Assembly (NCBI GenBank): GCA_021158225.1
Contig: JAGGUZ010000026.1
Location: 1-48,653 of the forward strand
Direction of reading: 5' to 3'
DNA length: 48,653 nucleotides
DNA from: a bacterium
GTDB lineage: Bacteria > Patescibacteriota > Gracilibacteria > UBA1369 > PNNO01
Below, in pieces: positions 1-48,653 of this stretch. The notes below the pieces were generated by a model. That model was not told the DNA's origin, did not search any database, and worked only from the letters and a program-made list of their open reading frames with translations. How positions within the stretch are numbered: position 1 is the stretch's first letter; the number at the start of each line of letters is the position of its first letter. A program made the position numbers and the translations under genes.

Positions 1-1
1 A

Positions 2-400
2 ACAAACGGTAAACATGAAGGAAAAAGAATTAGAATTTACGATGGAGATACTCTTTCAATCAAAAAAGTATACAGTTATGCCACGAATACCGAGATGGCA
101 CAAACTACAACATCAGATCAACAAAAAAGTGCACGGGCCGACGAAAGGATAATTATCAACCAAATCAACCAAAACGATATTTTAAGCCGTTTAAGGAAAT
201 TAAAACCAAAAGAAAAATTAAACTTCGTTCTAAAAAGTGGGAAAAGAGTTAGAATTGCCAAAGCACCAAAGCACCAAAAGGGATATTATCTAATCGACAA
301 GAAGAAAGGGAAAAGGATAAAACAAGTAGTAAGAATGGCAGATATTATAAGTTATGCTCAACAACTGGGAAATCCTCCTAGATTTGAGAAAAAAGCTTAA
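2..400 (+). CDS. 3' part of an unrecognised basic protein, open at left edge
   Basis: The frame is open from base 2 to the stop at 400, and the ATG at 95 used by the ORF track has neither a Shine-Dalgarno site nor a promoter before it. The gene therefore most likely starts upstream of the window. The visible 132 residues are rich in Lys and Arg. Two stretches look alike: one before the ATG (GKRIRIYDGDTLSIKKVYSYA region) and one near the end (GKRIKQVVRMADIISYA), which suggests a duplicated small beta/alpha unit. No family is recognised. It precedes the acidic coiled-coil gene by 30 bases on the same strand, so the two may be co-transcribed. Function unknown. Confidence 0.55.
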   Translation, partial: TNGKHEGKRIRIYDGDTLSIKKVYSYATNTEMAQTTTSDQQKSARADERIIINQINQNDILSRLRKLKPKEKLNFVLKSGKRVRIAKAPKHQKGYYLIDKKKGKRIKQVVRMADIISYAQQLGNPPRFEKKA

Positions 401-430
401 TAACAACCTATCAATTAATCAAAAACACAT

Positions 431-781
431 ATGAACTCAACCGAACTTAAACTAAAACTTCAAGACCTCATTAGCAATTCCGTAGCGCTTAAAAGTTTGC
501 CGGAAGAAGCTCAAAAAATCCGCACACAAGCCATGCTTAACTCTGATGACGACACAATGATGCAATTTATTGCAGTACTTGAAAATGAATCTAAACAAAT
601 AAAGGTAATTGACGATAATGCAACAAAAGAAACCGAAAAAATCACTCAATTGCTTGACGAAGCAAAAACACTCGAAAAAGAAGCAGAAAGAGAGGTCAGA
701 AAGGAAGAAGAGAACTTAGAGCATACCAAAGAAGAATCGGAAGCCGAAGCCCTTCTTAAAAAACTCGACGACATAGAATAG
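431..781 (+). CDS. small acidic coiled-coil protein, unknown function
   Basis: This 116-residue soluble protein has no signal peptide or membrane segment. Residues about 55-112 form a heptad-like, Glu/Lys-rich helix (runs such as EKEAEREVRKEEENLE), so a long coiled coil is expected. The N-terminal 50 residues look helical and could be a small packing domain. It follows the truncated basic protein by 30 nt and converges on cdaR with only 28 nt between the stops. A charge-complementary pair with the basic upstream protein is possible but is only an inference. I do not recognise the family. Confidence 0.55.
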   Translation: MNSTELKLKLQDLISNSVALKSLPEEAQKIRTQAMLNSDDDTMMQFIAVLENESKQIKVIDDNATKETEKITQLLDEAKTLEKEAEREVRKEEENLEHTKEESEAEALLKKLDDIE

Positions 782-809
782 AAGACACAAAAGACAAGTA
801 AAGCTCCGT

Positions 810-2021
810 TTATTTCCAAGTTACAGTAACAACCTTTGGACTTATACTAACAACGCTAACTCCGCTTGGAAGCCCCAAGTCGTAGGAGTTTAAATTAACC
901 GTTCCTCCGGATTTAGACACACCTGATATATCCAAATTTATCTTTAAAGAATCTTCAACTTTTGCCAAAGCTTCTTTAGAACCTTCCAATGTTAACGTTA
1001 TAGATGGAGGATCCAGTTTGCTTCCTCGTTGAACAGACTTAAACTTTTTTATAAGCAGAGGAACATTAACCGTTTTTCGATTAACAGTTGAATCAGAATT
1101 ATAATTTTTAACTGTAATGGAAACTTTAATTGAATCATCTTCAACTTTAACCCCTTCCGGCAAATCTACGATTGAAACTGTAAATACTTTATCTTCTTTT
1201 AGTCCATTTAAATTTATATCTTGTGTAATTGCGAATTCCAAATCTTTTAAAGCTTGCTTATCGCCGGTAGCAACAATATAAGACGGATCAACATTAACCG
1301 ACTTAATTAAAACGGAATCATCCGGATTTCCCACCAATTTTGGCTGAACACCAAGTATTTTTTGATCCTTAAGTAAAGAAATAATCACATCAACATCTAT
1401 ACTTTCTTTATTAAAACTAATATTATTCATAATTTCTCCGTTGCTATCGTAAACAACCGGAGATACAGAAGTATGTAAATCATCCCTGTTATTATCAAGA
1501 TTTATCGGCAAAGTAGCCTTATCAATACTATCCAAGACATTCTGAGAACCTTTTACGGTTATATTTTCTTCACTTAAACGAACTTCCCCAACCTGAAATC
1601 CTTCCGCTACATCCCCGTTTATTTTATAGTCAAGAGGGACCTCTTTCTCACTAATTTTCTCTATATTTATATCAATTTGAGATGGCTCCACTTTTACAAC
1701 AGCAACATCGGAACTTTTTGAACTAACTTCAACTTCAACGCTTACATTCCCCTCTTTTTGCCCCTCCAAATCCACAAAAGCACTAAAATCATCCGAAGTT
1801 AAATTCTTTACACTTTCACGATTATCTATTTTGAGTCGCAAAGAAACTTCCGGCAATTTATTGGAAACAACTAAATTATCTGCCAAATTAAAAGCTTTAA
1901 CAGGTATTTTTTGAGGAAAAACATAAAACATATTTTCTGTTCCTACAACAAAAAACCAAAGTATTATTGCTGACAAAACCGCTAAGACCTTAAGTTCCCA
2001 ATTTGCTAAAAATCTTTTCAT
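810..2021 (-). CDS. cdaR: YbbR-domain protein CdaR, regulator of diadenylate cyclase
   Basis: This 403-residue protein has one N-terminal transmembrane helix (about residues 10-28, LKVLAVLSAIILWFFVVG), followed by an extracytoplasmic region of repeated YbbR beta domains. Recurrent segments of the form 'V..V.V.V.G....L' are visible near residues 35-115, 125-210, 225-310 and 320-400. In Firmicutes, CdaR binds the membrane cyclase CdaA and modulates c-di-AMP production. The start overlaps the cdaA stop by 4 nt (ATGA type), the classic cdaA-cdaR coupling, and that context supports the assignment strongly. No lipobox or enzyme motif is seen. Its end faces the small coiled-coil gene. Confidence 0.85.
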   Translation of the reverse strand: MKRFLANWELKVLAVLSAIILWFFVVGTENMFYVFPQKIPVKAFNLADNLVVSNKLPEVSLRLKIDNRESVKNLTSDDFSAFVDLEGQKEGNVSVEVEVSSKSSDVAVVKVEPSQIDINIEKISEKEVPLDYKINGDVAEGFQVGEVRLSEENITVKGSQNVLDSIDKATLPINLDNNRDDLHTSVSPVVYDSNGEIMNNISFNKESIDVDVIISLLKDQKILGVQPKLVGNPDDSVLIKSVNVDPSYIVATGDKQALKDLEFAITQDINLNGLKEDKVFTVSIVDLPEGVKVEDDSIKVSITVKNYNSDSTVNRKTVNVPLLIKKFKSVQRGSKLDPPSITLTLEGSKEALAKVEDSLKINLDISGVSKSGGTVNLNSYDLGLPSGVSVVSISPKVVTVTWK

Positions 2022-2890
2022 ATCGAACGCTTGTTAAAGATTTTTTTTATTTTTTTAATTTTTCCATCTCCGAATTTATAAAATTCCTCCAAAAATTTCT
2101 GTAATTTTTCAGGCGTAATATTTCTTTCCAATCTACCGTTATGAGCATAAGAAATTATTCCTTTTTCCTCCGAGACAACAATAATATGAGCATCTGTATT
2201 TTCGGCAAGACCAATAGCAGCCTTATGCCGAGTTCCAAGCTCATGATCATGAATTTTGTAAGAATGAGGAAGTACACACGCTGCGGCTATAATCCTATCA
2301 CCCTTTATGATTACAGCCCCATCATGCAAAGGTGATTTTGGAAAGAAAATATTTAGAAGAAGCTCCTTACTTACTTTTCCGTTTATCTGAACTCCGGTCT
2401 CTTCATATTCACTAAGAGAAACATCTCTGTGCAGAACTATTAAAGCCCCGATTTTATTTTTAGCCATAACAACACTTGCCTCAACCAGATTGCTTATTAA
2501 AATATTTGACGCATGTACCTCATTATTTAAGAAAATTTTTGTTTGACCAAGTTTTTCCAGACCTCTACGAAGTTCCTGTTGAAATATAACCGGGATAGCA
2601 ACCAAAACGAGAGTTAAAAACCTATCTAAAAGCCATCCTGTAGCAAAAAGTTGTAATATATTGCTAAGTACAAAAATAAACGCCAAAATAGCAAGTCCAA
2701 TAATAATATGAACCGCCCTGCTTCCTCTTAAAACCACGAAAAGATAATAAAATACAATCGAAACAAGAAGAATATCTATAACAACCTGTGGCCAAGATAG
2801 TTGCATTAAAGCAAGATTTTCCCAAAACGTCCCAAGTTCGCGAGACACGAAGAGTATAAAATCCGCTACCGCATTATTAATAAAATTCAT
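2018..2890 (-). CDS. cdaA: membrane diadenylate cyclase CdaA (c-di-AMP synthase)
   Basis: CdaA condenses two ATP into cyclic di-AMP, a messenger controlling potassium and osmolyte balance and wall homeostasis. The 290-residue protein has three N-terminal transmembrane helices (about residues 30-105) and a DisA_N cyclase domain (about 120-270). The catalytic DGA motif is present (PLHDGAVIIKGD). The usual RHR motif reads RHK (LGTRHKAAIG), a conservative change at a nucleotide-contact residue. Length and domain order match CdaA rather than DisA. The stop overlaps the cdaR start, and the cupredoxin gene ends 15 nt upstream, so a three-gene operon is likely. Trk potassium genes, frequent c-di-AMP targets, lie at about 35.3-37.4 kb. 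Confidence 0.92.
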   Translation of the reverse strand: MNFINNAVADFILFVSRELGTFWENLALMQLSWPQVVIDILLVSIVFYYLFVVLRGSRAVHIIIGLAILAFIFVLSNILQLFATGWLLDRFLTLVLVAIPVIFQQELRRGLEKLGQTKIFLNNEVHASNILISNLVEASVVMAKNKIGALIVLHRDVSLSEYEETGVQINGKVSKELLLNIFFPKSPLHDGAVIIKGDRIIAAACVLPHSYKIHDHELGTRHKAAIGLAENTDAHIIVVSEEKGIISYAHNGRLERNITPEKLQKFLEEFYKFGDGKIKKIKKIFNKRSI

Positions 2891-2905
2891 GGCTCAAGTG
2901 TACAA

Positions 2906-3748
2906 CTATGCACGATTTCGAGCAAGTTGATGTCCCATGAAAAGAGCAAAAAAGGCCACAAACAGATAAATTGTATCTTCAGGTCCGGAACTTGCAAGCT
3001 CTGAGTCATCCTGCTTAGTTGTTTCAGCAACAACAGGAGCTGGCTCCGATGCAACAGTGGTCTCCGGAACATTAATATCATTGGTATCAAAATTCTCATC
3101 AGCTGAAGGCAAAAGACTCTCATTTGTAGTAGTATCCGCCGTAGTATCAGCCGTGGTATCAGCAGTAATATCTGTAGTAATATCTGTAGTAATATCTGTA
3201 GTGGTATCTGTAGTAGTATCTGCGGTAGTATCAGCCGTAGTGTCTCCAGTTGTATCTCCAGTTGTATCTCCAGTTGTATCTCCCATAGTGTCTCCAGTGG
3301 TATCATCAATAATACAGTCCGGATCAAGATCTTCGGATTCCTTTCCAACACAAACTTTACCCGTCATAAACGGATGTAAAGAACAATTGTAATAATAAAC
3401 CCCTGGGTCATTAAAAGTAAAACTGAAGGTATCTCCAAGAGACATAAGTCCACTTTCAAATTCCACTCCTTGAGCTGAAGAATCTTCAGGATCATAAGAA
3501 GATACGGCATGTTGCACATCGGCATTATCCTCCGATTCATCGTTAAGCCAACTAACAGTTGTCTCCGGCTCAATACGAACAACATCCGGATCAAAAGCGA
3601 AATCCTGAAGACGAACAAGAACCGTATTAGTATCAACAAGTTCAGCCTTTAAATCCTTTGAAGGAAGTTGAACCCAGTATGTAACTACTGCAATCAGAGT
3701 AACAAGAATAATTGAAATTATCGTGTTTATTTTTGTTTTTTTATCCAT
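2906..3748 (-). CDS. membrane-tethered cupredoxin (type I copper) with Thr/Asp repeat stalk
   Basis: The protein has an N-terminal helix (about residues 9-27) and a plastocyanin-like beta domain (about 30-140). A Thr-Asp-rich low-complexity stalk (about 150-205), a Ser/Ala/Glu linker and a C-terminal hydrophobic helix (about 260-275, YLFVAFFALFMG) follow. Type I copper ligands can be placed: His in DVQHAVSS, then Cys, His and Met in YYNCSLHPFMTGKV. It is therefore probably an exported blue-copper electron carrier held at the membrane, possibly at both ends. The stalk is encoded by a 12-bp-period repeat that opens all overlapping frames and creates the ORF-track shadows. It lies 15 nt upstream of cdaA and probably heads that operon. 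The electron-transfer partner is unknown. Confidence 0.8.
   Translation of the reverse strand: MDKKTKINTIISIILVTLIAVVTYWVQLPSKDLKAELVDTNTVLVRLQDFAFDPDVVRIEPETTVSWLNDESEDNADVQHAVSSYDPEDSSAQGVEFESGLMSLGDTFSFTFNDPGVYYYNCSLHPFMTGKVCVGKESEDLDPDCIIDDTTGDTMGDTTGDTTGDTTGDTTADTTADTTTDTTTDITTDITTDITADTTADTTADTTTNESLLPSADENFDTNDINVPETTVASEPAPVVAETTKQDDSELASSGPEDTIYLFVAFFALFMGHQLARNRA
3124..3310 (-). repeat. 12-bp period coding repeat (Thr/Asp stalk of the cupredoxin)
   Basis: About fifteen degenerate copies of a 12-base unit (for example gtatctccagtt, gtatcagccgta, atatctgtagta on the plus strand) encode four-residue units of the type D-T-T-x. Blocks of near-identical units (GDTT, ADTT, TDIT) show recent slippage. 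The repeat is stop-free in several frames, which explains the antisense and alternate-frame ORFs in the track. Confidence 0.85.
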
Positions 3749-3810
3749 AATTTTTTTATTAAGTTCTTGTTATAATACCATAAATTAGCCGTTTTCTAAA
3801 GCTATGCAAG

Positions 3811-3839
3811 TAGACATTCGGCGGATTTTAAGGTATAAT
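3811..3839 (+). promoter_or_regulatory. sigma70-type promoter of lon
   Basis: TAGACA (3811-3816), a 17-bp spacer and a perfect TATAAT (3834-3839) precede the lon ATG at 3865. The predicted leader is about 20 nt. No heat-shock operator such as a CIRCE repeat is visible in the gap. Confidence 0.75.
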
Positions 3840-3864
3840 AATATAAGTAAATCAAAAAGATTTT

Positions 3865-6210
3865 ATGTATATAAAAACCAAAAAAAATAAAACTTCGCCT
3901 CTGCCGAAAAATATTTTCATCTTACCTATAAAAGAAGTCGTTCTTTTCCCAACAATGGTTGTTTCCGTTTATGTAAAAAATCCGGATTATTTGGAAATAC
4001 TCGAACAAAAAAGAAATAACGGCAAAATGATCGGACTTGTGACATATAAAAACACAAATGATGTAACTCTATACAAATTCGGGACAGCCTGCAAAATAAT
4101 GCAAGTAATTAGAGGAAATACTAATGATGCGATGATACTTGTTGAGGGAATTACAAGATTCGAAATCAAAAAATACACGCAAGAAATACCATATTTAAAA
4201 GCAGATGTAAGAGAAATACGAAATACAAAAAAGAGTTCGGAAGAAGGTGATGCTTTGGCGATGGAAATAAAACATCAGCTCGAAATGAGTTCCTCTCTTG
4301 GGAAACCGCTTCCGGATGAAGTAATTGTAGGTTTGCCAAATATTACGGATTATGAAGAACTAACAAATCTTGCTGGATCGTATCTTGATCTGCCAATTAA
4401 CGAGAAACAATCTATACTTGAAATGAAAGATCCAATAAAGCGCATGCAACACATTATAAAAGTGCTCTCAAGAGAAATTCGTCTTTTGGAAGTTCGTGGG
4501 AAAATTCATTCAGAAGTTGAAAAAGAAATGAATAAAACTGAAAAAGATTTTTTACTCAGACAAGAATTGAAAACTATTCAAAAAGAACTTGGAGAAGAAG
4601 GGGATGATAAAGAAAAAATAGCTGAGTTAAAAGAAATCCAGCATCTTGAAAAAAGAATAAAAAAAGCAAAAATGCCAAAGGAGATTGAAAAAATTGCTAT
4701 GAGCGAATTAAAAAGACTTAAACGAATCTATCCGATTTCTCCGGAATATAATGTTGTACATAATTATATCGAATGGCTTTACTCAATGCCGTGGAATAAG
4801 AGTAGCAAGACAAAGATAGATATTAAAAAAGCACGTAAAATTCTCGATAAAGACCATTACGGTTTAAAACAAATTAAAGAACGAATTCTTGAATATCTTG
4901 CGGTTTGCCAAATGCAAAAAAAACCAGGAGCAACAATTATGTGTTTTGTGGGCCCTCCCGGAGTTGGAAAATCATCACTTGGCAGAAGTATTGCAAGAGC
5001 TCTTGGCCGAAAATTCGCGCAGATGTCTCTTGGCGGAATGAATGATGAATCGGAGATAAGAGGACATAGACGTACTTATATCGGGGCCATGCCGGGAAAT
5101 ATAATTCAACAACTTAAAAGAACAGGTGAAAAAAATCCTGTAATAATGCTGGATGAGATAGATAAACTTGGAATTGGCAATTTTCAGGGAGATCCTGCCT
5201 CAGCTTTAATAGAAGTACTCGATCCGGAACTTAATTTTGCGTTTAACGATCACTATTTAGATGTTCCTTTTGATCTTTCAAATATTTTATTTATTACTAC
5301 AGCTAATATTTTGGATCCTATACCTCCTGCGCTTTTAGACAGGATGGAAGTAATTGAACTGCCCGGATACATTGAAGAAGAAAAAATTCAAATAGCAAAA
5401 AGATATCTTTTGCCAAAGCAAATAAAATTTAATGGACTTGAAAAACACAAATTTACTATAGATGACAATGCACTAGCCTACATAATATGTAAATATACGA
5501 GAGAAGCAGGCGTACGTGATCTTGAACGAGAAATCGCTAAAATATGCCGAAAAATCGCAAAGAAATTCTTGGAAAAAGGAGAAAAAACAAGAAAAATTAC
5601 AAAAAAAGACATTCCAAAGTTACTTGGAATTGAACAATTTTACGAAGACATAAAACAGAAGAAAGATATGACCGGGATTGCAACCGGACTTGCTTGGACT
5701 CAAGCTGGAGGGGAAATAATTTTCATTGAAGCCACAAAAATGCCGGGACAAAACGAACTTATTTTAACGGGACATCTTGGCGAAGTAATGCAAGAGTCAG
5801 CAAAAGCGGCACTTAGTTTTTTAAGAAGCAACGCAAAGAAATTCGGAGTTAAAGATAGCGCATTTAATAAAACCGATATTCATATACATGTTCCGGAAGG
5901 AGCCACTCCAAAAGACGGTCCATCCGCCGGAATAACAATAGGAACTGCGCTGATTTCTCTATTTACAGGCAAAAAAGTGCGTAGAGATGTTGCGATGACC
6001 GGCGAAATAACACTTCAAGGCAGAGTTCTACCAATTGGAGGTCTTAAAGAGAAAGTTCTTGCCGCAAAAAGATCGGGCATTAAAACAATTATAATCCCTC
6101 ATGATAACAAAAAAGATCTTAAAGACATTCCAAAACACCTAATAGAAGGTATTGATTTTGTTTATGCAAAAACGCTTGACGATGCGGTAAAGACAGCATT
6201 AAGAGATTAG
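3865..6210 (+). CDS. lon: ATP-dependent Lon protease
   Basis: Lon is a hexameric AAA+ serine protease that degrades misfolded and regulatory proteins in the cytoplasm. The 781-residue protein has the full order: LON substrate-binding domain (about 15-210, [15 protein letters not shown]), coiled middle part (about 210-310), AAA+ module and protease domain (about 590-780). The AAA+ module carries Walker [10 protein letters not shown] and Walker [10 protein letters not shown]. The protease domain has the catalytic Ser in PKDGPSAG and the Lys in [14 protein letters not shown]. Length is normal. A strong promoter lies 25 nt upstream. The 3' end overlaps the convergent guanine deaminase gene by 12 nt, so the two messages are complementary at their ends. 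Confidence 0.97.
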
Positions 6211-7395
6211 TTGCTCTACACCTTTTAGAAAAGTTTTTTTAACGATAGTATCGTAATCAGACCCATGAGTGAGTTTTCTTATTATGAAATCCGCATCTTT
6301 GTTTTTATCTGCCTGCATATCTAGAATTAGGAAATCGGCCGATTTACCCTTTTTAAAATTGCCGGTTTCATTGCCGTAACCGAGAATTTCAGCCCCAGCC
6401 AAAGTAGCATAGTAAAGGGCAGAAGTTGGGGTTGCATTTACAGAATCATGAACATCCAAAAAACATCTCATTACATCAAGCATCGAAGTTTTCGGACCAG
6501 CTCCCACATCTGTTGCCAAAGCAAAAGGGATATCAAATTCAATTATACGATCAAGAGGCATAGTGCCACTTCCCAAAGCCACATTGGAAGTTGGACAATG
6601 AGCAATTTTAGTCCCCGTTTGCTTTAAAATTTTAAGTTCATCGTCACTGCAATGCACACAGTGCCCAACCACCGTTTTTGGACCAAGTAAACCTGCCTGG
6701 AAATAGACATCTGTATAACTTTTATTATTCGGGAAAAGCTTCTTTACCCATGCAATTTCATCTTCATTCTCGCTAAGATGAGTTTGAATATAACAATCAA
6801 AATCATCAGCTATTTTAGCTGCCCCTTTCATAACATCCATAGTGCAAGACGGCGCAAAACGAGGAGTAACTATATGCCTATCGTCATAATCTATACACAA
6901 TTTGCGAACACTTTTTAAAGCTTCGTCAGTTTTTTCTTCCAGAGCTTTTGGAGAATTTGTGTCCATAATCATTTTCCCAACTCGTCCTCTAATCGGCATT
7001 AAATCAATCATTTCCCGAGTAGCCTCTTCGTAAACAGTCCCATAAATAAAAGCCGTTAATGTGCCATGTCGTATTAGATCATCATAAAAACGCTTGGAGA
7101 CATCCGTAACATGATCGGTATTACTATATTTGGCTTCCTCCGGCCAAATATAGGTTTTAAGCCATGGCAGAAGCTCATTCCCGCTAAAAGTTCCCCTTAC
7201 ATCAAATTGAGGCAAGTGGATATGGGTGTCAACAAAAGCCGGAATAATAACCTGACTCAAATCATTATCATCATTGTCCTGTCCAACATTTGCTATGCGA
7301 CCGCTATCATCAACCTCCAAAAAACCATTGTGAATAATCTCCACAGTGTTCCGATCAATCGGATTTAATATCGTCCCTTTATATTCTAGTGCCAT
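6199..7395 (-). CDS. guaD: guanine deaminase (amidohydrolase superfamily)
   Basis: The probable reaction is guanine to xanthine plus ammonia in purine salvage. The 398-residue protein has amidohydrolase metal-site motifs in order: HxH (FVDTHIHLPQF, about residue 57), a conserved His in IQTHLSEN (about 205), His in VVGHCVHCSDDEL (about 245) and Asp in LATDVGAGP (about 295). The segment after HxH (GTFSGNELLPWLKTYIWPEEA) resembles the guanine deaminase signature more than cytosine or chlorohydrolase relatives. It is transcribed away from yqeY, with 40 nt between start codons. No purine riboswitch fits in that gap. Other amidohydrolase substrates cannot be fully excluded. Confidence 0.82.
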   Translation of the reverse strand: MALEYKGTILNPIDRNTVEIIHNGFLEVDDSGRIANVGQDNDDNDLSQVIIPAFVDTHIHLPQFDVRGTFSGNELLPWLKTYIWPEEAKYSNTDHVTDVSKRFYDDLIRHGTLTAFIYGTVYEEATREMIDLMPIRGRVGKMIMDTNSPKALEEKTDEALKSVRKLCIDYDDRHIVTPRFAPSCTMDVMKGAAKIADDFDCYIQTHLSENEDEIAWVKKLFPNNKSYTDVYFQAGLLGPKTVVGHCVHCSDDELKILKQTGTKIAHCPTSNVALGSGTMPLDRIIEFDIPFALATDVGAGPKTSMLDVMRCFLDVHDSVNATPTSALYYATLAGAEILGYGNETGNFKKGKSADFLILDMQADKNKDADFIIRKLTHGSDYDTIVKKTFLKGVEQLIS

Positions 7396-7405
7396 TGTAT
7401 ATAAT
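7378..7405 (+). promoter_or_regulatory. possible promoter of the yqeY-like gene
   Basis: A perfect TATAAT lies at 7400-7405, with a weak TTTATA (4/6 to consensus) 16 bp upstream, overlapping the first codons of guaD. The ATG at 7436 would then have a leader of about 24 nt. Confidence 0.4.
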
Positions 7406-7435
7406 GATTACAATCAATTAATAACATTTATTCAC

Positions 7436-7882
7436 ATGTCACTCAAAGGTCAAATACAGGAAGATTTAACAAACGCCATGAAAGCAAGAGAAGAAATTAA
7501 GGTAAGCGCCCTTAGAATGCTAAAGGCGGAAATTATGAAACTTGAAGTATCCGGAACAAAAAAAGAAGCAACCGATGAAGATGTGGTAAGTATAATTCAA
7601 AAGCAAGTTAAGCAACAAAAAGACTCCGAGGAACAGTTTAGAAACGGGGGACGAGAGAAAATGGCCGACAAAGAAGCAAAAGAAGCCGAAATTTTGTCAG
7701 CTTACCTTCCCGAGCAAATGAGCAAAGAAGATGTAAAAAAAGCTGTTCAAGAGGCAATAACACAGGTTGGAGCCACTTCAAAAACAGATATGGGCAAAGT
7801 AATGGGAGCCGTAATGCCAAAAGTAAAAGGAAAAGCAGACGGAAAGCTTGTAAACAAGCTGGTTATGGAGCTTTTGGGGTAA
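7436..7882 (+). CDS. GatB/YqeY domain-containing protein
   Basis: The ORF-track start (7346) lies inside guaD and before the likely promoter. The ATG at 7436 (MSLKGQIQEDL) gives 148 residues, the usual YqeY length. The two-lobed helical fold is recognisable from KAREEIKVSALRMLKAEI near the start, the QKQVKQQKDS segment and the C-terminal tail resembling GatB (DMGKVMGAVMPKVKGKADG). YqeY proteins resemble the tRNA-binding tail of the amidotransferase subunit GatB. Their role is not settled; a link to tRNA-dependent amidation is inference. The gene converges on the envelope-protein pair with 10 nt between stops. Confidence 0.88.
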   Translation: MSLKGQIQEDLTNAMKAREEIKVSALRMLKAEIMKLEVSGTKKEATDEDVVSIIQKQVKQQKDSEEQFRNGGREKMADKEAKEAEILSAYLPEQMSKEDVKKAVQEAITQVGATSKTDMGKVMGAVMPKVKGKADGKLVNKLVMELLG

Positions 7883-7892
7883 AAGGTTTTAT

Positions 7893-8504
7893 CTACTTAA
7901 GATCCGTTTTCGTCATAACTTTATTGTCTATTGTAACGGAATTAAAATCGTACTGCATATTATCTTTATCTGTTGAAACAAATTCAAAACTCTTGAATTC
8001 ATCCACACTAATTTTAAGTGGTTCTTCAAATATAAAAGAAACCATTTTTACTGATTTCCCATCCTTTTTCACTTTTTCGATTTTCACCTTCGCATTAATT
8101 TTTTGCCCATTAATAACGAGAGAGTAATACGGAGCCCCGTAACTCACATTATCGTTATACGCTATCGTAGAAAAACTCATTTCGTTAACAAGAGCATCAT
8201 TAACATCTGTGTTCTTTAAATCAACTTTTACAATATTATTATTATTTCCATCTTTTAATTTAGTAATACTATCTACAGAAAGTTGACTAACCTTCTCTTT
8301 GTCCATCCCTACCTTTGTCACTCGATCTTTCACCACTTTATTCATATCTGCAGTCCTAACTGTTTTAGCGGATCGCGAAAAGAAGTTAAGCCTACCCTGG
8401 AATAGCTCCCCGTTTACCCCGTAATACCCAAACCCAAGTACCCCGATTACAACAAGCGCAATCAGTCCCTTTACCCACCCTTTCATTTTTCTTTTTTCAG
8501 CCAT
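7893..8504 (-). CDS. single-pass membrane protein with extracytoplasmic beta domain, unknown
   Basis: This 203-residue protein has a Lys-rich N-terminus, one transmembrane helix (about residues 11-28, LIALVVIGVLGFGYYG) and then a mostly beta, Lys/Asp/Val-rich extracytoplasmic domain. No enzymatic or lipid-attachment motif is seen. It lies 17 nt downstream of another 203-residue protein of the same layout (8522-9133). Both have an N-terminal helix, then a short 'F.G' segment (GELFQGR here, DFFKGAV there), then a beta-rich region. They may be distant paralogues or partners in one envelope structure. I do not recognise a family. Confidence 0.6.
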   Translation of the reverse strand: MAEKRKMKGWVKGLIALVVIGVLGFGYYGVNGELFQGRLNFFSRSAKTVRTADMNKVVKDRVTKVGMDKEKVSQLSVDSITKLKDGNNNNIVKVDLKNTDVNDALVNEMSFSTIAYNDNVSYGAPYYSLVINGQKINAKVKIEKVKKDGKSVKMVSFIFEEPLKISVDEFKSFEFVSTDKDNMQYDFNSVTIDNKVMTKTDLK

Positions 8505-8521
8505 AATAACTTTGTTAAGTT

Positions 8522-9133
8522 TTATTTTTGTATGTGTAAAACCGTACCAACAGCATCTATTTTTCCAATCGATCCTATATTCGTAATTATGTTATTATTC
8601 TCTCCGAAAGCAGAGATATCACTTAGTATAACAGTTATCTTTTGATCTGGACTTGCAAATTCAACTTTTCCTTGAAGCATAACAGATAATCTGTCTTTAA
8701 CGAAGACATCACTTCCGGACAAATCAATTAAAAGACGCTTTTTAGATATCCACACATAATCAACATTGGACGGCTCATGTCCGTTAATAAGAAGTTTTGT
8801 ATCATGAATTTTCCCACTATCAAATTCAAAGAGAAGAGAATCTATTTTAATTTTCTCATTCTTGGCATTAAGAATCAGGCTTGTTAAAGTATTTAAATCA
8901 TCGTTTACATTGCTATCTTTTGTCACATAATCAATTAAAATCGCACCTGGAGTTGTATTCGTCTCAGATTTGGTCCCAAGTAAAACCGCCCCCTTAAAAA
9001 AATCAGTTCTAGGAACGTATAAAACAAATGCCACAATCATTAAAACACCAACTATTAAAACAATATTTAAAACAACACTCGGTGTAAATTTTGTACGTTG
9101 CCGTTTATTTATTTGAGGAATTTTTGTTTCCAT
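8522..9133 (-). CDS. single-pass membrane protein, probable partner of the downstream gene
   Basis: The 203 residues start with a basic N-terminus, a transmembrane helix (about 20-40, VVLNIVLIVGVLMIVAFVLY) and then a beta-rich exterior domain. Segments such as LLINGHEPSNVDYVWISKK and DRLSVMLQGKVEFAS suggest an Ig/cohesin-like sandwich, but this is only an impression. It is the first gene of a two-gene minus-strand operon. A good promoter sits so close to the ATG that the mRNA is probably leaderless. Family not recognised. Confidence 0.6.
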   Translation of the reverse strand: METKIPQINKRQRTKFTPSVVLNIVLIVGVLMIVAFVLYVPRTDFFKGAVLLGTKSETNTTPGAILIDYVTKDSNVNDDLNTLTSLILNAKNEKIKIDSLLFEFDSGKIHDTKLLINGHEPSNVDYVWISKKRLLIDLSGSDVFVKDRLSVMLQGKVEFASPDQKITVILSDISAFGENNNIITNIGSIGKIDAVGTVLHIQK

Positions 9134-9141
9134 ACATCTAT

Positions 9142-9170
9142 ATTCTACAACATTTTATACATTTTGTAAA
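9142..9170 (-). promoter_or_regulatory. promoter giving a leaderless or near-leaderless mRNA
   Basis: On the minus strand, TTTACA (9170-9165), a 17-bp spacer and TAGAAT (9147-9142) end 8 nt before the ATG at 9133. Transcription starting about 7 nt after the -10 box would begin at or next to the start codon. No Shine-Dalgarno sequence is present. Confidence 0.7.
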
Positions 9171-9242
9171 TAGGCTGATGTACATTTTCTTGAATAAAAA
9201 GACCGGCTCCAGTACATTTATACTGTTTTTAAAAAAATAATT

Positions 9243-10538
9243 ATGATTGTTCCAATAAGCAAGATTAATAACCATGTCGGAGAAGAAGTTACAATAAGAG
9301 GTTGGATGTATAACAAAAGGGGTAGCGGAAAAATTCTTTTTCTTCAATTACGTGACGGAAGCGGGATGATTCAAGCCATAGTTGCAAAAGAAGATGTTTC
9401 TAACGAAGTATTCAAAAAAGGAGAAAACTTAACGATGGAATCCGCCGTTAAAGTAACCGGAACCGTTAGTAAACACCCAAAATTCGATGATGTTTTCGAA
9501 CTTCAAGTAAAAAATATCAATATAATCCATTTAAACAAGGACGAATATCCAATATCAAAAAAAGGACATGGTCCTGATTTTTTATTAAACCACAGACATT
9601 TATGGCTCAGATCAAAAAAACAATGGGCAATTCAAAGAGTTAGAAACACAATTATTAATGCGACATATGAATATCTAAACAAAAACGGCTTTATTAAGAT
9701 TGATTCACCTATTTTTACGCCAAACGCATGCGAGGGCACAACGGAACTGTTTGAAGTTGATTATTTCGATGAAGGAAGCGCATATTTATCACAATCCGGA
9801 CAATTATATTTAGAAGCCGCAATTTTCAGTGTAGGAAAAGCATTTGATTTCGGCCCCGTTTTTAGAGCGGAAAAATCTAAGACACGACGCCATCTTACCG
9901 AATTTTGGATGATGGATGCCGAAGCAGCATTTGTAAAGCATGAAGAAAATATGCAAATTCAGGAAGAACTTATAACTTACATAGTCGAGAAAGTGCTTGG
10001 AAACAACCAAAAAGAATTAAAGATTTTGGAACGTGACATTGAACCTTTAAAGAAAATAAAGCCACCATTTATTAGAAAAACACACGCTGAAGTTATTAAA
10101 GAGCTTCACGAAATGGGGTCTGACATAGGAAATAACGATGATCTCGGAGCAGATGACGAAACAATGCTTACAAAGAAATACGATAAACCGATTTTTGTTG
10201 AAAAATATCCTGCTGAAGTTAAAGCTTTTTACATGAAAAGAGATACGGAGAATCCTAAACTTGCTTTATGCGACGACTTACTTGCTCCGGAAGGATATGG
10301 CGAGATTATTGGAGGAAGCCAGCGTGAAGATGATTACGACACCCTGCTTACAAGAATTAAAGAACAAAATCTTTCTGTAGAAGAATTTAATTGGTATTTG
10401 GACTTAAGAAAATACGGATCCGCTCCACACAGTGGCTTTGGGTATGGGCTTGAGCGATTAACAGCTTGGATATGTGGTTTACAACATATAAGAGAAACTA
10501 TTCCATTTCCACGAATGATAAGCAGACTAACACCGTAA
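9243..10538 (+). CDS. asnS: asparaginyl-tRNA synthetase (class IIb)
   Basis: AsnS charges tRNA-Asn with asparagine. The 431-residue protein has an N-terminal OB-fold anticodon-binding domain (about 1-105, VTIRGWMYNKRGSGKILFLQLRDGSG) and a class II catalytic core. The core shows motif 2 (GPVFRAEKSKTRRHLTEFWMMDAE) and motif 3 (GFGYGLERLTAWICG). The segment ACEGTTELFEVDYF and YLSQSGQLYLE fit AsnRS rather than the longer bacterial AspRS, which carries a GAD insertion absent here. Length is normal. An archaeal-type AspRS is the only realistic alternative. A loose promoter may lie at 9190-9224, but spacing is poor. The next gene has its own strong promoter. Confidence 0.9.
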   Translation: MIVPISKINNHVGEEVTIRGWMYNKRGSGKILFLQLRDGSGMIQAIVAKEDVSNEVFKKGENLTMESAVKVTGTVSKHPKFDDVFELQVKNINIIHLNKDEYPISKKGHGPDFLLNHRHLWLRSKKQWAIQRVRNTIINATYEYLNKNGFIKIDSPIFTPNACEGTTELFEVDYFDEGSAYLSQSGQLYLEAAIFSVGKAFDFGPVFRAEKSKTRRHLTEFWMMDAEAAFVKHEENMQIQEELITYIVEKVLGNNQKELKILERDIEPLKKIKPPFIRKTHAEVIKELHEMGSDIGNNDDLGADDETMLTKKYDKPIFVEKYPAEVKAFYMKRDTENPKLALCDDLLAPEGYGEIIGGSQREDDYDTLLTRIKEQNLSVEEFNWYLDLRKYGSAPHSGFGYGLERLTAWICGLQHIRETIPFPRMISRLTP

Positions 10539-10580
10539 TACTTAGTGCTTAAGTTCCTATATGTAAGTATTTAGTATTGC

Positions 10581-10609
10581 TTGACAAAATTACATAAATA
10601 TACTATTAT
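10581..10609 (+). promoter_or_regulatory. near-consensus sigma70 promoter
   Basis: Perfect TTGACA (10581-10586), a 17-bp spacer and TATTAT (10604-10609) precede the ATG at 10643 by 33 nt. It is one of the best promoters in the window and shows that the downstream coiled-coil gene is transcribed independently of asnS. Confidence 0.8.
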
Positions 10610-10642
10610 GTGTATCTTTAGTATTCTTAAACAATATTTATT

Positions 10643-11185
10643 ATGAAACCTAAAAGTCAAGAAAGCCCTGACCTAAAACTTGTAAAACCTCTTTCTCTCG
10701 CAGAAAAAGCCAGGTTAGTGGCACAAGAAGTTAAAGATAACGATGCACTGGAAGAAGAACAAAGAGTGGAACATCTTTTACATAGACTTACAGAAATTAA
10801 CGACGAATTCACTCAAGTAGATAAAGTGATTAAAGGTTTAAGCAGAGACCAGCGTGAAAAAGTTTTAGCAACACTCGAAGAGGATACAAGTTCTTTAGAA
10901 TCCGAAAAAGATGAAATATTAAATGACGAAGGAGTCCAGATTGCTCATATACAAGAGCTTATTAAAGAAGCTAATCAAATAGATTCATGGAGAGAATTAA
11001 AAGAATTAGTGGAATCGGCAATAGCAAGAGGATGGTTTAAAGAACCCAAAAGAAATAAGAAAGGTAATATTAGCTACCATGCCTTGGAATCTTCCGATAC
11101 TGAAAACAGAACACTTAAAGGTGCGATGAGGAAGCTCAAAAAAACGATAATACAATCTATTAGCAAACTCGCCAGCAAAAAATAA
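10643..11185 (+). CDS. cytoplasmic helical/coiled-coil protein, unknown
   Basis: This 180-residue, charged and almost entirely helical protein has no signal peptide or membrane helix. Residues about 20-110 look like two antiparallel helices with heptad character (AEKARLVAQEVKDN; DKVIKGLSRDQREKVLATLEE). The C-terminal 45 residues are strongly basic (KGAMRKLKKTIIQSISKLASKK), which could contact nucleic acid or membrane. It is a monocistronic gene behind a near-consensus promoter and converges on alr with a 3-nt gap. Family not recognised. Confidence 0.6.
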   Translation: MKPKSQESPDLKLVKPLSLAEKARLVAQEVKDNDALEEEQRVEHLLHRLTEINDEFTQVDKVIKGLSRDQREKVLATLEEDTSSLESEKDEILNDEGVQIAHIQELIKEANQIDSWRELKELVESAIARGWFKEPKRNKKGNISYHALESSDTENRTLKGAMRKLKKTIIQSISKLASKK

Positions 11186-11188
11186 TAA

Positions 11189-12337
11189 TTATGTTATAAT
11201 CCTTCGTATTGTCGGCGCAATATGTGTCCAAATAACATAAGTAATTGTTTTGCACATTTCCGCTATTTGTCGCACTGAATTTTTCTTTAATGGATCCCTG
11301 CTGATTATTTCAACTTTATCCCATTTACCTGCGCCATCCGCACCAGAGAGATCAATCATTGTAAGATTCATACATACACGCCCAATAATCGGGCACTCGG
11401 TTTCCCCATAATAAATTGAGCCTTTATTGCTTAACCTTCTATCTACTCCTTCATAATATCCGGCAGGAATTACACCTATTCTCATATCGTGCTGAGCTAT
11501 AAACGTGCATCCATAACTCACACAATCTCCTTTTTTAAGCTCTTTAATATCTATTATCGTTGATTTAAAAGAAAGAACAGAAATGAGATTGTTATTATTT
11601 CTAACAGGAGAATCGCCGTAAAGTCCAAGCCCCAAACGAATCATATTAAAATCTTTTGCAAAAATTTTATCGGCTCCCGCAGTCGCAGAAATATGTTTCC
11701 ATTTAATGTTAAATCCGTTTTTCTCAGCAATTCCCAATGCTTCTTTAAATTTTAGGACCTGCTCGTTTGTAAATTTATCAGATTCCGAATTATCCGCATC
11801 GGCAAGATGAGTAAAAACACCTTCAAGCTTAAGGTTTTTATATTTTTTAATCCACTCAAATACTTCTTCCAACTCCTCAAGAGATATCCCCTGTCTGTGC
11901 ATACCCGTATCAACTTTTAAATGAATTGTGATCTTCTTGTTTAATTTCCCAAGCGCCTCAATAGTCTCTTTATCAATAACCGTAATTGCAATCCCTCTAA
12001 ATGACATTTTTTTGTAATTATCAGGGTGCGTATACCCTATAATTAATATGTTGGTTCTTATCCCAATTTTTTTAAGTTCCAAAGCCTCATAATAGCTATC
12101 AACAATTAAATACGGTGTCTCCAAATCGTCACACATCCGAGCAATTTCTTTTAAGCCGTGACCATAAGCATTACTCTTTAAAACCGGACAAACTTGCGAC
12201 TCCAAATGAAGTTTTTGAAAATAGTTATAGTTATGCAGAAGAGCTTTTCTACTAAGTTCAACAGTATTTAAGACTTTCATCTTTCTACTTATACGCCTTC
12301 TTATTTCATTACCTTTGTAAAATAATTTTTCAATCAT
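11189..12337 (-). CDS. alr: alanine racemase (PLP enzyme)
   Basis: Alr interconverts L- and D-alanine for peptidoglycan synthesis. The PLP lysine lies in VLKSNAYGHG (about residue 53), the fold-III barrel follows, and the catalytic Tyr of the C-terminal domain lies in VSYGCTF, followed by the GYYEGVDRRLSN segment typical of the family. Length is 382 residues from the ATG that overlaps the upstream stop (ATGA). An internal ATG at 12280 (MKVLNTVELSRK) would give 363 residues, closer to where most family members begin. The basic 19-residue extension is therefore uncertain. It is the last gene of the overlapping operon with the FG-GAP-like and DUF3160 genes. Confidence 0.93.
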   Translation of the reverse strand: MIEKLFYKGNEIRRRISRKMKVLNTVELSRKALLHNYNYFQKLHLESQVCPVLKSNAYGHGLKEIARMCDDLETPYLIVDSYYEALELKKIGIRTNILIIGYTHPDNYKKMSFRGIAITVIDKETIEALGKLNKKITIHLKVDTGMHRQGISLEELEEVFEWIKKYKNLKLEGVFTHLADADNSESDKFTNEQVLKFKEALGIAEKNGFNIKWKHISATAGADKIFAKDFNMIRLGLGLYGDSPVRNNNNLISVLSFKSTIIDIKELKKGDCVSYGCTFIAQHDMRIGVIPAGYYEGVDRRLSNKGSIYYGETECPIIGRVCMNLTMIDLSGADGAGKWDKVEIISRDPLKKNSVRQIAEMCKTITYVIWTHIAPTIRRIIT

Positions 12338-12915
12338 AATTTCATACGACTAATTTTTTTAAAGCCCCATTCATCCCACTGCCAAATTGCAACACTCTTT
12401 GCACCATTACCATAGTTATCCCATTCATACGGCCTTTCCCAAACCATTATTTCATTTTTTCCGTCACCATCAAAATCACCCAATCTTGTCTTAATATTAA
12501 TATACGGTAAATTTGATGAATGCCAAAGGGATTTAATACCGTCATCCCACTTATACAAAAACAAATGTTGTTTGTACGAATTATCGTTTTTATCAAGCCA
12601 AAAAGGCAAAGATTTCCCGTAGTTTCCCTTCTTCCAAAGGTACAATGCAAGCTCGTTATTTCCACTGTTTGTGAAATCTCCAACCATTACTTTTTTAACA
12701 TCCCACTGTGGATCTGTTCTAAAAATTAGCTCCTCACCATTAAATACTTTAACAACTCCATTGGATCTTTCTATCCGCTCATAAAAACCATCGTTGTTAA
12801 AATCGACAAAAATAACTTCCTGCGGTTTTAAAGTATGTAAAAAGAGGAGGACAAAAAGTCCCCCTCCAACTAAAACTTTTAATATTATTCCCAAAATTTT
12901 ACAAATGTTTGCCAT
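12334..12915 (-). CDS. FG-GAP/VCBS-like membrane-anchored protein
   Basis: The 193-residue protein has an N-terminal hydrophobic helix (about 7-26, LGIILKVLVGGGLFVLLFL) followed by an extracytoplasmic beta domain. That domain holds three FG-GAP-type units with Asp-rich calcium-loop motifs: VDFNNDGFYE, GDFTNSGNNELAL and GDFDGDGKNEIMVW. Such repeats normally build beta-propeller blades; three are too few for a complete propeller, so it may oligomerise. The start lies 31 nt inside the end of the DUF3160 gene and its stop overlaps alr, so all three genes are probably translationally coupled. Function unknown; a cell-surface binding role is inferred. Confidence 0.65.
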   Translation of the reverse strand: MANICKILGIILKVLVGGGLFVLLFLHTLKPQEVIFVDFNNDGFYERIERSNGVVKVFNGEELIFRTDPQWDVKKVMVGDFTNSGNNELALYLWKKGNYGKSLPFWLDKNDNSYKQHLFLYKWDDGIKSLWHSSNLPYINIKTRLGDFDGDGKNEIMVWERPYEWDNYGNGAKSVAIWQWDEWGFKKISRMKL

Positions 12916-15077
12916 GATGGTCTATCAGGTCTCTTATCATTGTCCCACAAAATTTCGTCTCTCCATTTTTCATCGGTAAGTCTGTCCGCCATTGGCCAAG
13001 AAAATTCATAATATGAATAGACTCCACCTTTACCGACTCTTAGTTCTCCATCAATTGGGAATACAACATAGATTGGTTCAACATGTCCTGTCCCAACCTC
13101 AAGAACACAGCAATTCGGATTAGTAGCAACATCGGCAATAATCGGTGCCGGATTATCATTTAAAAGATTGTCGTTTTCTTTTTCTTTATCGGTAAAAGTT
13201 TCATCCCAAAAATGTTCAAGAGAACCTCCGTATGCTCTTATAAATTCATATTCATCATCCGTTAAATCCGTATTTTCAAGCTCTTTTACAGAAATATCAC
13301 GAAGACGAATCAACATATCTTTTAATTTTCCAAGTTGCTCCTGGTTTTTATTACTCAAGATTTCCCTGTCTTTAAGGCCATCAACAGTAAACTGAGTTAA
13401 AGAAGCAAGTCTTGCATACAAATCGGGATTTGGTTCCACATAACCACGATCGTCGTTTTTATCAATCATTGGACCTCCACCAAGTTCCGCATAAACTTGT
13501 TTCGCATAAAGAATTGTATCGTGCTTAAGTTCCGCCCAACTTCCAAGGTATGTATTTAATTCCTTCTTTCCCCATTCATCTGACTGCATAAATGAAGGAT
13601 AACCTTCTCCATACTCGTGTCCAAGCGTATTTAACGTATAAATCCATCCCCAGTAAAGATTCTCCGTCCACTGTGATTTTGGCAGTTCTTTCATTCCATT
13701 CTGCAATTTTTTCATATTTTCAGGATATTTTTCATAACCGGTCTCCCCCATTTCATCAAGAAGTTTGTACGCCAACTTAGAACCCATTACAGACGGAATA
13801 TCCAATCCATTAGGGAGCATTCGCGAATCTTCTTTTGGACATTCCATACTTCCGTCCAAATTACCCACCTCACTGCAGATTAACTTTTGAAAAACATAAG
13901 CGTCGATAGTAAATCTTTGCCCCATAAACCTAAATCCTTTTATTTCTTCAGTTTTTTCTTCAGCTGTCCTTTCCGGTTCAAAAACCGTACCCAAAATAGG
14001 CATTGAATTCACTCCCGGATCACGCAGAGTTTTGGCATCGGCAATAAACGAGTCCAGCCCACTATTATTTTGAGTCAAAGTATCAACAGTAAAATCATCC
14101 CCATATACTTTTTTTGCAACAGGAGCATAATCCAAATAAACAAGATCATCCGGATCTCCAACAAAAAATCCTATCGGTTCATAAAGTTTTTTCCAATCGT
14201 TTCTTGCATCATCATTATTTTTAAGAGATTCGACAATTAGAAGCGCAGAACGCACCTCATCTTTTTCTTTAAGCCTAAAAGTCATTCTTCCGTAATACAT
14301 AAGAGCCTTAAAATATCTTTTTAATTGCTCTGTCTTTGTATAATGTCCACGTGGAATATATTGAGAAAAATCTTCCAAATAATTCACTCCCATTGCTAAG
14401 GAAGGAGCAAGACCTTTATGTAAATTAATAGACTTAATTTCACTATTAACATTATTAGCTACAAATTCCGGAATATCCGCTTTATCACCATCCAAGATAA
14501 CCATTACAACTGTAAAAAAAGTTACATTTCTTTTCGCGGAATTTTCCCAATCCGTGTCTTTTAATTTATTATATTGCTGTAAAGAAAGTTTTTGCATTTC
14601 AGAAGACAAATTGTATGCTAAGTCATAAAGCTCATTTTCCTCAAGACTCTTTAAAAGAAAATCAAAATATAAATGATATGTATGAAGTACAGAATCGGTC
14701 GTTATAAAACTTGGGATATATTGATATCTATTATCTTCATATACAGAAAAATATTCATCATTCCATCCTTCCGATACAACAAATCCATTTTTCGCCAGAT
14801 ATTCTTTCGCTGAATCCGGACCATTTATAATCTTTGTATAAGCAACATTACTCAAATCATCTTTAATTTCATACGAAGGAACCGCCGGAGTAAAATCAAT
14901 TTCATTATCTTGCCAGAGAGCAAATGAATCGGCCTGCGCAGTCTTTACTTCTTGCTTAACAGTTTCACTTTGTTTGGTATTTTGCTGGTCAGGTTGATTA
15001 GTAGGCTGTTCTTCTTGAACAGGGCCACATCCTGTCACCAGAAACGCAAATACAAGCGCCGTTACAAGTTTTTTCAT
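12885..15077 (-). CDS. DUF3160 family lipoprotein
   Basis: The 730-residue exported protein has a lipoprotein signal (MKKLVTALVFAFLVTGC, lipobox LVTGC, Cys17), a Gln/Thr/Glu-rich linker (about 20-50) and one large domain. The passage IPSFITTDSVLHTYHLYFDFLLKSLEE (read in two parts, about residues 115-145) is characteristic of DUF3160, a family of uncharacterised surface proteins in environmental bacteria. Later segments such as LGSWAELKHDTILYAKQ and VGTGHVEPIYVVFPIDGE also fit. No catalytic site is established for the family. It is the first gene of the operon with the FG-GAP-like protein and alr. A TAATAT box 7 nt before the ATG may give a leaderless start. Confidence 0.8.
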   Translation of the reverse strand: MKKLVTALVFAFLVTGCGPVQEEQPTNQPDQQNTKQSETVKQEVKTAQADSFALWQDNEIDFTPAVPSYEIKDDLSNVAYTKIINGPDSAKEYLAKNGFVVSEGWNDEYFSVYEDNRYQYIPSFITTDSVLHTYHLYFDFLLKSLEENELYDLAYNLSSEMQKLSLQQYNKLKDTDWENSAKRNVTFFTVVMVILDGDKADIPEFVANNVNSEIKSINLHKGLAPSLAMGVNYLEDFSQYIPRGHYTKTEQLKRYFKALMYYGRMTFRLKEKDEVRSALLIVESLKNNDDARNDWKKLYEPIGFFVGDPDDLVYLDYAPVAKKVYGDDFTVDTLTQNNSGLDSFIADAKTLRDPGVNSMPILGTVFEPERTAEEKTEEIKGFRFMGQRFTIDAYVFQKLICSEVGNLDGSMECPKEDSRMLPNGLDIPSVMGSKLAYKLLDEMGETGYEKYPENMKKLQNGMKELPKSQWTENLYWGWIYTLNTLGHEYGEGYPSFMQSDEWGKKELNTYLGSWAELKHDTILYAKQVYAELGGGPMIDKNDDRGYVEPNPDLYARLASLTQFTVDGLKDREILSNKNQEQLGKLKDMLIRLRDISVKELENTDLTDDEYEFIRAYGGSLEHFWDETFTDKEKENDNLLNDNPAPIIADVATNPNCCVLEVGTGHVEPIYVVFPIDGELRVGKGGVYSYYEFSWPMADRLTDEKWRDEILWDNDKRPDRPSWQTFVKFWE

Positions 15078-15186
15078 TTGAATAATATTAAATAATTATT
15101 TATCCGATTGAACCAGCAAATCGATCGATAAAATTCTTCCCTACATTTATAGACAAAAAAGTTAGTTATAAATTTTAAGATCAAAT

Positions 15187-15214
15187 ATATCATATCTCTT
15201 ATATCATATCTCTT
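15187..15214. repeat. two tandem 14-bp copies
   Basis: ATATCATATCTCTT occurs twice without a gap in the AT-rich stretch between the DUF3160 gene and tRNA-Phe. The surrounding 15078-15257 holds nothing else that I can support. Confidence 0.6.
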
Positions 15215-15257
15215 TATCTTGTCGAATCAAAAATTTTGAAAAGTGCAAAACCAAAAG

Positions 15258-15332
15258 TGGTGCCGCGGGGCAGAATTGAACTACCGACACGAAGATTTTC
15301 AGTCTTCTGCTCTACCACTGAGCTACCGCGGC
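15258..15332 (-). tRNA. tRNA-Phe (GAA), CCA encoded
   Basis: Read on the minus strand, a full cloverleaf forms. The acceptor is GCCGCGG/CCGCGGC, the D arm GCTC-GAGC, and the anticodon stem GAAGA/TCTTC with loop CTGAAAA, giving anticodon GAA. The T arm is GGTAG/CTGCC with loop TTCAATT (a variant of TTCAANT), discriminator A, and an encoded CCA. The gene stands alone behind its own promoter. Confidence 0.96.
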
Positions 15333-15355
15333 TTATTTATGATCGTGCGAAGGAA

Positions 15356-15384
15356 AGTATACTTGCCGGATCTCTTTTGATCAA
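15356..15384 (-). promoter_or_regulatory. promoter of tRNA-Phe
   Basis: On the minus strand, TTGATC (15384-15379), a 17-bp spacer and TATACT (15361-15356) lie 23 nt before the first base of the tRNA. Confidence 0.65.
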
Positions 15385-15404
15385 GAAAAAGTTATTCAAC
15401 TCCA

Positions 15405-15512
15405 TCAAGTAAATCCTTCAAGTTTAACAATCTCCACACTCAAATTATAAACTTTTCTATCATACTCTGTTAACAATTCGAACAGTTCTGAAATTCTATC
15501 AACATTTTCCAT
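15405..15512 (-). CDS. possible 35-residue ORF directly after rnhA
   Basis: The ATG follows the rnhA stop with no gap (TAA-ATG), the tightest arrangement for reinitiation. The product (MENVDRISELFELLTEYDRK and 15 more residues) is a compact amphipathic helix with plausible amino-acid composition. It is too short for the ORF track. No family can be named. It may be real, or chance in AT-rich DNA; its packing against rnhA is the main support. Confidence 0.35.
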   Translation of the reverse strand: MENVDRISELFELLTEYDRKVYNLSVEIVKLEGFT

Positions 15513-16262
15513 TTAAAAAAGTGTTTGGTTAGAGATAATAAAATCATTCGCTTCTTCTTTTGTAAGTTTTTTTAACTTTTTCAACTCGTTTTCTCCAACT
15601 ATTTCCCCACGATTTTCCTTTATTTCTACAACTTTTTCAAGCTGTTTTTTAGTTAACAACACATTCTCCTTCGCTTTTTTAATATTTTCAGGTGTTTTTT
15701 CGGCAAACATAATATATTTACCGCACTTCTCACAATCAACTCGTATCATCTTACTATCCGACATCCAACTAAGCACTCCATTAACCTTCTTATCGCAATT
15801 TTTGCAATAATATCCATCCACCAATTTTTGAACATTTATAGTTCCAGACTGTGGCAATTTTTTAGATTCATTCACAGCCAATTTATCAACACGATTATTC
15901 AAATCGTTATTAGCATGACCCTTTACCCAATTCCATTTAATTTTAACATCTTTCAAACTATTCATCGCTTTATCAAACTCTTCCCATAAATCAAGATTTA
16001 CCTTTCGCTTCCACCCTTCGTTAATACTGTTAATAATTAAGCTCGAATCGCTATAAACATCAACAGGCACATCTTTAACATTTTCAGAAAGCCACTTAAC
16101 CGTTTCTATAATCGCTTTCATTTCCATCCTGTTATTTGTCGTACTTACTTGTCCGCCTTTTAAAACAAATTCATTCCCATTTTGAATAATAATAGCAGCC
16201 CATCCCCCACTACCCGGATTACCAAGACAACTTCCATCTGTATAAACAACAATATTTTCCAT
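15513..16262 (-). CDS. rnhA: RNase HI with C-terminal zinc ribbon
   Basis: RNase HI cleaves the RNA strand of RNA-DNA hybrids. The ORF track begins at 16340, but the family starts at MENIVVYTDGSCLGNPG, so ATG 16262 (249 residues) is chosen. Catalytic acidic residues are visible: Asp in YTDGS, Glu in NNRMEMKAIIE, Asp in VYSDSSL and Asp in NNRVDKLA, with GHANND matching the conserved His region. After residue about 150 comes an unusual tail: a CKNC...CEKC zinc ribbon (about 165-200) and a Lys/Glu helix to the end. Normal RNase HI is about 150-160 residues, so this is an extended form, probably with added nucleic-acid binding. Confidence 0.9.
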   Translation of the reverse strand: MENIVVYTDGSCLGNPGSGGWAAIIIQNGNEFVLKGGQVSTTNNRMEMKAIIETVKWLSENVKDVPVDVYSDSSLIINSINEGWKRKVNLDLWEEFDKAMNSLKDVKIKWNWVKGHANNDLNNRVDKLAVNESKKLPQSGTINVQKLVDGYYCKNCDKKVNGVLSWMSDSKMIRVDCEKCGKYIMFAEKTPENIKKAKENVLLTKKQLEKVVEIKENRGEIVGENELKKLKKLTKEEANDFIISNQTLF

Positions 16263-16343
16263 ACGATTTTTACTCGTTATCTGGTAAAATTCATGACTGT
16301 AACCGACCGTAATAGTACGATCAATCAATAATAATCGCAACCG

Positions 16344-17267
16344 ATGTACGCATATATGACAATATTGGTTATTGCATCAATGGCTCCCATTGTTTTTTTA
16401 CTATGGTATTTCGACCATCTCGATAAAAAGGAAAAAGAATCAAGAAGATTCTTATGGAGCATTTTCTTGTGGGGAGTTTTAATAACTTTTATCGCCGGAA
16501 TAATTGAATATTTTTCTGAAGATTTATTGCTTTCTTTTGTTTTCGATCCACTCATTCAAACATTTGCAATAGCTTTTATATCAACAGCTACAGTAGAAGA
16601 GAGCCTTAAATATCTGGTTGTAAAAAAGAAAGTATACGATCACCCGGCATTTAACGAATATTATGATGGAATAATATATGCGGTTGTAGCCAGCCTTGGA
16701 TTTGCGGCAATGGAAAATATATTTTATGTATTTGAAGGAGGTCTTTATGTAGCAATAATTCGAGCATTTTTAACCGTTCCCGCTCATGCGCTTTTTGGCG
16801 CTATTATGGGCTACAATATAAGCCTTGCCAGATTTTCAACAAACAAAGCAGACGAGAAAAAATTTCTAAAAAAGGGATTAATACTCGCCATAGTCTTTCA
16901 CGGTTTGTATGACTTCTTGTTATTAATAAGTTCATCGCTAGCTTTGTTCGTAGTTCCTATTCTCCTTGGTCTTTGGATGTATATAAGACGAAAAATAAAA
17001 TATTTACATTTTATGGATAAACTCCCCGGCTCATACATCCCTCCAAAATGGTCTATATGGACATATATAAGAGTTAGCATAGGCATGATATTTTTTACAT
17101 TCGGTCTTCTTGCAACACTTACAGCAGTACTTTACATAACCAAAGATCCCCTTGGACAAGACATATTTACAGATATAGATTTCAATCTATCGTTTACATT
17201 AATATTTACAGCAATAACATGGATAATCGCTTACACGCTAATGCGGGAGAAAAAAATAAAACAATAA
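16344..17267 (+). CDS. PrsW-family intramembrane metalloprotease
   Basis: The 307-residue polytopic protein has about eight predicted membrane helices. The three PrsW/CPBP-type motifs lie within membrane segments: EESLKYLVV (EExxK, about residue 81), VPAHALFGAIMGYN (His, about 149) and FHGLYDF (HxxxD, about 187). In Bacillus, PrsW performs site-1 cleavage of the anti-sigma factor RsiW. No sigma/anti-sigma pair lies here, so the substrate is unknown. The gene starts 81 nt from the divergent rnhA and its end overlaps the kinase-like gene by 49 nt. The whole three-gene unit (protease, kinase-like, SLH protein) is probably one transcript. Confidence 0.85.
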   Translation: MYAYMTILVIASMAPIVFLLWYFDHLDKKEKESRRFLWSIFLWGVLITFIAGIIEYFSEDLLLSFVFDPLIQTFAIAFISTATVEESLKYLVVKKKVYDHPAFNEYYDGIIYAVVASLGFAAMENIFYVFEGGLYVAIIRAFLTVPAHALFGAIMGYNISLARFSTNKADEKKFLKKGLILAIVFHGLYDFLLLISSSLALFVVPILLGLWMYIRRKIKYLHFMDKLPGSYIPPKWSIWTYIRVSIGMIFFTFGLLATLTAVLYITKDPLGQDIFTDIDFNLSFTLIFTAITWIIAYTLMREKKIKQ

Positions 17268-18550
17268 ATCAACCCGATCAGTATCTTCCTCTTAATTTAG
17301 TTTATTTTTCCGACAAATTTAAACTTGAGAATGGTCAAAAAAATATTTTTAAGGACATTATTTCTTGGAAACAAAACCCTCCTCTTGTAAAAACCGGCAG
17401 AAGCACTTATTTACTTATAAAAGACGAGAAAATTCCATTTAAAAGTATAAAAATTAAAGGATGTGGATTTTTTGATATTCAAAACAATTCAATTTCGCAA
17501 CCATCAACAGAGGAAGGTTATGACGCACACATTCAATATGCTCCGGACGGCATAAAAGAAATCCATTATCAAATAGAAGTTAACAACCATGATGAACCTA
17601 TTTATTCCGTCCCAAAAAAGAGGCCGTACGGAGGACAAACTTTTAATAGAGCAAAATTAGAGTTTGATGCCACAAATCATCTGTTTAGCAATTGGGACGG
17701 AAAGTCTGAAGATTTCCCGTTTTATTTTCCTGTAGGATATGCAAGATACGAGAATTTATTTTATAAAGACGAACCGCTTGGGGTAACCGTTTTAGGAATT
17801 CCAAGTGAAAAAGAGACTGCTCTTGGAGCTTATTTTATTGGACAGTTTGAAGATGAAGGACTTAGAATCAATCCTCATCTTGTTGCTTACTGGCAAAAGC
17901 ACATTGCCCCCGCCGGGAAAGAAACCCCCGATTATTTTGATCTGCTGACAACCTTAAAGAAATTATCTTTCGAATTTGGGAAAACACTTTCATATTTACA
18001 CAAACATTTTGTAGATCACGATAGCCATCTATTTAATGCAATGGTAAATAATAATGTAGGAAATGTTGTTTTTTTCGATCTTGATCATGTTTTAGATATT
18101 AAAAACATATCAACACAAAAATATTTTTATTATGCTCTTAAAGATTTAGAAATAGGACTTGTAGCTATTTTAAGCAATTTTCTTCTTAGCGGAATAGTAG
18201 ATGGACTCGTTCTCTTTGCAAAATTGGGGCAAACCATAGATGACTATAACTTAATTGAAGGATTCTTCGCCGGATATTTTGGAGAAGAAAACGAAGTGGC
18301 AAAGCAAGATGCAAAAAATATATGGAACAGATTAATTGATTTTGCATTAAATAAAATAATACCGACCTCGCGAAAAGATCAATTTAATTTAGCTTATGAT
18401 TTTTGCGAGAAAGAAAGGCAAAAATCGTATATAGATTCTTACAGATATTTTAAAAAAAGGATGAATTTGGATATAACACCGGAAAAACATGCTATAATAA
18501 TTACAAATCTTATTACACAACGTTTAACACTTAACCAAAATTTAGTATGA
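17219..18550 (+). CDS. kinase-like (APH/protein-kinase fold) protein, unknown substrate
   Basis: The 443 residues show no membrane helix of clear strength. Two features suggest a kinase-like fold. One is an N-lobe-like stretch with IKIKGCGFF and Lys-rich strands (about 55-80). The other is a catalytic-loop-like motif HFVDHDSHLFNAMV followed 12 residues on by FFDLDHVLD (about 262-292), corresponding to HxDxxxxN and DxD of aminoglycoside/choline kinases. The start ATG lies 49 nt inside prsW; no later ATG is available, so coupling is likely. The stop overlaps the SLH gene start (ATGA). A phosphotransferase acting on a cell-surface sugar or protein is a hypothesis only. Confidence 0.55.
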   Translation: MDNRLHANAGEKNKTINQPDQYLPLNLVYFSDKFKLENGQKNIFKDIISWKQNPPLVKTGRSTYLLIKDEKIPFKSIKIKGCGFFDIQNNSISQPSTEEGYDAHIQYAPDGIKEIHYQIEVNNHDEPIYSVPKKRPYGGQTFNRAKLEFDATNHLFSNWDGKSEDFPFYFPVGYARYENLFYKDEPLGVTVLGIPSEKETALGAYFIGQFEDEGLRINPHLVAYWQKHIAPAGKETPDYFDLLTTLKKLSFEFGKTLSYLHKHFVDHDSHLFNAMVNNNVGNVVFFDLDHVLDIKNISTQKYFYYALKDLEIGLVAILSNFLLSGIVDGLVLFAKLGQTIDDYNLIEGFFAGYFGEENEVAKQDAKNIWNRLIDFALNKIIPTSRKDQFNLAYDFCEKERQKSYIDSYRYFKKRMNLDITPEKHAIIITNLITQRLTLNQNLV

Positions 18551-19491
18551 AACACATACTAACGCGAACAATTACAGCTTTTGCAATAAGCTCGCTGATG
18601 TTTGCAAGCGTTGCATCTGCAGTTGTAACAGATGCAAACAACTCTACGGAAGATCCCTACACAGACAATTCTTCGGTAGCCGTAACATTAGAAGGATCTC
18701 TTAACAACGATGGTAATGTTGATCTTTCTTGGAGCAAATACCAAGGTGAAGACTTAAAATGGTATAAAGTCGTTCGCTCTCAAGACAATCCGGACGCAAA
18801 ATATCCTATGGACGGTTATATTGAAGTTTACGGAGATCCAACTCAAACAACTTATACGGACAAAAATGTGCAAAATGGAGTTAATTACTACAGACTTTGC
18901 GTAATTACAACTGCAAACCTTCGAGGATGTAGTAATACTGTTACAATTAATAAAGCAGCAGTCGCTTCCGAAGGCTTTGCGGATGTTCCCGAAGATCATT
19001 GGGCAAAACCATATATAGACGATCTAACTAACAAAGGCATTGTACAAGGACGAGATGGGAAATACGAACCGGATTCCCCAATCTTGCGAGCTGAAGCAAT
19101 TAAAATGGTTATGTACGGAGTAGGCCTTAACGGATCATCTTGCAATAGCAATATCTTCCCGGATTTAAATCAAGAAGACTGGTTCTGCGATGTTGTAACA
19201 AAAGCTTACAATAAAGGAATAGTTAAAGGTGATAACGGATATCTTTACCCTGCAAGAAATATTACAAGAGCCGAAGCCGTGACGATACTGTTAAAGGCAA
19301 AAGGTTTTGAAACTCCTGTGTTAACGGAAAATCCATTTGATGATGTTAATATTGAAGATTGGTACGCTGGATATATTTATAAAGCCTTTAAGCTTGGATA
19401 TGTTGTAGGAGTTGGAAACAATCTTTTTGAGCCGAACAGAAGCATTACAAGAGCAGAGATGGCAAAAATTGTTTCAATTGCAATAGAGTAG
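18547..19491 (+). CDS. S-layer homology (SLH) domain surface protein
   Basis: The 314-residue exported protein has a signal peptide (about 1-25, cleavage near ASVASA), a fibronectin type III-like domain (about 45-135, ending NYYRLCVITTANLRGCSN) and three SLH repeats (about 142-200, 205-258, 265-314). Each repeat has the typical F.DV...W....I..A...GIV.G pattern (for example FADVPEDHWAKPYIDDL and LRAEAIKMV). SLH domains bind pyruvylated secondary wall polymers and hold proteins on the surface. The start overlaps the kinase-like stop by 4 nt. A hairpin terminator follows 15 nt after the stop, closing the prsW operon. Confidence 0.9.
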   Translation: MKHILTRTITAFAISSLMFASVASAVVTDANNSTEDPYTDNSSVAVTLEGSLNNDGNVDLSWSKYQGEDLKWYKVVRSQDNPDAKYPMDGYIEVYGDPTQTTYTDKNVQNGVNYYRLCVITTANLRGCSNTVTINKAAVASEGFADVPEDHWAKPYIDDLTNKGIVQGRDGKYEPDSPILRAEAIKMVMYGVGLNGSSCNSNIFPDLNQEDWFCDVVTKAYNKGIVKGDNGYLYPARNITRAEAVTILLKAKGFETPVLTENPFDDVNIEDWYAGYIYKAFKLGYVVGVGNNLFEPNRSITRAEMAKIVSIAIE

Positions 19492-19505
19492 AATATTTCA
19501 AAAGA

Positions 19506-19543
19506 TTAAAGAGCTGAGATTTTAATATTTCTTAGCTCTTTAA
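19506..19543. terminator. bidirectional hairpin terminator
   Basis: TTAAAGAGCTGAGA and TCTTAGCTCTTTAA form a 14-bp stem (one G-T wobble) around a 10-nt loop. Plus-strand flank TTTATTATC and minus-strand flank TCTTTTG are moderately U-rich. It serves both the SLH gene and the convergent repeat-protein gene, whose stop codon lies inside the stem. Confidence 0.8.
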
Positions 19544-19903
19544 TTTATTATCTTCACGCAGTTTTTTTAATTCCATCAGTTCTTTAAGAGAGAATATTCT
19601 TTTCCCTTTTTCTTGTTCTTCATCGCTTTTTTCTTGTTCATCATCACTTTTTTCTTGTTCATCATCACTTTTTTCTTGTTCATCATCACTTTTTTCTTGT
19701 TCATCATCACTTTTTTCTTGCTCTTGCTTGCCATCAATAGCTAAAACTTTATTTGCTTTTCTTGCAACATCAGCCATATATGCTTGACGACCAATATCAA
19801 AAAGAACTTCGGTTGTAGGGATCATAGTATGTTTCCCATTAGATTCCGGTGAGCCTTCATCCTCTCTTAAGTTTCCATCCTCAGGAGGTTTTTTTTCGGA
19901 CAT
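19532..19903 (-). CDS. acidic repeat protein (EQEKSDD heptads), unknown
   Basis: The 123-residue soluble, highly charged protein has an unstructured-looking N-terminus (KKPPEDGNLREDEGSPES), a short helical middle (about 25-58, VLFDIGRQAYMADVARKANK), then about five exact or near-exact EQEKSDD heptads (about 60-98). It ends with a Lys/Leu helix (FSLKELMELKKLRED). The seven-residue period matches a coiled-coil heptad but lacks hydrophobic core residues, so disorder is more likely. It is monocistronic, with a strong promoter and a shared terminator. Family not recognised. Confidence 0.55.
   Translation of the reverse strand: MSEKKPPEDGNLREDEGSPESNGKHTMIPTTEVLFDIGRQAYMADVARKANKVLAIDGKQEQEKSDDEQEKSDDEQEKSDDEQEKSDDEQEKSDEEQEKGKRIFSLKELMELKKLREDNKLKS
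19611..19725 (-). repeat. 21-bp tandem coding repeat, about five copies
   Basis: Plus-strand unit cttgttcatcatcactttttt is repeated with almost no divergence. It encodes the EQEKSDD heptads. The near identity at synonymous positions indicates recent slippage or gene conversion. Confidence 0.9.
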
Positions 19904-19934
19904 ATTGAGAACGATTAGATATTACAGGAAATTG

Positions 19935-19964
19935 ATTTTAATATCTTTTTATAGATTTTGTCAA
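19935..19964 (-). promoter_or_regulatory. promoter of the EQEKSDD repeat gene
   Basis: On the minus strand, a perfect TTGACA (19964-19959), an 18-bp spacer and TAAAAT (19940-19935) precede the ATG at 19903 with a leader of about 25 nt. Confidence 0.7.
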
Positions 19965-19998
19965 CATCTATAGCTAAAAATGATATTTTATAAGACTT

Positions 19999-20017
19999 AG
20001 CCTATTTTTAATAGGCT
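19999..20017 (-). terminator. small hairpin after the pilin gene
   Basis: AGCCTATT and AATAGGCT form a perfect 8-bp stem with a 3-nt loop, 20 nt after the pilin stop and before the next gene's promoter. The position suits a terminator, but the U tract on the minus strand is weak. Confidence 0.45.
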
Positions 20018-20037
20018 TGTTTGTCTTTTGTCTTTAA

Positions 20038-20706
20038 TTAATTTTTCCAAAAATCATCATTCAAGATCTCGGGGATTCCGTATAAATAATGCAAGAAAAT
20101 ATATTTTGTGCGTAAAATCCTATTCTTATCTTCCTTGTTTATTTGTTGCAACCTGAATTGTAAACTCATTATCTGAAGACTTGTAATCCCCATATCTACA
20201 ACAGAAAAAGTTGCATCCGGAGTTTTATACATAAATGTAATATTATCTCTTGGGAAATCCCCTATTTTATTACCAGCCTTCGACCTTGCGTCAACAGCCA
20301 AACGAATATTTTCCGGCAATTCAATGGTTTTAATAAGTTTATCATTGGTTTCATCTAACTGCCCCACCTTTGAAGAAAAAAGATCCGCATATAAATATGC
20401 AGTAACATTTACTCCGTCATCCGCAATTTGAACAATATAACCGTTTGGCAGAATTAAATCTGCATCGCCAATAAAACCATCTCCATCATAATCGGAAGTG
20501 TCCGGAAAAGATTCTCCGGAAAGTGCAAGGTTGCGTGCATCGGAAATAACCCCTTCAAGCAAATTATATGCCTTTTTAAATTGCAATTGATTACGAGAAC
20601 CAAAAGAAGACATAAAAACCGTTGTAGACAAGAGAACTATTATCGCTACAACTACGAGCATCTCCACAAGAGTGAACCCTTTTGATTTTGAATAAAACTT
20701 CAACAT
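20038..20706 (-). CDS. type IV pilin-like/GspH pseudopilin with prepilin signal
   Basis: The 222-residue protein carries a textbook class III prepilin leader: KSKGFTLVEMLVVVAIIVLL, with cleavage expected between Gly and Phe and Glu at +5, followed by the hydrophobic N-terminal helix. The remainder is a globular head with beta content and an Asp-rich loop (SDYDGDGFIGDADL) that could bind calcium. The prepilin peptidase and assembly ATPase are not in this window. The gene follows rsmI by 7 nt. A perfect TATAAT lies 6 nt before the ATG, overlapping the rsmI stop, so it may also be transcribed separately as a leaderless mRNA. Confidence 0.85.
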   Translation of the reverse strand: MLKFYSKSKGFTLVEMLVVVAIIVLLSTTVFMSSFGSRNQLQFKKAYNLLEGVISDARNLALSGESFPDTSDYDGDGFIGDADLILPNGYIVQIADDGVNVTAYLYADLFSSKVGQLDETNDKLIKTIELPENIRLAVDARSKAGNKIGDFPRDNITFMYKTPDATFSVVDMGITSLQIMSLQFRLQQINKEDKNRILRTKYIFLHYLYGIPEILNDDFWKN

Positions 20707-20712
20707 AAAATA

Positions 20713-20718
20713 ATTATA
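20713..20718 (-). promoter_or_regulatory. TATAAT box 6 nt before the pilin ATG
   Basis: A perfect minus-strand TATAAT spans the rsmI stop codon. The best -35 match (TTGTTT, 18-bp spacer) is weak. The position would place the transcript start at the ATG of the pilin gene. Confidence 0.5.
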
Positions 20719-21388
20719 TCACGCCTAAACCTCCCAAAACAACAACGAACTCTCCTTTTGGTTTACGACTTTCAATAATTTTTCTTACTTCAGATATAGA
20801 TCCACGAATAAATTCTTCATGCAATTTTGTAAGTTCTCTGGCGATAACTATTTTTCGATCAAATCCAAAAAATTCCTCCAATTGTGCAATTGTTCTTATT
20901 ATTCTATGTGGAGATTCATAAAAAACAACCGTTTTCTTCTCATTTTGAAGAGATTCAAGCAGTGTTTTTCTACCTTTTTTTAAGGGTAAAAAACCAAGAT
21001 ATATAAATTGATTTATTGGAAGACCGGATGCAGTTAAAGCCGTTAAGAAAGCAGACGCACCCGGTATTGGAATTATTTCGATATTATTTTCAAGTGCGGA
21101 TTTTATTAGTACATATGCCGGGTCGGAAATCCCTGGAGTTCCGGCATCGGAGATAACAGCAACATCTTTTCCGTTAATAAGTTCATTAATTATTTTTTCC
21201 ACTTTTGCTTGTCCACTGTGCGAATGAAAACTTATACACTTCTTATTTATTTCATATTTATTAAGTAAAATCTGCGAATGACGAGTATCTTCAGTAGCTA
21301 TAAGATCAACATTTTTAAGCGTTTCAATAGCACGCACAGTAATGTCCGCCAAGTTCCCGATTGGAGTTGAAACAATATATAGACTCAT
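20714..21388 (-). CDS. rsmI: 16S rRNA (cytidine1402-2'-O)-methyltransferase RsmI
   Basis: RsmI uses S-adenosylmethionine to methylate the ribose of C1402 in the ribosomal decoding centre. The 224-residue protein has the tetrapyrrole methylase fold with IVSTPIGNLADITVRA at the N-terminus, ATEDTRHS, the glycine-rich VISDAGTPGISDPA loop and VFYESPHRI, all RsmI signatures. Length is slightly shorter than the 280 or so of many homologues, because the C-terminal extension is missing. It follows tsaB by 6 nt, so tsaB-rsmI form an RNA-modification operon, with the pilin gene 7 nt downstream. Confidence 0.94.
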   Translation of the reverse strand: MSLYIVSTPIGNLADITVRAIETLKNVDLIATEDTRHSQILLNKYEINKKCISFHSHSGQAKVEKIINELINGKDVAVISDAGTPGISDPAYVLIKSALENNIEIIPIPGASAFLTALTASGLPINQFIYLGFLPLKKGRKTLLESLQNEKKTVVFYESPHRIIRTIAQLEEFFGFDRKIVIARELTKLHEEFIRGSISEVRKIIESRKPKGEFVVVLGGLGVI

Positions 21389-21394
21389 AACAAT

Positions 21395-21997
21395 TTATTT
21401 ATAATGTTTTTTACTTACTGTTATATGAGGCTTGGAAAAATATCTTGGCTTCACAATATCTTTTTGCTCGAATTTATTTATATTCGCGGATAAAAATTCA
21501 CCAAAAGTCTTTAAATCCTTTTCATTGATATACTTTCCTCCATGAGCTTTTATCTCGTTTATGTGAGTTTTTCTAAGTTGTCCGGAAATAGCCGTATTTT
21601 TATTAATTTTTAATAAAAAGTCATCAACATCGTACAAATTATCATAATAATAGACCTTATTCCTTCCGGCATACAGAGCAAAATTCTTATCAGCTCTAAA
21701 TTCCCAAAAATCTTTAACCGGAATGTCAATAATTTTAATTCCAAGCCCATAACCAAGTGCATTTGCAATAGCAATGGATACGCGAAGAGCAGTAAAAGGT
21801 CCCGGACCTGTTATAACAGCTATCTTGGTTAAGCCCTCCCATATCAGGTTATTTTTATCTAACATTTTCTGAATTTCTGGAAGAAGAGTCTCTGCTTCAT
21901 TTTGTTCAGCAACCCAGGATTTTTCATCAACAATAGTCTCCTTATTTATAAGAGCTATACATGTCCTTGTTGTAGCCGTATTAAGTCCCAAAATCAT
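21395..21997 (-). CDS. tsaB: TsaB, tRNA threonylcarbamoyladenosine (t6A37) biosynthesis
   Basis: TsaB is the inactive kinase-fold partner of TsaD in t6A formation on ANN-decoding tRNAs. The ORF track extends to 22183, but those upstream codons overlap the divergent GGQ gene and give nonsense sequence. The family begins at MILGLNTATTRTCIALI, so ATG 21997 (200 residues) is correct. GPGPFTALRVSIAIANALGYG is the conserved TsaB glycine-rich segment. The box TATAAT lies 7 nt before this ATG, so the mRNA is probably leaderless. It is followed by rsmI. TsaD, TsaE and TsaC are not in the window. Confidence 0.9.
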   Translation of the reverse strand: MILGLNTATTRTCIALINKETIVDEKSWVAEQNEAETLLPEIQKMLDKNNLIWEGLTKIAVITGPGPFTALRVSIAIANALGYGLGIKIIDIPVKDFWEFRADKNFALYAGRNKVYYYDNLYDVDDFLLKINKNTAISGQLRKTHINEIKAHGGKYINEKDLKTFGEFLSANINKFEQKDIVKPRYFSKPHITVSKKHYK

Positions 21998-22004
21998 ATT
22001 TAAG

Positions 22005-22034
22005 ATTATACAGAAGTTTGTTTTGTAGTAAACT
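22005..22034. promoter_or_regulatory. interleaved divergent promoters of tsaB and the GGQ gene
   Basis: For tsaB (minus strand): TTTACT (22032-22027), a 16-bp spacer and TATAAT (22010-22005), 7 nt before ATG 21997. For the plus-strand gene: TAAACT (22029-22034), 6 nt before ATG 22041. The plus-strand -10 physically overlaps the minus-strand -35 within a 43-bp intergenic space, so the two polymerases should exclude each other. Confidence 0.55.
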
Positions 22035-22040
22035 AAAACT

Positions 22041-22460
22041 ATGAATGACGAATTCCCAGTTGAGTTAAAGCCAAAAACACTAAGGAAAATTAAAGAACTC
22101 GATATAAAACCCGAGGATATTGAAGAACAATTTATTAGAGGAAGCGGACACGGCGGACAAAAAGTTAATAAAACCTCAAGCACCGTAAGGCTAAAACATC
22201 TACCAACAGGGCTGGAAATAAGATGCCAAGAACATAGAGAACAATCAAAAAACAGAATAACTGCTTACAAACTTTTGGTAGACAAAATTGAAGATTTAAT
22301 AAGAGGAAAGGAATCTGAAAAAGCGAAAAAAATATATAAAATCAAAAAACAAAAGAAAAGACGGTCAAAAAAAACAAAAGAGAAACTATTAAAAATAAAA
22401 AAACAAAGAAAAACAAAAAAGGAGTTAAGAAAAAAAGTGGACTTAATTTCCTCCGAATAA
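22041..22460 (+). CDS. GGQ-domain release-factor-like protein, probable ribosome rescue
   Basis: The 139-residue protein contains only the catalytic domain of class I release factors: FIRGSGHGGQKVNKTSS (GGQ at about residues 38-40) and VRLKHLPTGLEIRCQEHREQ. It lacks codon-recognition domains. The C-terminal 60 residues are extremely basic (KKQKKRRSKKTKEKL and similar), as in ArfB/YaeJ and in the mitochondrial MTRFR/Rso55 group, where the tail enters the empty mRNA channel of stalled ribosomes. The LKH.PTG..I.C.E.R motif is closer to MTRFR/Rso55 than to ArfB. It is divergent from tsaB and overlaps the permease gene by 18 nt at the 3' end. Confidence 0.85.
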   Translation: MNDEFPVELKPKTLRKIKELDIKPEDIEEQFIRGSGHGGQKVNKTSSTVRLKHLPTGLEIRCQEHREQSKNRITAYKLLVDKIEDLIRGKESEKAKKIYKIKKQKKRRSKKTKEKLLKIKKQRKTKKELRKKVDLISSE

Positions 22461-23762
22461 TCCTTTCTTTTTAAACCTTGAATATCCAAAAGCGCTAAGC
22501 ATAAGCAATATATAAATTCCAACAATAAACAATAAATTTCTCATATTTGTCGTAAATTCAAAATAGATAATAAACAAGCCGGCGACGGCAAGCCCAACCA
22601 TAGCAACAATTGTTAGCAAAGCACTTGAATTTGTCTTTTTTCTGATTACAAAATTGGCATAAGCCATAAGGAATGAAACTATCAAAAAAGTAATACTTCC
22701 GAACTCTATAATTGTCTCCAGCGTTCCGGTTAAAATAAAAATATATGAAAAAAAGAACATGAACCAGATTGAATATTTTGGGATATACGTTTTAATTCTT
22801 GTAGCCAATATTTTTGGGAAATAACCATCATCAGAAATTACCGCCATTAAACGAGAAGCCCCAAAAATTGTACCGTTTATTGCACTTGCCGTCGCCAACA
22901 ATGCACCAAAGATTACCACTACCAATCCCACCTCACCTAGAACCGCGGAAGACCCGGCAGCAAGAGCATATTCTTTATCAGCTATTAATTGCGCTTTTGA
23001 AATAGACATTAAAGCTCCTATTGCCAACACAACATAAATTGTTGTCGCAAGACCAATGGCGCTGTATATAGCTCTTGGAATATTTTTATCCGGATTTCTC
23101 ATCTCATCCGTTGCGTGTATTACAAGCTGAAACCCCTCATAAGCCACAAAAGTTATAGACGCAACAACAATAATATTAAAAAGTTCAAATTGTTTATCGA
23201 AAACCGGCAAAATATTGTTAATATCACCTTTATCCGCAAGAAGAATCGAAATACCAAGTAAGATAGATAACTTTAAATAAACCATTATATCTTCAACTTC
23301 CCCCATTCCTTTAACGCTTATAAGATTAATAACGCTGAAAAAAAGCAATACTGCACCGGAGAATATATCTCTTAAAATTTCATAATCACATGCAGGGAAA
23401 ACACTCGCCAAATATGACGCAAAAGTAAATGCATATAATGCCAATGTACTTATATATCCAAATGTAATAAGCCATCCGATTGCACAAGCGGAAAAACGAG
23501 ATTTTGTAAAAGTTCTTTTATAAAATGAATATGTAGCTCCCTCGTCTTTATAATAAAGAGCAAGTTTTACATATGAATATGCTGCCAAGAAGGCAAGAAA
23601 TCCTCCAATAGCAATTGCTATTGGAGTTGCATTCCCAATCTTCTCCACAGATACGCCTAAAATTGCGAAAATACCTCCTCCTATCATTCCTCCGAGAGCG
23701 ATTGCTATTAATTCAAATATACCGAGTGGTTGCTTTGGTTGCTTTGTAAATGTTTTTTTCAT
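22443..23762 (-). CDS. APC-superfamily amino acid permease
   Basis: The protein has about 439 residues with twelve predicted membrane helices. The first helix carries the APC signature GGMIGGGIFAILG (unwound substrate-binding loop), and helix 6 has the conserved FVAYEGFQ segment. It is likely to import amino acids, but specificity cannot be read. The ORF track starts at 23771 (MHVMKK). The promoter TTGATA-16-TATATT ends 7 nt before the fourth codon ATG at 23762 and overlaps the first ATG, so MKKTFTKQ is preferred. The 3' end overlaps the convergent GGQ gene. Confidence 0.87.
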   Translation of the reverse strand: MKKTFTKQPKQPLGIFELIAIALGGMIGGGIFAILGVSVEKIGNATPIAIAIGGFLAFLAAYSYVKLALYYKDEGATYSFYKRTFTKSRFSACAIGWLITFGYISTLALYAFTFASYLASVFPACDYEILRDIFSGAVLLFFSVINLISVKGMGEVEDIMVYLKLSILLGISILLADKGDINNILPVFDKQFELFNIIVVASITFVAYEGFQLVIHATDEMRNPDKNIPRAIYSAIGLATTIYVVLAIGALMSISKAQLIADKEYALAAGSSAVLGEVGLVVVIFGALLATASAINGTIFGASRLMAVISDDGYFPKILATRIKTYIPKYSIWFMFFFSYIFILTGTLETIIEFGSITFLIVSFLMAYANFVIRKKTNSSALLTIVAMVGLAVAGLFIIYFEFTTNMRNLLFIVGIYILLMLSAFGYSRFKKKGLFGGN

Positions 23763-23769
23763 TACATGC

Positions 23770-23797
23770 AATATAACTCATTTCTTTGGCATATCAA
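23770..23797 (-). promoter_or_regulatory. leaderless promoter of the amino acid permease
   Basis: On the minus strand, TTGATA (23797-23792), a 16-bp spacer and TATATT (23775-23770) lie exactly 7 nt before ATG 23762. The earlier ATG at 23771 overlaps the -10 box and cannot be within a transcript from this promoter. Confidence 0.65.
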
Positions 23798-23804
23798 AGT
23801 AGCG

Positions 23805-23810
23805 TATAAT
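23805..23810 (+). promoter_or_regulatory. -10 box for the Na+/H+ antiporter
   Basis: A perfect TATAAT lies 34 nt before ATG 23845. No good -35 is present at normal spacing. It is divergent from, and just outside, the permease promoter. Confidence 0.4.
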
Positions 23811-23844
23811 TAACAGAGATTGATCCGACTAACAAAAATTTTGT

Positions 23845-25011
23845 ATGAATTTAAGTCTGCTACTGTCCCTAGTGTTCCTCCTTACTTTTATTTTTGGGAA
23901 AATTATTGAAAAAATAAGAATTCCATGGATATTTGCTGCATTGTTTCTAGGCTTAATAATTTCGATTAACAATCCTTTTAGTACAATAACTTCATCAGAA
24001 AATTTTAAGTTTTTATCCGAGCTGGGGATGTATTTTCTTTTATTTATTATTGGACTTGAATTACAAATAGGTAAAATGCTAAAGCAAGGAAAATTTATAT
24101 CAGAACTAACATTTTTACTCGTTTTTACCGAAACTTTTTTTGGAGCTTTAATTGTGCATTATATTTTTGGTGTAAATTGGGGAATCTCCTTTCTAGTAGC
24201 ATCTTCATTTGCAACAGTTGGTGAAGCAGTATTAGTTCCTATTTTGGATGAATTTAAACTGGCAGATACAAAATTCGGGCAAACAATTCTTGGAGTTGCT
24301 ACATTGGATGATATCGTCGAAGTACTTACTGTTATTGTCGCTTCTGCAATACTTGGTTATTCGGGGGGTTATACCGGAGAATCATTCATTAATAACTTGT
24401 TGCTTTTAGGGTTACTGTTTTTTATTCCTTTTCTCTTACTGCTATTTAGAAAAGAATTGAACCATTTTAAGTTTAAAGGAATTCCTGTACTTTTTCTTTT
24501 CAGTTTATTTATGTTCTTTCTTCTAATCGGTATTGGGGAATTTGTGGAATCCGGAGCACTGGGAGCTCTTATTGCCGGCATATCCTTAAAGGAAATTTTG
24601 AATAAAAAACAGATATCCTATATAAAATCGACAGTGGAAATCATATCCTATGGCTTTTTTGTACCGATATTTTTTGTCAATGTTGGCTTAGAAACAAACG
24701 TAAATTTTATAATCTCTGCCCCACTTCTTGTTTTGCTCGTAGTTGCAATGACAAAAAGTACTAAAATCATCACGAGTTATCTTGTTGCCAAAAATATAGT
24801 GGGGAAAAGAAAATCAATACTGCTTGGAATCGGACTTTCGGTGAAATTTAGTACCAGCATAGTCATACTAACAATGCTTATTGAAAATAATATTATTTCA
24901 TCTGCTTTATATTCAACACTCATCGGAGCAATGATACTTTCCAAGTTCATTATTCCTGTTTTGTTTTCTCAACTAATTCAAAAATGGGATCTCACATTTG
25001 AAAAAGCTTGA
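23845..25011 (+). CDS. CPA2-type Na+/H+ (or K+/H+) antiporter, membrane domain only
   Basis: The 388-residue protein has about eleven to twelve membrane helices. It shows CPA2 features: FLSELGMYFLLFIIGLEL, SFATVGEAVLVPIL and the ion-binding Asp pair in ATLDDIVEVLTV (about residues 155-156). The C-terminal TrkA-N/RCK domain of KefB/KefC is absent, so any regulation must come from elsewhere. It ends with TGA, evidence against a UGA-recoded genetic code. It is divergent from the permease and convergent with the IscU-like gene. Between them (25012-25091) no clear terminator hairpin is seen. Confidence 0.87.
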   Translation: MNLSLLLSLVFLLTFIFGKIIEKIRIPWIFAALFLGLIISINNPFSTITSSENFKFLSELGMYFLLFIIGLELQIGKMLKQGKFISELTFLLVFTETFFGALIVHYIFGVNWGISFLVASSFATVGEAVLVPILDEFKLADTKFGQTILGVATLDDIVEVLTVIVASAILGYSGGYTGESFINNLLLLGLLFFIPFLLLLFRKELNHFKFKGIPVLFLFSLFMFFLLIGIGEFVESGALGALIAGISLKEILNKKQISYIKSTVEIISYGFFVPIFFVNVGLETNVNFIISAPLLVLLVVAMTKSTKIITSYLVAKNIVGKRKSILLGIGLSVKFSTSIVILTMLIENNIISSALYSTLIGAMILSKFIIPVLFSQLIQKWDLTFEKA

Positions 25012-25091
25012 CGAACTCTATTGACGAGAAGATTTGATAATAAATGCTATCGACAAGCTATCGCCAACTACAGCTACTAATATAATTTTAT

Positions 25092-25499
25092 TCATTTATT
25101 CTTCTTATAATCTTCTATCGCATTTTTAATTGAATTTATAGCTATTTCAGCACATTCATATTTCATTCTCGGAAGCCCTTTATCTCCTTCTTTATAAAAA
25201 TCAAGGACATCATCAAGGGTAAATTTTTGTGCATCATTCAATGACTTTCCCTTTGACATTTCTGTAATCGCCGAACCTGATGAAGCGGAACCTACACATC
25301 CCGTATAGAGAAATTTAGCATCTTTAATTATATCGTCATCAATTTTTAAATATGTGATAATTATATCTCCACAATCACCAACAGCTTCACCTTTAGCATC
25401 AAAATCTTTTATTTCCCCAACATTTTTTGACTCATTAACATATATAATAGCTTTATCTGAAAATCCTGATTTTTTTAATAATTCTATGTTAAACGGCAT
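25092..25499 (-). CDS. IscU/NifU-like Fe-S cluster scaffold
   Basis: The 135-residue protein keeps the three scaffold cysteines in family context: GDCGDIIITYLKID (about residue 43), LYTGCVGSASSGSAITEM (about 68) and MKYECAEIAINSIKNAIEDY (about 112), with the usual terminal helix. The Asp beside the first Cys is also present (GDCGD). It is therefore a probable assembly scaffold for iron-sulfur clusters. No cysteine desulfurase is adjacent, unlike classical isc or suf operons. It lies downstream of the ArsR/TauE cassette on the same strand, with a 62-nt gap that holds a possible promoter, so its link to the cassette is uncertain. Confidence 0.85.
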   Translation of the reverse strand: MPFNIELLKKSGFSDKAIIYVNESKNVGEIKDFDAKGEAVGDCGDIIITYLKIDDDIIKDAKFLYTGCVGSASSGSAITEMSKGKSLNDAQKFTLDDVLDFYKEGDKGLPRMKYECAEIAINSIKNAIEDYKKNK

Positions 25500-25516
25500 A
25501 TATAAATTTGGTTAGA

Positions 25517-25536
25517 TTAGATCTAAATAAATTATA
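25517..25536 (-). promoter_or_regulatory. possible promoter and palindrome upstream of the IscU-like gene
   Basis: Minus-strand TATAAT (25536-25531) lacks a good -35. Just after it, at the expected start point, is the perfect palindrome TTAGATCTAA (25517-25526), which could be an operator. A separate TTGACA at 25549-25544 is wrongly spaced for this -10. Confidence 0.35.
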
Positions 25537-25561
25537 ACATTCGTGTCAATAGCCTGGTTAA

Positions 25562-25771
25562 TTAAGCCAACATAAATATTTTTGCCGAAACTACAATTAG
25601 AGCAATACCTATTAAAACCTGAAATGGTTTTCGCCAGCTTTTTGGAAAAAACAAGTTTGTAAATTCAAAGATATAATGTATCCCTGTCCATAAACCCGCC
25701 CCAAGTAAAATAACCCATAGAAAAATATTTATTGCATCAAAAATCGACATACCAAACAGAAACAACAGCAT
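25562..25771 (-). CDS. small two-helix membrane protein
   Basis: The 69-residue hydrophobic protein (62 residues if the internal ATG at 25750, MSIFDAINIFLW, is used) has two membrane helices (about 14-30 and 48-66) flanking a short loop with NLFFPKSWRKPF. No cysteine, His pair or known signature is seen. It overlaps the preceding 37-residue ORF by 35 or 14 nt, so it belongs to the ArsR/TauE cassette. I prefer the shorter form but cannot decide. Family not recognised. Confidence 0.55.
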   Translation of the reverse strand: MLLFLFGMSIFDAINIFLWVILLGAGLWTGIHYIFEFTNLFFPKSWRKPFQVLIGIALIVVSAKIFMLA

Positions 25772-25850
25772 AAGAATCGTAAAATTTGATATTAACCCCT
25801 GCAGTTACAATTCCTACCACCAACATGGTGAGAATAAGTAATTGTGCCAT
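25737..25850 (-). CDS. possible 37-residue single-helix membrane peptide
   Basis: Not in the ORF track because of its length. ATG 25850 follows the TauE/SafE stop by 11 nt. The product begins MAQLLILTMLVVGIVTAGVN, a clear membrane helix, and ends with an aromatic tail (SYAVVSVWYVDF). Its stop overlaps the start of the next small membrane protein. Tight spacing inside an operon is the main support. It could be a small transporter subunit or a chance ORF. Confidence 0.45.
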   Translation of the reverse strand: MAQLLILTMLVVGIVTAGVNIKFYDSYAVVSVWYVDF

Positions 25851-25861
25851 AATAAAATCGG

Positions 25862-26647
25862 TTAAATAATATTAATAATCATCCATAAAGATGCGGAAAC
25901 AAGAAGGATGGCAAGTCCAACCCTTAAAAACTTTTCATTCATTTTCGCATGTAACCGAGCTCCAATTTGAGATCCGAATAAAACAAAAATTCCAATTATA
26001 ATACACAATTCCCAGTCTATTCCTCCTCTTGCAACATGCCCAATAAATCCCATTAAAGAAGAGACAAATATCAAAATCGTGTTTGTTCCCATTGCTATTT
26101 TTATCGGCATACCACCCAAAATTATTGCAATTGGGATAATTAATCCGCCACCGGAGATACCAATCATCCCGGCTAAAAATCCAACCAAGCCCACGCTAGT
26201 TAAGAGATAAAGTAAATGAGCGTCATATTCTCCTGCCGACAACTTTCTATGCCAAACTCCAAATGAGCCAAGTTTAACTTTAATATTTTTGTTTAGAAAT
26301 AATAAAAAAGCGGAAATAAGAAGAAAAATCGCAAAAGTAATCTTTAAATAAATTTCAGGAATGCCAAAAGAGACAAATCCTCCAAGAAATGAAAAGACAG
26401 CAATCACAAATACCAGTACTAAAGCCAAATTCCAATCTATAAGTTTATGCTTACGTGAATAAACAAATGCCATTGAAAGTCCCTGCAGAGAAATAAGAAA
26501 CAAACTAACTCCGGCAGCATCATAAAATGTAACCGGCAACAAAGCTAAAATCGCAAGCAAGTAGAAACTCCCCCCACCTTTTCCGAAGATAGAAAAAACA
26601 AGAGAGATTAAAAAGATTACGATAGATGTCAGAGCAATTTCATTCAT
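25862..26647 (-). CDS. TauE/SafE family membrane transporter
   Basis: The 261-residue protein has about eight membrane helices arranged as two halves, each with the family glycine-rich segment. These are FGKGGGSFYLLAIL at the N-terminus and GFLAGMIGISGGGLIIPIAIILGGMP in the second half. TauE/SafE proteins move sulfite, sulfoacetate, thiosulfate or other small anions. Here it follows an ArsR regulator and a redox disulfide protein, so a sulfur-related or metalloid-thiol substrate is a reasonable guess but unproven. The start is 3 nt after the stop of the 42-residue ORF. Confidence 0.85.
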   Translation of the reverse strand: MNEIALTSIVIFLISLVFSIFGKGGGSFYLLAILALLPVTFYDAAGVSLFLISLQGLSMAFVYSRKHKLIDWNLALVLVFVIAVFSFLGGFVSFGIPEIYLKITFAIFLLISAFLLFLNKNIKVKLGSFGVWHRKLSAGEYDAHLLYLLTSVGLVGFLAGMIGISGGGLIIPIAIILGGMPIKIAMGTNTILIFVSSLMGFIGHVARGGIDWELCIIIGIFVLFGSQIGARLHAKMNEKFLRVGLAILLVSASLWMIINII

Positions 26648-26650
26648 ATT

Positions 26651-26779
26651 TTAACTAAACCAGTGTTTAACATGCGGTGTAAAATGTAAATATAACATCA
26701 AAATCGGAGCCTGAAAAAGCGCAACAATCGCCGGAACAATTGACATATACATTCCCTTTTCACCAAATACTGCAACCAT
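26651..26779 (-). CDS. 42-residue membrane ORF overlapping the disulfide-protein gene out of frame
   Basis: Too short for the ORF track. ATG 26779 lies inside the upstream gene in another frame, exactly where the thioredoxin-like domain should end (...DEIKGWL). Its stop is 3 nt before the TauE/SafE start. The product (MVAVFGEKGMYMSIVPAIVA, then a Leu/Met-rich helix and HFTPHVKHWFS) looks like a natural membrane segment. The competing frame is an implausible Arg/Cys-rich tail. It is therefore probably the real coding frame here: either a small protein or a remnant joined by a frameshift. Confidence 0.5.
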   Translation of the reverse strand: MVAVFGEKGMYMSIVPAIVALFQAPILMLYLHFTPHVKHWFS

Positions 26780-27000
26780 CCTTTAATTTCATCAATGCTC
26801 GCAATTCTTCCCGCGGTTTTAATATCATCTCCGATTACGAGTGCAGGAGAACTCATAACGCCATAATCAACAATTTCATTTACATCTGTAATATAGTCAA
26901 TCTCAACATCATGTAATTCTAACTGTTTGATAGTCTCTTCAGCATTATGTTTAAGCAACTGGCAACTTGGGCATCCTGAGCCTAAAACCTTAATAATCAT
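26698..27000 (-). CDS. redox-active disulfide protein (small thioredoxin fold, TM0996/MTH895-like)
   Basis: The 100-residue ORF begins IIKVLGSGCPSCQLLKHNAEE, with a CPSC active site at residues 10-13, and has the family cis-Pro segment YGVMSSPALVIGDDI. Members usually stop after about 77 residues, near EIKGWL. The last 24 residues here (basic, FRRLLRFFRLRF) look like out-of-frame translation. Either the stop codon was lost, or the gene is frameshifted onto the overlapping 42-residue ORF. The start overlaps the ArsR stop by ATGA. Such proteins accompany permeases and ArsR regulators in many genomes and handle thiol-disulfide exchange. Confidence 0.8.
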   Translation of the reverse strand: MIIKVLGSGCPSCQLLKHNAEETIKQLELHDVEIDYITDVNEIVDYGVMSSPALVIGDDIKTAGRIASIDEIKGWLQYLVKRECICQLFRRLLRFFRLRF

Positions 27001-27299
27001 GATAAAAAATGATTAAGAATATCATTATATTTTGCAATTTCTTTATTGTTCAATTTATAAGTTACTTTAAGACCTTTTTTTTCCGATGAAACCAATTTTA
27101 AATCTTTAAGTGTCTTTAAATGATGAGAAGCAAGATTTTGAGGGATTTGTAAAGCCTGCCAAATATCGCATACACAAAGCTCACCACCTTTAAGCAAACA
27201 AAGAATTTTAAGCCTATTTTCATCCCCTATTATCTTTAAGAATTTTTGTAGATCATTAATTGATTTTTTGCCTTTTTGTGAGAAACAACTAAATTGCAT
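26997..27299 (-). CDS. ArsR/SmtB-family repressor with CxC metal site
   Basis: The 100-residue winged-helix protein has the helix-3 metal motif ELCVCDI, as in As(III)/Sb(III)-sensing ArsR and the cadmium sensor CadC. A recognition helix follows (NLASHHLKTLKDLKLV) and a beta wing (SEKKGLKVTYKLN). An extra Cys at position 5 of the N-terminus (MQFSCF) could be a third thiolate ligand. It should bind the perfect palindrome just upstream and repress its own operon until thiophilic metal, metalloid or persulfide binds. The stop overlaps the disulfide-protein start. Confidence 0.9.
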   Translation of the reverse strand: MQFSCFSQKGKKSINDLQKFLKIIGDENRLKILCLLKGGELCVCDIWQALQIPQNLASHHLKTLKDLKLVSSEKKGLKVTYKLNNKEIAKYNDILNHFLS

Positions 27300-27305
27300 A
27301 GCAAA

Positions 27306-27329
27306 TATATATCAATACTAATTGATATA
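27306..27329 (-). promoter_or_regulatory. ArsR operator overlapping a leaderless promoter
   Basis: TATATCAAT-ACTA-ATTGATATA (27308-27329) is a perfect 9-4-9 inverted repeat of the size and AT-rich character of ArsR/SmtB operators. It ends 8 nt before the ArsR ATG (27299). A minus-strand TATATA (27311-27306), 6 nt before the ATG, overlaps it, so repressor binding would block the polymerase. Confidence 0.75.
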
Positions 27330-27351
27330 GTATATCCTAACAAAAGCTCGG

Positions 27352-29061
27352 TCAAGACAATTTCTCGTCTGCTGAATCAATTAATCTGAAATAAAGTTTT
27401 TGCATATATTCACGGAGTAGTCGCGCCGTACAAAAACTATCCATTACCATAATTCGAGAATTTTGCATATATTTTACCCATTTCTCAGGCACACCAGAAT
27501 TATTACAATCGTAATACATCGGCACAATCTTACTATGTAACGTAGCAAGGATACTCTCAGTTACGTCATCACTATCTATATACCAACCTACATTAGTCAA
27601 ATTTACTTCATCAACCCAACCATCTTTTGTGCTAAAAGGCAAAGAACCATTTATTGCAGCCTTCATCCCACTTGTACCACATGCTTCAAAACCAACAATC
27701 GGCGTATTAAGCCAAACATCACAACCCGCTGTAAGCTTTTTTGCCAACTCCATACCATATTCCGGCAAATATACAACACTGCCGGAGAGCTCGTGTTTTA
27801 TTAAAGATTTAAGTTTTTCAAGCATGGCAATTCCATCCCCATCGTCCAAATGAGGCACACCGGAAACAACAAGGTGCACAGGCCTGCCCGCATCCTGCGC
27901 AATCTTTTTAAACTCCTCGACATCATCCAGCACGGCAAACGGACGTTTATATGCAACAAAACGCCTAGCCCAGCCAATAAGCAGCTCATTTCTTCCCCAT
28001 TTAACGCCAGTTTTGTCTTTAATATACGAAAGCAACTCGGCTTTTTCTTCCTGATGTTTTTTCCAAAATCTACTAACCTGCGAAACATCGATATTAACTT
28101 TATCCCACGTTTTTACATGTATTCCATTGGTTATACCGACCATCTGATAATCCGGCCAAATCTCGAGAGCCTTTTTTGCATGCAATTTACTTACTGCACT
28201 TGTAACTCCGGACATACGTAAAAGTAGCATAGTCATTGAGAACATACTCGACTCCTGAACTGATCCAAGTTTTACAAGATCGGCAAGAGGGATCTTAATT
28301 TGATTCGCATATCTGGCAAGTAAAAGTGAGACAAGATCGTTACTGTAAACCTCATAGCCCGCGCTTACAAGCGTGTGATTGGTAAAGGCCACACGTTTTT
28401 TAACAAATTGCTCCGCTTCCTCAAGAGTTAAATCTTTATCTTCAATTTCATGACGAATCAATTCAAATACCAGCATTGCGGAATGTCCCTCGTTTAGATG
28501 ATACACGGAAGGCTTAATCTTAAGCACTTCAAGAAGGCGTAAACCGCCTATTCCAAGAACAATTTCCTGTTTTAGACGAGCTTCTTTATTCCCAACATAA
28601 AGACAATCGGTTATTTCCCTATCAATTTCCGTATTTCCATCAACATTTGTATCCAACATATATACTGAATTTTCGCCTTGTTTAAATTCCCAAGTTTGTA
28701 CAAGCACATCATGATCCTGTATTGGTACACGGATAATCAGATTCTCTTTTTTTTCATTTAAAACAGGTTTAAAATCAACTCTCTCCGGGGCATGGCGAAC
28801 AGTCACTTTTACAACCTTCCCGGAATTATCACTATATCCTTTGTGATAATAAAGCCCAAGAGCAACAAAGGGAACCTTTCTATCGGCAGCTTCACGAACG
28901 ATATCGCCCGCCAAAATACCAAGTCCGCCAGCATATGTTTTTATATTTTTTTTAAGAGCATACTCGGCACAAAAATACGCAATCGGATGTTTCTTAATAT
29001 ATTTAAATTGCTTTTCTGAGCGCTGTGTATCAAACCAGCTACATTCTTGTTTGTAATTCAT
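27352..29061 (-). CDS. glgP: glycogen/alpha-glucan phosphorylase (short GT35 type)
   Basis: GlgP releases glucose-1-phosphate from glycogen. The 569-residue protein is much shorter than the 800 or so residues of E. coli GlgP. The motifs EACGTSGMKAAINGSLPFSTKDGW (PLP and phosphate region, about residues 450-475) and FCAEYALKK...YAGGLGILAGD near the N-terminus match the compact bacterial/archaeal alpha-glucan phosphorylase group. YHLNEGHSAM and VFTNHTLVSAGYE-like segments (AFTNHTLVSAGYE) are also present. The start is 8 nt after the glgA stop, forming a glgA-glgP operon for both synthesis and breakdown of glycogen. Confidence 0.92.
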   Translation of the reverse strand: MNYKQECSWFDTQRSEKQFKYIKKHPIAYFCAEYALKKNIKTYAGGLGILAGDIVREAADRKVPFVALGLYYHKGYSDNSGKVVKVTVRHAPERVDFKPVLNEKKENLIIRVPIQDHDVLVQTWEFKQGENSVYMLDTNVDGNTEIDREITDCLYVGNKEARLKQEIVLGIGGLRLLEVLKIKPSVYHLNEGHSAMLVFELIRHEIEDKDLTLEEAEQFVKKRVAFTNHTLVSAGYEVYSNDLVSLLLARYANQIKIPLADLVKLGSVQESSMFSMTMLLLRMSGVTSAVSKLHAKKALEIWPDYQMVGITNGIHVKTWDKVNIDVSQVSRFWKKHQEEKAELLSYIKDKTGVKWGRNELLIGWARRFVAYKRPFAVLDDVEEFKKIAQDAGRPVHLVVSGVPHLDDGDGIAMLEKLKSLIKHELSGSVVYLPEYGMELAKKLTAGCDVWLNTPIVGFEACGTSGMKAAINGSLPFSTKDGWVDEVNLTNVGWYIDSDDVTESILATLHSKIVPMYYDCNNSGVPEKWVKYMQNSRIMVMDSFCTARLLREYMQKLYFRLIDSADEKLS

Positions 29062-29069
29062 ACGAGTCG

Positions 29070-30641
29070 TTAGTTTTGTTCTTGTTTGTATGCGGGATGT
29101 GCCACCTCACCGATTGCACGACGACGAGTCTCTTTTGCACGATAATACAGCCTAATATATTTTTTTGCCACATGTTTCCACGAGAAATCACAAGAGAGAG
29201 CGTTCGCAACCAATATATACCAAAGCGCTTTGTGTTCATAGATCGTTAATGCCTCTATAACTGCAGCATAAAGCGACCACGGATCTTTTTGTTTAAATGA
29301 AAAGCCGTTACCCTTTCCAGTTTTTGGATCAAAATTATGAATAACATCTCTAAGTCCTCCTGTTCTTCTAACAATCGGAATAGCACCATAACGAAGTGCC
29401 TCAAGGGCAACAATTCCCCCGGGCTCAAAAACACTCGGGATAAGAAGCATATCCGTACCTGCAAATATTTTTCTAGGCAAACGAAAATTCGGAAACAAGT
29501 GCAAGCCGATTCTTTCAGGATATTTATTTTGCAATTCAATCAGTTTGTTTCTATATTCCTCATTTCCGCTACCAAGCACAATCACCTGGACATTTTTCTT
29601 TTCATTAAGTAAATGGGGTAACATTTTAATCATCATATCCATACCTTTTTGTGACGATAGACGCCCAGAATAAGCAATAAGTGGAGCATTTGGATCCACG
29701 GGCAAAGAAAATTCCCGCTGAAGATCTTCCTTATTTATAGCACGATTTTCCACAAAGGAATTTTTTGTATAATGCTTCTTAATTATCGGATCCGTACGCG
29801 GATTAAATTCTTTTGTATCAAGTCCATTTAAGATACCGCTTAATTTACCCTGGATAGCTATTAAAGTTTTATCAAGTCCCTCGGCATATTCCGGAGTTAA
29901 CACTTCAATCGCATGTGTGGGACTAACCGTATTTACAAGATCAGCATAGTTAAGCCCGCGTTTTAATGCGTTTTGACTTTTAAGCTTTGGTGAGTTAAGA
30001 GTAGCTAACGGATTTAAACAATTGTCTTTTTCTTTATTTTCAAGATACTTAAAATCCCCATTTCCCTGATATTTAAAATTGTGAACCGTTAAAACTATTG
30101 GAATTTCATTTAACATATCCCTATAACGTAGATCTTTCCTTGCCAGTTCAATAAAATACGATGTATGCCAATCGTGGCAATGAATAACTTCCGGAAACCA
30201 GCCATCCTTTTCCTCTTTTAGTTTAAGTAGCCATTCTAAAGTAACTTTGGAAAATAGCGCGAACCTAATATGATCGTCACTATAGCCAAACACATTTTCT
30301 CTTAATCCGTAATATTCCTCATTTTCTAAAAAATAAGTGTACGATTCACCTTTAACCCCCGAAATGGACGAAACCCTACACTTAACAAAATTGTCTCCTT
30401 GTCTTTTTCTATTTGCGTGCCAACTATGGAAAAGAGGTACACTAATATCCCATGAGCTTATCTCTCTTTTTTGAAAGTTATCATCATCAATATAACTATT
30501 CATCGCTCCATAGCGTGGTGTAAATATCCGCACATCATTGTTTTTGGTAGACAGAGCCCTCGGAAGGAAATACATGACTTGGGAAAGTCCCCCCACAGTA
30601 ACAAACGGAGCAACCTCTGCCGCCAAGAAAAGAATCTTCAT
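29070..30641 (-). CDS. glgA: glycogen synthase (GT5)
   Basis: GlgA elongates alpha-1,4-glucan from ADP- or UDP-glucose. The ORF track begins at 30710; the family begins at MKILFLAAEVAPF, so ATG 30641 is chosen (523 residues), supported by a promoter ending 6 nt before it. The GT-B fold is visible: HCHDWHTSYF, the ADP-binding SGRLSSQKGMDMM and PSVFEPGGIVALEALRYGAIPIVRRTGG (read in parts). Unusually, the N-terminal KTGGL/KVGGL motif reads TVGGL, so the conserved Lys that contacts the nucleotide sugar is missing. Donor use may differ. The glgP gene follows by 8 nt and malQ is divergent. Confidence 0.92.
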   Translation of the reverse strand: MKILFLAAEVAPFVTVGGLSQVMYFLPRALSTKNNDVRIFTPRYGAMNSYIDDDNFQKREISSWDISVPLFHSWHANRKRQGDNFVKCRVSSISGVKGESYTYFLENEEYYGLRENVFGYSDDHIRFALFSKVTLEWLLKLKEEKDGWFPEVIHCHDWHTSYFIELARKDLRYRDMLNEIPIVLTVHNFKYQGNGDFKYLENKEKDNCLNPLATLNSPKLKSQNALKRGLNYADLVNTVSPTHAIEVLTPEYAEGLDKTLIAIQGKLSGILNGLDTKEFNPRTDPIIKKHYTKNSFVENRAINKEDLQREFSLPVDPNAPLIAYSGRLSSQKGMDMMIKMLPHLLNEKKNVQVIVLGSGNEEYRNKLIELQNKYPERIGLHLFPNFRLPRKIFAGTDMLLIPSVFEPGGIVALEALRYGAIPIVRRTGGLRDVIHNFDPKTGKGNGFSFKQKDPWSLYAAVIEALTIYEHKALWYILVANALSCDFSWKHVAKKYIRLYYRAKETRRRAIGEVAHPAYKQEQN

Positions 30642-30647
30642 ATGTCT

Positions 30648-30676
30648 ATTATAGCATAATATGTCAATCCTCTCAA
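30648..30676 (-). promoter_or_regulatory. strong leaderless promoter of glgA-glgP
   Basis: On the minus strand, TTGAGA (30676-30671), a 17-bp spacer and extended TGC-TATAAT (30653-30648) end 6 nt before ATG 30641. All elements are near consensus, so the mRNA should start at or within a base or two of the ATG. Confidence 0.8.
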
Positions 30677-30689
30677 TTTGTGGTATAAT
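30661..30689 (+). promoter_or_regulatory. promoter of malQ, overlapping the glgA promoter
   Basis: ATGTCA (30661-30666), a 17-bp spacer and a perfect TATAAT (30684-30689) lie 32 nt before ATG 30722. It overlaps the opposing glgA -35 region, so the two divergent promoters probably compete. Confidence 0.5.
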
Positions 30690-30721
30690 TGCTTGCACAG
30701 TCATTCTCATCCAAAATTAAA

Positions 30722-32089
30722 ATGAAAAAAATCATAGGCACTTCAGTGCCAATGTCCGCATTGTGGAATAATAAGGTCGGATCAAAACAGGGCAATCTTG
30801 ACACAGCTTTACTCTTTTTGGATTGGCTCCATAAAACAGGCCAATCGGCATGGCAGCTTTTACCGATTCATGAGACACAGCTTGTATCTGGGCGAAAAGA
30901 CAAGCATGTTCCCTCACCATATAAAGGTTATGGCATCGGATTGGATAGTAAGTATCTTTCAGCGAATATGGGAAAAAAAATCCCATCTAAAGCAGAGTTA
31001 TCGTCATTTATAAAAACCCAGAAAGAATGGTTGGGAAATTACACTCTCTTCTGCGCACTTAGAGATTATTTTGGCACTGACGATTGGACAAAATGGGAAC
31101 CAAGCATCCGAAAATACAACAAAAAAACTCTTAAAAAATGGAATGATAAATTAGAAAAAGAGATTCAACAGTATGTATTGCAACAATGGCAACTTGATTA
31201 CGGATTCAGAGAACTTAGAAAAAAAGCTGGTAAGTACAACATCCAACTTATTGGTGATTTGTCATTTTATATACCGCTACAAAGTCCACTCGTATGGCAG
31301 TTTCAAAAAAATTTTCAGATTGATAAAGACTACAAAATGAAAAGCGTATCCGGTTTACCCAATGGTCCAAGAGCGCATTTTGGTCGACAAGTCTGGGGAC
31401 ATCCGCTATATAAATGGAAAGCAAAAGGAGTTTTTGACTTATGGAAGCTCAGACTTAATTACACATCGCAACTTTTCGATATCGTACGGCTTGACCATGC
31501 AAAAGGATTTTTTTCATACGGATCAATGAGTATTAAAGACCCCAAAAAAGATAAAATTAAAAAGGGTCCAGGGAAAAGTATGCTTAAAAAAATCATAATT
31601 TATAGTAACAAAATCGGGCTTAAATTGTTCGCGGAAGATTCCGGAGACAGGCTAAAAGAACTTAGAGATATACTAAAAAGCTTTAGAATCCCCGGAATAA
31701 GAATTCTAAGATTTGCCTATAACGAGAAAAGGGAGAAACTAACAAAAAGGTATGCAGATGTTAATAATTATCCGGTAAATACATTCGCCCAAACCACAAC
31801 CCACGATACAAGCACCTTACTCGGATATCTCAATATCTTATCCACCAAAGAGAAAAAAATATTAAGCAAGAACTGTAATGTAAAATTCAGCAATAATAAT
31901 AAAATATTAACCAAAAGACTTCGCACTGCTGTAATAAATTCTCCCGCAAGAACAGTTATAATTCCAATTCAAGATTGGCTTTTAGATACAAAGCGTATAA
32001 ATATTCCCGGAACAGAAAAATCCGTTGGAGATAAAAATTGGCAATATCATATACCAATTCCGATCGAAGAGTTGCCTGCCTATAAATGA
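30722..32089 (+). CDS. malQ: 4-alpha-glucanotransferase (amylomaltase, GH77)
   Basis: MalQ disproportionates maltodextrins produced by phosphorylase. The ORF track starts at a TTG (30689) inside the promoter; ATG 30722 (MKKIIGTSVPMSAL) is preferred, giving 455 residues. GH77 signatures are in order: LIGDLSFYIPLQSPLVW (about 180), the nucleophile in IVRLDHAKGFF (about 255), acid/base Glu in LFAEDSGDRL (about 305) and TTHDTSTLLGY (about 365). The protein is slightly shorter than classical amylomaltase. It is divergent from glgA-glgP, making one compact glycogen locus. Confidence 0.92.
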   Translation: MKKIIGTSVPMSALWNNKVGSKQGNLDTALLFLDWLHKTGQSAWQLLPIHETQLVSGRKDKHVPSPYKGYGIGLDSKYLSANMGKKIPSKAELSSFIKTQKEWLGNYTLFCALRDYFGTDDWTKWEPSIRKYNKKTLKKWNDKLEKEIQQYVLQQWQLDYGFRELRKKAGKYNIQLIGDLSFYIPLQSPLVWQFQKNFQIDKDYKMKSVSGLPNGPRAHFGRQVWGHPLYKWKAKGVFDLWKLRLNYTSQLFDIVRLDHAKGFFSYGSMSIKDPKKDKIKKGPGKSMLKKIIIYSNKIGLKLFAEDSGDRLKELRDILKSFRIPGIRILRFAYNEKREKLTKRYADVNNYPVNTFAQTTTHDTSTLLGYLNILSTKEKKILSKNCNVKFSNNNKILTKRLRTAVINSPARTVIIPIQDWLLDTKRINIPGTEKSVGDKNWQYHIPIPIEELPAYK

Positions 32090-32144
32090 ATAGATTTGCT
32101 TTTTTATGCATCACGTAATAAACTTGGGCGCCTAACAACTCACG

Positions 32145-33947
32145 ATGGAAATTCGGAATATTGCTATTATAGCGCATGTTGATCACGGAAAAACAACTTT
32201 AGTAGATGCCCTCCTTAAAGCTGGTGGCGCATTTAATTCACACGAGACAATAGAAAAACGCGTAATGGACAGTGATGATCAAGAAAAAGAAAGAGGAATT
32301 ACAATTTATGCAAAAAATGCTTCGATTCATTATAAGGGTACAAAAATCAATATAGTAGACACACCCGGTCATGCCGATTTCGGCTCGGAAGTTGAACGAG
32401 TTCTAAGAACAGTAGATGCTACAATTCTATTGGTAGACGCATATGAAGGCCCCATGCCTCAAACAAAATTTGTTCTCTCAAAATCGCTTGCACTTGGATT
32501 GCCAGTTCTCGTAGTAATTAATAAGATAGATAAACCCGTCGCAAGACCGGACAAAGTTCTGGATTTAACTTTCGATCTGTTCGGAAGTCTTAATGCGTCA
32601 GATAAACAAATGGATTTCCCCTATATATACACAATAGCTCGTGACGGAATCGCAATCCAAAATCTTAACGATGAACACAAAGACATTACTCCATTTCTGG
32701 ATTTTATACTAAAAAATGTTCCTACTGCAAAAACCGATACAAAAAAGGAGTTTAAAATGCAACCCGCAACTTTATCTTACGATAATTTCCTCGGAAGAAT
32801 GGCCATCGGACGCGTATATGAAGGGAAAATCAAAACCGGACAGACCGTAACCGTATTAAATGCGAACGGAGAAAAACGTTCTGCGCGAGTAAGCAATGTT
32901 TTCACGTTTGAAGGATTAAAGAGAGTCGAAGTTCCGGAAGTTGAAGCTGGCGATATTGTCGCAATAGCCGGCATTCCGGATATTTATGTCGGAGAAACAA
33001 TTACAACCGATCCAAATTCAGAACCTCTTCCGGCAATTAAAGTTGACCCTCCCACTCTTGCAATGAATTTTATAGTTAACAATTCTCCGTTTGCAGGACG
33101 AGAAGGAAAATTTTTAACGAGTAGGAATATTAGAGATCGTCTTTTAAAAGAACTGGAAACAAATGTTGGTCTGCGTGTTGAAATGACAAACAATACGGAT
33201 ACATTCAAAGTCTACGGTCGCGGAGAGATGCATCTTTCTGTTTTAATTGAGAATATGCGCAGAGAAGGCTTTGAGCTCCAAGTGTCTCAGCCACAAGTAA
33301 TTTTGCGAGAAATTGACGGCGTTTCATCCGAACCGATTGAAACTGCAATAATAACAGTGCCGGAGAATATAGCTGGAAAAATAATTGAAATTCTTTCTAC
33401 AAAAAAAGGCGTAATGAAAAACATGTCAAACGAGAACGGAAATACAATAATGGAATTTGAAATACCTACGCGCGGACTACTGGGATTTAGATCAAACTTT
33501 GTAATTTTAACAAAAGGAGAAGGAACGCTGTATCACTCTTTTAGCCATTTTGCTCCACACTGCGGGAAAATCGATAAGCGAAAAGTAGGATCAATGATCT
33601 CCGGAGTAACGGGAGTATCAACAGCTTATGCGCTATGGAATCTTCAAGAACGAGGCCCAATATTCATACATCCCGTAACGGAAGTTTATGAAGGAATGAT
33701 TATTGGAGAACATAACCAAGGAACAGATTTGGTAGTTAACCCGATTAAAGGCAAAAAACTCTCGAATGTCAGATCATCCAGTGCCGATGAAGCAATTAAT
33801 TTAATTACACCGGTGCCTATTACTCTGGAAAAAGCGCTTGAATATATCCAAGTCGATGAATATGCGGAAATTACTCCAGAAAGCATTCGTCTGCGCAAAA
33901 AATATTTAACAAAAAACGATAGGATACTGCAAGAAAGGAAGACCTAG
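32145..33947 (+). CDS. typA: TypA/BipA ribosome-associated GTPase
   Basis: The 600-residue translational GTPase has G motifs at the N-terminus: AHVDHGKTTLVDA (G1), RGITI (G2), DTPGHADFG (G3) and INKIDKP (G4). An EF-G-like domain II, domain III/V homologues and the TypA-specific C-terminal domain follow (RGLLGFRSNF, GTLYHSF, GMIIGEHNQGTDLVVN). BipA assists 50S subunit assembly and translation under stress or cold. Length is normal. The 3' end overlaps the convergent rmuC-like gene by 4 nt. No good promoter is visible in the 55 nt after malQ, so read-through is possible. Confidence 0.97.
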   Translation: MEIRNIAIIAHVDHGKTTLVDALLKAGGAFNSHETIEKRVMDSDDQEKERGITIYAKNASIHYKGTKINIVDTPGHADFGSEVERVLRTVDATILLVDAYEGPMPQTKFVLSKSLALGLPVLVVINKIDKPVARPDKVLDLTFDLFGSLNASDKQMDFPYIYTIARDGIAIQNLNDEHKDITPFLDFILKNVPTAKTDTKKEFKMQPATLSYDNFLGRMAIGRVYEGKIKTGQTVTVLNANGEKRSARVSNVFTFEGLKRVEVPEVEAGDIVAIAGIPDIYVGETITTDPNSEPLPAIKVDPPTLAMNFIVNNSPFAGREGKFLTSRNIRDRLLKELETNVGLRVEMTNNTDTFKVYGRGEMHLSVLIENMRREGFELQVSQPQVILREIDGVSSEPIETAIITVPENIAGKIIEILSTKKGVMKNMSNENGNTIMEFEIPTRGLLGFRSNFVILTKGEGTLYHSFSHFAPHCGKIDKRKVGSMISGVTGVSTAYALWNLQERGPIFIHPVTEVYEGMIIGEHNQGTDLVVNPIKGKKLSNVRSSSADEAINLITPVPITLEKALEYIQVDEYAEITPESIRLRKKYLTKNDRILQERKT

Positions 33948-35170
33948 GCACTTTTATTTTTCTCTTCGAGAATAGGTTTTACAGAATCAAGATCATCATT
34001 TGAGATAGACGCTTTTGGTGAAGTCATTTCATCAATTGTCCTTTGTTGCATTTTTGAATTGATCATTAGCGTTTTAATGTCTGTCGGTGCAAATTGCTGT
34101 AATCTCATTTTACTTTTTTTACGAGTTATTTCACTTTTTATATCCTCGCTAAGATTATTGCCTTTTTCAAGTACAGACACACCACTTTGCGATGCCAATA
34201 AATCAAGCGCATTCCTCATATTTATATGATAATCAAATTCGGCTATCAAACTGACTATATTTTCTCTATCACGAGGATCCAAACCTTCAGCTAATTCATA
34301 TGCGCTAATTCGTTTGAATGTAGCCAAAACAACAGGGATCGTATCAGGCGAAATTATAAAGACTTCATAACCTTTTTCGTAAAAATATTTTTTATTTAAT
34401 GCCCCTATTGCATCGGTCGGTACAACAAAAAAGATCATCGGATAAATCTTCGTATCGTTGTTAATTTTTTCGATAGTGGATTTAACATTTGTACTAACAT
34501 AATTCTGCAAATTATCCGACCTTGAGACCTTTGCATCAAAAATCACATATTGTCCCAAAAATTCTATCATAAAATCCGGTTTAAATTTTCCCCCAAATCC
34601 ATCCGGCAAATTATTATTATCATAAGTTTGATAATTATATTCCGGCAATTTACATAACTCGGACAATTGATATTTAACGTTTTTCTCATGTTCCGCCCAC
34701 ATACGATCTCTTTCTTCTTTCTCTTTTTTATCACGTTCTTCATCCTCCCTACGCACTCTTTTTTTCTCATCTTCCCAAGCTTTTTTTGATTCATCCAACT
34801 TTTGCACACCTATGTTGAATTCATTCTCTTTTCTAGTTTCCTCCTCTTTAAATTTAGCTAATTCTTTAGAAAGTCTCTCTTTATCCTCCAGTAAATTTTC
34901 ATTTTTAGCTTTAAGAGACACTATTTCTGCATAAAGTTGCTTGTTTTTCCCGGATAATTCATCTTTTTTTGTTCTTTCATTTTGAAAATCTTTTGTAAGT
35001 TCCCCAATTTTAACATCTTTTTGAGTTAATTCAGCTTTCAACTGAGCATTTTCTTCTATTGGTTTATTCCCATTATTCGTACTATTTTTCCCCCTTAAAA
35101 GTATATAAATAACTCCGATAGTTCCAATTATCAGTAAAGCCAATAAAATATCAGTTATAGTCATAGTCAC
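33944..35170 (-). CDS. rmuC: RmuC-like DNA recombination/repair protein
   Basis: The 408-residue protein has one N-terminal membrane helix (about 7-24), a long charged coiled coil (about 40-165, with KKRVRREDEERDKKEKEERD), and a RmuC/PD-(D/E)XK-like domain (about 185-310). The domain is recognised by PDFMIEFLGQYVIFDAKVSRS and PMIFFVVPTDAIGALN. The Asp...DAK arrangement fits the nuclease-fold core. E. coli RmuC limits inversion at short inverted repeats. The identification rests on architecture and the DAK core and is less certain than for most genes here. It lies 21 nt downstream of tRNA-Gly on the same strand. Confidence 0.7.
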   Translation of the reverse strand: MTMTITDILLALLIIGTIGVIYILLRGKNSTNNGNKPIEENAQLKAELTQKDVKIGELTKDFQNERTKKDELSGKNKQLYAEIVSLKAKNENLLEDKERLSKELAKFKEEETRKENEFNIGVQKLDESKKAWEDEKKRVRREDEERDKKEKEERDRMWAEHEKNVKYQLSELCKLPEYNYQTYDNNNLPDGFGGKFKPDFMIEFLGQYVIFDAKVSRSDNLQNYVSTNVKSTIEKINNDTKIYPMIFFVVPTDAIGALNKKYFYEKGYEVFIISPDTIPVVLATFKRISAYELAEGLDPRDRENIVSLIAEFDYHINMRNALDLLASQSGVSVLEKGNNLSEDIKSEITRKKSKMRLQQFAPTDIKTLMINSKMQQRTIDEMTSPKASISNDDLDSVKPILEEKNKSA

Positions 35171-35191
35171 TTGTTAAATAATATTATCAAT

Positions 35192-35266
35192 TGGAGCGGG
35201 TAACGGGAATTGAACCCGTGTCTACTGATTGGCAACCAGTCGTAATAGCCACTATACTATACCCGC
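35192..35266 (-). tRNA. tRNA-Gly (GCC), CCA encoded
   Basis: On the minus strand the cloverleaf is complete. The acceptor is GCGGGTA/TACCCGC. The anticodon stem ACTGG/TCAGT holds loop TTGCCAA, anticodon GCC. The T arm is ACGGG-TTCAATT-CCCGT, with discriminator U as expected for tRNA-Gly, then CCA. It lies between trkH and rmuC. Confidence 0.96.
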
Positions 35267-35297
35267 CTATTTTTAATTTCGTAATTGAAGCTTTCAA

Positions 35298-35325
35298 ATT
35301 ATAACTAACAATCGAAAAATTTCAA
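35298..35325 (-). promoter_or_regulatory. promoter of tRNA-Gly
   Basis: On the minus strand, TTGAAA (35325-35320), a 16-bp spacer and a perfect TATAAT (35303-35298) lie 31 nt before the tRNA. The -35 abuts the trkH stop codon. Transcription may continue into rmuC. Confidence 0.7.
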
Positions 35326-36762
35326 TTATTTCTTTCCCTTACCAAAAAATTCCTTAAGAACTATGAGCAACGGGAATATTTCAAGACGTCCAAATATCAT
35401 TGCAAAGATCAGAAGCAGTTTTAATATCCATGGTATTAAATAAAGCTCTATTGTACTTAGTCCAACCGTCCCAAGAGCAGATGTGATCTGAAACGAAGAA
35501 TCAAGAAAGCTATATCCAAAAAGCATAAAAATAATCGTACCCACAAATAAAAACAATATATAAACAAACAAATATATTCCAATACTCATTACCTGTTCTT
35601 CGTTAATATTTTGCTTGTAAATTCTTAATGGGATTACCGCTCTTTGAGGAGATATTCTCTTTTTTATATACCATGGGATCGCTCTAAACAAAGTATAAAT
35701 ACGACTTATTTTTATACCACCCGAAGTACTTGAGCTTGAGCCTCCTATTATCATTCCTACAAATATCAAAAGAATAAATATTTGAGGCAACAAATGAATT
35801 CTCGTTATGGAAAATCCCGTAGTTGTAATTGCTGAAATCGTCTCAAAAACAGCTATTTTAATATCATGAACAAAAAACAATCCTATTAAAGATATAATCA
35901 AAATAAAAATTACAAGTACATTTTTTTCATACGATAAGAAGAAATCCTTGAACTTGTGTTTAAGCAATTTATTGTGAGTAATAAACGAAATAGCACCAAT
36001 AATCATTAAGATACTTAAAATAATAAGCTGTGTGTTATTCAAAGACAAAGTATCTGAAATTGCAAAGCCTCCGGTTGAAATAGATGCAAAAGTAAGAGAG
36101 ACCGATTCAAACAAATTCATTCCGGAAATAAAAAACAAAATAATTCCAAATAAAGTATATCCGATATAAATTATCATCATATCAATAAGAGTCCTGTTAA
36201 AACCACCTTCCAGCTTTTCACCAAATCCCTGTGATTGATATAAAGCCATTGTGTTTTGCGTTCTACTCTTAATTTTTTCGCTTTCTTCAACTTTAAACTG
36301 AGCCTTTCTCCCGAAATAAGAAGCAAAAAATAAAAAAAACATTACTATACCTATCCCTCCAAGCCATTGTGTTTCGGCTCTCCATATCAAAAGACTTTTC
36401 GGGAGCTCATGCAATGTGGGGAAAAGGCTAAGACCGGTTGTTGTAAATCCGGAAACCGACTCAAAAAAAGCATCAAGAAAATTATAATTAAAAAAAGGCA
36501 AAAAAGAGATTGCTCCAACAAAAGGAATTACAATAAATGATATACCAACCAGAATAAAACCGTATTTAATTGAAATAACTTCAAATTCTTTCCGTTTTCT
36601 AAAAATCAATACCAAGACAATTCCTAAAACAAATGAAACAACCGCACTAATTATAAAATTCCAAATATTTTCCTTATAGAAAAACCCAGTAAGTATTGGG
36701 ATTAATCTAAAAAAGGCTGAAATTATTAAAAGATAGCCTAAATATCTGTAAATTTTTTTCAT
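35326..36762 (-). CDS. trkH: TrkH potassium uptake channel subunit
   Basis: The 478-residue protein has four M1-P-M2 repeats. The four selectivity-filter loops can be read: SGFTTTGLSLF, ASISTGGFAIS, AITTTGFSIT and ALGTVGLSTI, each keeping the filter Gly. About ten to twelve membrane helices are expected. It conducts K+ (or Na+) under control of the cytoplasmic TrkA ring. The start overlaps the trkA stop by ATGA, giving a trkA-trkH operon behind pnp. Confidence 0.94.
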   Translation of the reverse strand: MKKIYRYLGYLLIISAFFRLIPILTGFFYKENIWNFIISAVVSFVLGIVLVLIFRKRKEFEVISIKYGFILVGISFIVIPFVGAISFLPFFNYNFLDAFFESVSGFTTTGLSLFPTLHELPKSLLIWRAETQWLGGIGIVMFFLFFASYFGRKAQFKVEESEKIKSRTQNTMALYQSQGFGEKLEGGFNRTLIDMMIIYIGYTLFGIILFFISGMNLFESVSLTFASISTGGFAISDTLSLNNTQLIILSILMIIGAISFITHNKLLKHKFKDFFLSYEKNVLVIFILIISLIGLFFVHDIKIAVFETISAITTTGFSITRIHLLPQIFILLIFVGMIIGGSSSSTSGGIKISRIYTLFRAIPWYIKKRISPQRAVIPLRIYKQNINEEQVMSIGIYLFVYILFLFVGTIIFMLFGYSFLDSSFQITSALGTVGLSTIELYLIPWILKLLLIFAMIFGRLEIFPLLIVLKEFFGKGKK

Positions 36763-37400
36763 GCGCCTGTAATAAGTTCTTTTATCTTCGGGATATCCTC
36801 TGTTTTAGCTATCACAATCAAAACATCTCCTTCGTTCACAGCAACAACATCTTTAGCCATTATTATTTCACCACCTCTATAAACTCCGGCTACAGACGCA
36901 CCGGGAAGTTCCAAAGGTTGGTCTATAAGAGGGCTGTCTTTTTCTACGGTTTCTTCGTAAATCTGAATTTTACCATTCCCTATTTGGCAAATAATTCTTT
37001 CATCTCCATATTCGGCAAGAACTTGTTTAATTGCAGTCACATTTGTTCCAACTACAGAAACTATTTTACTTATTCCCAGCTTTTTAAACAATTCTTCATT
37101 TTTCGGTTTATTAACAAGTGCAATAATTTTTTTAACATTTTCACTTTTTGCAATTTCACAAACCATTAAATTTGTCTTGTCATCACTTGTACACACAATA
37201 GCATCACAATCAACCAAACCGGCATCATTAAGGACACTTATATCACTTCCATCCCCTTCAACCACCAAAGCTGACGTTGTATTTGCTATCTCCTTTGCTT
37301 TGTCGGGATCCTGCTCAACAATTGTTAATTCATTCTTCTCTCCCATTAAATTTGCAAGAGTCAATGCTGTTGGCGTACCACCCACTATTATTATTTTCAT
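36759..37400 (-). CDS. trkA: TrkA potassium channel regulatory subunit (RCK)
   Basis: The 213-residue protein has one RCK_N Rossmann domain (about 1-125) and one RCK_C domain (about 135-212). That is half of the double-length E. coli TrkA but normal for KtrA/short TrkA. The glycine-rich nucleotide loop reads IIVGGTPTALTLANLM, which departs from GxGxxG, so nucleotide binding may be altered. EGDGSDISVLNDAGL and VNKPKNEELFKKLG are typical. RCK_C domains of KtrA/TrkA bind c-di-AMP in several bacteria; with cdaA in the window, that control is plausible here. It follows pnp by 11 nt and overlaps trkH. Confidence 0.93.
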   Translation of the reverse strand: MKIIIVGGTPTALTLANLMGEKNELTIVEQDPDKAKEIANTTSALVVEGDGSDISVLNDAGLVDCDAIVCTSDDKTNLMVCEIAKSENVKKIIALVNKPKNEELFKKLGISKIVSVVGTNVTAIKQVLAEYGDERIICQIGNGKIQIYEETVEKDSPLIDQPLELPGASVAGVYRGGEIIMAKDVVAVNEGDVLIVIAKTEDIPKIKELITGA

Positions 37401-37411
37401 AATAATTAAAT

Positions 37412-39526
37412 TTATTTTTTATTATGATCCGATTTTGACAACAAAGCTTTCATAGATAAATTATATCTTCCTTGGCTATCGATTTCCATTAATTTAACTT
37501 TTACCGTGTCTCCCAATTTAACAACATCTTCAACCTTGTTTACATGGTCGTTTGAAAGTTGAGAAATATGAACAAGTCCATCTTTTCCCGGAACAATTTC
37601 CACAAATGCTCCAAAGTCCATAATTCTAACAACCTTTCCTTCAAATACCTCGCCAACTTGTGGCTCATAAGTAATTAAATCAATTTTTTTCTTCGCGCAA
37701 TCACCTTTTTCTTGATCGGGAGCTGTAATTGTAACAATTCCATCATCATTGATATCAATATCAACATCACAATCTTTAATAATACCCTGAATTGTTTCAC
37801 CACCTTTCCCTATAACATCACGAATTTTATCCGGATCAATCTGCATATTTAGTATAAGCGGGGCATATTTTGACATATGAGATCTAGGAGCCGGAATTGC
37901 TCGGCTCATTACATTCATAACTTCCATTCTTGCTTCGGTTGCTCTACTTAAAGCCTCTTCCATTAATTCCAAAGAAAGACCTTTAATTTTAATATCCATC
38001 TGAAGAGCAGTAATTCCTTTTGTTGTTCCGGCTACTTTAAAATCCATATCTCCGGCAAAATCTTCCATTCCCTGAATATCCGAAAGAATTTTATAATTCC
38101 CTTCTCCGTCGGTTACAAGCCCCATTGCAATTGCCGAAACATGGCTCTTTATTGGAACTCCCGCAGCCATTAGCGACAAAGAAGAACCGCAGACCGAAGC
38201 CATAGAACTCGATCCATTACAAGTTAAAACTTCACTTTCCAAAACCATTGTATAAGGAAAATCTTTTTCGTCAGGTAAAACAGGGATAAGTGCTCTTTCG
38301 GCTAATGCTCCATGCCCAATTTCACGCCTTCCCGGACCACGCATAGGTCTAACCTCCCCAACTGAATAAGCTGGGAAATTATAAAAATGCATATACCTCT
38401 TTTTTGTATCAACTTCCATCGTATCCACAATCATCGCGTCACCTGGGCCACCAAGCGTTGTAACGGTTAAAGCCTGAGTTTCTCCTCTTTGGAAAAGACC
38501 GGATCCGTGGACACGCGGTAATAAATCAAGTTTTACGCTAAGTTTTCGGATTTCATCGATTTTTCGACCATCAATTCTTTCTTCTTTCTCAAGAATATTT
38601 TTACGCATATTTTTCTCAATCAATTTATTCAGACCAACCATCAAATCTCCTTCGCTAAATTTCTCTTCTTCCAATTCCGTTGCAAATTTTTCTTTAACTT
38701 TATCTTCAAGTGCGTGAATTGTACTTTTTATCTCCTTTTTCTTAACACCCTTAATTGTATTAAGCATATCCTCCGTAACAAAAGCAGATAACGCCTCGAT
38801 TGCTTCCGGACTTGGTGCATTTATTGTTACCTCAATTTTTTCATCCTTTTTATACTTTTCTGCAAATCTCTTTTGAAGAGCGCATAAATCTTTAATATAT
38901 TTATGTGCAAACCCAAGAGCTTTAACTATAGTTTCATTATCAACTTCTTTTGCTCCGGCCTCCACCATCGTTATTGCATCCTGCGTTCCGGCAACAACCA
39001 AATCCAAATCTCCCTCCTTTACTTGATCGTAAGTGGGATTTAGAATTAATTCACCCTCAATAAGTCCGATTTTTACACCTGCAACCGGTCCTTCAAAAGG
39101 CATTCCGCTAATCATAAGAGCACAAGACGCAGCCGTAATTGCCAGTGGTCCCGGAGTTACTTCCGAATCAGTAGACATTACTGTACAAACAACCTGAGTA
39201 TCATTTGTTATTCCCTTTGGAAATAAAGGACGAATAGGACGATCGATCAAACGACTGTTTAAAATGGCGTTTTCACTTGGACGCCCACCTCTTTTGATAA
39301 ATCGACTTCCGCTAATTTTTCCGGCAGCATAAAACTTTTCAACATATTCACACTGAAGAGGGAAAAAATCTGTCCCTTCACGAGCAGAGCCCATTGTGGC
39401 AGCCACTAAAATTCTGGTATCTCCAAGAGATACCATTGCCGACCCACTAGCCTGTGTAGCTAATTCCCCTGTTTCGATTGAGAACTGTCTTCCAGCCAAG
39501 TCAATCGAGAATTCCGGTGATTCCAT
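37412..39526 (-). CDS. pnp: polyribonucleotide nucleotidyltransferase (PNPase)
   Basis: PNPase is the phosphorolytic 3'-5' exoribonuclease. The ORF track begins with a TTG at 39532; ATG 39526 (MESPEFSIDLAGR, 704 residues) is preferred. Two RNase PH domains (about 5-220 and 300-540) carry FFPLQCEYVEKFYAAGKI, RVHGSGLFQRGETQAL and GDMDFKVAGT (catalytic Asp). A KH domain (about 550-610, IRDVIGKGGETIQGI) and an S1 domain (about 620-690, VFEGKVVRIMDFGAFVEI) follow. It comes after rpsO as in many bacteria, with a structured 149-nt gap, and precedes trkA by 11 nt. Confidence 0.97.
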   Translation of the reverse strand: MESPEFSIDLAGRQFSIETGELATQASGSAMVSLGDTRILVAATMGSAREGTDFFPLQCEYVEKFYAAGKISGSRFIKRGGRPSENAILNSRLIDRPIRPLFPKGITNDTQVVCTVMSTDSEVTPGPLAITAASCALMISGMPFEGPVAGVKIGLIEGELILNPTYDQVKEGDLDLVVAGTQDAITMVEAGAKEVDNETIVKALGFAHKYIKDLCALQKRFAEKYKKDEKIEVTINAPSPEAIEALSAFVTEDMLNTIKGVKKKEIKSTIHALEDKVKEKFATELEEEKFSEGDLMVGLNKLIEKNMRKNILEKEERIDGRKIDEIRKLSVKLDLLPRVHGSGLFQRGETQALTVTTLGGPGDAMIVDTMEVDTKKRYMHFYNFPAYSVGEVRPMRGPGRREIGHGALAERALIPVLPDEKDFPYTMVLESEVLTCNGSSSMASVCGSSLSLMAAGVPIKSHVSAIAMGLVTDGEGNYKILSDIQGMEDFAGDMDFKVAGTTKGITALQMDIKIKGLSLELMEEALSRATEARMEVMNVMSRAIPAPRSHMSKYAPLILNMQIDPDKIRDVIGKGGETIQGIIKDCDVDIDINDDGIVTITAPDQEKGDCAKKKIDLITYEPQVGEVFEGKVVRIMDFGAFVEIVPGKDGLVHISQLSNDHVNKVEDVVKLGDTVKVKLMEIDSQGRYNLSMKALLSKSDHNKK

Positions 39527-39603
39527 AATCAATAAGAGTTATTAAAATAATTTACTCTTAAATAATGAGATCTTTTTTAAAACTTAAGGAACAAGTCTCA
39601 AAG

Positions 39604-39623
39604 TTGCAAGAATCTGCAATTCT
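39604..39623 (-). ncRNA. alternative hairpins in the rpsO-pnp intergenic leader
   Basis: Two mutually exclusive hairpins share bases: TTGCA-N6-TGCAA (39604-39619) and AGAAT-N5-ATTCT (39609-39623). They lie inside a larger pairing of AACTTAGG with CCTTAAGTT. In E. coli a pnp leader hairpin is the RNase III site for PNPase autoregulation; a similar role here is inference only. Confidence 0.3.
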
Positions 39624-39675
39624 GGAACCTGCACCTAAGTTTAATTAAATCCCTCAAAAAGAGCATATAAATGAA

Positions 39676-39939
39676 TTATTTCCTTAATTTCAACTTCGTA
39701 ATAAGACCTTCATAACTATCTTTATCATTCAATCTCATGTAATTCAACAATTTTCTTCTTTTTCCAACCATCATTAAAAGACCTCTTCTTGAGTGGTTAT
39801 CTTTTGGATGAACCGTTAGGTGATCCTGCACCTCCTGAATTCGCTCGGTTAAAATAGCTACCTGCACTTCCGGAGATCCGGTATCTTTTTCATGCTTGGA
39901 AAACTTTGAAATTACTTTCTTTTTTTGAGCGCGTTTCAT
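39676..39939 (-). CDS. rpsO: 30S ribosomal protein S15
   Basis: The 87-residue protein has the S15 signature [19 protein letters not shown] and [20 protein letters not shown], which bind helix 22 of 16S rRNA. It is preceded by a promoter and a leader of about 100 nt, long for this genome, where S15 autoregulation could act. It is followed by pnp on the same strand, the widespread rpsO-pnp order. Confidence 0.97.
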
Positions 39940-40014
39940 ATCGTGCCGTTAAATAATAGGAGACTATCCTCTTGCAAGTCTTATAGGCTTTGTAAGGAGA
40001 CAGACATAAATTTA

Positions 40015-40039
40015 ATGAAAAATTTCTAAAATTTTTCAT
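40015..40039 (-). promoter_or_regulatory. hairpin at the 5' end of the rpsO leader
   Basis: ATGAAAAATT and AATTTTTCAT form a perfect 10-bp stem with a 5-nt loop. It lies just after the predicted rpsO start point (about 40040) and 44 nt after the SPFH stop. It could be a 5' stabilising or regulatory structure of rpsO, or a weak terminator for the SPFH gene. Confidence 0.45.
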
Positions 40040-40046
40040 CTAGTGA

Positions 40047-40075
40047 AATCTAACAGATTCTAGCTATTTTGGCAA
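40047..40075 (-). promoter_or_regulatory. possible promoter of rpsO-pnp
   Basis: On the minus strand, TTGCCA (40075-40070), a 17-bp spacer and TAGATT (40052-40047). The predicted leader before ATG 39939 is about 100 nt. Confidence 0.5.
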
Positions 40076-40082
40076 CACATTT

Positions 40083-40955
40083 TTAAAACTTGGGCATATT
40101 AAGGAGAGGCATTACCGAGTTAGGTAAAATCCCCCAAGAGATGTTCGGACCAATTTTGTTAACAAACTCAAGCTGAATAACTTCGGGATTATCCCTAAGA
40201 GCATCACCTTTAAGTTTAATCGCCTCAGCTTCTCCTTCCGCTTCTATAATTTTCTTTTCCTTTAACTCGCTTGCTTGCTCTTTTTGATACTCCGAAATCT
40301 TAATTTTCTGTCTTGCAACTTCTTTTTCTTCGATTGCGGCAGCAAAATCGTTTGAATAAGTAACATTTCTTAAAACCACTTCTTCAAGTTCTATATTATG
40401 TTTACTATAAGCCACCTTAAGAGCTTTACTCATATCATCAACTATCTGAGAACGTTTTTCTGAAACAAGATCAAGCGCATTATAATTTGCCACAACCGCT
40501 CTAATAACTTCACGCGCCCTGGGTCTAATGATTTTCGCATAATAATCCATTTTCGTTCCAAGCTCTCTTTTTATATCATCGGCCTGTGCTTTATCTATAT
40601 GAAAGAGAATAGTAGCATCCACCCAAACAACTTGTCCGTCTTTAGATCTACTTTCAATACTGTCATCATCTGTTTTATAACCTTCTCCTTTAGCAATACT
40701 CATTGTATATTCCTGAGTTCTTGCATCCATAACTGTTACCTGTTGCCAAAAAGGAATTTTCAAATGGAGACCTTCATCAAGTTCATCTTCCAAAACGCCT
40801 TGCCCTTGATCGAAAACAACTCCAACATGTCCGGGAGGCACGGAGACAAAACCATCCAAGATAATGAAAAGAATTATTACAATAGCTACAATAATAATAC
40901 TAAACTTAACCTTCTCAGCCAGGAATTGTTGCTTAAGTTCAACTACGGTTGCCAT
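40083..40955 (-). CDS. SPFH/prohibitin-family membrane protein
   Basis: The 290-residue protein has an N-terminal membrane helix (about 18-36, FSIIIVAIVIILFIILDGF) and an SPFH domain (about 40-215, VPPGHVGVVFDQGQG, ...ARTQEYTMSI). A coiled-coil region follows (about 215-265, YQKEQASELKEKKIIEAEGEAEAI) with the stomatin/prohibitin Ala-Glu pattern. Such proteins form large membrane-bound oligomeric cages that organise membrane domains or control FtsH. FtsH is not in the window. It follows thioredoxin by 32 nt and is probably co-transcribed with it. Confidence 0.9.
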   Translation of the reverse strand: MATVVELKQQFLAEKVKFSIIIVAIVIILFIILDGFVSVPPGHVGVVFDQGQGVLEDELDEGLHLKIPFWQQVTVMDARTQEYTMSIAKGEGYKTDDDSIESRSKDGQVVWVDATILFHIDKAQADDIKRELGTKMDYYAKIIRPRAREVIRAVVANYNALDLVSEKRSQIVDDMSKALKVAYSKHNIELEEVVLRNVTYSNDFAAAIEEKEVARQKIKISEYQKEQASELKEKKIIEAEGEAEAIKLKGDALRDNPEVIQLEFVNKIGPNISWGILPNSVMPLLNMPKF

Positions 40956-40987
40956 AGTTTTATATGGTTAACTAATTGTGAATAAGG

Positions 40988-41305
40988 TTATACAAGAGCT
41001 TTATCAAGTCTGGCTTTAATTCCTTCTTTACCTTGAAAGCCAATCATTCTATCAACTTCTTGTCCGTCTTTAAAGATAATCATTGTCGGGATACTTTGAA
41101 CTCCATATTGTCCGGCAACATGAGGAGCTTGATCAACATCAAGACGTGCAATTTTCGCCTTTCCTTCATATTCAGTTGTAAGTTCTTCAACAATCGGAGC
41201 AAGCATTTTACAAGGCCCACACCAAACTGCAAAAAAATCTACAAATGTAACTCCTGTTGCAATCTCATCATTAAAATTAGCATCTGTTAACTCTGTTTCA
41301 GCCAT
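40988..41305 (-). CDS. trxA: thioredoxin
   Basis: The 105-residue classical thioredoxin has the active site WCGPC (FFAVWCGPCKMLAPI, about residues 28-32), the cis-Pro segment VQSIPTMIIFKDGQ and the end loop MIGFQGKEG. It reduces protein disulfides in the cytoplasm. It heads a two-gene unit with the SPFH gene. It is distinct from the CPSC disulfide protein of the ArsR cassette. Confidence 0.95.
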   Translation of the reverse strand: MAETELTDANFNDEIATGVTFVDFFAVWCGPCKMLAPIVEELTTEYEGKAKIARLDVDQAPHVAGQYGVQSIPTMIIFKDGQEVDRMIGFQGKEGIKARLDKALV

Positions 41306-41385
41306 GGTAATAAAATGTTAAATATAAAACGTGAGCATATTTTACACTACAAAATATATAGTGTATAGAGAAATTTAAGTTGTTT

Positions 41386-42636
41386 CTAAGTTATAACTTC
41401 CGGAAGCTTTGCTTTCTCCATGATATCATTCATTCTTTTATCCCAATCGACTTCATTAAACGGCGTTAATCTACCGACATACGATCTTCTTAAAAGCCTT
41501 AAGTAAGGTAATTTTCTAAGCGCAAACCTGTATATACTCCGCCTAAGCTCTCTTTTGTCTTTATAAAACGGGGTTGTTACAAATTTAAGTTTTAATAGTG
41601 CTTGATTTATTTCGAGTAATTTCTCCCCGATTTTTTCTTGCGGATTACCTTTTTCCATAATTATCTTAAACAAATAAGCCCCTTTATATCCACCCGTAGT
41701 TATCTCGGCAACAACAAGATTTTTATCCGGCATTCCCATAAAATACCATGTGGAATAAGGATGTTCTTGCCCTTTTGGCTGATGTTTAGGCGGTTCCGGA
41801 CTAATTCCAAAATAAACTTCATCCAAATCGGCCATTTTAGAAAAATATTCAAAATGTCTTTTTGAGAGATCGTCGTGTAAAACAATATCTTTAACACTAT
41901 CCAACAATTTCTCATCGATTTTTTTCAGCTTTTTAACGCTAACTCCTTTTCCCCTTTTCATTTCATACGCAAATTTAATAAGAACCGATGAATCAAACTC
42001 AAGAAGAATAGTTTTAAACGCATCAACAGTATGCTGGTACATTTGCTGTTGAAGCATCTGCAATTTTTCGGTGAATTCCTCAAAAATACTCCCAAGTTTT
42101 TTAAAATGAATTATAAATCCTTGATCCAAGAAAAGATGTATTTCGTAAAATTCATCGTCTATATCTACACGTTTAAGAAAATTTAGCGAAACACTAAAAG
42201 CATCTCTTATATCCGGGACTATAACAATACTGTTCTCAAAAAGCCGGAACCAAGCATGCCCCTTGCTTAAACTCTTCTCATATTTGCTAAAAATCTCAAA
42301 ATCACCCTCATATTCAGTAATAAACTCACCATCAACCATAAAAAGAGCCTTAAGCAGAAATTCGTTTCTGGACTTTACGAAATCTCTTAAGAAATCATTA
42401 AAAAGATTCCCCATGTTGGATAAAACAAATTTTTCTTTTGAAACTGTGGTAAAAGCAACAATTTCATCTCTTGTCCTCCATTCTTTGATATCAGCGAACC
42501 TGATCATCTCTCCAATGTCACCTGCGCCTTTACCTTTAAGTTGAAATCCGTCTTTACTAATAACAATCTCTCCCTCTTTCTCAAGAAGAACCTTTTGGAA
42601 TTGATCAAGCTTTTTGTATTTCAAATTGTAAATCAT
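41386..42636 (-). CDS. large cytoplasmic protein of unknown function
   Basis: The protein has 416 residues from ATG 42636 (MIYNLKYKKLDQF); the ORF track uses a TTG five codons earlier. No membrane helix or signal peptide is seen. The N-terminal 200 residues contain two possible PH-like beta units (EIVISKDGFQLKGKGAGDIGE; HLFLDQGFIIHFKKLGSIFEEF). The middle is a coiled coil (about 195-265), and the C-terminal domain (about 280-415) includes STWYFMGMPDKNLVVAEI and a basic end. I do not recognise the family. It has its own promoter with a leader of about 70 nt. Confidence 0.55.
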   Translation of the reverse strand: MIYNLKYKKLDQFQKVLLEKEGEIVISKDGFQLKGKGAGDIGEMIRFADIKEWRTRDEIVAFTTVSKEKFVLSNMGNLFNDFLRDFVKSRNEFLLKALFMVDGEFITEYEGDFEIFSKYEKSLSKGHAWFRLFENSIVIVPDIRDAFSVSLNFLKRVDIDDEFYEIHLFLDQGFIIHFKKLGSIFEEFTEKLQMLQQQMYQHTVDAFKTILLEFDSSVLIKFAYEMKRGKGVSVKKLKKIDEKLLDSVKDIVLHDDLSKRHFEYFSKMADLDEVYFGISPEPPKHQPKGQEHPYSTWYFMGMPDKNLVVAEITTGGYKGAYLFKIIMEKGNPQEKIGEKLLEINQALLKLKFVTTPFYKDKRELRRSIYRFALRKLPYLRLLRRSYVGRLTPFNEVDWDKRMNDIMEKAKLPEVIT

Positions 42637-42690
42637 ACTTGCCGACAGCAATGTGTAGCTTTAGGGGATGTACCTTGTTGGAAATATTAA

Positions 42691-42703
42691 GCATTTCAAA
42701 TGC
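42691..42703 (-). promoter_or_regulatory. small palindrome in the leader of the 41386-42636 gene
   Basis: GCATTT-C-AAATGC is a perfect 6-1-6 inverted repeat, located just downstream of the predicted minus-strand start point. It could be an operator half-site pair, or chance in AT-rich DNA. Confidence 0.3.
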
Positions 42704-42710
42704 ATTTATC

Positions 42711-42740
42711 AGTGTAATGTACTATTTAAAGAACTGTCAA
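42711..42740 (-). promoter_or_regulatory. promoter of the 41386-42636 gene
   Basis: On the minus strand, a perfect TTGACA (42740-42735), an 18-bp spacer and TACACT (42716-42711). It is divergent from the amidase promoter at 42762-42790. Confidence 0.55.
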
Positions 42741-42761
42741 CTTATTTCTTGCCTTATACGA

Positions 42762-42790
42762 TTGAAAAAATAGCTATTTTTTGCTAAAAT
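42762..42790 (+). promoter_or_regulatory. promoter of the PGRP-type amidase gene
   Basis: TTGAAA (42762-42767), a 17-bp spacer and extended TGC-TAAAAT (42785-42790) lie 28 nt before the TTG start at 42819. Confidence 0.65.
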
Positions 42791-42818
42791 AAAAGGATAA
42801 AGAATAAAAACAAACAAA

Positions 42819-44288
42819 TTGAATTTTCGTTATAAAACAATCACGATATTTATTATTTTAGTAGCTGCAACCGTTTGGTTTCCTCAAGCTCAAGCAGAAT
42901 CTTCACATAATTATAATTTTATAAGTCGCGCCCAATGGGGAGCAGATGAGAGTTTAAGGCTTTATAATAAGTATAACCCAGAGCCAAAAATTATCAAACT
43001 TGCACCTGAGTTCTATACCAAGTACGCAAAAGAATTAAAACTGAAAAAAATCATTTCAAGAAACAAAGACGGAGAGAAATTAACATGGCCTCTTGAATAT
43101 CCGGAAAAAGTCTCAAAGATCTTCATTCATCATACCGGATCGTCAAAAGGGCTTAATAATCCTGCAAAACTTGTAAGAGATATCTATCATTCTCACGCAA
43201 TAATAAGAGGTTGGGGTGATATAGGCTACAATTATTTAATCGACCATGAAGGAAATGTATATGAAGGAAGATACGGAGGAGAAAGTGTTGTTGGCGCACA
43301 TGCAGGTCCAAAAGGCAACAAAGGTTCAATCGGAATAGCTTTGCTTGGAAACTACAATGAAGACAATGTCTCGGAAAAAGCTAAACAAGCTTTAATAGCT
43401 CTTCTATCAGAAAAAACGAAACTCTATGCAATAAATCCCGATGGGTTTAGTTATTTTAGAGGAGAATATCTCCCAAATATTATGGGACATAAATCAGTAA
43501 TGCATACCTCTTGTCCGGGAAAAAATCTTGCCAACTTACTCCCCGAGATAAGAAAATCCGTAGCAAATTTAAATAAAATGACATTAAAAGATTTTTCGTT
43601 TGAATATATTCCTGTTCTTAAGAGAATAACCATGCCAGCGGACAGAGAAATGCAATACATCGTTAAACTAATGAACACAGGTAAAAAAACATGGGACAAA
43701 AAAACAAAAATCATAGTACTAAACGATTCCGAAATTAGAAAATCCTTTATTATTGGTGCTTTCAAGCTTAACGAAAACAAAGTTGCACCCGGAGAAATAG
43801 GGACTTTTAAACTTGTAATTAAAAGCAAACTTCATGGAGGATCTTATAAAATCGAATTACGACCTGTGTTTAACGGAAATCACATATCAAGCAACACTGT
43901 GTCCATTCCGGTAAACATTAGAGATCCGCATTTTGACTATAAAATCTTGGGAATATCAAGCCCAAAGAAATTGCTATCCGCAAATGAACCTTTGATGGCA
44001 ATGGTAACATTAAAAAATACAGGCGATACCAAATGGCGAAACTACGGGACAAATAGAATATCACTCGGTTCCGCCAATCCAACAGATAGAAAAAGCTCAT
44101 TTACAAAATCTACAAGAATGGGCTTTTTAAAAGAACATATTGTTAATCCAACCCAGATTGGACATTTTATTTTTTATTTAAAAGCTCCGTCAAAAACTGG
44201 GGACTATAGTGAATATTTTGCTCCGGTTATAGAAAGCGTTACATGGCTTGATGGCAAAAATATGAAATTTGATTTCAATGTTATATAA
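42819..44288 (+). CDS. exported PGRP/amidase_2 protein with two Ig-like FW domains
   Basis: This probable N-acetylmuramoyl-L-alanine amidase has 489 residues. It starts with TTG (no in-frame ATG precedes the signal peptide, about 1-26, ending AQAQA). The amidase/PGRP domain (about 30-255) has zinc ligands His in IFIHHTGSS, His in IMGHKSVMH and Cys in TSCPGKN, plus GWGDIGYNYLID and EGRYGGESVVGAHA. After it come two NBR1-type four-tryptophan-like domains (about 265-365 and 378-489), each with a NTG..W core (KLMNTGKKTW; TLKNTGDTKW). It could remodel the cell's own wall or attack that of a neighbouring cell. Own promoter. Confidence 0.88.
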   Translation: MNFRYKTITIFIILVAATVWFPQAQAESSHNYNFISRAQWGADESLRLYNKYNPEPKIIKLAPEFYTKYAKELKLKKIISRNKDGEKLTWPLEYPEKVSKIFIHHTGSSKGLNNPAKLVRDIYHSHAIIRGWGDIGYNYLIDHEGNVYEGRYGGESVVGAHAGPKGNKGSIGIALLGNYNEDNVSEKAKQALIALLSEKTKLYAINPDGFSYFRGEYLPNIMGHKSVMHTSCPGKNLANLLPEIRKSVANLNKMTLKDFSFEYIPVLKRITMPADREMQYIVKLMNTGKKTWDKKTKIIVLNDSEIRKSFIIGAFKLNENKVAPGEIGTFKLVIKSKLHGGSYKIELRPVFNGNHISSNTVSIPVNIRDPHFDYKILGISSPKKLLSANEPLMAMVTLKNTGDTKWRNYGTNRISLGSANPTDRKSSFTKSTRMGFLKEHIVNPTQIGHFIFYLKAPSKTGDYSEYFAPVIESVTWLDGKNMKFDFNVI

Positions 44289-44312
44289 AAATTTAAATAA
44301 CCTAAAACTCCC

Positions 44313-44642
44313 ATGGACTGGAAACCAATCCCAACAGAAGCACCCGCAAAATCAAGGAAGAAAGGAACTCATATAAGTGCGAAGTTTAAAAAACACACAA
44401 TTTCAAAGAAGTCCATTCCAAGCATTTCTTACAGACTTTTCCAAAGTGTAAGTCTTAGACTTCTTGATTATGTAAAAAAAGAAAAAAAATATTCACTTCA
44501 AGAGGTTTCAGATCTTATTATGGATATGCAAAGAACAATCGTGAATTTACAAAAGAAACGAATAGTACTTTTTGAGAAAGAAAAACAAAAACAACACAGA
44601 AAAAGACCAAAAAGAATGTTTAGAGTAAAAAAAATCAGATAA
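44313..44642 (+). CDS. small very basic protein, unknown
   Basis: The 109-residue protein is Lys/Arg-rich at both ends (KSRKKGTHISAKFKKHTISKK; KQKQHRKRPKRMFRVKK). A helical middle (about 45-90, LRLLDYVKKEKKYSLQEVSDLIMDMQRT) is the only ordered-looking part. No membrane helix is seen. Nucleic-acid or ribosome binding is suggested only by charge. It follows the amidase by 24 nt on the same strand and converges on corA. Confidence 0.5.
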   Translation: MDWKPIPTEAPAKSRKKGTHISAKFKKHTISKKSIPSISYRLFQSVSLRLLDYVKKEKKYSLQEVSDLIMDMQRTIVNLQKKRIVLFEKEKQKQHRKRPKRMFRVKKIR

Positions 44643-44653
44643 TCAAAATATTT

Positions 44654-45577
44654 CTACATCCAACGTTTAGACCTAAAGAAAATAAGCATCAACACAACAA
44701 CTCCAACAAGACCGGCAGATATAATAACTGTAGCAAGCGGATGATTCGCAACCGGAAGACCTTGAACGTTCATTCCGTAAAACCCTGTAATAAAAGTTAA
44801 CGGAAGCATTATTACCGAAAATATTGTAAGTATTTTAATTACATTATTCGTATTATGCGAAAGAATAGATTCGTTTGTATCATTAAGAGTATTAATGATT
44901 TCGCTTAAAGTTTCCAAGTTATTATAAATTTTCTCAACTTTATCAACAACATCATCAAAATAAATATCAAGCTCTCCGGAAAGAAACTTTTTATTCTTAT
45001 GCTCAAGCTGAGGAACAATAATCCTCTGAGGAATAATTATTCGTCTAAATGAAATAATATCTTTTTTTAAATAAAGAATATCTTTAAGCATATCTTTTGG
45101 GTTTTCCATCTCAAAAACAATACTTTCTATATCGTTAATTTCTTCGGAAATAGAATCCAACAAAGGGAAACAAGCTCCAAACATATCATTAATAATATAA
45201 TAAAGAAGATACCCGGATCCGGCCCCCATATATTTTTCTCTTAATTTCTTACTCCTTTTCACTTTATTAAAAAGATTGCTTAAAACCTTATTCCCCGGAC
45301 TTAAACTTATTACATAAGAACCACCGACAAAGATATCAAGCTCGTCGGTTTGAATTGAATCTGTAACCTTATCATAATAAGGGAAATGCAATACGATAAA
45401 AATATATCTATCGTATTCATCTATTTTCGGCCTCTGTATTTTAGAAAGACAATCCTCAAGATCAAGATGATGAAATTTATATTTCTTACTTAAAAATTCC
45501 GTAGTTTTCTTTGTTGGCTTGACTATATTATGCCAAGTCAAAGTATCTTGCTTAATTGTATTAATTGTATCAGGCAT
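44654..45577 (-). CDS. corA: CorA-family magnesium/divalent cation channel
   Basis: The 307-residue protein has a soluble N-terminal funnel domain (about 1-200), a long stalk helix (about 200-245) and two C-terminal membrane helices. The signature YGMN (LTFITGFYGMNVQGLP) lies at the end of the first helix. The C-terminus is basic (RSKRWM), as usual. It forms a homopentameric Mg2+ or Co2+ channel. The ORF track begins two codons earlier at a TTG; ATG 45577 (MPDTINTI) is preferred. It is divergent from the membrane protein at 45696. Confidence 0.93.
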   Translation of the reverse strand: MPDTINTIKQDTLTWHNIVKPTKKTTEFLSKKYKFHHLDLEDCLSKIQRPKIDEYDRYIFIVLHFPYYDKVTDSIQTDELDIFVGGSYVISLSPGNKVLSNLFNKVKRSKKLREKYMGAGSGYLLYYIINDMFGACFPLLDSISEEINDIESIVFEMENPKDMLKDILYLKKDIISFRRIIIPQRIIVPQLEHKNKKFLSGELDIYFDDVVDKVEKIYNNLETLSEIINTLNDTNESILSHNTNNVIKILTIFSVIMLPLTFITGFYGMNVQGLPVANHPLATVIISAGLVGVVVLMLIFFRSKRWM

Positions 45578-45640
45578 CAACAAGCTTTAAGTTCAAATAA
45601 CTTTTTGTAAGACCGTTAATACTATACTGTGCTTGAAATG

Positions 45641-45669
45641 TTGATGTCAAAATAAAACTAATCTATAGT
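45641..45669 (+). promoter_or_regulatory. promoter of the 45696 membrane protein gene
   Basis: TTGATG (45641-45646), a 17-bp spacer and TATAGT (45664-45669) lie 26 nt before ATG 45696. Confidence 0.55.
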
Positions 45670-45695
45670 GACCTTAAGCTACCTCAACAACAATC

Positions 45696-46631
45696 ATGAA
45701 TTATAAAACAAGAATTTACGAAGCTTGGCAATTTACACAAAGTAATAAGGAAATAATACGTTGGTATGCTTTTTTGCCTGCACTTCTCTCAACAATTGTT
45801 GGAATCGGATATGTTACATATCAAATTCTGGCCTTTAAGTCGTCGGAGCTTTTTGATGATGCTCCTCGGAGCTTTGCCTATACACTTGTAACAACAATCC
45901 TAGATTTTATACATAATAATTTTGAGCTTACAATTCCAATAATTGTAACGGGATTAGTACTTGTTCTGCTATATTTTTTATTACCTGTTCTTCTTGATGC
46001 ATCGATGATTCAAGTAATCGCAAGAAGAAGACACAATCAAAAAGTGTCACTCCCGGAAGGCATTAAATACGGGTTACTCAGATTTCTCCCGTTTTTTGAA
46101 TATTTTCTGCTCATGGGAACATTCAGTTTTATATCAATTTCAGCAGAAGCCGCTTTTATACTAAGGAATCTCGGTCCGGAAGTATTCAAAACATTATTAC
46201 CGATAATTGGAATTATATTATTTGTTGCATTTATACTTCATATACTTTTTACGTTCGCTCAATATTATATAATTATTGACGAAACAGGAGTTATGGATGG
46301 GATAGTAAAAAGTTGCACCCTTGTGATTTTAAATATTCAACAAACATTCATGTTAGTGATTTTAATGCTTATTATAGCCGTAAGAATCCTAATTCAAATT
46401 GTGCTTGTTATAATAGTGCCGGCAATTATAATTGTTGGACTTGGATATTATGCTTCTGTGTCGCTTCCGGAGTATGGTCTGATTATTTTGGGCGGATTAA
46501 GTGTAGTTTTCTTACTCTTTGCCGCTTATTTAGCCGCGGTTGTACATGTTTTTTCAGTTGCCGTGTGGACATATACCTTCCTTGATTTCACTTCGGAAAA
46601 AATTGTTCATGCAAGAGATACTCAAGCATAG
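45696..46631 (+). CDS. polytopic membrane protein of unknown function
   Basis: The 311-residue protein has about six long hydrophobic segments (near 23-45, 72-98, 128-150, 165-190, 208-245, 258-290). A cytoplasmic-looking N-terminus (NYKTRIYEAWQFTQSNKEI) and a loop RRRHNQKVSLPEGIKYG are also visible. The pattern of paired helices and the RRRHNQ loop resembles membrane domains loosely annotated as DUF4013 or glycerophosphodiesterase membrane domain, but I cannot assign it. No catalytic motif is seen. It precedes the two cyclic-nucleotide-binding genes, separated by a 104-nt promoter region. Confidence 0.6.
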   Translation: MNYKTRIYEAWQFTQSNKEIIRWYAFLPALLSTIVGIGYVTYQILAFKSSELFDDAPRSFAYTLVTTILDFIHNNFELTIPIIVTGLVLVLLYFLLPVLLDASMIQVIARRRHNQKVSLPEGIKYGLLRFLPFFEYFLLMGTFSFISISAEAAFILRNLGPEVFKTLLPIIGIILFVAFILHILFTFAQYYIIIDETGVMDGIVKSCTLVILNIQQTFMLVILMLIIAVRILIQIVLVIIVPAIIIVGLGYYASVSLPEYGLIILGGLSVVFLLFAAYLAAVVHVFSVAVWTYTFLDFTSEKIVHARDTQA

Positions 46632-46699
46632 GAATTAAGAACTATATATTGTACTGTATAATATATTGCATCATCCTGCTTCCATTTTTGCCTATTTTA

Positions 46700-46708
46700 T
46701 GTTATAAT
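46700..46708 (+). promoter_or_regulatory. extended -10 promoter before the first cNMP-binding gene
   Basis: TGTTATAAT is a perfect extended -10 element (TGn-TATAAT) 27 nt before ATG 46736. No -35 of quality is present, as expected for extended -10 promoters. A second TATAAT at 46657-46662 could be an alternative. Confidence 0.5.
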
Positions 46709-46735
46709 AATACTGTTATTATTTAATAATTATGT

Positions 46736-47095
46736 ATGACCTCCGAACTTTTAAAACTTCTAAAACATATTCCGATTTTAAACGATGTGGATGAAGATGA
46801 ACTCTCGGATATCGTTAAAAACACCAAGTTGGAACATTTTAAGCAAGGTAATTATATTATTCGCGAAGGAGAACTCGGAGAAACTTTTTATATTATCAAA
46901 TCAGGAAAAGTTGAGGTTCTGCACAAAAATAAAGATGGGGAAGATGAAACGATAGCTGCACTTTATCCGGATAATTTTTTTGGAGAAATGGCCTTGTTAA
47001 GCAATAAACCACGCAATGCATCAATAAGATGTCTCGAGGATTGTGATGTCTATATATTCAATAGAAACGACTTTTTTAATTTTTTATATCTTTAA
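46736..47095 (+). CDS. stand-alone cyclic-nucleotide-binding domain protein (first of two)
   Basis: The 119 residues form just one CNBD beta-roll (about 8-110). The phosphate-binding cassette is FGEMALLSNKPRNASI, with the conserved Glu and Arg that contact the ribose-phosphate of cAMP or cGMP. It is preceded by YIIREGELGETFYIIKSGKVEV. There is no DNA-binding helix, channel or kinase domain, so it must act through a partner. A paralogue follows after 14 nt. Neither a cyclase of the class III type nor a phosphodiesterase is in the window. Confidence 0.88.
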   Translation: MTSELLKLLKHIPILNDVDEDELSDIVKNTKLEHFKQGNYIIREGELGETFYIIKSGKVEVLHKNKDGEDETIAALYPDNFFGEMALLSNKPRNASIRCLEDCDVYIFNRNDFFNFLYL

Positions 47096-47109
47096 AACCT
47101 TTGCATATT

Positions 47110-47568
47110 ATGAGTAATGAAAACCCCGTGTTTCATATATTGGAGAAAGTCCCTTTGTTTAAAGATTTAAATGAAGATTCCGCAAATTTGATTGCAAATA
47201 AAATCACACTTCAATATTATCCTGCAAATAAACTTATTTTCTCGCAAGGAGAAAATGGAGATGCGATGTATATCATAAAAAAAGGGGAGGTTAGAATTTT
47301 TCAGGGACCAAAAGATGATCCCGATGAACAGCTCCCTATAGCCACTTTGCAAGATAATTCGTTTTTTGGAGAGATGGCTCTTGTATCAGAGAACTCGCGG
47401 AACGCAAGCGCTATTACTCTGGAAGAAAGTGAAATTTTTATCCTAAAAAAAGAAGATTTTTATAGTCTTATCAACAACAACCCTTCTCTTGCTGAACAAA
47501 TAAGCTCGGAATTCATACACAGAATTCGAGAAAATATGAGAAATAAAAGTTTTTCCCAGAATAACTAA
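47110..47568 (+). CDS. stand-alone cyclic-nucleotide-binding domain protein (second of two)
   Basis: The protein has 152 residues from ATG 47110 (MSNENPVFHILEKVPLF); the ORF track begins at a TTG three codons before. One CNBD (about 10-125) has the phosphate-binding cassette FGEMALVSENSRNASA and LIFSQGENGDAMYIIKKGEVRI. A C-terminal helix follows (PSLAEQISSEFIHRIRENM), longer than in the first copy and possibly a dimerisation or partner-binding arm. The gene is a diverged tandem duplicate of the upstream one, co-transcribed with it. The DUF3307 gene follows by 14 nt. Confidence 0.88.
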   Translation: MSNENPVFHILEKVPLFKDLNEDSANLIANKITLQYYPANKLIFSQGENGDAMYIIKKGEVRIFQGPKDDPDEQLPIATLQDNSFFGEMALVSENSRNASAITLEESEIFILKKEDFYSLINNNPSLAEQISSEFIHRIRENMRNKSFSQNN

Positions 47569-47582
47569 AGAATATTCGATAT

Positions 47583-48116
47583 ATGCCAACGACTTATCTC
47601 ATCATAGCCCATCTTTTAACCGATTTCACGCTCCAATCAAATCGTCTTGTTGCATGGAAAACAAAACAATTTAGAGGTGTAATAGTGCATGTATGTATTT
47701 TTACTGCAATCGCACTTATTATTCTATTCCCGTACTTAATTTATTGGCAGACATGGACTGTTATAGGAGCTATTTCCGTTTTTCATCTTATTGTGGATCA
47801 AACAAAGATTAATATTGCTCTTAGATATGATAAATACGCGTTTCCGTTTATAGCCGATCAGGCTCTGCATTTTCTAAGCCTTATAGTTGGTGGATATTAT
47901 TTGAGCAATCTTCCTCTTAACCTTCCAAATAAATTTTTCTTTACAGATGTTTATACGAACAAAGCTTTAATATCAGTTGTACTTACCCTTATTTTTGTCG
48001 GATATATAATCAAAATTTTGTTTTTTCAAAAAGATAGATCACTCAAAATGAATACAAGCAAAATAATCTCCTTTACAATAGTATATATTTTCTATGTCGG
48101 TGTCGCACTGTTTTAA
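47583..48116 (+). CDS. DUF3307 family membrane protein
   Basis: The 177-residue protein has about five membrane helices. The DUF3307 pattern is clear: IAHLLTDFTLQSNRLVAWKTKQFRG (in parts) at the N-terminus, then HVCIFTAIALI, FHLIVDQTKI and ADQALHFLSL. The conserved His/Asp residues in membrane segments hint at a catalytic or ion-binding core, but the family has no established function. It follows the two CNBD genes by 14 nt and may be their effector; that is inference. Its stop abuts the 55-residue ORF. Confidence 0.8.
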   Translation: MPTTYLIIAHLLTDFTLQSNRLVAWKTKQFRGVIVHVCIFTAIALIILFPYLIYWQTWTVIGAISVFHLIVDQTKINIALRYDKYAFPFIADQALHFLSLIVGGYYLSNLPLNLPNKFFFTDVYTNKALISVVLTLIFVGYIIKILFFQKDRSLKMNTSKIISFTIVYIFYVGVALF

Positions 48117-48284
48117 ATGGGGGCAGGAGCAAAAATTAAACCGGAGGATGTGTCTCTTGAAGCCCGTTCATACGGAATATATGACATATTAACGCCTTCC
48201 GATGTAATAAATATTGCAACAATTCTTTTTAGAGTAAGTCCCGGATACCTTTCTTTGAAATTTCTCCAACAATATCCGCAATAA
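48117..48284 (+). CDS. 55-residue ORF fused end to end with the DUF3307 gene
   Basis: Absent from the ORF track because of its size. The ATG follows the DUF3307 TAA without a gap (TAA-ATG). The product (MGAGAKIKPEDVSLEARSYG, then IYDILTPSDVINIATILFRV and a short tail) has natural composition, amphipathic helices and no low complexity. This is unlike the antisense 65-residue ORF listed at 48113-48310. It is likely a real small protein, translated by reinitiation. No family recognised. Confidence 0.55.
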   Translation: MGAGAKIKPEDVSLEARSYGIYDILTPSDVINIATILFRVSPGYLSLKFLQQYPQ

Positions 48285-48299
48285 TCGTCCCCAATTGTT

Positions 48300-48374
48300 T
48301 TAGTCTCCACCCCTCCATACCGATTAAATGTTAAATTTATAAAAACATTCGCTTTTCATATATAAGGAGACTAA
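48300..48374. repeat. 75-bp element bounded by 9-bp inverted repeats
   Basis: TTAGTCTCC (48300-48308) and GGAGACTAA (48366-48374) are perfect complements. Inside, AATGTT and AACATT form a second nested stem. The element lies in the gap between the 55-residue ORF and the DUF763 gene. It could be a structured RNA, a terminator-like structure or a tiny non-autonomous element; nothing decides between them. Confidence 0.4.
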
Positions 48375-48388
48375 TGCTAGTTCGCATT

Positions 48389-48653
48389 TTAATGTTTTGT
48401 CAAGTTTGAAAAGATTTTTTGTTTTTCGTTATAGTTAATATGCGTTTTTTCTACAGCTTTTTTAAAGATTTCAATTGATTTATCGTAGCGCCGGCGGTTA
48501 ACAGAATATGGCGTCGCATCTTTTCCACCATAGGCAAAGCTATAACGAGCCGGATCTTTGTAGGACGCCGGCGCGCCGTAGATAACCTCGGAGACAAGGG
48601 CGAAAGCTCTAATTGTTTTTGGTCCAACGCCCTTTATGGAAAGCAACTCCTCG
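48389..48653 (-). CDS. DUF763 protein, C-terminal part, cut by right window edge
   Basis: The frame is open through the last bases of the window (EELLSIKGVGPKT...), so the start at 48646 in the ORF track is artificial and the N-terminus lies outside. The visible 87 residues match the DUF763 C-terminus: a helix-hairpin-helix LLSIKGVGPKTIRAFALVSE, then VIYGAPASYKDPARYSFAYG and GKDATPYSVNRRRYDKSIEI. DUF763 is common in archaea and scattered in bacteria; the HhH suggests nucleic-acid binding, but function is unknown. Its 3' end lies next to the 75-bp inverted-repeat element. Confidence 0.85.
   Translation of the reverse strand, partial: EELLSIKGVGPKTIRAFALVSEVIYGAPASYKDPARYSFAYGGKDATPYSVNRRRYDKSIEIFKKAVEKTHINYNEKQKIFSNLTKH

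Follow-up and report, generated by a model that had tools for sequence, protein, structure and literature searches.

The window, that is, the whole 48,653-nucleotide stretch of DNA analysed here, belongs to a small-genome member of the Patescibacteria whose genome measures 990 kb and is 99% complete, and whose relatives in public genomes include Candidatus Peregrinibacteria. At 16344-19491 it carries a run of three forward-strand genes, which encode an intramembrane protease, a kinase-like protein and a surface protein. The features of the run and its immediate surroundings are as follows.

15513..16262, minus strand: divergent RNase H gene (longer open reading frame to 16340), a flank kept in 7 of 7 genomes of the family
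16344..17267, plus strand: PrsW-family intramembrane metalloprotease, 307 aa (PF13367, E 5.8e-41)
17219..18550, plus strand: protein of predicted protein-kinase-like fold, 443 aa, uncatalogued family (predicted structure and profile search)
17264..17266, plus strand: in-frame ATA over the prsW stop codon TAA (17265-17267), at approximately the site of the relatives' ATG
18547..19491, plus strand: secreted SLH protein (PF00395, E 1.3e-34, three stretches)
about 19503..19546, no strand assigned: terminator hairpin of 17 bp with a T-rich tail, probably bidirectional

The initial annotation had described three overlapping genes ending at a terminator, and both observations are borne out. According to the coordinates of the open reading frames in the window, prsW and the kinase-like gene overlap by 49 nt and the kinase-like and SLH genes by 4 nt. 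The hairpin is strong (-21.1 kcal/mol, z -5.5; none of 200 shuffles was equally stable) and was missed by a simple scanner owing to its loop limit. Since the end of a convergent minus-strand gene (19532-19903) overlaps the hairpin, the latter may terminate both that gene and the run. The convergent gene, whose stop codon overlaps the hairpin, encodes a small charged protein in which a 7-residue unit (KSDDEQE) is repeated in tandem about five times; a partial relative occurs at L013:1866-2339. A large DUF3160 protein (E 2e-216) is encoded at 12885-15077 (minus strand); its gene belongs to a run that also has an alanine racemase, and it is conserved at the same place in G002 and G005.

The assignments of the two outer proteins likewise hold. 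The protease has the full PF13367 domain, and the motifs EExxK (E85, E86, K89), FxxxE (F120-E124) and HxxxD (H186-D190), which we take to define PrsW proteins, are intact and conserved across the aligned relatives. Unlike a typical PrsW system, the locus has no visible anti-sigma partner. The SLH protein has a signal-peptide-like N terminus, judged by eye, and three C-terminal SLH domains. It contains one FnIII-like repeat where relatives have two (L012, L013, L014, L016), having either lost one or never duplicated it. The usual ligand of SLH domains is a wall polymer pyruvylated by a CsaB-type enzyme (PF04230), and the initial annotation had suggested, as an alternative role, that the run could modify this polymer. 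A search of the window's genome (G000, 99% complete) did not find this polysaccharide pyruvyl transferase; the enzyme occurs in 5 of 9 genomes tested and is patchy within the family, being present in G002, G003 and G005 and not found in G000, G001, G004 and G006.

The larger of the two overlaps depends on the start codon chosen for the kinase-like gene. ATG 17219 is the sole ATG, GTG or TTG ahead of the conserved region, but the first 18 or so residues of the protein are unconserved, and residues 1-13 are modelled at pLDDT <50. In relatives, the gene begins about 45 nt further downstream, so that it is 9 or 25 nt away from prsW or overlaps it by 19 nt, and the kinase-like and SLH genes are separated by 45-63 nt, as against the 4-nt overlap in the window. 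As the relatives' start position reads ATA in the window, this codon is a possible true, non-canonical start; the 49-nt overlap could then be due to annotation, or else it is genuine, if an ATG further upstream was recruited.

Fold and candidate catalytic residues of the kinase-like protein

A kinase fold is well supported for the middle protein by a predicted structure together with an independent sequence-profile match. The AlphaFold model built from 12 sequences (pLDDT 88.2, pTM 0.89) has the two lobes of this fold, and all 50 best listed Foldseek matches in the PDB are protein-kinase-like, with probabilities mostly of 0.94-1.00. As the E-values are modest (best 5e-4) and the TM-scores low, only the fold class is secure. 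Moreover, the 12-member profile finds a Ser/Thr kinase in the PDB (E 0.0098); their alignment spans the catalytic loop and pairs SHLxN with DLTTSN of the kinase and DLD with DFG. PDB searches with the single sequence and with an 8-member profile gave no match, and comparison of the family with Pfam, NCBIfam, PADLOC and PHROGs returned no credible match. A viral structure library yielded weak kinase matches only, and no homologues were found in viral contigs.

The initial annotation had called the protein an APH-like kinase and had proposed that a model without a kinase fold would count against its reading of the run. The kinase half of that label stands on both predicted structure and sequence profile; the APH half is not supported. 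The general fold and an HxDxHxxN-like loop are reminiscent of APH, but none of the 12 members matches PF01636 up to E 10, and no APH structure is among the listed matches. The lipopolysaccharide (LPS) kinases WaaP and KdkA offer a further comparison. The heptose kinase WaaP (6dfl, probability 1.00) has a target-normalised TM of 0.49, the best among the matches listed, and shares the two-lobed fold. Furthermore, the window protein has an Asp-x(4)-Asn loop and a DFD-like motif, as KdkA presumably does. It differs from both in being longer, in its KxKGxG lysine motif, and in having no detectable sequence-family match to them, and no LPS genes are seen in the locus.

The kinase-like gene is present as a single copy in the window's genome, and purifying selection acts on it, with dN at about 0.2 against saturated synonymous sites. 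By eye, neither a signal peptide nor a membrane segment is evident in the protein, and a cytosolic location is thus expected. Its candidate catalytic residues, whose roles were assigned by order, spacing and predicted secondary structure rather than from coordinates, are listed below (all on the plus strand).

17456..17458: Lys80 of KxKGxG, candidate ATP-binding beta-3 lysine; invariant (12/12)
17660..17662: Glu148 in the next helix, candidate alpha-C glutamate; 11/12, with Asp in the twelfth
18020..18022: Asp268, candidate catalytic-loop Asp; 6/6 in the window's family, 0/6 in distant members
18035..18037: Asn273, candidate metal-binding Asn; 12/12
18077..18085: Asp-Leu-Asp 287-289, counterpart of DFG/DFD; Asp287 in 12/12

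Asp268 lies five residues before Asn273, the spacing found in protein kinases, and in the window's family all five kinase residues (Lys, Glu, catalytic Asp, Asn and DFG-Asp) are present. The six distant members have Ala, Gly, Gln or Ser at the position of Asp268. Judged by these aligned positions, the window's family has the residue pattern of active kinases and the distant members that of pseudokinases.

Distribution and gene order among relatives

The kinase-like family is a small one, restricted to this class of Patescibacteria. Its distribution is patchy, with members in 12 of the 89 genomes of the order and 13 of the 353 of the class, and an even phylum-wide sample of 380 genomes contained no homologues outside the class. 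Apart from the window's own bacterial family, the profile search recovered members in the same order in G049, G057, G082, G073, G031 and G016. A weak homologue in the same class but outside the order (G296; L048:8946-10112, 388 aa, with a TADN / DTD motif pair) could mark a wider family.

Within the bacterial family, the locus is framed by rnhA on one side and by pseudopilin-like, rsmI and tsaB genes on the other, and this frame is kept in most of the family. Adjacency of genes within it therefore represents one inherited locus, not a set of independent associations. Two other species of the window's genus have the order prsW, kinase-like gene, SLH gene, with gaps of 9-25 and 56 nt and no overlaps; among the relatives, the combined overlaps of 49 and 4 nt are peculiar to the window's genome. 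In G006, four genes (SxtJ-like, carbamoyltransferase, AlgX/GDSL-like and DUF5989) lie between prsW and the kinase-like gene. In G004, one contig carries prsW, an SxtJ-like gene and a carbamoyltransferase gene, a second carries SGNH-like, DUF5989, kinase-like and SLH genes, and both stretches reach close to a contig end; we infer that the two join into one locus. G003 has prsW, the SxtJ-like, carbamoyltransferase, SGNH-like and DUF5989 genes and the SLH gene at the locus, and the kinase-like gene was not found anywhere in its genome. In G005, prsW and the kinase-like gene overlap by 19 nt and there is no SLH gene at the locus. The kinase-like and SLH genes are adjacent in five of the six carriers, over a sequence divergence of about 50%.

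Gene types such as those of the insert are usually linked to the decoration of surface glycans. Their domains match well for the carbamoyltransferase (Carbam_trans_N/C, 7.5e-100 and 1.7e-71), DUF5989 (2.5e-22) and GDSL/ALGX (1e-7), and the best match of the SxtJ-like gene (8e-5) is just below the cut-off. The set is found at this locus in G003, G004 and G006, whereas searches for carbamoyltransferase and SGNH-like genes were negative in G000-G002 and G005, and hence in the window's genome. The four genes have been located in three genera (L014:6099-9380; L080:1809-5156; L081:1-2015 with L016:9649-10966). As to gain or loss of the insert, a concatenated-gene tree rejects neither, leaving four topologies that are all within confidence. 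The literature searched contained no description of the prsW/kinase/SLH combination or of the carbamoyltransferase-DUF5989 set.

The neighbourhood of the 443-residue family, which the initial annotation had named as a check, is thus not conserved, with the insert in two genera and a partner absent in others. The initial annotation had also taken occurrence of the middle gene alone elsewhere as a refutation of its reading, and this is what the six distant members of the order display: their available flanks of 4-9 kb contain neither a PrsW nor an SLH gene. G296 has a non-adjacent SLH gene at a distance of about 6.6 kb. The nameable neighbours of the distant members differ, comprising a phosphoribosyltransferase, signal peptidase II, a thioredoxin-reductase-like protein and Fic. 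The G016 homologue (L047:7173-10720) has a Fic-domain gene on one side and a beta-lactamase-fold gene on the other.

Proposed function and alternatives

Taken together, the envelope-related neighbours and the kinase fold make a phosphotransferase acting on envelope precursors the likeliest role of the window's protein. We tentatively favour a cytosolic enzyme of envelope chemistry, inherited in a loosely held string of envelope genes. The string reads prsW, [sxtJ-like, carbamoyltransferase, AlgX/SGNH-like, DUF5989], kinase-like gene, SLH gene, varying across the family and sitting between rnhA and the pseudopilin/rsmI/tsaB genes. As the window's genus lacks the genes in brackets, prsW abuts the kinase-like gene there, and short gaps would have shrunk to overlaps in the window's genome alone. 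The protein may bind ATP through Lys80, Glu148, Asn273 and Asp287, and with Asp268 as base it may transfer phosphate to an envelope precursor, whether a small molecule, a lipid or a glycan, in the manner of WaaP or KdkA. PrsW and the SLH protein would probably share the transcript of the kinase-like gene and would not be obligate partners. Against this reading, the distant homologues share no common envelope neighbourhood, the envelope neighbours amount to a single inherited locus, and G003 keeps the string without the kinase-like gene. Additionally, as the distant members are devoid of the catalytic Asp, the family as a whole need not consist of phosphotransferases.

The same observations may instead be read as an unrelated housekeeping or regulatory role, the transcript being merely shared with envelope genes in a compact genome. 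The solitary distant homologues with their varied neighbours and the patchy distribution (12 of the order's 89 genomes) are in keeping with such a role, and the whole rnhA-tsaB gene order is conserved in any case. However, the persistence of the SLH gene beside the kinase-like gene in five of six carriers, despite the divergence of their sequences, speaks against it, and we regard it as somewhat unlikely.

A third reading starts from the distant members and regards the protein as a pseudokinase-type transferase, engaged in SelO-like AMP transfer or acting as a scaffold, with the Asp of the window's clade secondary. In the published description of SelO (PMC8097203), the HRD Asp is missing and AMP transfer relies on a Lys, Glu, Asn and Asp equivalent to those of kinases. 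Similarly, all six distant members are devoid of an HRD-type Asp and keep the Lys, Asn and DFG-type Asp, with the Glu retained in five and replaced by Asp in one. SelO (6EAC, 0.97) was also the top-probability PDB match of a first and weaker model, with the highest query-normalised TM (0.37-0.38) among the matches listed for that model, and LKGxG and RExxxxA-type segments look similar to SelO by eye. Yet SelO is not among the best 50 matches of the better model, and the window's clade has the catalytic Asp in 6 of 6 members. Membership of the SelO/YdiU family of protein AMPylases finds no backing either, as there is no Pfam match (PF02696) and hhalign against ten SelO sequences was not significant (P 0.11), leaving the KxKG lysines unaligned. 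SelO genes were not found in 11 genomes (the window's own and relatives). A SelO-like role for the window's protein is accordingly doubtful. We give about the same small credence to a kinase-fold family that straddles the kinase/pseudokinase divide, in which most members would do another transfer, such as AMPylation, and one clade would be an envelope phosphotransferase.

The weakest reading is that of the initial annotation, a coupled surface-stress or S-layer quality-control module in which PrsW would sense or cleave, the kinase would relay and the SLH protein would be substrate or effector; contiguity in three species of the genus and the role of B. subtilis PrsW in cell-envelope stress signalling (PMC3498285) agree with it, but the trio does not stay together wherever the kinase-like gene is present, the order being interrupted in G006 and, over two contigs, in G004, a partner being missing in G003 and G005, and the distant kinase-like genes standing apart from PrsW and SLH genes, while, whether or not a genome has the kinase-like gene, PrsW proteins occur (19 of 19 genomes tested) and there are 11-37 SLH matches in each (21 of them in that of the window), and no anti-sigma or sigma factor is seen in the locus, so that a dedicated module is highly unlikely.

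Gene overlap in a small genome can therefore suggest a tight module that relatives contradict. The durable result is an uncatalogued, lineage-restricted family of predicted kinase fold in which the catalytic Asp is present in one clade and absent from the distant members. It adds to the kinase fold a family from a lineage in which experiments have hardly touched envelope biology, and the presence or absence of the catalytic Asp provides a natural contrast open to assay.

Follow-up and report, generated by a model that had tools for sequence, protein, structure and literature searches.

We propose that the cassette at 25092-27329 of the window (the whole 48,653-nucleotide stretch of DNA analyzed here) is probably a metal(loid)-responsive, ArsR-repressed efflux operon, in which a TauE/SafE (TSUP) family transporter takes the slot of an ArsP_1 permease and a second TSUP gene has decayed. 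Judged from its genes and operator, the cassette would belong to a known kind, the widespread Patescibacterial combination of ArsR, an MTH895/ArsE thioredoxin and an exporter; what appears new is the exchange of the exporter.

Composition of the cassette

The window corresponds to an entire contig of a 990,274-base (0.99-Mb) genome, and the sampled relatives have similarly small genomes; judged from genome size and gene content, the phylum is probably Patescibacteria. The initial annotation described a palindrome followed by ArsR, a CPSC thioredoxin, TauE, three small ORFs and a NifU/IscU-like scaffold, and we recovered all of them at 25092-27329 on the minus strand. The tight spacing it reported was found as well, with an ATGA overlap between the ArsR and thioredoxin genes, 3 nt before the TauE gene and 11 nt after it. 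The features are as follows:

27327-27355, minus strand: putative sigma-70 promoter TTGACC-17-TACTAT (9/12 match), its -10 element overlapped by the operator
27308-27329, no strand assigned: predicted ArsR operator, perfect palindrome TATATCAATTAGTATTGATATA with the core ATCAA-N6-TTGAT, conserved upstream of arsR
26997-27299, minus strand: arsR, ArsR/SmtB repressor with C5, C34 and C42-V-C44 (profile and motif alignment)
26698-27000, minus strand: MTH895/ArsE-family thioredoxin-like protein with CPSC (profiles) and a non-coding-like read-through tail
26651-26743, minus strand: small ORF of 31 aa (42 aa from 26779) with one hydrophobic segment, coding-like
25862-26647, minus strand: TauE/SafE (TSUP) family transporter, 261 aa, in the ArsP_1 slot (PF01925)
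25562-25850, minus strand: presumed remnant of a second TauE-like (TSUP) gene (homology to the intact 263-residue TSUP2)
25092-25499, minus strand: accessory NifU/IscU-like Fe-S scaffold with cysteines in GDCGD, TGCVG and YECAE (PF01592)

Profile searches place the main proteins clearly: ArsR scores 56.8 bits with PF01022 (cut-off 22) and 88 with NF033788 (cut-off 55; HTH_5 winged helix), the thioredoxin matches PF13192 and reaches 86.8 with TIGR00412 (cut-off 62), and TauE scores 139 bits with PF01925 (cut-off 32.6) over the full length of the profile (3-237 of 237). An alpha-glucan phosphorylase gene lies upstream of the cassette and a convergent cation:proton antiporter gene downstream. Contamination as the origin of the odd cassette is ruled out, since the contig's PNPase shares 82% identity with its counterpart in the genus-mate G002, and the contig is thus native to the genus.

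The scaffold stands apart from the other genes. It is separated by 62 nt from the last small ORF, across which it may be co-transcribed. Its NifU_N domain is well supported (PF01592, 76.5 against a cut-off of 22) and the three ligand cysteines are present, while the scores stay below the named equivalog cut-offs (NifU_clost 97 vs 188; IscU 62 vs 192). The core nifU-nifS pair of the genome sits on another contig, the scaffold in the window being an extra copy. The earlier inclusion of an Fe-S scaffold in the cassette did not hold up in comparison: no NifU was present in the neighborhoods of cassettes from 20 relatives, enlarged up to 12 kb, and the genus-mates match the scaffold weakly (30-32%), at the level of core nifU.

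The exporter slot

Searches with the thioredoxin spanned three sets of genomes, 89 from the order, 380 from the phylum and 334 from another class; this sample covers part of the phylum and represents other phyla by plasmid records alone. The neighbors of the best loci were then inspected. In 52 of 57 Patescibacterial thioredoxin loci the gene directly after the thioredoxin encodes an ArsP_1-type permease, an assignment confirmed with Pfam (PF03773) for six cassette representatives as well as the G002 and G003 permeases. By a distance rule ArsR was scored absent from 11 ArsP-bearing loci of this census; the same rule missed L027, where ArsR is present, so that ArsR counts are lower bounds. The exceptions comprise the window with TauE, G834 (L137/L157) with TSUP2-CDF-ArsP_1, G752 (L156) with a CDF exporter, and two unrelated thioredoxin genes. 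Among the plasmid-borne relatives in other phyla, several pair the thioredoxin with a gene annotated as a permease. In a FastTree phylogeny of ArsR and the thioredoxin, the window adjoins a clade of ArsR-thioredoxin-ArsP cassettes (local support 0.87).

In G834 (L157, 5030-8442) five genes, ArsR-thioredoxin-TauE-like-CDF-ArsP_1, stand behind the same operator and possibly form a multi-metal efflux unit. In G752 (L156, 585-2050) ArsR and the thioredoxin are followed by a CDF cation exporter, with no ArsP, which represents another exporter exchange.

Closer to the window, G002 carries ArsR, a zinc-ribbon protein and ArsP_1 in this order, and the family member G003 carries ArsR and ArsP_1. G001, G002, G003 and G006 each have one full-length ArsP_1; none was found in the genome of the window, which has split ArsP_1-like halves only, as do other members of the family. 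Such split half-size genes lie adjacent in G000 (contig 21, 3715-4397) and also in several other family genomes.

The TauE gene has a different distribution. Its relatives in the class and phylum are 22-40% identical and never lie beside ArsR or this thioredoxin; the gene-order check proposed in the initial annotation thus came out against a conserved linkage, and its placement in the slot rests on one genome, as no second ArsR-thioredoxin-TauE genome occurred among those searched. A search of genome contigs gave one distant match to TauE. Neither TauE nor TSUP2 had relatives in viral contigs and plasmids in a comparison at single-sequence sensitivity, and no related solved structure was found for either.

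Compared with the ArsR-MTH895/ArsE-like thioredoxin-ArsP_1 cassettes, the window shares the CVC motif of ArsR, the thioredoxin family, the gene order, the tight spacing and the operator, but has TauE in place of ArsP_1, followed by what we read as a decayed second TSUP gene and by the accessory NifU. With the G834 operon it shares the ArsR-thioredoxin head and the operator, and the TSUP2 of G834 is an intact relative of the fragments in the window; G834, in contrast, lacks a TauE of the window type and has CDF and ArsP_1. Redox-active disulfide protein 2, of the same thioredoxin family, has been proposed as an ars-operon determinant (PMC2963123), yet the operons described there mostly contain arsC and CcdA, neither of which is present in the cassette of the window.

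We consider it possible, albeit doubtful, that metal(loid) export is a role of TSUP (TauE-type) proteins, an idea that follows from their occurrence in the exporter slot of ArsR-thioredoxin units in the window and G834, in both cases without sulfur-oxidation genes. If true, thio-adducts or oxyanions of arsenic or metals would be the cargo of some 'sulfite exporters'. To our knowledge, where a role is known for TauE-family members, the substrates are sulfite and related anions rather than arsenic. By this exporter exchange, the large and mostly uncharacterized TSUP family becomes tied to an arsenic/metal-type regulatory unit, which makes guesses about its substrates testable.

Operator and ArsR sensing

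The palindrome upstream of arsR is an exact inverted repeat with a 9-4-9 layout (TATATCAAT-TAGT-ATTGATATA). It is as perfect as previously annotated, although it spans 27308-27329 and is therefore slightly shorter than the 27306-27329 given before. Even when three mismatches were tolerated, 16 of 100 shuffled versions of the window yielded a match. The core, in turn, has a single exact copy in the whole 990,274-base genome. Among the ArsR-linked cassettes of the Patescibacterial sample, ATCAA-N6-TTGAT occurs upstream of arsR in 30 of 44 and is rare elsewhere within the same loci; the exact core also precedes arsR in G002 and G003, there in front of ArsR-ArsP. Such conservation goes well beyond what a palindrome arising by chance would show, and we regard it as the phylogenetic footprint of a functional operator; retention of the operator across distant genomes supports the proposed control of the cassette by ArsR. 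This ArsR operator is shared by many lineages of a phylum that has been poorly cultivated. The site of Bacillus subtilis AseR, TATATAACGATTTGCTTATATA, shares the layout of the window operator (PMC12607644), and our literature search found no published report of an ATCAA/TTGAT operator or of an MTH895-permease association. Promoter-like matches of 9/12 quality are equally frequent in shuffled sequence, making the putative promoter weak evidence when taken alone.

Ten other cassettes of the 44 (L039, L046, L048, L049, L053, L056, L060, L065, L140 and L144) have ATGAA-N6-TTCAT upstream of arsR, a second operator class that suggests two ArsR DNA specificities. Three loci (L131 at 1429, L132 at 1791 and L135 at 1468) have a second copy of the operator core near the boundary between thioredoxin and permease.

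The repressor carries the alpha-3 CxC thiolate metal(loid) motif, its ELCVCD aligning with the ELCVCD of CadC. Across the relatives C42 is retained in 44 of 44 and C44 in 43, compared with 34 for C34 and 20 for C5; the CxxC of the thioredoxin is likewise present in 44 of 44. The metal(loid)/thiol theme and the ArsR-thioredoxin pairing of the initial annotation are borne out by these data. BigR, in contrast, senses via a Cys42-Cys108 pair (PMC5823870); the ArsR of the window has no cysteine after residue 44, hence no equivalent of the second sensing cysteine near the C-terminus, and reaches 38 bits with the BigR equivalog (cut-off 155). Because the CVC motif is conserved and this C-terminal cysteine is absent, metal(loid) sensing appears favored over persulfide sensing, and the persulfide or sulfite stress originally suggested becomes the weaker reading. 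Literature on TsoR and on ArsR of Patescibacteria contributed nothing useful.

In the mechanism that we envisage, an ArsR dimer would occupy the palindrome at the -10 element, thereby blocking transcription. The inducer would be a thiophilic metal(loid), with As(III), a trivalent organoarsenical and Cd/Zn/Pb as the most likely candidates; once bound by C42/C44 (perhaps together with C5), it would release ArsR from the DNA. The CPSC thioredoxin might keep target thiols reduced or hand on a thiol-bound toxicant, and TauE would export the toxicant or its oxyanion or thio-adduct. The role of NifU, if co-transcribed, would be limited to helping replace damaged Fe-S clusters.

Small ORFs and competing explanations

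The 37- and 69-residue ORFs, which overlap in different frames, both match one intact protein. This protein, TSUP2 (263 residues; PF01925 37 bits against 32.6), directly follows ArsR-thioredoxin in G834 and was searched in seven genomes of the order of G834. For the 37-residue ORF the match covers the first 35 residues of TSUP2 (E 3e-4), and for the 69-residue ORF it covers residues 31-55 (64% over 25 aa, E 5e-8) and 206-263 (50% over 58 aa, E 9e-20). A tblastn search of the whole window with TSUP2 returned both pieces in the right order (25850-25568) and in two frames. As the two ORFs correspond to the start and end of a single protein, the simplest reading is that they are the pieces of one decayed TauE-like gene, with residues 1-24 in the shorter ORF and, in the longer one, residues 27-55 fused to about 219-263. 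On this reading the gene suffered two defects: the reading frame shifts near 25783, at a run of T, and about residues 56-218 (about 163) have been lost in frame. The joint of the deletion, near 25697, falls between similar positions of the two halves of the TSUP protein, so recombination between internal repeats is its likely origin. An error in sequencing or assembly might account for the frameshift but is hardly a plausible source of the deletion.

The third small ORF is of another nature. The earlier annotation gave it 42 residues; the ORF is present, yet its start is more probably at 26743 (31 aa), where AAAAGGGA just upstream provides a plausible ribosome site. The family domain of the thioredoxin ends near residue 77 (about 26770), and the tail at 26701-26763 is non-coding-like in its own frame, scoring worse in codon use than all true pieces, whereas the overlapping frame of the small ORF scores as coding. 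The TauE gene starts 3 nt past the stop of this ORF, which suggests coupled translation of the two. No relative of the ORF was found in comparisons with ArsP, CDF, TSUP2 and all loci.

The initial annotation took the tiny membrane ORFs for unrecognized transporter subunits. That they are real microprotein subunits of TauE, or that the 69-residue ORF is a functional half-size TSUP protein generated by in-frame recombination, we judge very unlikely. In coding score all three lie nearer to true coding sequence than do most spurious ORFs; the 69-residue ORF is also open, its codon use resembles that of true genes, and its deletion is in frame. Against this, the 37-residue ORF is cut off by a frameshift when compared with the intact homolog, the longer one lacks the greater part of its middle, and no fetched TauE or ArsR-thioredoxin locus has a comparable small ORF, contrary to the expected conservation in relatives. 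For two of the three ORFs, the claim of new small subunits can therefore not be upheld, and tiny membrane ORFs that resemble new subunits can, on this reading, be fragments of a decayed transporter. We consider it quite unlikely that ArsR and the thioredoxin alone form the unit, with TauE, the remnant and NifU placed behind them by chance in a small, gene-dense genome. The distance of NifU and the absence of a conserved TauE or NifU linkage in other genomes speak for such chance neighborhood; the overlapping or 3-nt spacing up to TauE, the intact relative of the remnant behind ArsR-thioredoxin in G834 and the predominance of exporters at the third position speak against it.

A reactive-sulfur operon, in which ArsR would sense persulfide or sulfide like BigR or SqrR, the thioredoxin would reduce persulfides and TauE would export sulfite or thiosulfate, is unlikely in our view. 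C34 of ArsR precedes the CVC motif in the region that we take to correspond to the first sensing cysteine of BigR, and a thioredoxin and an Fe-S scaffold are compatible with sulfur chemistry. The bigR operon (PMC5823870) and other sulfide-response operons include genes for TauE-related transporters. Indeed, the bigR operon of Xylella and Agrobacterium resembles the window in combining a winged-helix repressor at the -10 element with such a transporter (PMC5823870), but the window lacks its Cys42/Cys108 pair and the Blh sulfur dioxygenase and has an ars-type thioredoxin instead. Moreover, the cassette contains no persulfide dioxygenase, rhodanese or SQR, almost all relatives retain the CVC motif, and the same ArsR-thioredoxin-operator unit is tied elsewhere to ArsP and CDF exporters. 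A further variation concerns the thioredoxin itself: a CSCGGxC-type tail is missing from that of the window, and many cassette thioredoxins, among them those of L038, L040, L043 and L050, carry such a tail at their C-terminus, where it could bind metal.
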